Positions 1 through 20,544 of a stretch of DNA of 20,544 nt are shown here, piece after piece. The DNA is taken from positions 1-20,544 of IMG/VR virus record IMGVR_UViG_3300022707_002948; one strand, 5' to 3'. The position numbers and the translations under genes were made by a program. The notes beneath the pieces are model-generated. The model was not told where the DNA came from. It worked only from the letters and a program-made list of their open reading frames with translations, and ran no database searches. The DNA is from a virus. Numbering within the stretch: position 1 is the stretch's first letter; each line of letters starts with the position of its first letter.

Positions 1-144
1 TAATTACATCAGCGTATTGATAGCATCAATAAATCTACAAGATCAATCAGAATTCAACCAGTTAATAGACGAGATGGGTGACGAAATAATGGGTTTTGTG
101 AAAATAAGTTTAAGTAGCGAACTAAGCTTCGCTTTTAATGAAAT
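1..144. repeat. Inverted repeat, left arm (144 bp)
   Basis: Bases 1-144 are an exact reverse complement of 1206-1349 (position i matches 1350-i). The match ends at base 145 and may continue beyond the left edge. The arm copies the small gene at 1181-1369 in opposite orientation and interrupts the leftward gene that starts at 255. Either a real inverted duplication or a fold-back chimera at a contig end. Confidence 0.97.
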
Positions 145-255
145 ACTTGCATCATGCCATTTCACCCAAAACCCGTTTTTAATTCGTTGCGCACACCCCG
201 TTTTTGGTAGCTTAAGATTTATAATTCTGTACATTTCGCCCGTTTTGTATTTCAT
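43..255 (-). pseudogene. Leftward ORF broken by the inverted repeat
   Basis: The ATG at 255 overlaps the stop of the upstream gene (ATGA), as at other junctions of this operon, so the first 37 codons (255 to 145) look like a genuine gene start with a basic N-terminus (MKYKTGEMYR...). From base 144 leftward the frame runs antisense through the inverted repeat and stops at 43, so the C-terminal half is very probably not native. The overlapping rightward frame at 17-268 is the matching artefact: the copied gene fused to unrelated sequence. I do not recognise the family. The intact gene presumably continues where the true sequence replaces the repeat. Confidence 0.45.
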
Positions 256-413
256 AAATCACCTTTAATATAAATTCGTAATCTTAGTCTTAATGCATTG
301 CTTGAGATGCCGTAAACATGCCCAGCTATATGCCCAATTTTAACGCCATCGTTTAACAAGTTAATACAAAAGTAAAAATCTTGTTTTGTTAGTTTTCTCG
401 GCTTATATTTCAT
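252..413 (-). CDS. Small HTH-like protein, 53 aa
   Basis: A 53-codon ORF whose ATG (413-411) overlaps the NinG-like gene's stop and whose TGA (254-252) overlaps the next ATG, so it sits in a translationally coupled chain. It starts MKYKPRKLTKQDFYF and the middle (KIGHIAGHVYGISSNALRLRL, here described rather than aligned) has the spacing of a helix-turn-helix: a helix, a G-containing turn, then a recognition helix ending in Arg residues. It probably binds DNA. The family is not identified; the coupling on both sides is the main support that it is real. Confidence 0.6.
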   Translation of the reverse strand: MKYKPRKLTKQDFYFCINLLNDGVKIGHIAGHVYGISSNALRLRLRIYIKGDL

Positions 414-844
414 AAAACACGCTTTTCATGCTCTTTAATCTGCTTTTTAAAGTCAATCAGCATATCCTCAAGTTCTGCCCTGCTTACTTTATGCACTCTC
501 TTGGCTCTTTTACACCCCAAAAGATAATCAACAAAATCCTTACCATACATGTCAATCATATATAATGTATATACCTGTGAAGCTATCCCGTATTTCATGC
601 CAAAACCGTTACATCCTGCGCACTGTGGGTGTATGTTCTCTTCCAGTAATCTAGTCTCACTACAGCCTCTAGGTATAAAATGCCCACCTTGCATGCCGTC
701 TTTATAGTGCTTAACGACACCACAAGACACGCACTTGCAATAACCGTTTTCATCACTAGCCTTAAGCCGCACTAAACGCTGTAGTTTTCCCGCTACAGCC
801 TCTATTAACTTACCCTTTGGTTTAAGTTTCTTAGTCTTTTTCAT
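410..844 (-). CDS. ninG: NinG/Rap-type recombination protein
   Basis: A 144-aa protein with the lambda NinG (Rap) signature: a first Cys pair (CVSCG), then GGHFIPRG, then RLLEENIHPQCAGCN, matching in order the CxxCG, GHY and NIHxQCxxCN blocks of NinG. In lambda this family takes part in RecBCD- or Red-linked recombination, and the Cys/His set is expected to bind zinc. It is shorter at the N-terminus than the roughly 200-aa lambda protein. I chose the ATG at 844; a GTG at 853 is in frame. It overlaps the upstream gene by 14 bases and couples to the 53-aa gene downstream. Having RecT in the same operon fits a phage recombination module. Confidence 0.85.
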   Translation of the reverse strand: MKKTKKLKPKGKLIEAVAGKLQRLVRLKASDENGYCKCVSCGVVKHYKDGMQGGHFIPRGCSETRLLEENIHPQCAGCNGFGMKYGIASQVYTLYMIDMYGKDFVDYLLGCKRAKRVHKVSRAELEDMLIDFKKQIKEHEKRVL

Positions 845-995
845 ACATAACACACTTTATGCTAACTATTCTTTCTTCTTCTAAGTCTTTTGTGGCGTGA
901 ATTATAGATTTATACATGCGCGGCTGCCCCTCACTAATTACCACAACGTCTAGCAATCCATCGGATACCTTGTACTTAACTGTTACCTTGTGCAT
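831..995 (-). CDS. Unknown small protein, 54 aa
   Basis: Start chosen at the ATG 995-993, preceded by a good ribosome site (GGGTGA, five to six bases upstream); the longer frame to 1043 would run into the gene upstream. The 54-aa product begins MHKVTVKYKVSDGLLDVVVI, an alternating hydrophobic pattern suggesting beta strands, and ends in a charged segment (DLEEERIVSIKCVMYEKD). No recognised domain. It lies between the LuxR-type HTH gene (stop at 1000) and NinG in the leftward operon. Confidence 0.6.
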   Translation of the reverse strand: MHKVTVKYKVSDGLLDVVVISEGQPRMYKSIIHATKDLEEERIVSIKCVMYEKD

Positions 996-999
996 TATT

Positions 1000-1188
1000 T
1001 CACCCGTATATATCAATTGGCAGGGATTTAACAATAGCACCACCCGATTTTATTTTTTTTGCAATACTGCCAAGCTTCTTCCTTATAGTTTTCTCGGTTA
1101 AATGTAATATATTAGATATCTCATAGAGAGAAAACCCCCTGACGTATAAATCTAACACTTTCAGTTGCTCTTCTGTTAATTCATTCAT
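1000..1188 (-). CDS. Small LuxR/GerE-type HTH protein, 62 aa
   Basis: A 62-aa protein that is almost only a LuxR-type DNA-binding domain: ELTEEQLKVLDLYVRG opens it, followed by the scaffold and recognition helices (SLYEISNILHLTEKTIRKKL) and KIKSG. This is the pattern of the GerE/LuxR C-terminal domain (four helices, 'LTxxExxVL...G.s..EIA..L.iS..TVk.hl'). There is no sensor or receiver domain, so any regulation must come from abundance or partners. The ATG at 1188 has a GAGG site about nine bases upstream; ATG 1212 is an in-frame alternative. It is likely a regulator of phage or host transcription; its target is not visible. Confidence 0.75.
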   Translation of the reverse strand: MNELTEEQLKVLDLYVRGFSLYEISNILHLTEKTIRKKLGSIAKKIKSGGAIVKSLPIDIYG

Positions 1189-1369
1189 TGACTTTAGCCT
1201 CGTACATTTCATTAAAAGCGAAGCTTAGTTCGCTACTTAAACTTATTTTCACAAAACCCATTATTTCGTCACCCATCTCGTCTATTAACTGGTTGAATTC
1301 TGATTGATCTTGTAGATTTATTGATGCTATCAATACGCTGATGTAATTAGATGTAATTATTAACAACAC
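1181..1369 (-). CDS. Unknown acidic protein after RecT, about 60 aa
   Basis: The frame overlaps the 3' end of recT by 23 bases and the next gene by 8. An AGGAG at 1373-1377 best suits the TTG at 1366 (the frame's first possible start is GTG 1369; another TTG lies at 1333). The product has a hydrophobic start and an acidic, helical body (QSEFNQLIDEMGDEIMGF... ...SSELSFAFNEMYEAKVNE). No known domain. The 144-bp stretch that includes most of this gene is repeated inverted at the left edge of the window. Confidence 0.5.
   Translation of the reverse strand: MLLIITSNYISVLIASINLQDQSEFNQLIDEMGDEIMGFVKISLSSELSFAFNEMYEAKVNE
1206..1349. repeat. Inverted repeat, right arm (144 bp)
   Basis: Exact reverse complement of bases 1-144. 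This copy is in its natural context, lying inside an ORF that fits the operon (end of recT and the following gene), so it is taken as the original and the left-edge copy as the secondary one. The intervening segment is 1061 bp and contains NinG and three small genes. Confidence 0.97.
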
Positions 1370-2297
1370 ACTCTCCTGAGCTGATTAAACTATTAACTAA
1401 ATCTCCGTATTTTCCTTTAGACCCTTTCGGGAATGAATGCATTAAGCTAATCCACACTCCGGCGCCCTTGGATGTTGAATCGCTTCCGCATAAATTCTTT
1501 TTCAATAAATACATTCCCGAGCCGTCGTTTTGTTCTATCAATTGATCAAAATAACCTTTTTGCTCTAAGTTGTAATTTTCAATTGATGGCTCGCTAACAT
1601 TATTTAATGGCTCGAACCCTTCATTTTCATTAGATAAATTCACCGCTATATCCATCCTATGGCGATCGGCTTTAGGCCATAGCTTATACGCATTTCTGAT
1701 GACAGCTTTTTTTGACATTTCTTCGAAATCGGTTTTCCATGGCCCTGTTTTCGCTTGAGACCTACCCGATATATCTCTTAGCTTTTGCATATCCATTGTT
1801 GACGTGAGATAGTCGCCATCCTTGGTCTTAGCGACACAATAAACACCTACAATTACACCCTTATCACCAAATGTTTTGCTTTCGTGGATGGGAGCTTTAT
1901 CTATTCCCTGATCTTTATATAAATCACTAGCGTAAACTATTTTTGCTTGAACCCACATAATTGAACCTGATGACGTGGCAATGTCACACAAGCCCATATA
2001 AGACGGCTCTAGAAAGACCTTCTGTACGAATGACCCATTAATCTTAACGCCTCTAGGGATCAAATAAGCCTGCCTTCTAGCTGGATTAAGGCTCAGCCCG
2101 ATAGCCGCCACATTAGATATAGCCGCTAGCAATGAATTAGGTTGTGATTTAGCTGCTTTTTCTAGAAAAGAATTGCCTTTTATTATTTGAACCGCATAAC
2201 CCTTTTCCGCGTCCCAATTCATTAAGGAATTGTCAAACCTGGATATCAAATCTTTGTTTTGCAGAACATCAGTAATGCTTACTATTTCGCTTCCCAT
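1347..2297 (-). CDS. recT: RecT-family single-strand annealing protein
   Basis: A 316-aa protein of the RecT family, which anneals complementary ssDNA and promotes strand invasion in phage recombination, normally with an exonuclease partner (RecE or similar; none is seen in this window). Family features present: the N-terminal block (SFLEKAAKSQPNSLLAAI), the GLSLNPARRQAYLIPRG block, the EPSYMGLCDIA core, and the WKTDFEEMSKKAVIRNAYK block with the conserved E/M/K/R residues. Length is in the usual range. The ATG at 2297 has GGGGTGA seven bases upstream. The C-terminal ~60 residues after the core are variable, as is common. It sits in one leftward operon with the NinG-like gene. Confidence 0.9.
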   Translation of the reverse strand: MGSEIVSITDVLQNKDLISRFDNSLMNWDAEKGYAVQIIKGNSFLEKAAKSQPNSLLAAISNVAAIGLSLNPARRQAYLIPRGVKINGSFVQKVFLEPSYMGLCDIATSSGSIMWVQAKIVYASDLYKDQGIDKAPIHESKTFGDKGVIVGVYCVAKTKDGDYLTSTMDMQKLRDISGRSQAKTGPWKTDFEEMSKKAVIRNAYKLWPKADRHRMDIAVNLSNENEGFEPLNNVSEPSIENYNLEQKGYFDQLIEQNDGSGMYLLKKNLCGSDSTSKGAGVWISLMHSFPKGSKGKYGDLVNSLISSGECVVNNYI

Positions 2298-2311
2298 ATA
2301 TCACCCCTTAA

Positions 2312-2527
2312 TTAAACTTGAACGCCATCGCTATATTGAGTGCATATTGTCTGGCGCTCTTTGCAAGAAGACTTACCGCAAGAGCCGCACTTCATATTAG
2401 GTATGGCGTTATTATGGAAGTCCGCATCGGCATAACCGCAGCCAATCTGTGCTCCGCCGCAATGTTCGCATGCGAATATCGCGGTAAATCCCCGCCTGCG
2501 CTGGCTTAGCATTTTCTTTATTTTCAT
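2312..2527 (-). CDS. Small zinc-ribbon protein, 71 aa
   Basis: A 71-aa protein with a basic start (MKIKKMLSQRRRG) and two cysteine knuckles, CEHCGG (about residue 20) and CGSCGK (about residue 47), the spacing of a four-Cys zinc ribbon; further Cys residues (GCGY, SSCKE, TICTQ) may also bind metal. The ATG overlaps the stop of the gene upstream (ATGA). It likely binds nucleic acid. Similar short Zn-ribbon proteins are common in phage early regions, but I cannot assign a named family. Confidence 0.7.
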   Translation of the reverse strand: MKIKKMLSQRRRGFTAIFACEHCGGAQIGCGYADADFHNNAIPNMKCGSCGKSSCKERQTICTQYSDGVQV

Positions 2528-2793
2528 GTGGCACGACTACTTCTTATTTTCGGTTCTAACTTTCCTGCAATATCATCTAAACGCTTAATCTCCTTGCGTT
2601 TTTTAGCCATCATAGAGTTTACAAATTCCTCTCTAAGTTCAATATCAACTGAAGCTTCGCCGCAATCCATCCAGTGGTCAGGCGTGAATTCATCTTTGAT
2701 GCATAGCTTTAGATTTGGATTGCCGCCCTCCATCCAATCAATTGCATTGGTGATAAATATACGCTGACCTAAACCTATTTTTATATTACTCAT
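2524..2793 (-). CDS. Unknown protein, 89 aa
   Basis: An 89-aa ORF whose stop overlaps the start of the zinc-ribbon gene and whose start lies directly after the stop of the gene upstream, so it is firmly within the operon. The middle is acidic with two Trp-containing motifs (IDWMEGG, DHWMDCGEASVDIEL), the C-terminal third is highly basic and helical (MAKKRKEIKRLDDIAGKLEPK). No known domain recognised. Confidence 0.7.
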   Translation of the reverse strand: MSNIKIGLGQRIFITNAIDWMEGGNPNLKLCIKDEFTPDHWMDCGEASVDIELREEFVNSMMAKKRKEIKRLDDIAGKLEPKIRSSRAT

Positions 2794-2794
2794 T

Positions 2795-3142
2795 TCATCT
2801 CCTCAATAATTCCAGTAGGTTATTTTGTTCGTGTTCGTTAACCATGTCATAAGGCTTTATAGGCTCTAAAGCTGGTTCATCTCTGTACCCCTCCATAGCC
2901 TCTATTACCCAATCTAATTGCGTCTCTACATCATCTATACCTTCGTCTAAATGAACTGTATACGACGTAGGTCTAGCTGTTATAAGACCGCCTTTTTCAA
3001 GAAATTTAAACATGTCTATATGCAAGTAGTCTTCGCCGCCGTTAATAATACAATTGCATTTTATATGCTCGTCATTCAATTCTGCGCTCATAGATGCTAT
3101 TTGTCCGATTCTTTCAAGTACGATTGGTGAATGTGCGTTCAT
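2795..3142 (-). CDS. First gene of leftward operon, unknown, 115 aa
   Basis: A 115-aa acidic protein. Start chosen at ATG 3142 because GAGG lies nine bases upstream; a TTG at 3157 is in frame. It begins MNAHSPIVLERIGQIASMSA and ends in a Glu/Asn/Leu-rich helix (EHEQNNLLELLRR). It is the first gene after the leftward promoter at 3175-3202, so it is probably expressed early and strongly. No recognised domain. Confidence 0.7.
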   Translation of the reverse strand: MNAHSPIVLERIGQIASMSAELNDEHIKCNCIINGGEDYLHIDMFKFLEKGGLITARPTSYTVHLDEGIDDVETQLDWVIEAMEGYRDEPALEPIKPYDMVNEHEQNNLLELLRR

Positions 3143-3174
3143 GGCTAGATACCTCAATTTGTTTGCTTGCCCTC

Positions 3175-3202
3175 AGTATAGTCACATTGGATACATTGTC
3201 AA
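3175..3202 (-). promoter_or_regulatory. Leftward promoter, TTGACA-16-TATACT
   Basis: On the minus strand, TTGACA (3202-3197) and TATACT (3180-3175) are separated by 16 bases: a near-consensus sigma-70 promoter about 33 bases before the first leftward ATG. It probably drives the whole recT/ninG operon. Confidence 0.8.
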
Positions 3203-3213
3203 TATTTTATTTG

Positions 3214-3263
3214 TTATTTTACTAAAATAAATATTTGCATAATACTCAAATAAATATTTGCAT
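3214..3263. promoter_or_regulatory. Candidate operator cluster between divergent promoters
   Basis: Contains a perfect inverted repeat TTATTTT-ACT-AAAATAA (3214-3230) and two copies of the 16-mer AAATAAATATTTGCAT (3225-3240 and 3248-3263, 23 bases apart). The second copy overlaps the -35 of the rightward promoter. This is the arrangement expected for sites bound by the adjacent small HTH protein, though binding is inferred. Confidence 0.55.
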
Positions 3264-3286
3264 TATCATTAATATTAGGTTATAGT
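3258..3286 (+). promoter_or_regulatory. Rightward promoter, TTGCAT-17-TATAGT
   Basis: TTGCAT (3258-3263) and TATAGT (3281-3286) with a 17-base spacer, 21 bases before the start of the HTH regulator gene. The -35 lies inside the second 16-bp direct repeat, so occupancy of that repeat would block it. Confidence 0.7.
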
Positions 3287-3307
3287 TTGCAAAACAAAGG
3301 GGATAGC

Positions 3308-3541
3308 ATGGCAACAACAAAATCAAAAACAAAAGAGCAGATGATAGAAATATTAAGAGCGCACATACGATTGAACTACGAAAGTAAAGCCCAGGCGGAA
3401 AGATATTTGGGGTTAGGTATAGGCTCAATACATCATATGCTTACAGGCTTCACCAATATGCAGCCTTCAATATTAGACGAGTTAGGTTATGACCTAAGAA
3501 AGACATCAAATATAGATTATGTAAAACGCAAAAAGAGGTGA
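3308..3541 (+). CDS. Small Cro/YdaS-like HTH regulator, 77 aa
   Basis: Start at ATG 3308 with AAAGGGG just upstream. The 77-aa protein has a basic head (MATTKSKTKEQ), a helix (MIEILRAHIRLNYESK), a helix-turn-helix in which AQAERYLGLG and GSIHHMLTGF form the two helices, then SILDELGYDLRK and a basic tail (DYVKRKKR). This is the build of short phage Cro/YdaS-type DNA-binding proteins. It is the first rightward gene of a divergent pair and probably binds the repeated sites upstream, regulating itself and the recT operon. Whether it acts as Cro or as repressor cannot be told. Confidence 0.7.
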   Translation: MATTKSKTKEQMIEILRAHIRLNYESKAQAERYLGLGIGSIHHMLTGFTNMQPSILDELGYDLRKTSNIDYVKRKKR

Positions 3542-3544
3542 TGT

Positions 3545-3667
3545 ATGGAAGATTTTTATATAGCTGGCGCTATATTCATAATGATAGTAGTTACACTAAT
3601 AATTCATCTAACTGAACGAGATGATTTGAACTATGAAGATGACGAATACTACGAGGATGATGAGTAA
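3545..3667 (+). CDS. Small single-pass membrane protein, 40 aa
   Basis: A 40-aa ORF starting at ATG 3545, three bases after the regulator's stop, ending TAA 3665-3667 where the next ATG begins (TAATG). It has one strongly hydrophobic segment (YIAGAIFIMIVVTLIIHL) and an extremely acidic tail (NYEDDEYYEDDE). The only ribosome site is the AGAGG at the end of the preceding gene. Function unknown. Confidence 0.5.
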   Translation: MEDFYIAGAIFIMIVVTLIIHLTERDDLNYEDDEYYEDDE

Positions 3668-3798
3668 TGGAGGCATCGTTATTGGCAGCTATTTGTTTTT
3701 TCCACTTAGCTGGTTATTTATTGTTTATATTCTGTCTTGTGAAGTTTATTTATAGTAAACATAAAATGCATAACGATGGCAGTAATTCAGATGGATAG
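3667..3798 (+). CDS. Small membrane protein, 43 aa
   Basis: A 43-aa ORF beginning MEASLLAAICFFHLAGYLLF; residues ~3-28 form one long membrane segment, followed by a basic/polar tail (KFIYSKHKMHNDGSNSDG). The ATG overlaps the previous stop (TAATG), and the following gene overlaps its 3' end. Position and coupling support expression; role unknown. Confidence 0.5.
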   Translation: MEASLLAAICFFHLAGYLLFIFCLVKFIYSKHKMHNDGSNSDG

Positions 3799-3964
3799 CG
3801 CGATAGTGTTTACTTACATATTTAGCATCTTGTGCGTAAATGGCATATATGATTCTAAGCTTGAGTTGATAATGGCTATTTTTATACCAATTACAGTATT
3901 TGTTTTACTGATTATGGGAATTATGACGATTGGTTTTATTCTTTACGACGAGGTTGCAGAATGA
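3776..3964 (+). CDS. Two-TM membrane protein, about 60 aa
   Basis: A 62-codon frame from ATG 3776; a second ATG at 3791 (MDSAIVF...) may be the real start, and neither has a clear ribosome site. Two hydrophobic segments are visible, SAIVFTYIFSILCVNGI and IMAIFIPITVFVLLIMGIM, with a short loop between them. It ends with the ATGA of the next gene. It is the third membrane peptide in a row; a role in membrane modification or superinfection exclusion is possible but not shown. Confidence 0.5.
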   Translation: MAVIQMDSAIVFTYIFSILCVNGIYDSKLELIMAIFIPITVFVLLIMGIMTIGFILYDEVAE

Positions 3965-4143
3965 ATAATATGTATCATGTTTTAGCCTTCCATCCAGATA
4001 GTGAAGAGGAAAAAATAGTTCCTGGAAATGCCACAAGCTATCTTGGTGCAATAGATTTAAAAAGAATCATGGAAAAACAAACAAACGAATTTAACTTTAA
4101 ATTAATCAAAACAGACAATGTTACGGAGTCAATGCGATGTTAA
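3961..4143 (+). CDS. Unknown small protein, 60 aa
   Basis: A 60-aa ORF (MNNMYHVLAFHPDSEEEK...) coupled by ATGA to the membrane gene upstream, and overlapping the next start by 7 bases. Mixed charge, no membrane segment, a possible beta start followed by a helix (GAIDLKRIMEKQTNEF). No known domain. Confidence 0.55.
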   Translation: MNNMYHVLAFHPDSEEEKIVPGNATSYLGAIDLKRIMEKQTNEFNFKLIKTDNVTESMRC

Positions 4144-4325
4144 CCGACGGAGATATTTTCCTAAATATTCACGGTAAAGCAATCACGATAGGTGAAGAGG
4201 TTATAATTAAACCTGTACTGGATCATAAAATGAATGAAGATAGATTAAGCGAAACGGTTAAAAAACTAATGCTTCAAATAGAGAACTTAAAAAGCGAGAT
4301 CTATTATCTTGAGCATGGAAGTTAA
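4137..4325 (+). CDS. Unknown small protein with C-terminal coiled coil, 62 aa
   Basis: A 62-aa ORF. The N-terminal half is beta-like (GDIFLNIHGKAITIGEEVII), the C-terminal half a probable coiled coil (DRLSETVKKLMLQIENLKSE). It overlaps genes on both sides. No family recognised. Confidence 0.55.
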   Translation: MLTDGDIFLNIHGKAITIGEEVIIKPVLDHKMNEDRLSETVKKLMLQIENLKSEIYYLEHGS

Positions 4326-4542
4326 ATCTCCCTGCGTGGGCATATGTTCGACTAGCTTTGGAGGCTATGTGTGCCGTGGCTGTAATAGGTATCTGCACGA
4401 AGTGACGAGCTGGAATAGCTACACTGATAACGAGAAGAAAATAGTGTTAAATAGAATTAAACAGTTCACAGAATTAACTAGCAGTGACGATGATTTATAT
4501 ACGTTGAATTGCGCACATTACGAAAGGTATTTTAAATTATGA
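4315..4542 (+). CDS. DUF1289-like Cys-rich protein, 75 aa
   Basis: The start is ATG 4315 (MEVKSPCVGIC); a TTG at 4309 is in frame. Residues ~6-40 match the DUF1289 pattern: SPCVGICSTSFGG, CRGCNRYLHEVTSWNSYTD, then NEKKIVLNRI, with four Cys in the C.GxC...C.GC order. DUF1289 proteins are small, widespread in proteobacteria, and probably bind metal; their function is not established. The C-terminal ~30 residues (TSSDDDLYTLNCAHYERYF) are outside the usual domain. It overlaps both neighbours. It could have been acquired from a host. Confidence 0.75.
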   Translation: MEVKSPCVGICSTSFGGYVCRGCNRYLHEVTSWNSYTDNEKKIVLNRIKQFTELTSSDDDLYTLNCAHYERYFKL

Positions 4543-4928
4543 TATATAAAAACATTAATCTTGAATGCTTAGATAAGCTTAAAGATGACTTTGGCAATAA
4601 AATAGAAGTTGACGCAGCAAAAAGCTACATAGAACACAGGATTAACAAGAAGAAGCCTTTAACTCAGCGTGCATTTAATCAAGCCATGGCAAAGGCTTTG
4701 AATGCAAATAAGGTAGGCATGACACCTACAGAGCTTATTGACTGGACTGTTGAGCATACGGGTTGGGATGGAATCAATATATCATGGACTAAAGGAAGAT
4801 TGGCAGCCGAGGCTAAGGCTGAGCGCGAATCGGTATCTAACAGCGTTAGGGATGTAACTATTGAGGAGCAATTAACAGATAGATCCTGGGCGCATCAAAC
4901 ACCTAAAAGGGTTGATTATGAACATTGA
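4539..4928 (+). CDS. Standalone phage replication-type C-terminal domain, 129 aa
   Basis: A 129-aa protein. Residues ~25-85 (AKSYIEHRINKKKPLTQRAF ... VEHTGWDGINISW) match the 'FIEHR..IKKPLTERA.....L......G......I...GW.G..' motif found at the C-terminus of many phage replication-initiation/helicase-loader-type proteins. Here it is not attached to the usual N-terminal winged-helix region. The tail is charged. It probably belongs to replication, but the motif alone does not give an activity. Coupled by ATGA to the DUF1289-like gene. Confidence 0.55.
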   Translation: MIYKNINLECLDKLKDDFGNKIEVDAAKSYIEHRINKKKPLTQRAFNQAMAKALNANKVGMTPTELIDWTVEHTGWDGINISWTKGRLAAEAKAERESVSNSVRDVTIEEQLTDRSWAHQTPKRVDYEH

Positions 4929-5127
4929 CGAGATAGAAAAAATACAAAAAGGATTGCTAATTCTTCTAGCCTTGGCAAAAAAGAGAGGTCACGGTAAGGC
5001 AAGGTCTAACTATGAATATGCTTTAAATTCGATCGATGAAGACAAAAGAAGAGCTGTTCTTTCTGAAAACGAATCATTAACTTTTATTAACGGTATTTTA
5101 AATAAAGAGGAAGATAAAAATGTTTAA
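4918..5127 (+). CDS. Unknown basic/helical protein, 69 aa
   Basis: Start at ATG 4918, overlapping the previous gene by 11 bases (an ATG at 4912 is also in frame). The protein has a helix with a hydrophobic face (IEKIQKGLLILLALAKKRG) and a mixed-charge body. No known domain. It ends inside the next gene's start. Confidence 0.55.
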   Translation: MNIDEIEKIQKGLLILLALAKKRGHGKARSNYEYALNSIDEDKRRAVLSENESLTFINGILNKEEDKNV

Positions 5128-5467
5128 TTCAGAAAAAGGCAAATTAACAAAAGAAGTTGAAGCTTTAAAAAGAGAAGTTTTTGATCTTGAATTAGAAGCA
5201 GACAAGGCGGTTGCGCGCAAAGAGCGCGAAGAAATGGAGCTTAAGCATATCATTAAAATGAAGGAGGAAAAAATGGAAATGGAGTCCAAGAAGTTTGAAA
5301 TGAAGTGCGAAAAAGAAAAAGATAGTGAAATTGCAACAGTTAAAGATGAATATAGGGATAAACTCGAAGAACAGCTTAAGAAAGAAACTGATAACATCAA
5401 AGTAATGTATTCGCAGATACTTGAACGATTGCCAAATATCAGCGCAAAGCTTAGCGGTAAGCTATGA
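5120..5467 (+). CDS. Coiled-coil protein, 115 aa
   Basis: Start at ATG 5120, with AGAGGAAG upstream. Almost the whole 115 aa is a highly charged helix with heptad-like spacing (KLTKEVEALKREVFDLELEA, EEMELKHIIKMKEEKMEM, DKLEEQLKKETDNIKV). It probably forms an extended coiled coil. No enzymatic motif. Overlaps the next gene by 4 bases (ATGA). Confidence 0.65.
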   Translation: MFNSEKGKLTKEVEALKREVFDLELEADKAVARKEREEMELKHIIKMKEEKMEMESKKFEMKCEKEKDSEIATVKDEYRDKLEEQLKKETDNIKVMYSQILERLPNISAKLSGKL

Positions 5468-5757
5468 GCCTCTTTGATTTAGCCTTAGGTTATTCTGATC
5501 CACGCTTAGGTTATTATCCTACTGACGCGGGACGCCTTGCTAGTAGTGGATCTCCACAAGCATGCCAAGATCAATTGCAAGACTTTGAAAGGCAGTTTGC
5601 TCAGCGTGTGTCGGATTCAGCATTGCGTAATAGAGCAATTGGATTAATTAGCGGCGTACTAGAAAACAAGGAAGCGATTAGAAAAACAAGTTTTTACGGA
5701 TCAGATACAGTTTTAGATTCGTTAAAAAGTCACATCAAATCTTGGCATGGGACTTGA
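5464..5757 (+). CDS. Unknown protein, 97 aa
   Basis: A 97-aa ORF (MSLFDLALGYSDPRLGYY...), coupled by ATGA to the coiled-coil gene. It has a Gly/Tyr/Pro-rich head with an internal near-duplication (LGYSDPRLGYYPTD) and a helical body (QACQDQLQDFERQF, NRAIGLISGVLENKEAI). Function unknown. Confidence 0.6.
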   Translation: MSLFDLALGYSDPRLGYYPTDAGRLASSGSPQACQDQLQDFERQFAQRVSDSALRNRAIGLISGVLENKEAIRKTSFYGSDTVLDSLKSHIKSWHGT

Positions 5758-5816
5758 ACCATGAAAAATATTCAAATGAAGGGTTAGGTAAATTTAAGGT
5801 ATATTAAAGGTGATTT

Positions 5817-6035
5817 ATGGGAAAGATAACAAAGTTGTACACTAAGGATGCGGCAAACGATCCTGATAACGTGCTTGAAATGGCCTCAGGAGTATATGAA
5901 GTGGTTTTAATTATTGGATATGATAAACAGGGTGAATTTGATATTAGAGCCTCCACAAACTGTAGCAGAGAGTCTTTAAATTGGATGATAGATCATGCTA
6001 AAGAAGAAATTTTATACTTAGATGATGGCGAATAA
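5817..6035 (+). CDS. Unknown protein, 72 aa
   Basis: A 72-aa ORF starting at ATG 5817 with AAAGGTG eight bases upstream. It reads as an alpha/beta fold with a central strand (GVYEVVLIIGYDKQGEFDI) and a C-terminal acidic helix (NWMIDHAKEEILYLDDGE). The pattern resembles small phage proteins of unknown role. No catalytic motif seen. Confidence 0.6.
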   Translation: MGKITKLYTKDAANDPDNVLEMASGVYEVVLIIGYDKQGEFDIRASTNCSRESLNWMIDHAKEEILYLDDGE

Positions 6036-6106
6036 TTGTCTGGCATATGCCTAGTAACTAGTTTAGTGATCTAATCCCAATAGAGCTATATTTAGAGTTT
6101 TTTATT

Positions 6107-6325
6107 GTGAAAATTGAGTTAAATAATATTATAGGAAAAAAAATGATAGAACTTGTCTACTTAAATCCAAATATAACCAGAAAAGAAGCGGATGATCTCG
6201 TCAAGGAGTCACATAAGCGTAGGGATGAGCTATTGAAAGAAGTTATTGAGGCTTCTGAAAAATTAGGGGGGAAATCCGGTTGTGATTTGTTGGCGGCAAC
6301 TCTTCCATTTATATTAATGCTTTAA
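6107..6325 (+). CDS. Unknown helical protein, 72 aa
   Basis: A 72-aa frame with a GTG start at 6107 and no good ribosome site upstream. Content is helical and charged (TRKEADDLVKESHKRRDELL) with a hydrophobic C-terminus (GCDLLAATLPFILML). It is the last gene before the structured-RNA region. Confidence 0.45.
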   Translation: MKIELNNIIGKKMIELVYLNPNITRKEADDLVKESHKRRDELLKEVIEASEKLGGKSGCDLLAATLPFILML

Positions 6326-6337
6326 GGGACGTTTTAG

Positions 6338-6505
6338 AGGGTTTTGATTTGTGTGTTGTGGGAATCCAATGCGCTTGAAGCTTGATGGCTATCTAAGTGT
6401 AAACACATTCAAGCGTGGATTTCGTCAGGGTAGCATGATGGTTGGGGCACCAACTGGGCGGTGAAATTAGTTCGAATCGATTCACAGCACACAATTCAAA
6501 ACCCT
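6338..6505 (+). ncRNA. tRNA-like structured RNA A, 23-bp terminal stem
   Basis: A 23-bp helix pairs 6338-6360 with 6483-6505 (one T-T mismatch, one G-U). Inside, next to the 3' strand, is a T-arm-like hairpin: AATTaG / CGATT around the loop TTCGAAT (6465-6482), which would stack on the long stem just as a T-arm stacks on an acceptor stem. The rest holds a long hairpin (AATCC 6363-6367 with GGATT 6417-6421; CGCTTGAA 6372-6379 with TTCAAGCG 6408-6415) and GTTGG-GGCA-CCAAC (6441-6454). There is no standard anticodon arm. Related in sequence to element B at 7810. The strand is taken as that of the neighbouring genes. Confidence 0.6.
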
Positions 6506-6681
6506 TATTACGCAAGGAGGCGGAAAGAGTATACCCCCGTAGTTGCCGACTAAACTGAGTCGTAAAAATAAGGTTCCCTAACTGACGCGGTAATGTTGGG
6601 GTGGTGAGAGTAGGCTGTACTGCGATAGCACTAGACTAAGAAACTCTACTCAATCTAGTCGCCTGACCTCCGTTAAGGGTT
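6500..6681 (+). ncRNA. Structured RNA D, stems AACCCTTA/TAAGGGTT and GGAGG/CCTCC
   Basis: Outer pairing AACCCTTA (6500-6507) with TAAGGGTT (6674-6681), then GGAGG (6516-6520) with CCTCC (6667-6671). Internal hairpins include CGACT-AAACTG-AGTCG and GACTA...TAGTC. The 5' strand shares AACCCT with the 3' strand of element A, so the two outer stems cannot both form fully. No T-arm is seen. Confidence 0.4.
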
Positions 6682-6690
6682 ATTTTAGTC

Positions 6691-6873
6691 TAATTAGATA
6701 GTGGTGTTAGTGCTGGAATTGGTATACAGCAGTGTGGTCTAAGCCAATATGAAAGATCGTGTGAATAACTAATAGCACGCTCCTAGCTCACGGCGAAAAC
6801 TACTGAGGTAATAGCAGCTAGACGCAATTTACTTATGCAGGTTCGATCCCTGCCTAGCACCACTTTCTAATTA
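6691..6873 (+). ncRNA. tRNA-Leu-like RNA with about 107-nt insert and extended stem
   Basis: The ends form a tRNA frame: acceptor GTGTTAG (6704-6710) with CTAGCAC (6854-6860), then TG, a Leu-type D-arm CTGGAATTGGTATACAG (6713-6729), and at the 3' end a perfect T-arm GCAGG-TTCGATC-CCTGC (6837-6853). The acceptor helix continues outward to 20 bp (6691-6710 with 6854-6873, one T-T mismatch). Between D-arm and T-arm lie 107 nt, several times the normal anticodon arm plus variable loop. They form hairpins such as GTGTG...CACGC (6760-6780) and CTAGCT...AGCTAG. The 3' end is not CCA. Part of the insert (TAAGCCAATAT ... AGATCGTGT) recurs at 8322-8363. Confidence 0.6.
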
Positions 6874-6881
6874 TATTTAAT

Positions 6882-6961
6882 GATGCTAGTAGCTAAGAAT
6901 TTGCTTAGAGCGCTTGCCAGAGTACAGGGGGTCGCGGGTTCAAGTCCCGCCTAGCATCACC
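6882..6961 (+). tRNA. tRNA-like gene with irregular D- and anticodon arms
   Basis: An 8-bp acceptor GATGCTAG/CTAGCATC (6882-6889, 6951-6958) and a perfect T-arm GCGGG-TTCAAGT-CCCGC (6934-6950) with a 5-nt variable region GGGTC. The D-arm region folds as CTAAG-AATTTG-CTTAG without the invariant GG. The anticodon arm is CTTGC/ACAGG with a C-A mismatch and only a 6-nt loop (CAGAGT, no clear U33), so the anticodon cannot be read with confidence. With a CC bulge the stem can extend outward through TTAA. Either a degenerate tRNA or one of the tRNA-like RNAs of this region. Confidence 0.5.
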
Positions 6962-6987
6962 TTAATTATATTAACGGGTAAATAGTA

Positions 6988-7188
6988 ATGCGATTAAGAA
7001 CAGCCCTTAAGCACAGCAGGGTATTTTATTATAAAAAACGTAAATATCGCACCATTATATATCCAAAAGAAAAATTCTGGACAAGAAATTCTTTTGGTGT
7101 ATATAGCTGTATTTTTCCACAAGGTACCGAATGGATTGAATTTAGCAGTGAAATAATAGTAAAGCCGGTAATTAAAGCACAAGGATAA
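6988..7188 (+). CDS. Unknown basic protein, 66 aa
   Basis: A 66-aa ORF between two blocks of structured RNA, from ATG 6988. It is rich in Lys, Arg and aromatic residues (RVFYYKKRKYRTIIYPKEK, WTRNSFGVYSCIFP) and reads as short beta strands. The ribosome site is weak (GGGT). No domain recognised. Its position could mean it acts on the RNAs, but nothing in the sequence proves this. Confidence 0.5.
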   Translation: MRLRTALKHSRVFYYKKRKYRTIIYPKEKFWTRNSFGVYSCIFPQGTEWIEFSSEIIVKPVIKAQG

Positions 7189-7231
7189 TAGTAATGATTA
7201 AACTAACAAAAAGAAATGAAGTTTTATCCAG

Positions 7232-7256
7232 TTTATGAACAACAGTTTTTCATAAA
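7232..7256. other. Hairpin TTTATGAA/TTCATAAA
   Basis: Perfect 8-bp inverted repeat with a 9-nt loop, 15 bases before the ribosome site of the next gene. It lacks a following T-run, so it is more likely a regulatory or operator site than a terminator. Confidence 0.35.
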
Positions 7257-7279
7257 TAAACAACTAAAGAGGAAATATT

Positions 7280-7561
7280 ATGGATTTTTTGGTAAATCTT
7301 ATTAGCGTTGAGGGCTATTCGTGTGGAAGTGGTCACAGCTTCTTAAGTGCTAACTGCACACATGTGGGTAATAGTTATTGGCTATATGAGGGTGCATTGT
7401 ACGCCTTAGATGATGGTATTAATTATACCTTCATATCAGAACAAGTAATACCCGGATATGGAGATCTAACAAGTACAGGATTGAAAAAACTGGTTGTCGA
7501 TTATTACGATATAGATAAAGCTGAATTCATACCAGAATCAGGAAATAAGAAACCCGCTTGA
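7280..7561 (+). CDS. Unknown protein, 93 aa
   Basis: A 93-aa ORF with a good ribosome site (AAAGAGG) seven bases before ATG 7280. It begins MDFLVNLISVEGYSCGSGHS and contains two Cys in the first 26 residues, a Ser/Gly-rich stretch and aromatic strands (YWLYEGALYALDDGINYTF). No signal peptide or membrane segment. The 3' end forms the 5' arm of a terminator-like hairpin. Family unknown. Confidence 0.6.
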   Translation: MDFLVNLISVEGYSCGSGHSFLSANCTHVGNSYWLYEGALYALDDGINYTFISEQVIPGYGDLTSTGLKKLVVDYYDIDKAEFIPESGNKKPA

Positions 7562-7583
7562 CTATGGGTGATCAAACGGGTTT
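7550..7583 (+). terminator. Terminator-like hairpin AAACCCG/CGGGTTT
   Basis: AAACCCG (7550-7556) pairs with CGGGTTT (7577-7583), with TTGA/TCAA continuing inward (7558-7561, 7572-7575). It overlaps the stop of the preceding gene. The T-run is short (TTTAATA), so termination may be weak. Confidence 0.5.
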
Positions 7584-7596
7584 AATACAAGCAATA

Positions 7597-7722
7597 CCGA
7601 ACGTGTTGGAAGCACTTAGGTTAGACAGTAAAGTGAGTACGTATCCGGCCTTTCACGGCTAAATGAATTATACACATCTCACCTACTTCTAATCAAGCGC
7701 CTTAAAAAGGTCATATCCTTAC
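7597..7722 (+). ncRNA. Structured RNA F
   Basis: Ends CGAACGTG / (T)ACGTTCG pair over about 8 bp. Inside, AGTA..GTGAG pairs with CTCAC.TACT, enclosing GCC-TTTCAC-GGC, and GTG-TTGGAAG-CAC is a small 5' hairpin. No open frame of note. No T-arm. It lies directly before the armless tRNA-like element. Confidence 0.35.
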
Positions 7723-7736
7723 GTTCGTTTAAAAAT

Positions 7737-7805
7737 GGTGTTAGTAGTTCAATGGTAGAACGCCGTGCAGGAAATACAGGTTTCGAGGCCTGTCTAGCAC
7801 CACCA
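7737..7805 (+). tRNA. tRNA-like element lacking an anticodon arm
   Basis: An 8-bp acceptor GGTGTTAG (7737-7744) / CTAGCACC (7794-7801), then A and an encoded CCA (7802-7805). TA and a canonical D-arm GTTCAATGGTAGAAC (7747-7761) follow the acceptor; the T-arm is ACAGG/CCTGT with an 8-nt loop TTTCGAGG (7776-7793). Only 14 nt separate D-arm and T-arm, so there is no room for an anticodon arm. It could be matured and perhaps aminoacylated or bound by tRNA-processing enzymes, but it could not decode. The acceptor matches that of the element at 6703. Confidence 0.55.
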
Positions 7806-7809
7806 TATA

Positions 7810-7933
7810 AGAGAGTTTTAATCTGTGTGTTGTGGCTGTTGAACTGACGCCTCAGTGTTCCCATAAATGATGTGGTGTAATTCTGGTAAAGGCGGCTACC
7901 ACAATAAGCGCAGCACACAGACCAAAGCTCTCT
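7810..7933 (+). ncRNA. tRNA-like family RNA B, 25-bp terminal stem
   Basis: The 5' strand 7810-7834 pairs with 7909-7933 over 25 positions (two A-C mismatches, several G-U). The 5' strand matches element A (6336-6361) at 23 of 26 bases. Two pairs differ from A by compensatory changes (G6340-C6503 versus A7814-T7929; T6349-A6494 versus C7823-G7920). Inside are ACTGA-CGCC-TCAGT and GTGGT...ACCAC hairpins. No T-loop consensus is seen here, so it is more diverged than A. Confidence 0.6.
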
Positions 7934-7953
7934 TAGAGTTCATTTAGAAATTA

Positions 7954-8086
7954 TGTGTGGTGCGGCGCTGAAAGTAGAAAGCGCACCCTTATTAGCAGGA
8001 TTGTCGGGAAATAAGAGGCTTGGGAGCGGTTGAAAGCATACCGTTAAATACTCGACATAGCAGGATTAACGCCCTGCCACCACACA
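7954..8086 (+). ncRNA. tRNA-like cloverleaf RNA C
   Basis: TGTGTGGTG (7954-7962) pairs perfectly with CACCACACA (8078-8086). Then, in cloverleaf order: a D-like arm GCGC...GCGC (7965-7984), an anticodon-like arm CTTATT...AATAAG (7988-8015) with a 16-nt loop, a variable-like hairpin CGGT...ACCG (8027-8043), and a T-like arm GCAGG-ATTAACGC-CCTGC (8060-8077) that abuts the terminal stem. The T-loop is not canonical. At about 133 nt it is much larger than a tRNA. It is flanked by a 12-bp direct repeat (AGAGTTCATTTA at 7935 and 8094). Confidence 0.55.
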
Positions 8087-8270
8087 CCCATTAAGAGTTC
8101 ATTTAAAGCAGTAGTTGATACTCTAAAACGCAACTAAGTGAAACCATTAGATTAGTAGGCAAATAGTGAAGCCAAGTCTCAGACAGACTCAAAACAGACT
8201 AAATCGAGGGGCATAATTACTAAGAATCCCCAGCCCGACCCCAGCCATACTACAGTGTGCCGGTCGCAAA
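8087..8270 (+). other. Noncoding stretch with small hairpins
   Basis: No convincing ORF. Visible structures: AGAGT...ACTCT (8094-8124) and GGGG...CCCC (8208-8231). It also contains the second copy of the 12-mer AGAGTTCATTTA. Probably part of the RNA region, but no full element could be delimited. Confidence 0.3.
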
Positions 8271-8392
8271 CAGGTGAACGTGATAAATAGAGTAGGCCAA
8301 ATTGGTCATAAATCTCCTAAGTAAGCCAATATCTATTGTAGGCTATAAATTAATAGATCGTGTCACTGCTGACCCAGTATAAAAGGTGCCTG
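8271..8392 (+). ncRNA. Structured RNA E sharing a motif with the 6691 element
   Basis: CAGG/CCTG (8271, 8389) and GTGATA/TGTCAC (8280-8285, 8361-8366) enclose GGCCA-AAT-TGGTC and a 7-bp hairpin ATCTATT...AATAGAT. The sequences flanking that hairpin, TAAGCCAATAT (8322-8332) and AGATCGTGT (8355-8363), recur at 6740-6750 and 6754-6762 with the hairpin shortened, which suggests a common module. Confidence 0.4.
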
Positions 8393-8433
8393 TAATACTC
8401 GATGTAATGTAGCGTACGTAAGGATGTGTATGT

Positions 8434-8484
8434 GGTGGTTAAGCTGGTAATGATTACCTAGCATATCACCCAACGGGGTAGTTG
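8434..8484 (+). ncRNA. Two adjacent hairpins before the 8552 gene
   Basis: GGTG...GCT-GGTAA-TGA-TTACC-T-AGC...CACC (8434-8470) is followed immediately by CAAC-GGGGTA-GTTG (8471-8484). They may be the 3' end of the structured-RNA region or a leader element for the next gene. Confidence 0.35.
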
Positions 8485-8551
8485 CACCCTAAATAAACGT
8501 AATTAAAGGAACTGATCTGAGCCTATGCGTATTAACTAAAAGAGATTAAAT

Positions 8552-8752
8552 ATGGAATATCCAAGATTTAAAATGACTGAAATATATTACGGTAAAGATG
8601 ATTTATGGAAGGGATGGTATAACTTATGCCTAGAGTTATCATCAGAAGGTGGTGACTCTAAAGCTATAGCTGGACCATTAGATCCGCAAACATCGAAAGA
8701 AGTAATCGAGGCGTTAAATGTTCAAAATAACAAAACAATGGCTAGAAGCTAA
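8552..8752 (+). CDS. Unknown protein, 66 aa
   Basis: A 66-aa ORF from ATG 8552 with AGAG upstream. Aromatic-rich head (MEYPRFKMTEIYYGKDDLWKG) and a C-terminal helix. It overlaps the next gene by 35 bases in another frame. It is the first coding gene after the RNA region. No domain recognised. Confidence 0.5.
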   Translation: MEYPRFKMTEIYYGKDDLWKGWYNLCLELSSEGGDSKAIAGPLDPQTSKEVIEALNVQNNKTMARS

Positions 8753-8912
8753 CAAGACTGAAAAAGGAGGCTACACACAATATCAATTAAGAATATTGGG
8801 CATTAAATGGCCGCCAAAATATGGCTGGAAGAAAAGCATAATAGGTATGGAATTAACAAAAGAAATAGTTACGGCATATTGTGCTGGTGGTCTAAAGTTT
8901 ACCTCTCAATAA
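8718..8912 (+). CDS. Small phage protein of GGYT/WPPK type, 64 aa
   Basis: A 64-aa protein (MFKITKQWLEANKTEKGGYT ... LRILGIKWPPKYGWKKSIIG). The order 'ITKEWL....T..G.yT..Ql..LGi.WPPk.GWk...G' matches a conserved small phage protein of unknown function that I recall only by pattern. The conserved Trp/Pro core argues it is real. It overlaps the 8552 gene in a different frame. Confidence 0.6.
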   Translation: MFKITKQWLEANKTEKGGYTQYQLRILGIKWPPKYGWKKSIIGMELTKEIVTAYCAGGLKFTSQ

Positions 8913-8918
8913 TATTGC

Positions 8919-9074
8919 ATGATTTTGGACAAAGAAACCGGAAAGCCATTCAGAGATGGCTGTATGAATGCTGTGATGAGTATTAATGAAGGATTAGATC
9001 TTATGACTACTTTGCAGCATGATTGGCCTCTGATTGATCGCTATACACTAGTCCCAATAACTGGATTTGATTAA
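8919..9074 (+). CDS. Unknown small protein, 51 aa
   Basis: A 51-aa ORF from ATG 8919 ending TAA 9074 (MILDKETGKPFRDGCMNAVM ... TGFD). No strong ribosome site is present. The gap between its neighbours is filled exactly by it, which supports coding use. No domain recognised. Confidence 0.45.
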   Translation: MILDKETGKPFRDGCMNAVMSINEGLDLMTTLQHDWPLIDRYTLVPITGFD

Positions 9075-9086
9075 AAAGGTAAGTAT

Positions 9087-9500
9087 ATGAACATTAAAAA
9101 CGTAAAGGCATCAATAGCTATACTCAGGCGAGCAAAAAAATTCGACATGGAGTTTTGGCAAAAAGGAAATAGTCTGTGTGAAGACGAGGAAAGCTTGCAC
9201 AGTTGCGGGATGGCTGCATGCTTTGGTGGATATGTAGCAATAAGCCCTGAATTCAAGGCGTCCGGTGGTTCCTTTTGCCCTTTCGGTACCCCGATCATAC
9301 GTGATGGACGCGGTATAGAGAATTACGGATCAGCCTCAATAGCGTACTGGCTTGATATAACTAATGGAGATTCCGCCGATTTATGCTGTATAGGTGGTGA
9401 ATATACTGACTTTTACGCTAAGGATGTGTGCGATGTAACAAAAGAGGACGTGATTGAAAAACTTGAATTGATGTTAAAAGGGGAAGAGAGTGAAGCTTAA
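9087..9500 (+). CDS. Phage protein with CGMAAC motif, 137 aa
   Basis: A 137-aa protein with an AAAGGT site before ATG 9087. Residues ~38-55 (SLHSCGMAACFGGYVAISPE) match a 'CGT.AC.AGw....P' motif found in a widespread family of uncharacterised phage proteins, whose N-terminus (NIKNVKASIAILRRA...FDM..W) also fits. Several further Cys residues are present (CPFG, LCCIGG, VCDV). Function unknown; metal or redox roles are conceivable. Overlaps the next gene's GTG start. Confidence 0.65.
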   Translation: MNIKNVKASIAILRRAKKFDMEFWQKGNSLCEDEESLHSCGMAACFGGYVAISPEFKASGGSFCPFGTPIIRDGRGIENYGSASIAYWLDITNGDSADLCCIGGEYTDFYAKDVCDVTKEDVIEKLELMLKGEESEA

Positions 9501-9876
9501 CGCAAATATAGTCCAATGCCTGAGGCGATTAAGGCATCAATCGAAACCAGTTAAGATAACGGATCTAGCAAATGAATACGGTGTAAGCTATCCATCGATG
9601 GTTAAGGCGCTAAGCGGTGTAACCTGGAGGCATGTAATAATCTACAAAGATTCTGATGGTCGATATGGTAGCAGCCGCAGCACCACAAAATTAACAGCAA
9701 GAGAGGTGTACCTTCTTAGGGTGTTAAGGTCTTGGTCGGCAAAGCCTAATGATATCGACTTAGCAATTGAGTACGGTGTCGTAAATACGACTATTTACAA
9801 TGCTCTTCGAGGAACGTCATACGGGAGCGTCCCTATGTACGACAGACCCGCTATGAGAGCTATAGGAAAAACATGA
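9490..9876 (+). CDS. Tandem HTH protein, 128 aa (paralog 1)
   Basis: A GTG start at 9490 has GGGGAAGAG directly before it and overlaps the previous stop. The protein holds two copies of a ~45-residue HTH unit: VQCLRRLRHQ...DLANEYGVSYPSMVKALSG.TW and VYLLRVLRSW...DLAIEYGVVNTTIYNALRG, the second ending in MYDRPAMR. Each unit has the A..YGV turn of a helix-turn-helix. Such units accompany HNH homing nucleases, but no nuclease domain is present here. It has two relatives in this window (9908 and 12260). It probably binds DNA. Confidence 0.7.
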   Translation: MKLNANIVQCLRRLRHQSKPVKITDLANEYGVSYPSMVKALSGVTWRHVIIYKDSDGRYGSSRSTTKLTAREVYLLRVLRSWSAKPNDIDLAIEYGVVNTTIYNALRGTSYGSVPMYDRPAMRAIGKT

Positions 9877-9907
9877 AAGCTGAATATATAAAGATTGAGG
9901 AAGTATA

Positions 9908-10150
9908 ATGGCAACTATAAGTGAGAGTAAATTGGGTGTAAAAAACCCACGAGCAAAATTAACAGAAGACATGGTTTATTGTTTTCGAGTATTGAAAGCT
10001 CACTGCAAAAAGCCGAGCAACGCAGATATAGCGAAAGAGTTTGGCATCGTTCGACGCACAATAGAATGCGCTACTATTGGCGATACTTGGCAGCATGTGC
10101 CGCTGTATTTCAAAGGTCAGGGTTATAACAAGCGGATGAGGGCAAAATAA
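9908..10150 (+). CDS. Single HTH-unit protein, 80 aa (paralog 2)
   Basis: An 80-aa protein (start ATG 9908, ribosome site TGAGGAAG) with one copy of the HTH unit: MVYCFRVLKAHCKKP, DIAKEFGIVRRTIECATIG, then DTWQHVPLY. Closest to the second units of its paralogs at 9490 and 12260. The tail is basic (KGQGYNKRMRAK). Probably a DNA-binding protein derived by duplication or domain loss. Confidence 0.7.
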   Translation: MATISESKLGVKNPRAKLTEDMVYCFRVLKAHCKKPSNADIAKEFGIVRRTIECATIGDTWQHVPLYFKGQGYNKRMRAK

Positions 10151-10153
10151 TAA

Positions 10154-10195
10154 TTAACGGTATCCGTTAAATAAAGCTTTACAATTACCGAATAC
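10154..10195. promoter_or_regulatory. Palindromic operator-like sites
   Basis: TTAACGG-TAT-CCGTTAA (10154-10170) is a perfect 7-bp inverted repeat upstream of the promoter. A related imperfect site (TTACCGAATACCGGTTA, starting at 10185) lies between -35 and -10. This is typical of a repressor-controlled phage promoter; the binding protein is unknown. Confidence 0.55.
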
Positions 10196-10205
10196 CGGTT
10201 ATAAT
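10178..10205 (+). promoter_or_regulatory. Promoter TTTACA-16-TATAAT
   Basis: TTTACA (10178-10183) and a consensus TATAAT (10200-10205) with a 16-base spacer, 33 bases before ATG 10238. It probably starts a new transcript for the 10238-12643 gene block. Confidence 0.75.
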
Positions 10206-10237
10206 GAACCCAACAGAAACGAAACGGAGCAACCGAA

Positions 10238-10414
10238 ATGATCTCATATAAAACAGCGCTATTAGTGGCCAAATGGATGCGAATACGTGGCGAGATAAAT
10301 ACTCAGATATTTAACGGCGGTCTTGGTCTTAATTCTCCCGCTCAAACCGCTTCACTTAAAAGCGAAGTGCAGGAAATAGAAGAAACTCTTAGAAGTCTTG
10401 GTGTAGATTTGTGA
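10238..10414 (+). CDS. Unknown protein, 58 aa, after operator/promoter
   Basis: A 58-aa ORF (MISYKTALLVAKWMRIRGEI...) beginning at ATG 10238 with CGGAG nearby. It has an N-terminal helix (ALLVAKWMRIRGE) and a C-terminal charged helix (KSEVQEIEETLRSLGV). It is the first gene after the promoter at 10178-10205. Family not recognised; the placement suggests it could take part in control or be the leading accessory gene. Confidence 0.55.
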   Translation: MISYKTALLVAKWMRIRGEINTQIFNGGLGLNSPAQTASLKSEVQEIEETLRSLGVDL

Positions 10415-10494
10415 AACAGTTACCTTTGCAAGAGTACATAAATAAAAATTATGTCAATAAGCGTCAAATGGCGCTTGACTGGAGCATATCATAA
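10411..10494 (+). CDS. Short ORF, 27 aa
   Basis: GTG at 10411 overlaps the previous stop (GTGA) and runs to TAA 10494 (MKQLPLQEYINKNYVNKRQM...). The sequence resembles the first half of a Cro-type HTH (a helix followed by 'nKRQMA..W.IS') but stops before a recognition helix. It may be a truncated regulator or not translated at all. Confidence 0.3.
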   Translation: MKQLPLQEYINKNYVNKRQMALDWSIS

Positions 10495-10502
10495 AACAAC
10501 AC

Positions 10503-10522
10503 TGCCAAGGATGGCACCTTTT
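10503..10522 (+). terminator. Weak hairpin TGCCA-AGGA-TGGCA plus TTTT
   Basis: A 5-bp stem (10503-10516) followed by CC and four T. It could attenuate transcription between the short ORF and the next gene; the short stem makes it weak. Confidence 0.35.
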
Positions 10523-10549
10523 AACTAAAATACAACGGGCGTAAATCAA

Positions 10550-10753
10550 ATGAAAGTAGAGCATGTAATAAAGCTAGAAATCGAAGACACAAAGCCTTTT
10601 CGAGAATTGGTGAGTCAGGCAATAAACGCCGAACTGTTACAATCATCGATTAGCGCGGATGCTGTATTTGGTAATTTTATGGTAGAGGCGGACAATATCG
10701 CAAAACGATTAGCGGAAAAAGCGTTTAACGAGGGTAAAAAGGCGCAATTATGA
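10550..10753 (+). CDS. Unknown protein, 67 aa
   Basis: A 67-aa protein from ATG 10550 (MKVEHVIKLEIEDTKPFREL...). A beta start and a long helical C-terminus (VEADNIAKRLAEKAFNEGKK). Coupled to the next gene by ATGA. No domain recognised. Confidence 0.55.
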   Translation: MKVEHVIKLEIEDTKPFRELVSQAINAELLQSSISADAVFGNFMVEADNIAKRLAEKAFNEGKKAQL

Positions 10754-10935
10754 CAACGGCAAGCAAAGAAGCGAAGAAAGAAGGGTTTAAAACTCTATCG
10801 GAAGTACTTAAATTAACAGGGTTGCCGCGATCAACGCTTAATGATTGGTCAAATAAAGAGCCTGGTAAGCTATCTGTTGCTTTTGACGCCGCAAAGTATA
10901 GGCAGTTATTAAAAATGACAAATAAAAAGGTATAG
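10750..10935 (+). CDS. Small HTH protein, 61 aa
   Basis: A 61-aa protein containing KTLSEVLKLTGLPRSTLNDW followed by SNKEPGKLSVAFDAAKYRQL: a helix-turn-helix of the phage 'first find the site, then W' type, in which TLNDW is the recognition helix end. Basic start and end. Probably a DNA-binding regulator. Translationally coupled to the gene upstream. Confidence 0.65.
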   Translation: MTTASKEAKKEGFKTLSEVLKLTGLPRSTLNDWSNKEPGKLSVAFDAAKYRQLLKMTNKKV

Positions 10936-10937
10936 AT

Positions 10938-11153
10938 ATGAAATTTACAGTTATTTTGATTTACGTTTTAGTCCACACTATTGTGGCCGCTCTTCTTGAA
11001 GAATTTTTCACTAAAGAGCCTGCATTCTTTGCCTTCTATGGCTTTTTAAGCGCTTTTATTTTTATTGGAATTAAGGAGGCTATGGAGTCTAAGGAGGCTA
11101 TGGAAGCTATGGAGACAGATATAAGATTACTTAATTCAGATAAAAAGGCATAG
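10938..11153 (+). CDS. Two-TM membrane protein with Glu/Met repeats, 71 aa
   Basis: A 71-aa protein with two membrane segments (FTVILIYVLVHTIVAALLEE and FFAFYGFLSAFIFIGIKEA) and a repetitive acidic tail (EAMESKEAMEAMET), encoded by short tandem repeats around GGAGGCTATGGA. Its leader, AAAAAGGTATAGATATGAAA, is nearly identical to that of the next gene. Unknown role. Confidence 0.55.
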   Translation: MKFTVILIYVLVHTIVAALLEEFFTKEPAFFAFYGFLSAFIFIGIKEAMESKEAMEAMETDIRLLNSDKKA

Positions 11154-11155
11154 AT

Positions 11156-11512
11156 ATGAAAAAATTGGCAAAAATATCGAAAGCAAAACTAGAAATACAG
11201 GAAAGGGGTATTTTAAATTTCTGGATATTTGTTGATTATGAAGAGGGATGTAGTCAGGGCGTTGGAGGTCTAGCGCTAGATGAATATGATAAAGAGAAAA
11301 AAAAGCGCGTCGGTACGGCATACGGTTGTGAATTAATTAGAAGATTGTTAATTGAATTACAGGTTGATGATTTTTCTGAAATGAAGGGAAAGCACATTTG
11401 GGTTATTGGCGGAGGTGAGGGTTTTCGTTTTAAACCTACGGGTATCCAAGCATTATACACGGATAATAAAGAATCTAAACCGGTAATTTTCTCTGAAATA
11501 CCATTTAAATAA
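11156..11512 (+). CDS. Conserved phage protein, 118 aa
   Basis: A 118-aa protein (KISKAKLEIQERGILNFWIF ... VDYEEGCSQGVGGLALDEYD ... VGTAYGCELIRRLLIEL ... DDFSEMKGKHIWVIGGGEG). I recognise this pattern as a conserved but uncharacterised protein of Gram-negative phages. It appears globular, alpha/beta, with no membrane segment. Starts at ATG 11156 in the repeated leader AAAAAGGCATAGATATGAAA. Confidence 0.65.
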   Translation: MKKLAKISKAKLEIQERGILNFWIFVDYEEGCSQGVGGLALDEYDKEKKKRVGTAYGCELIRRLLIELQVDDFSEMKGKHIWVIGGGEGFRFKPTGIQALYTDNKESKPVIFSEIPFK

Positions 11513-11530
11513 GGGCGGAAAGGTATATAT

Positions 11531-11824
11531 ATGAGTAACGATACAAAGCAACAGATTGAATCTAATCTCTCTGATTTTGGAGATGCGTATTCTAGATATG
11601 TTAGATTTTGTGGTGAGCCTGAATCGGAGCATTTAAGGTTAATAGCTAAGAAATGTAGAGAGGAAATAGTTTCTACATTCGATGAGCTTATACAAGAGCG
11701 TAACGAGCTAAAAGCAATTGGTCACGAGCTTAATGAAGAGCTTTGTGGTCTTGAGCTTCCAAATATGCAAAGACAAAAAGTCCTTAGCCTGATTTTACCT
11801 CTAATGGGCGTCGGTAAATCATGA
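11531..11824 (+). CDS. Unknown helical protein, 97 aa
   Basis: A 97-aa protein from ATG 11531 with GGCGGAAAGG upstream. Mostly helical and acidic (IAKKCREEIVSTFDELIQER, ELKAIGHELNEELCGLELPN), probably a coiled coil. No domain recognised. Coupled to the next gene by ATGA. Confidence 0.6.
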   Translation: MSNDTKQQIESNLSDFGDAYSRYVRFCGEPESEHLRLIAKKCREEIVSTFDELIQERNELKAIGHELNEELCGLELPNMQRQKVLSLILPLMGVGKS

Positions 11825-12051
11825 AAACAATAGAGTACAGAGGGTATAAGATTACTTATTGGGCGAAACCAATTCCAGATCGTAAATATGATTACGATTT
11901 TGTACACGATGATTATGATGGAGCCGAGGATTCTAATGATAATAGATGTGGTAGCGGTGAATCTATTACGGATTGTGCGCGCAAAATTGATGAATATTGG
12001 GAAGACCATTACAGCGCTCTAAATGAAGAGATCCATTTGAAAAGTTGTTAA
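11821..12051 (+). CDS. Unknown acidic protein, 76 aa
   Basis: A 76-aa protein beginning MKTIEYRGYKITYWAKPIPD, a strand-rich 'yrGy.I.y..kPiP' opening seen in small phage proteins, followed by a very acidic stretch (DYDFVHDDYDGAEDSNDN) and a helix with a conserved-looking IDEYWEDHY. The function is unknown. Confidence 0.6.
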   Translation: MKTIEYRGYKITYWAKPIPDRKYDYDFVHDDYDGAEDSNDNRCGSGESITDCARKIDEYWEDHYSALNEEIHLKSC

Positions 12052-12068
12052 TACACAGGTAATAGATA

Positions 12069-12263
12069 ATGACTGAAGACATAGAAATAAGCATAGAATT
12101 CATAGATGAGCTATGGCAAGATCAAAAGGCTATGCAAGAAACAATAAACGTTGATCATCCTGAGTTTATCAATAAAAGTTCAGATGACTATAGGTGCTGG
12201 GGATTTCATGAGCGTAGAATGATGAAGTTAGAGATAATAAAAAGACAGTTAGAGGGTTTATGA
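12069..12263 (+). CDS. Unknown helical acidic protein, 64 aa
   Basis: A 64-aa ORF from ATG 12069 (MTEDIEISIEFIDELWQDQK ... RRMMKLEIIKRQLEGL). Mostly helical, acidic N-terminal half and basic C-terminal half. Coupled by ATGA to the tandem HTH gene. No family recognised. Confidence 0.55.
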   Translation: MTEDIEISIEFIDELWQDQKAMQETINVDHPEFINKSSDDYRCWGFHERRMMKLEIIKRQLEGL

Positions 12264-12643
12264 AACATAACGCAAAACTTAACGATTTATTAGTTAAATG
12301 CCTAAGAAGATATAAGTCTCAATGTTTTTGGGTTGGAGTGACAGAAATAGCAAAAGATATCGGAGTGAATCAGGCGACAGTATGTAGTGCTATAAACGGA
12401 AATACATGGAAGGGGGCTAAATCGTACGATAACGATTATGCATTTGGGATTAGCGTAGGAAAGATAACGCTTTACGAAGATGCTGTATATTGCCTCAGGG
12501 TTCTAAACGCCTGGACCGTAAAGCCGACTCTAGAACAATTAGCTAAAGAGTTTAAAGTGTCCCATAGGACTATGAAATCCGCGATTGCGGGTGAGACATG
12601 GATGGGCGTGAAGATGTATAGAAGGCCGCCAATGACTAGGTGA
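12260..12643 (+). CDS. Tandem HTH protein, 127 aa (paralog 3)
   Basis: A 127-aa relative of the protein at 9490 with the same layout: unit 1 (LVKCLRRYKSQ ... EIAKDIGVNQATVCSAINGNTW) and unit 2 (AVYCLRVLNAW ... QLAKEFKVSHRTMKSAIAGETW), ending in MYRRPPMTR where the paralog has MYDRPAMR. No nuclease domain. It closes the accessory block just before the candidate promoter at 12645. Confidence 0.7.
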   Translation: MKHNAKLNDLLVKCLRRYKSQCFWVGVTEIAKDIGVNQATVCSAINGNTWKGAKSYDNDYAFGISVGKITLYEDAVYCLRVLNAWTVKPTLEQLAKEFKVSHRTMKSAIAGETWMGVKMYRRPPMTR

Positions 12644-12644
12644 T

Positions 12645-12673
12645 TTGATTATCTACGGCTCATGTATTAATAT
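12645..12673 (+). promoter_or_regulatory. Candidate promoter TTGATT-17-TAATAT
   Basis: TTGATT (12645-12650) and TAATAT (12668-12673) with a 17-base spacer, in the gap between the accessory block and the packaging block. It could drive the late genes downstream. Confidence 0.5.
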
Positions 12674-12710
12674 TGCATGAAGTAAACTTGACGAGTGTTG
12701 AAGCATGTGC

Positions 12711-12848
12711 ATGATTGAGGCTATAGACGACATAAGACGGTACCTTACATCAGGTAGCACACCCACACTTGACAGCTTAGGAGAAGCGATAACAGAAGCC
12801 GAAAGAATTAAAGAGAAGGCCGAAAGAGATGCTGGACGAAAAGAGTAA
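12711..12848 (+). CDS. Short helical protein, 45 aa
   Basis: A 45-aa ORF (MIEAIDDIRRYLTSGSTPTL ... EAERIKEKAERDAGRKE). ATG 12705, two codons upstream, is also possible. Highly charged helix at the C-terminus. It overlaps the next gene by 20 bases in another frame. Unknown role. Confidence 0.45.
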   Translation: MIEAIDDIRRYLTSGSTPTLDSLGEAITEAERIKEKAERDAGRKE

Positions 12849-13302
12849 GGCGGATCATGAAAAAATTCAGGTTAATTTTAAAGATATATTAAACGGAGCA
12901 AAAGCATTAAGGGATACACTCAATGAAGCTAAGGACATTATAGGCCGATCAGAAAAGGGAAAGGGAGAGCGCGATAGCTTGATAAAGGCATATAGGCTCT
13001 ACATTAGCTTGCTTGAAATGGATTTATCTTTTTTTGAGAACGTATCGGAAAATAATGTAATATGCACAACGATTACTCGTGATATTTGGGGGAGGCTTGA
13101 TAGTATTGAAAGTAGGCTAGATCATATAGATCGCTTAAAGCCTATAATACCAACGCTAGAAAAGATAGCTCAAGAGAGAAATGACGTCACAACTATATGG
13201 AAGTATAGAAATCGCATAATTTACACAATGGCATTTGTAGCCGCCACCGCCACCGCCGCCATCACACTTAACATTGATAAGATCTTAAAATTAATGAAAT
13301 AG
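12829..13302 (+). CDS. Coiled-coil protein with C-terminal membrane anchor, 157 aa
   Basis: A 157-aa protein: a long helical, charged body (residues ~1-128, e.g. ESRLDHIDRLKPIIPTLEKI) followed by one membrane segment near the end (IIYTMAFVAATATAAITL) and a short basic tail (DKILKLMK). This tail-anchored build is seen in phage proteins that act at the inner membrane, including some lysis-region proteins. No specific family is recognised. ATG 12829 lacks a strong ribosome site but overlaps its neighbour. Confidence 0.6.
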   Translation: MLDEKSKADHEKIQVNFKDILNGAKALRDTLNEAKDIIGRSEKGKGERDSLIKAYRLYISLLEMDLSFFENVSENNVICTTITRDIWGRLDSIESRLDHIDRLKPIIPTLEKIAQERNDVTTIWKYRNRIIYTMAFVAATATAAITLNIDKILKLMK

Positions 13303-13314
13303 AGGATTGATACT

Positions 13315-13794
13315 ATCAACTTATCGAAAACAAACAAAAGAATCAAAGATTTTTCCCACCATATAACAGAAACGCCTACCTCTATGGCCCTATTAATAGT
13401 GTTTGTAGGGTTATTTATACGGGTAGACATGAGTTATATTCCATTATCGATAGTGGCATGGTATGTCCTATTTATCCCTTTATCCAGTATTGTAAAAAAT
13501 AAGGAAATAAGCGCCTTAGACGCGTACGGTATTTTATTTTCCCTTGTTTACGCAATCCCGTTTCATTTTTTAGTTTTTTTACAAGACGGTTTTACATTTC
13601 TGGGTTATAGCCTAGATTTTACATTTCTGGGTTACAAGGTAGATTTTACATTTACAGGTTTTAGCTTAGAATTTACAGGTCTAATGGGTTATTATCCGAT
13701 TCTAGGTAATGTCCTGGCGTTTTTAGGATTATCATTATCCGTCTGGATAAGAACAAAATACCCCAAAAGATTGATTGAGATATTTTCATCGTGA
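13315..13794 (+). CDS. Polytopic membrane protein, likely non-AUG start
   Basis: The first ATG is at 13384, but the frame is open back to 13303 and reads an amphipathic head (NLSKTNKRIKDFSHHITETP) that should precede the first membrane segment. There is no ATG, GTG or TTG there; the ATC at 13315 has AGAGGA eight bases upstream and ATT at 13306 is another option, so I extend the gene to 13315 by inference. Membrane segments: MALLIVFVGLFI, YIPLSIVAWYVLFIPL, YGILFSLVYAIPFHFLVFL, PILGNVLAFLGLSLSVWI. Between the last two is a tandem 9-residue repeat (FTFLGYSLD, FTFLGYKVD, FTFTGFSLE). The head and first segments faintly recall low-affinity iron permease/DUF1003-like proteins; a holin-like role is also possible. 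Confidence 0.55.
   Translation: MNLSKTNKRIKDFSHHITETPTSMALLIVFVGLFIRVDMSYIPLSIVAWYVLFIPLSSIVKNKEISALDAYGILFSLVYAIPFHFLVFLQDGFTFLGYSLDFTFLGYKVDFTFTGFSLEFTGLMGYYPILGNVLAFLGLSLSVWIRTKYPKRLIEIFSS
13591..13671 (+). repeat. 27-bp tandem repeat inside membrane protein gene
   Basis: Three units at 13591-13617, 13618-13644 and 13645-13671, each starting TTTACATTT, plus a partial fourth (TTTACAGG...). In frame, they add three copies of a 9-residue F-T-F-x-G-(Y/F)-x-(L/V)-(D/E) unit. Confidence 0.9.
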
Positions 13795-14003
13795 GGAAAC
13801 TAGATGGTATAATGTCTGTAAACGGTTACTACAGGATGCCCAGGGAAGAAGCTGAAAAGATAATAAGGAAGGTAACTTCTAGCCATGTAGGCGAACCAAT
13901 GGAGGAGAGCCGGTTTAGGAGCTCAGTGGATCAATTATTAAACGATGTTAACGGTGAAAAAAATGCCAGCACATACGAGATCAAAGATCAAGAAAAACAT
14001 TAA
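13791..14003 (+). CDS. Unknown protein, up to 70 aa
   Basis: A frame with GTG at 13791, overlapping the previous stop (GTGA); ATG 13812 (MSVNGYYRMPREEAEKII...) is the alternative start. Charged and helical, with a polar Lys/Glu-rich end. Its 3' part overlaps the basic protein gene at 13963 in another frame. No domain recognised. Confidence 0.5.
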   Translation: MRKLDGIMSVNGYYRMPREEAEKIIRKVTSSHVGEPMEESRFRSSVDQLLNDVNGEKNASTYEIKDQEKH

Positions 14004-14091
14004 GAAAGAGATTAAGGCGGGAAAGAAGCCCAAAGTTGCTATAGCGATATCATTAACTAAAGCAAGTAAGATTAAGAAGAAGAGAAAATAG
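13963..14091 (+). CDS. Small basic DUF6496-like protein, 42 aa
   Basis: A 42-aa very basic protein: MPAHTRSKIKKNIKKEIKAG, then KKPKVAIAISLTKASKIKKK. The pattern 'basic helix - G(K)xPK(Q/V)AIAI(A/S)L - basic tail' is shared with small phage/bacterial proteins related to DUF6496. A strong GGTGAAAAAA ribosome region lies before ATG 13963. It could bind nucleic acid. It overlaps the preceding gene by 41 bases in a different frame. Confidence 0.55.
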   Translation: MPAHTRSKIKKNIKKEIKAGKKPKVAIAISLTKASKIKKKRK

Positions 14092-14092
14092 C

Positions 14093-14281
14093 ATGGAAAT
14101 AATATATGGCGCATTAATTGCCTACTTTATATTATATATAGTTTTTAGTTGTATTTATGTAAAAGTAATGTTAGGCAGTAAGAGCGTGGAAAACAGATTA
14201 AATATGCCTTTAAGCGAATTACACAAAGAAGCTTGTAGGCTATGCGATATCAAGCGAATAGTGGCGACAAAGAGAAAGTAA
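14093..14281 (+). CDS. Single-TM protein, 62 aa
   Basis: A 62-aa protein with an N-terminal membrane segment (IIYGALIAYFILYIVFSCIY) and a basic cytoplasmic-type tail (EACRLCDIKRIVATKRK) with two Cys. Start ATG 14093, one base after the previous stop. Unknown role. Confidence 0.55.
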   Translation: MEIIYGALIAYFILYIVFSCIYVKVMLGSKSVENRLNMPLSELHKEACRLCDIKRIVATKRK

Positions 14282-14318
14282 AGCGCAATAGAGTAGTTAA
14301 ATATAGGAGTTCATAGAG

Positions 14319-14861
14319 ATTACTAAGAGAAAGAATCCAAAAGATTTTGAAACGCTAGGAAGGCCCACAAAATACAAAGATAGCTATGCTAAAGATTTAA
14401 TCGATCACTTCAATGTAAAAGCACAAATGCCATACATAACTGAAGAGGGCGAGGTTTATCAAGACGCAAAGGGTAAGCCCGTAATGATTCCATGTGAATT
14501 CCCCACACTAGCAAGTTTTGCGTGCCAAATTAATGTATGTAGAGACACATTATATGAATGGTCTACCGCAAGATATCCCGAAGGTCACGAGCAAGAAAAC
14601 AAATTAAAATATCCAGAATTTTCCTACTCCTATAAAGTAACCAAAGAACATCAAGAGCGTATATTGACTCAGGGAGGGCTAACAGGGGCCTTTCAGGGCA
14701 ACTTTGCAATCTTCACAGCCAAGAACGTCATAGGGTGGAGAGATAAGCATGACATAGCCTTAGAGGGCGAGGTAGGGATCACGTTTGATTTAAATTATGG
14801 GCTGATAGAAGACGCTAGGAGCATCATAGAGGGGGCTATAGAGGATGAGTGTAATGAATGA
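14319..14861 (+). CDS. Probable terminase small subunit, likely ATT start
   Basis: The first ATG (14427) gives 144 aa, but the frame is open back to a TAG at 14304 and encodes TKRKNPKDFETLGRPTKYKD, including the GRPTKY motif that opens many phage terminase small subunits. No ATG, GTG or TTG exists in that stretch; ATT 14319 lies nine bases after AGGAG (14305-14309) and is taken as the start, giving 180 aa. The body has an HTH-like region (FPTLASFACQINVCRDTLYEWS) followed by YSYKVTKEHQERILTQGGLT and FAIFTAKNVIGWRDK, typical of small subunits, which bind pac/cos DNA and feed it to the large subunit. The large subunit gene lies about 1.1 kb downstream. Confidence 0.7.
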   Translation: MTKRKNPKDFETLGRPTKYKDSYAKDLIDHFNVKAQMPYITEEGEVYQDAKGKPVMIPCEFPTLASFACQINVCRDTLYEWSTARYPEGHEQENKLKYPEFSYSYKVTKEHQERILTQGGLTGAFQGNFAIFTAKNVIGWRDKHDIALEGEVGITFDLNYGLIEDARSIIEGAIEDECNE

Positions 14862-15057
14862 ATTACTAATGAGTGAATTACTTGTATTTAATCAACTAGA
14901 GCCCTCAAAGCTTCTTCGGGAAGGAATAGCAGCTCTAGAGGCACAAAAAGAGCCAACAAAGCCTAAAAAATCAATATCCTCCAAGATCAGGCCCAAGGAT
15001 AGGCTAGAAAAACATTTAGAAGGCGTAAAGCGGCGCATCGAAGAAAGACGACGCTAA
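14845..15057 (+). CDS. Unknown basic protein, 70 aa
   Basis: A 70-aa protein (MSVMNELLMSELLVFNQLEP ... SKIRPKDRLEKHLEGVKRRI). Hydrophobic helical start and strongly basic end (EERRR). It overlaps the terminase small-subunit gene by 17 bases. No domain recognised. Confidence 0.55.
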   Translation: MSVMNELLMSELLVFNQLEPSKLLREGIAALEAQKEPTKPKKSISSKIRPKDRLEKHLEGVKRRIEERRR

Positions 15058-15076
15058 CACAGGAAGGCCGAGTAAT

Positions 15077-15153
15077 GGTTGCAGTAGCTTAACTTTGACA
15101 AAGCGCCCTCGTGAAGAGGGAGGATGTGGGTTCGATACCTGCCTGTAACCCCA
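15077..15153 (+). tRNA. tRNA-His-like gene with shortened anticodon loop
   Basis: Acceptor GTTGCAG (15078-15084)/CTGTAAC (15143-15149) with an additional G15077-C15150 pair and an encoded CCA (15151-15153). G-1:C73 is the hallmark of tRNA-His. The D-arm GCTT/AAGC lacks the usual GG; the T-arm is GTGGG-TTCGATA-CCTGC. The anticodon stem CCCTC/GAGGG is perfect but encloses only GTGAA, which is exactly the tRNA-His loop (anticodon GTG) minus the two bases at 32-33. An alternative with one mismatch gives anticodon GAA. It may be a degenerate tRNA. Confidence 0.55.
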
Positions 15154-15207
15154 ATATTAGCGCCATAAAGATGATTGAGTTGCCAAAATGACGGGGATAT
15201 AAAGAAA

Positions 15208-15459
15208 ATGATTAGAATGCGTAAAGAGGGCGAAGAGTACCGTAGAGGCTTCAATCTGATGATAAGACCCCATCGTCAGGTGATATTCATGTGGGGAACT
15301 TATCAACATAGGATTGTTATTGGTATTGGTTATAGCAAGATAAGTGGTTTTCACTTTCATTTTAGTCGTTGGAATAAAGACTATGATATAGAAATGTCCA
15401 TAAAGCGAGGCATTCTGATAACTATGGAAACGGCTTTAGACGGGGGATATAAAGAATGA
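15208..15459 (+). CDS. Unknown basic protein, 83 aa
   Basis: Start at ATG 15208 (a TTG at 15175 is in frame). An 83-aa protein with a basic head (MIRMRKEGEEYRRGFNLMIR) and beta-rich centre (VIFMWGTYQHRIVIGIGYSK, GFHFHFSRW). No family recognised. Coupled by ATGA to the next gene. Confidence 0.55.
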   Translation: MIRMRKEGEEYRRGFNLMIRPHRQVIFMWGTYQHRIVIGIGYSKISGFHFHFSRWNKDYDIEMSIKRGILITMETALDGGYKE

Positions 15460-15641
15460 CAGCTAAAGAGATGATACGGGCGCTGCAAACCCTAGACCCA
15501 GAAGCAATAGTTGTTATTGATGACTGGAATGAGGGTTATGCAGCGCCTCTGGAAGATATAGGAATGTGGTGCCGTCTCGATGGTCGGGTTACGATCAGCG
15601 CCAAATCTGCCGGCTTAGATGGCTTTGAAGTTAAATGCTAA
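15456..15641 (+). CDS. Small phage protein of 'LxxLDPxAxVVID' type, 61 aa
   Basis: A 61-aa protein, MTAKEMIRALQTLDPEAIVV then IDDWNEG...: the 'T..eli..L..ldPda.V.v' opening is a common small phage/bacterial protein family of unknown function. Its last codons and stop fall within the left copy of a 20-bp direct repeat whose right copy is the terminase start. Before the inserted cassette this gene's stop would have overlapped the terminase ATG. Confidence 0.6.
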   Translation: MTAKEMIRALQTLDPEAIVVIDDWNEGYAAPLEDIGMWCRLDGRVTISAKSAGLDGFEVKC

Positions 15642-15653
15642 TTAAATACTCAG
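15634..15653. repeat. 20-bp direct repeat, left copy
   Basis: AATGCTAATTAAATACTCAG, identical to 15940-15959, 306 bases apart. This copy covers the end of the preceding gene and the former terminase start codons. Confidence 0.95.
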
Positions 15654-15703
15654 GGTTTTATAGTTTTTTCCATTGGCTTATTATTATTATGGAAACATAA
15701 ATA

Positions 15704-15928
15704 ATGAACAGAAGAAACTTTTTAAAATCTTCAACTTTAGTGCCGGCAGCAATTTATATCGGTGTAAATGCAGCTAAGTCAAAAGCTTCTGCACCAACAG
15801 ATAACTATCTGATTGATCCCGATAAATGGTTTATAAAAGATGATAAAAGCATTATAAAGACAGGTGGCATACCTAAACTACTACAAGAAGGAATAGAATC
15901 AATATTTAATGCGGAATATATAGAATGA
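15704..15928 (+). CDS. Small Tat-signal protein, 74 aa
   Basis: A 74-aa ORF whose N-terminus is a textbook twin-arginine signal: MNRRNFLKSSTLVPAAIYIG with the RRNFLK motif, a moderately hydrophobic core and a cleavage-like ASA at about residue 30. The mature part would be only ~44 residues (PTDNYLIDPDKWFIKDD...). The Tat pathway exports folded, often cofactor-bearing proteins; such a small Tat substrate is unusual, and export by another route or membrane anchoring is possible. It lies alone in a ~300-bp cassette between 20-bp direct repeats, in the middle of a packaging operon. No family recognised for the mature part. Confidence 0.65.
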   Translation: MNRRNFLKSSTLVPAAIYIGVNAAKSKASAPTDNYLIDPDKWFIKDDKSIIKTGGIPKLLQEGIESIFNAEYIE

Positions 15929-15939
15929 AAGATATAGCC

Positions 15940-15959
15940 AATGCTAATTAAATACTCAG
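15940..15959. repeat. 20-bp direct repeat, right copy
   Basis: Identical to 15634-15653. The ATG here is the terminase large subunit start (ATG CTA ATT AAA TAC TCA). Confidence 0.95.
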
Positions 15960-17542
15960 CCGAACCCACAGCAGCCAAGTTCCACGCATCTAAAAAGGTT
16001 GTTAAGGGATTTAGGGGTTGTATTGGTAACGGTAAGAGCGTCACATGCATCATGGAAATGTTCCGCATAGCTAAAGAGCAATGGCCCAATGCCTACGGAG
16101 TACGCAAGACCAGATGGGCTATCATTCGAAATACATACCCAGAACTTAAGACCACCACATTAAATACCTGGAAGCAATGGTTTCCTGAAAGAATATCCCC
16201 GATAGTACAAAACCCAATCATTTACACTAAGATAGTACAGCCGATTAAAAACGACGGCACAAGCATGGAAATGGATGTCTATTTTTTATCCTTAGACAAA
16301 GACTCGGACGTTAAGAAGCTGCTAGGTATTGAGGTTACTGGGATATTCTGCAACGAAGCTAGAGAGCTGCCATATTCAATAATAAAGGCAGCTAGGGAGC
16401 GAATAGGTAGATACCCAAGTCAGATTGATGGCTATCAGGATATGACATTGCCCAATGGTACTGGGTACAAATGTCCTCGTGACGAGAATGGCGAACCAAA
16501 ACCATGCCGCCGTAAGGTCTTGCTTATGGATACCAACCCACCCGACACTGACCACTGGTGGTATCAATTAGCTGAAGTTGGTCATCTTAAGAAATCCAAG
16601 AACAAGCAAGTGGATATAAAGGAGACAGATCGCATATTTGACTTCTTTTGCGGGCCATCCCCATTAATTAAGCATGACGATGGTACATACACTCCTAATC
16701 CTGGCGCAGAGAACATCAAGCACTTGGACGGAGGCTATCAGTATTACTTAGATATGATCGCCGGTAACACCGAAGACCATATTAACGTCCAAGTCATGGG
16801 CAACTACGGCGCGATCAAATCAGGCAAGTCTGTCTATCCTGAATATAACGATAACGTACACTTATTTGATGGTGTCATGATGCCTATTGAAGGGCTTCCT
16901 ATATGCCTTGGGTGGGATTTCGGATTAACTCCTTCATGTATCATTGGCCAGCTTACAGACACGGGGCAATGTAGAATAATCGCAGAGCTCCAAGCCGAAG
17001 ACATGGGTGTGTATCAATTTGCCAGGGACGTAGTGAAGCCGTTTATCCAAAACAAACTGTCAGATTATTACATCGGCTTTAGTCTTGGTGATGGATCCGG
17101 GAATAACCGAGGTGAAGGTATAGGTGCCAGCGCTATAAAGATCCTCAATGATGATTATATCGATGACCCAGACGTTCCAATTACCGAGCCTCTTGACATG
17201 GGGTTCACTACTGAGGCGGCGCCAACGAACGACATAACTCGACGCACTGATTCGGTTAGATCATTCTTGATCAAGTTGACAGGTGCTGGCGAACCAGGAT
17301 TTGTGCTGGCTAAAAGATGTGCGATAATTCGCAAGGGATTCAATACTGGTTATGTTTACAAGCGTGTTCAAGTAATGGGCTCGGAGGATAAGTTCCGCGA
17401 TACTCCTAATAAAAACCAGTTCTCTCATTCTCATGACGCCTTACAGTATCTGTGTTTAGGGTTTAGAGGTGGGCTTGTACGGGACATATCTGATATGATG
17501 CCAGACTATGAAGACGAACAAGTATCCGTAGGAGATTGGTAA
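15941..17542 (+). CDS. terL: Terminase large subunit
   Basis: A 533-aa phage DNA-packaging motor. The N-terminal ATPase has Walker A GCIGNGKS (residues 26-33) and a Walker B/catalytic region TGIFCNEARE (about 133-142, E139 likely catalytic). The C-terminal RNase H-like nuclease shows LGWDFGLTPS (about 326), GDGSGN (about 382) and SHDALQYL (about 499), each supplying an acidic residue for metal binding. It docks on the portal, translocates DNA and cuts the concatemer. Length is normal. The start overlaps the right copy of a 20-bp direct repeat; no ribosome site is evident upstream (GATATAGCCA), perhaps because the inserted cassette separated it from its former upstream neighbour. Confidence 0.95.
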   Translation: MLIKYSAEPTAAKFHASKKVVKGFRGCIGNGKSVTCIMEMFRIAKEQWPNAYGVRKTRWAIIRNTYPELKTTTLNTWKQWFPERISPIVQNPIIYTKIVQPIKNDGTSMEMDVYFLSLDKDSDVKKLLGIEVTGIFCNEARELPYSIIKAARERIGRYPSQIDGYQDMTLPNGTGYKCPRDENGEPKPCRRKVLLMDTNPPDTDHWWYQLAEVGHLKKSKNKQVDIKETDRIFDFFCGPSPLIKHDDGTYTPNPGAENIKHLDGGYQYYLDMIAGNTEDHINVQVMGNYGAIKSGKSVYPEYNDNVHLFDGVMMPIEGLPICLGWDFGLTPSCIIGQLTDTGQCRIIAELQAEDMGVYQFARDVVKPFIQNKLSDYYIGFSLGDGSGNNRGEGIGASAIKILNDDYIDDPDVPITEPLDMGFTTEAAPTNDITRRTDSVRSFLIKLTGAGEPGFVLAKRCAIIRKGFNTGYVYKRVQVMGSEDKFRDTPNKNQFSHSHDALQYLCLGFRGGLVRDISDMMPDYEDEQVSVGDW

Positions 17543-17543
17543 C

Positions 17544-17831
17544 ATGAAGCCGGATAACGCATTGGAATTTTTATGTCCTATAGATTTAAGCGAAGTGGCA
17601 CTACAGGACGCTATGAACATGATGGAGTTAAACTTAACCAGTAAGTCGTGCAACCTAATTATAGCGGTTAGTAAGTGGCATTTGTTTCGTGCTGCCGATA
17701 TCGCAAATAGGCTTAGTCATGATGTTATTAATCTAGATGTAAAGGTTATTCTTGATCACAGTTACGATTCGGATGAATGGTCATTAAGAGACCTTGAAAC
17801 AAACAATATAGCCTGGAGCCCGGGCGCTTAG
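17544..17831 (+). CDS. Unknown protein after terminase, 95 aa
   Basis: A 95-aa acidic protein, ATG 17544 just after the terminase stop. Possibly alpha/beta (NLIIAVSKWHLFRAADIANR, DVINLDVKVILDHSYDSDEW). No recognised domain. Its place between terminase and portal suggests a morphogenesis or accessory role. Confidence 0.6.
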   Translation: MKPDNALEFLCPIDLSEVALQDAMNMMELNLTSKSCNLIIAVSKWHLFRAADIANRLSHDVINLDVKVILDHSYDSDEWSLRDLETNNIAWSPGA

Positions 17832-17850
17832 ATTATAAGGACTACCAGTA

Positions 17851-18093
17851 ATGCACTCACTCTCATTTGACAAATTGGTATATTCAGACGCAGAGTTAAC
17901 CACACCAGTTGAAGGCCCCTTTGATGTGGGATCAACAACAGTATTGCCTAGCGGCGTTTACTTCTCAGAGACCGAATATGTTGGCGAAGGTCGGAATGCC
18001 AACGATGATTTACTCTGGACCGTGACATTCAATTATCCCGGCGACACTGATGGCAGTGAAGTCTCATTAGCGACCGGTGCAATTTACTCTTAG
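17851..18093 (+). CDS. Small beta-rich protein before portal, 80 aa
   Basis: An 80-aa protein (MHSLSFDKLVYSDAELTTPV...) with an AAGGA site. It is mostly strands with Gly, Thr and Asp and no charge clusters, resembling small head-decoration or structural proteins. That is a guess from composition and location between terminase and portal. Confidence 0.55.
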   Translation: MHSLSFDKLVYSDAELTTPVEGPFDVGSTTVLPSGVYFSETEYVGEGRNANDDLLWTVTFNYPGDTDGSEVSLATGAIYS

Positions 18094-18100
18094 GTGATCC

Positions 18101-19867
18101 ATGGCTGACGATAACAAAGATACTAAAGCTGACATAACCCAGCTCATTTCTTGGATTGGCAAAATAAACATTGCTGAAGATATTGACGAAGAAACTCTAG
18201 GCTTATTAGCTCGTCGTGTTATCGAGACATACAATCGTGATCTAGACTCAATGAGTGAATGGTCTGACGATATAGAGGAAGGTAAGCGCGTTGCTGCCCA
18301 GGAGCGCGGCACCAAATCAACCCCATGGGAAGGTGCAGCCAATTTCAAATCAACGATCATTGAATCCGCATCAATAGCCTTTGGAGACCGAGCAGTGACC
18401 GAATTGCTTCGCGGCAAAAACATCGTCAAGGGTGAAGTTATAGGCAGGGATGAGCAGGGCCAGAAGAAGATAGCGAGCGATAACGTTGTTGAATTCATGA
18501 ACTGGCAGATCAATCATCAAATGAAAGACTGGCATGACACTCAAGAGACTGTCTTTTACGCGGCTCCAAGCTTTGGTTGTATTTTCAAAAAGATATTCTT
18601 CGATCCTATCGAGGGCATTAATAAATCAGAGATTGTTCACTATCCAAACTTTGCTATAAATCAAGCGGCGATGAATATGGATGCCACTTTCTCAGAACCG
18701 ATGGATATTAGCAAAAATGAAGTCTTCGAAAAGCAATCATCAGGCCTCTGGCTGGACGTTAAGTTATACACAGAGGAAGCAGAAGAGGATGAAGGCTCGA
18801 ACTCAGAGCAAGGGGTTATTAATGCTGCTGACAACGATGAAAAGTTTATCGAGCAAGCATGCTTCTTCGATCTCGACAAAGACGGATACGCAGAGCCCTA
18901 CACCGTAACAGTCCATGAGAGTACATCTCAAGTAGTGCGTATAGTGGCTCGCTACGACCGCAGTAACATTTTTGTAAGTCAGGGCAAAAGAATTATAAGC
19001 CTCAAAGAATTAAAGGCTCAAGCGGTAGTAGATGGCCGTCTGCCAGATCTATCTGGGGCTGAATTGGTAAGAATAACCCCAGATCAAAGTATTGTTAAAT
19101 ATGATTTCGTTAAACCTATCGACGGCACATTCCTTGGACGCGGCTATTACCACATGCTGGGTAGTCTTTCGAAGGGGATAAATACAACGACTAACCAGCT
19201 ACTGAACAGCGGTACTCTCAGCAATCTACAAGGTGGATTCTTAGCAAAAGGTTTCCGCAAAAAGATGGGCAGTTTAAAAATGAAGCCTGGATCTTGGCAG
19301 GAGACTAATATATCTGCGCTTGATCTTCGTAATGGCATGCTACCTCATCAGTTTAAAGAGCCCTCTGGAGTCCTGTTTGCACTTAATGAAAAGCTCAATC
19401 AAGAAGCTAAAGATTTTAGCGTCAACGTGGATCTCCAAGGGCTCTTAGCTCCTAATGCTCCAGCTACCACTACACTAGCTTTAATTCAAGAAGCTATGAT
19501 GCCTACAAGCGCCATTATGCAGAGAATGATTAGGGCCGAAAGCAAAGAGTTCAGGCTGTTGTTTATTTTGAATAGTAAGTTTGCTGATCCGCTGACTTAT
19601 CAAAAGGTTCTCGATGATCCTGATGCGAACTTTGAGACAGACTTTGACCTAGATAATATGAATATCTCCCCAACTGCTAGTGCTGACATGTCGTCCAAAA
19701 TGCAGAGACTACAGCGTGCGGAGATCTTGATACTAGAGGCGCCACAGATTGCCTTAGAAGGCGGCGATACTCGACCAATAAGAGAAAACTGGTTTGAGGC
19801 CATAGGGGCGGAAGATTTAATCAATAAAGTATGGCCTGATCCTGCCCAACTCACAGAAGAACAGTAG
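18101..19867 (+). CDS. Portal protein
   Basis: A 588-aa portal, the dodecameric ring through which DNA enters the head. Features: acidic N-terminus; the WEGAANFKSTIIESASIAFG block with AVTELLRG (residues ~80-110), typical of podovirus/siphovirus portals of this lineage; a DFVKPIDGTFLGRGYYHMLG wing/stem segment; TTTNQLLNSGTLSN; and LAPNAPATTTLALIQEAMMP with MQRMIRAESKEFRLLF, the usual crown-side helices. It ends EEQ-TAG. The frame beyond the TAG is open and looks like the coiled C-terminal tail seen in related portals. Starts ATG 18101 with GGTGATCC upstream. Confidence 0.9.
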   Translation: MADDNKDTKADITQLISWIGKINIAEDIDEETLGLLARRVIETYNRDLDSMSEWSDDIEEGKRVAAQERGTKSTPWEGAANFKSTIIESASIAFGDRAVTELLRGKNIVKGEVIGRDEQGQKKIASDNVVEFMNWQINHQMKDWHDTQETVFYAAPSFGCIFKKIFFDPIEGINKSEIVHYPNFAINQAAMNMDATFSEPMDISKNEVFEKQSSGLWLDVKLYTEEAEEDEGSNSEQGVINAADNDEKFIEQACFFDLDKDGYAEPYTVTVHESTSQVVRIVARYDRSNIFVSQGKRIISLKELKAQAVVDGRLPDLSGAELVRITPDQSIVKYDFVKPIDGTFLGRGYYHMLGSLSKGINTTTNQLLNSGTLSNLQGGFLAKGFRKKMGSLKMKPGSWQETNISALDLRNGMLPHQFKEPSGVLFALNEKLNQEAKDFSVNVDLQGLLAPNAPATTTLALIQEAMMPTSAIMQRMIRAESKEFRLLFILNSKFADPLTYQKVLDDPDANFETDFDLDNMNISPTASADMSSKMQRLQRAEILILEAPQIALEGGDTRPIRENWFEAIGAEDLINKVWPDPAQLTEEQ

Positions 19868-20221
19868 GCGCGGAAAGGTGCTAATGAGCAAGCGCAGCGC
19901 AAAGACGATCAGTTGCAAGCAATACAGATCGACCAAAGCGAACGAGCCTTAGTTGCCATTGAAGCAGACACAGAAAGCAAGACGCTTGAGCGTAAAGCCA
20001 AAGCATTATCAACTGTCGCTAAGACCGAGAGCGAAGTTATTCTGAATCTTGAAAAAGCTGAGACAGAGCAAACAAAGAACCAGATCAGTAAGTACACCGC
20101 AGACACTGACGGCATAAGAACGGCTATCGAGTTTGCAAAAGAAGAGCTAGACCTAGACGAGAGAGAGCAAGAAAATGCTAGAAAACTACTTAAAGAAGGC
20201 CCAGGAGCAACACAATCTTAA
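19868..20221 (+). CDS. Portal C-terminal tail ORF after amber codon, in frame
   Basis: 117 codons in the portal's own frame follow its TAG (19865-19867): ARKGANEQAQRKDDQLQAIQ, then alternating charged helices to LLKEGPGATQS. No ATG or GTG occurs before codon 16; the only in-frame start is TTG 19913, without a ribosome site. The composition (Gln/Glu/Lys-rich coiled coil) is that of the C-terminal extension of many portals. So this may be a readthrough extension, a nonsense-split portal or an independent gene started at TTG. It overlaps the next gene by 47 bases. Confidence 0.6.
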   Translation, partial: ARKGANEQAQRKDDQLQAIQIDQSERALVAIEADTESKTLERKAKALSTVAKTESEVILNLEKAETEQTKNQISKYTADTDGIRTAIEFAKEELDLDEREQENARKLLKEGPGATQS

Positions 20222-20444
20222 TCCCATACACCAAGAAGAATACTTGGCATGGAAGGAAAGCAAGGTAACAAGGCGATTCTTCGCTGAGTTTAAGGAAGCT
20301 ATTATTATTCAAATCGAAGACATTGGCGCGGCTGCTACTTTTGACGATTTGGCACGTAACGCAGTGCAATTCAAAACAACTCACGACACCTACGAAACAT
20401 TAAAAGATTGGACTCCCAGTGAGATACATGGTGATGACTCATGA
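20175..20444 (+). CDS. Small conserved protein after portal, 89 aa
   Basis: An 89-aa protein (MLENYLKKAQEQHNLNPIHQ, then EEYLAWKESKVTRRFFAEFK ... FDDLARNAVQFKTTHDTYET). The pattern 'yl.W..s.vt..fl.el.e' followed by a helix is common in small proteins directly after portals in podoviruses. The function is unknown. Coupled to the next gene by ATGA. Confidence 0.6.
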   Translation: MLENYLKKAQEQHNLNPIHQEEYLAWKESKVTRRFFAEFKEAIIIQIEDIGAAATFDDLARNAVQFKTTHDTYETLKDWTPSEIHGDDS

Positions 20445-20544
20445 TCTCGGGTGATGGTATAGATCTTTTTTCCGCTGACCACGTCAATGTGACTAGTGAT
20501 TTTAGTACCGAACTACCCGATATCAATTTGTCTGTTAACGCCTT
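20441..20544 (+). CDS. Start of next head gene (cut by window edge)
   Basis: ATG 20441 overlaps the previous stop; 34 codons are visible (MISGDGIDLFSADHVNVTSD ...) with no stop. After portal and its small partner, the usual next gene is a scaffold or head-assembly protein, but the visible part is too short to tell. Confidence 0.6.
   Translation, partial: MISGDGIDLFSADHVNVTSDFSTELPDINLSVNA

Follow-up and report, generated by a model that had tools for sequence, protein, structure and literature searches.

A structured RNA family with a class II tRNA-like shell and a knotted core in phage tRNA arrays

The window analysed here, a 20,544-nt stretch of viral DNA (IMG/VR record IMGVR_UViG_3300022707_002948), carries at 6684-6880 on the plus strand (element E3) a member of a structured-RNA family, termed family I, of which 18 members are known with the window included. 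Family I is an RNA that was not catalogued before and is absent from Rfam 15; E3 matches no Rfam 15 family at the gathering threshold or at E values up to 10. The fold of family I, new among natural RNAs, has a conserved core. The shell of a class II (Leu-like) tRNA is kept, with its D-arm, T-arm and elbow nucleotides, and the anticodon loop is replaced by a domain of about 66 nt, which forms a double pseudoknot by pairing with the loop of the variable arm. The proof for E3 is comparative and lies in covariation across 18 homologs. The original prediction, made for a wider region, of a tRNA mimic outside any described family therefore holds for E3, which has no Rfam family, 18 homologs and compensatory stems.

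Membership and architecture of family I

BLAST with E3 identified homologs in Synechococcus phage S-CRM01, Pseudomonas phage GP100 and Variovorax phage V45v66, in whose records the RNA is unannotated, and DNA patterns combined with a covariance model located the RNA in 14 further phage records, which together with the window make up the 18 members. Some members were retrieved by means of conserved unpaired strings, so that the invariance of those strings is inflated, and the members found by BLAST and by the model retain most of them. The core of E3 (6701-6863, plus strand) scores 157.5 bits against model R1, and a profile built without the window still finds E3 (100.9 bits, 5.7e-31). With R1, family I members score 80-167 bits, compared with at most about 42 bits for ordinary tRNAs. 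All 18 members sit in phage contigs, one of which is 518 kb long, and the family is conserved across phages that infect cyanobacteria and proteobacteria. At every locus having any detected tRNA (12 of 12), the family I RNA lies on the same strand as the tRNAs. None of 35 loci of relatives of the window phage, found by terminase, contained family I, and a specific-pattern search of bacterial genomes gave two matches, neither of which is a true member.

E3 possesses the seven helices of the family, including pseudoknot A, and the motifs AGCCAAYA, CAYGG and ACGYAAY; all of its parts are given here on the plus strand. The terminal arms span 6684-6710 and 6854-6880. The D-arm (6713-6729; stem 6713-6715/6727-6729, loop GAATTGGTATA) is supported by covariation (helix 2) and is directly visible in the sequence. 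At the anticodon-stem position lies the 5-bp helix C (6730-6805; 6730-6734/6801-6805; covariation helix 3), the "loop" of which contains AAGCCAAYA, hairpin P3 (6755-6782; 6755-6761/6776-6782; covariation helix 4), the 5' strand of helix A and CAYGG. Helix A (6783-6821; CTAGCT at 6783-6788, AGCTAG at 6816-6821; covariation helix 5), a pseudoknot or kissing interaction, joins the anticodon-loop and variable-loop positions, and helix B (6806-6834; 6806-6811/6829-6834; covariation helix 6) occupies the variable-arm position. The T-arm (6837-6853; GCAGG-TTCGATC-CCTGC; covariation helix 7) follows. The knotted domain of E3 holds many conserved unpaired bases, and the position of U33 is a conserved G. 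The cloverleaf of the tRNA model (RF00005), with a 7-nt anticodon loop and U33, is thus not the structure of E3, which cannot be an ordinary tRNA because it has a knotted domain at the decoding end and a long helix at the amino-acid end. Mimicry of a CAU anticodon in CUCAUGG was rejected, since the string reads CACGG in the window, in L011 and in V45v66. A HisRS-type G-1:C73 identity was likewise rejected because the pair (alignment column 3-186) is not conserved.

Covariation and the terminal helix

Across the 18 members, 94.9% of the cells at 43 base pairs are paired, and changes on both sides occur at 39 of these pairs, a result reached in none of 500 shuffles. In slid-alignment controls, at most 48% of cells were paired and at most 23 pairs had changed on both sides, and a MAFFT alignment fitted to no structure gave 33 of the 43 pairs. 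Helix A, which was left out of the search model, covaries as CTAGCT/AGCTAG, TGCGCT/AGCGCA, CTGGCT/AGCCAA, CGCACC/AGTGCG and TAGGCT/AGCCTA. G-U pairs account for 9.2% of the paired cells, one pair being G-U in 15 of the 18 members, which points to structure at the RNA rather than the DNA level. The original prediction had named homologs with unpreserved stems as evidence against itself; the stems are kept by compensatory change, and on this check it was not refuted.

The terminal helix of E3 comprises 11 bp, one mismatch and 8 bp, with weaker pairing beyond. In most family I members the acceptor is a continuous helix to about 20-22 bp: 10 of 17 members have 8-10 of the 10 terminal positions 11-20 paired, compared with 4.3 under the null and 2.5 in ordinary tRNAs, and positions 21-30 are paired at the null level only. 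Base 73 and bases 74-76 vary freely and CCA is absent, so that family I lacks the 7-bp acceptor and single-stranded N73-CCA end of a tRNA. A perfect 20-bp helix is missing in five members (S-CRM01, V45v66, L046, L113 and L096), and release by RNase III therefore cannot be universal.

Neighbouring elements and long-helix modules

Two further long-helix modules lie on the plus strand of the window, namely E1 (6337-6506), with arms 6337-6362 and 6481-6506 around 118 nt, and E7 (7808-7935), with arms 7808-7841 and 7902-7935, both paralogous to those of E1 (88% likeness between the 5' arms and 76% between the 3' arms). Two pairs are fully replaced from E1 to E7, G-C by A-T and T-A by C-G, and both elements are much more stably folded than their dinucleotide shuffles (z -5.7 for E1, z -7.3 for E7). 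No long terminal helix of the kind seen in E1, E3 and E7 appeared in one composition-shuffled copy of the window; the long terminal helices originally proposed for the region are confirmed in these three elements. The proposed repetition of acceptor sequences is borne out by the arms of E1 and E7 and by CTAGCAYC, which occurs at three places in the window.

Two elements are tRNA-like: E4 (6882-6960, plus strand) has a 9-bp terminal stem (TGATGCTAG/CTAGCATCA), a T-arm and a weak anticodon region, and E6 (7736-7803, plus strand) has a 9-bp terminal stem (TGGTGTTAG/CTAGCACCA), a D-arm and a T-arm but lacks an anticodon arm. With the Rfam tRNA model E4 and E6 scored 35.4 and 36.3 bits when the stretch was searched alone (gathering 29), and E3 was unmatched. 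Neither E4 nor E6 was called a tRNA by ARAGORN. Despite the two Rfam scores, the prediction of an interior without a normal anticodon arm was correct for E3, E4, where this region is weak, and E6. A T-arm beside the terminal helix, predicted as part of the shared design, is clear in E3, E4 and E6 and degenerate in E8; in E1 the predicted fold leaves it unformed.

Structure is suggested by the folding models of E5 (7597-7730, plus strand; z -3.1) and of E8 (7954-8087, plus strand; z -2.1), a possible long-stem element with TGTGTGGTG/CACCACACA. E2 (6500-6700, z -0.34) and the segment 8088-8500 (z -0.12) fold on par with shuffles. Searches of phages, relatives of the window phage and tRNA-array loci gave no homologs of E1, E2, E5, E7, E8 or 8088-8500. 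The picture of at least eight structured elements filling the blocks nearly end to end as a uniform array was thus too strong. A scan of 150-nt segments gave a mean z of -0.66 within the blocks versus -0.04 outside, so that global stability alone is no marker of the block. Parts of GOLLD or ROOL, large structured phage RNAs sometimes near tRNAs, had also been proposed; neither matched the block, including E3, at E values up to 10 in the Rfam model search.

Related phage arrays contain many modules in which a constant long helix encloses a variable tRNA-derived body, some of these bodies being Y-RNA-like. Constant arms recur around bodies that are unrelated, whether in one phage or in different phages (ATTCTGTTTTCACATGCA, 25 loci; the arm AGTGTGTTTCAATATGG repeated in L096, L105 and L109), and the arms change with compensation. 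Near-perfect inverted repeats number 6.9 per 10 kb versus 2.3 in 94 control phage loci, and their counts are weakened as proof of an array because the controls carry them as well. Inside-out tRNA modules align end to end with YrlA (RF02553) at L123:953-1056 (27.1 bits), at S-CRM01 132222-132336 (35.9 bits) and in G007 (44.8 bits, the best score in relatives, below the gathering score of 69 bits). The window has no YrlA match. The YrlA layout, with the basal stem at the anticodon position and a loop-closed acceptor, is found in other modules such as L123:951-1055 and not in family I.

Proposed mechanism and alternatives

Phage tRNA arrays are usually taken as codon supply, yet family I within them is tRNA-shaped, non-decoding and strongly constrained, and its job must differ from that of an ordinary tRNA. 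In the best explanation, for and against which the balance is about even, E3 is a phage-encoded, non-decoding tRNA mimic that was derived from a class II (Leu-type) tRNA and is cut from phage tRNA transcripts. Family I would be co-transcribed with tRNAs, and RNase III-type cleavage in the two-turn terminal helix would release it, in place of RNase P and the addition of CCA. The long-helix and tRNA-like elements nearby in the window probably share this production route with different bodies. Once free, the RNA might use its tRNA elbow to dock on a machine that hardly differs among bacteria, with the knotted domain at the anticodon place perhaps serving as the effector part. Candidate machines are the ribosome and enzymes of RNA processing, modification or decay, for example TruB/DusA or PNPase, which bind the Y RNA tRNA-like domain. 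Complementarity gives ribosome binding no direct support, since the conserved loops match E. coli rRNA no better than expected by chance (best 10 nt, in the window only, at 23S ~1060; consensus 7-8 nt).

Family I has in common with tRNA-Leu the D-arm sequence, the 3-bp D-stem, the position of the long variable arm, the T-arm and the elbow bases, but it lacks the anticodon, U33 and the discriminator/CCA end, and its acceptor mostly exceeds 7 bp. The Leu-like D-arm and class II layout could also be those of an intron-bearing or decaying tRNA-Leu, with an intron or a pseudogene insertion as the source of the extra sequence, and cyanobacterial tRNA-Leu may carry a group I intron. This is very improbable, as helix A links the inserted part to the variable arm, a conserved G stands at the U33 site, the acceptor is longer than 7 bp without CCA, and the group I and group II models of Rfam are unmatched; decay is excluded by the 39 compensatory pairs. 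A mobile cassette, with long arms as recombination borders and bodies as passengers swapped between phages, would explain the constant arms around unrelated bodies (ATTCTGTTTTCACATGCA, AGTGTGTTTCAATATGG) and is improbable in view of the compensated arm changes, the G-U pairs, the agreement with the tRNA strand and the tRNA-derived, non-random bodies.

The retained elbow, the loss of the anticodon and the location in phage tRNA arrays would suit an anti-defence decoy, a tRNA mimic uncuttable at the anticodon that absorbs or blocks host tRNA nucleases (PrrC, RloC, PARIS-type), and the literature discusses phage-encoded tRNAs as acting against the PARIS defence (PMC11455837). A decoy is nevertheless unlikely: anticodon nucleases read the anticodon loop, which is exactly the replaced part, and this replacement speaks against a simple decoy for such nucleases; deep core conservation across cyanobacterial and proteobacterial phages is unlike an arms race. 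By analogy with YrlA, a known tRNA mimic whose 5' and 3' ends pair into a basal stem that accompanies a tRNA-like domain (PMC8394870), the terminal helix could instead be a protein handle for Ro60/Rsr or a substitute, the body recruiting an effector such as PNPase to redirect RNA decay in infection. Both RNAs combine a long basal helix from paired ends with a tRNA-like domain having D-, T- and acceptor-like arms, array phages carry the inside-out modules aligning to YrlA (L123, S-CRM01, G007), and one of the phages with family I, G013, has a gene for a TROVE/Ro60 protein. Such a scaffold is distinctly unlikely, however, because every YrlA score is below gathering, the model also responds in 9 of 14 control genomes, TROVE occurs in just 1 of 29 records, and the basal helix of YrlA replaces the anticodon, whereas that of family I prolongs the acceptor in a window that has no YrlA match.

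Like family I, tmRNA joins a tRNA-like end to pseudoknots; in contrast, family I has no tag reading frame and no CCA and does have a D-stem, and an ARAGORN tmRNA scan found none. The T4 species 1 and 2 RNAs (rnaC and rnaD), stable RNAs encoded within the tRNA cluster of a phage, resemble family I in this setting, and in rnaC the T-arm adjoins the terminal stem in the same way, but neither a knotted core nor a 20-bp terminal helix like those of family I is seen in them, and on T4 model R1 matches the tRNAs only. The role of non-decoding stable RNAs in phage tRNA clusters, a long-standing question since T4 species 1 and 2, becomes testable in the isolates S-CRM01 and GP100. More tentatively, large phages may keep arrays of modules in which a constant two-turn helix carries interchangeable tRNA-derived bodies cut from tRNA transcripts, a non-decoding class manipulating host tRNA-handling machines, with the T4 species 1 and 2 RNAs and phage Y RNAs as special cases. 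The bodies grouped under such a class would be right-way-round, inside-out or knotted, or have two or three T-arms.

Structured elements in the window

The IMG/VR phage contig (20,544 bases) carries genes for RecT, NinG/Rap, the terminase large subunit and the portal protein, and the two noncoding blocks at 6338-6961 and 7597-8484 are surrounded by very small + strand genes. No Rfam model matched anywhere in the window at the gathering threshold; when the block was searched alone, the only credible matches were to RF00005, at 7738-7801 (element E6, 36.3 bits) and 6883-6958 (element E4, 35.4 bits). Single-sequence folds were strongest for E7 (7808-7940, z -7.3) and E1 (6338-6516, z -5.7), followed by E5 (7597-7730, z -3.1), E4 (z -2.5), E6 (z -2.2), E8 (7954-8087, z -2.1) and E3 (6684-6880, z -1.9). 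These folds bear out the long terminal helices of the original prediction, and its recurring acceptor sequences were found as repeats of the terminal arms. E1 and E7 have arms in common around unlike bodies, with two fully compensated pairs between their helices, and TGRTGYTAG/CTAGCAYCA is common to E3, E4 and E6. The proposed unbroken run of eight structured elements was not confirmed: E2 (6500-6700, z -0.3) and 8088-8500 (z -0.1) fold no better than shuffles. The one tRNA called by ARAGORN in the window, tRNA-Phe at 15078-15153, is not called by Rfam and may be another non-decoding tRNA-like RNA. Its acceptor is 8 bp, and CCCTC/GAGGG could close over a 5-nt loop.

A phage RNA family derived from class II tRNAs

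E3 belongs to a new structured-RNA family of phages (family I), which is class II tRNA-derived and non-decoding. Comparison of the block with 50,697 phage records by blastn gave one match, of 6732-6850 to Synechococcus phage S-CRM01, in a gap without annotation between tRNA-Ala and tRNA-Val; searches starting from S-CRM01 then led to this RNA in Pseudomonas phage GP100 and in Variovorax phage V45v66, whose record carries no annotation of any kind. The number of members rose to 17 through four scans of IMG/VR with sequence patterns and through a covariance model based on 11 sequences, those of loci L088, L112, L113, L096, L105, L109 and L142 not being among them, and a model search over whole records added an 18th. 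Members score 80-167 bits and ordinary tRNAs at most about 42 bits. The window member shares 51-67% identity with the others and is still recovered by a profile built without it (5.7e-31).

The fold comprises seven helices: terminal P1, the D-stem, C at the anticodon-stem position, hairpin P3, A, B at the variable-arm position, and the T-stem. Helix A forms between the "variable loop" and the 3' portion of the "anticodon loop", crossing both C and B. When the sequences were aligned by MAFFT without fitting to a structure, 33 of the 43 pairs changed on both sides and 92.5% of cells were paired (slid controls, 41-49%). The 18-member alignment gave 39 of 43 and 94.9% (slid controls, 39-48%), and none of 500 shuffles matched any measure. 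This alignment was fitted to every helix but A, which is therefore an independent test: A is 96% paired, with double changes at four of its six pairs and strings strongly divergent between members. Of the unpaired columns in the 17-member alignment, 35 show the same base in 16 rows or more; among them are the D-loop GG and most of the T-loop TTCGA. This invariance is somewhat inflated, as conserved unpaired strings served as the patterns in several scans; the covariation is unaffected by this way of finding members.

The terminal helix extends past ten base pairs. At positions 11-20, 8-10 of the ten positions are paired in 10 of 17 members, compared with 4.3 for the null and 2.5 for ordinary tRNAs from the same locus, and pairing falls to the null at positions 21-30; in the window member, a mismatch separates 11 bp from a further 8 bp. 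Since the helix is prolonged and neither N73 nor 74-76 is conserved, charging and decoding are not the conserved property. Family I lies in tRNA arrays with as many as 38 tRNAs, on the same strand as the tRNAs in all 12 loci where ARAGORN finds them. Fold, conservation, lack of decoding or charging ends, and tRNA-array position are established. The relatives of the window phage that its terminase led to have no family I. Leu-like tRNAs with a strongly enlarged anticodon region occur in one such relative (L053 8061-8186) and in Achromobacter phage Axy24 (L008:1406-1532).

Possible action and comparison with Y RNA

G-U pairs and the strand bias suggest that family I acts at the RNA level. The RNA could be released by double-strand cleavage and may dock through its tRNA elbow. 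The simplest guess is release by RNase III, which cuts substrates of two helical turns; this should not be made universal, as at least five members have short or broken terminal helices. That phages of cyanobacteria and proteobacteria have the core in common favours a target present across bacteria more than it favours a fast-changing defence nuclease.

The nearest functional analogue is the bacterial Y RNA YrlA. Its tRNA-like domain binds PNPase and is a substrate for modification by TruB and DusA (PMC8394870). Family I, however, has neither the topology that defines YrlA nor a sufficient score. Full-length YrlA matches below threshold occur in two phages with family I (S-CRM01 132222-132336; G007 140722-140822), and one phage with family I, the 204-kb record of L112, has a TROVE (Ro60) gene (G013:13520-14257).

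A wider class of long-helix modules

Family I is a "tRNA mimic", a known kind, with a larger class of modules around it. Family I loci abound in long-helix modules: near-perfect inverted repeats number 6.9 per 10 kb there versus 2.3 in control loci, and another criterion gave 59 versus 1 in shuffles. Helix arms reappear with unrelated bodies, both inside one phage and across phages, a pattern also seen in E1 and E7 of the window: AGTGTGTTTCAATATGG arms occur in many copies around different RNA bodies in the tRNA arrays of L096, L105 and L109, and the ATTCTGTTTTCACATGCA arm recurs in 25 tRNA-array loci. The constant long helix ATTCTGTTTTCACATGCAC../..GTGCAGYTGAAAACAGAAT (12 bp, 2x2 loop, 7-8 bp; L123:951-1055 and 25 loci) encloses unrelated, tRNA-derived bodies. 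One of these, L123:951-1055, is an inside-out tRNA, called by ARAGORN only once rotated with a generic anticodon loop inserted, and aligned end to end by the YrlA model (27.1 bits). Other bodies have T-arms on either side, or two to three T-arms.

Besides its family I member, one contig carries another long-helix module, in which a T-arm-like hairpin adjoins the helix (L039:5851-5996, - strand). In Xanthomonas phage Elanor, about 900 nt that follow the terminase gene carry no annotated genes; within this stretch, beside a tRNA and some odd tRNA-like sequences, a 22-nt inverted repeat surrounds 87 nt (L006:1538-1668). A further odd tRNA class (L012:3052-3131, L020:5810-5888, L021:9795-9906, L018:6070-6156) has the order acceptor, TAYCGTC in place of the D-arm, anticodon-like hairpin, GACGTAAY-N-ATG and T-arm, in which CGTC is able to pair with GACG.
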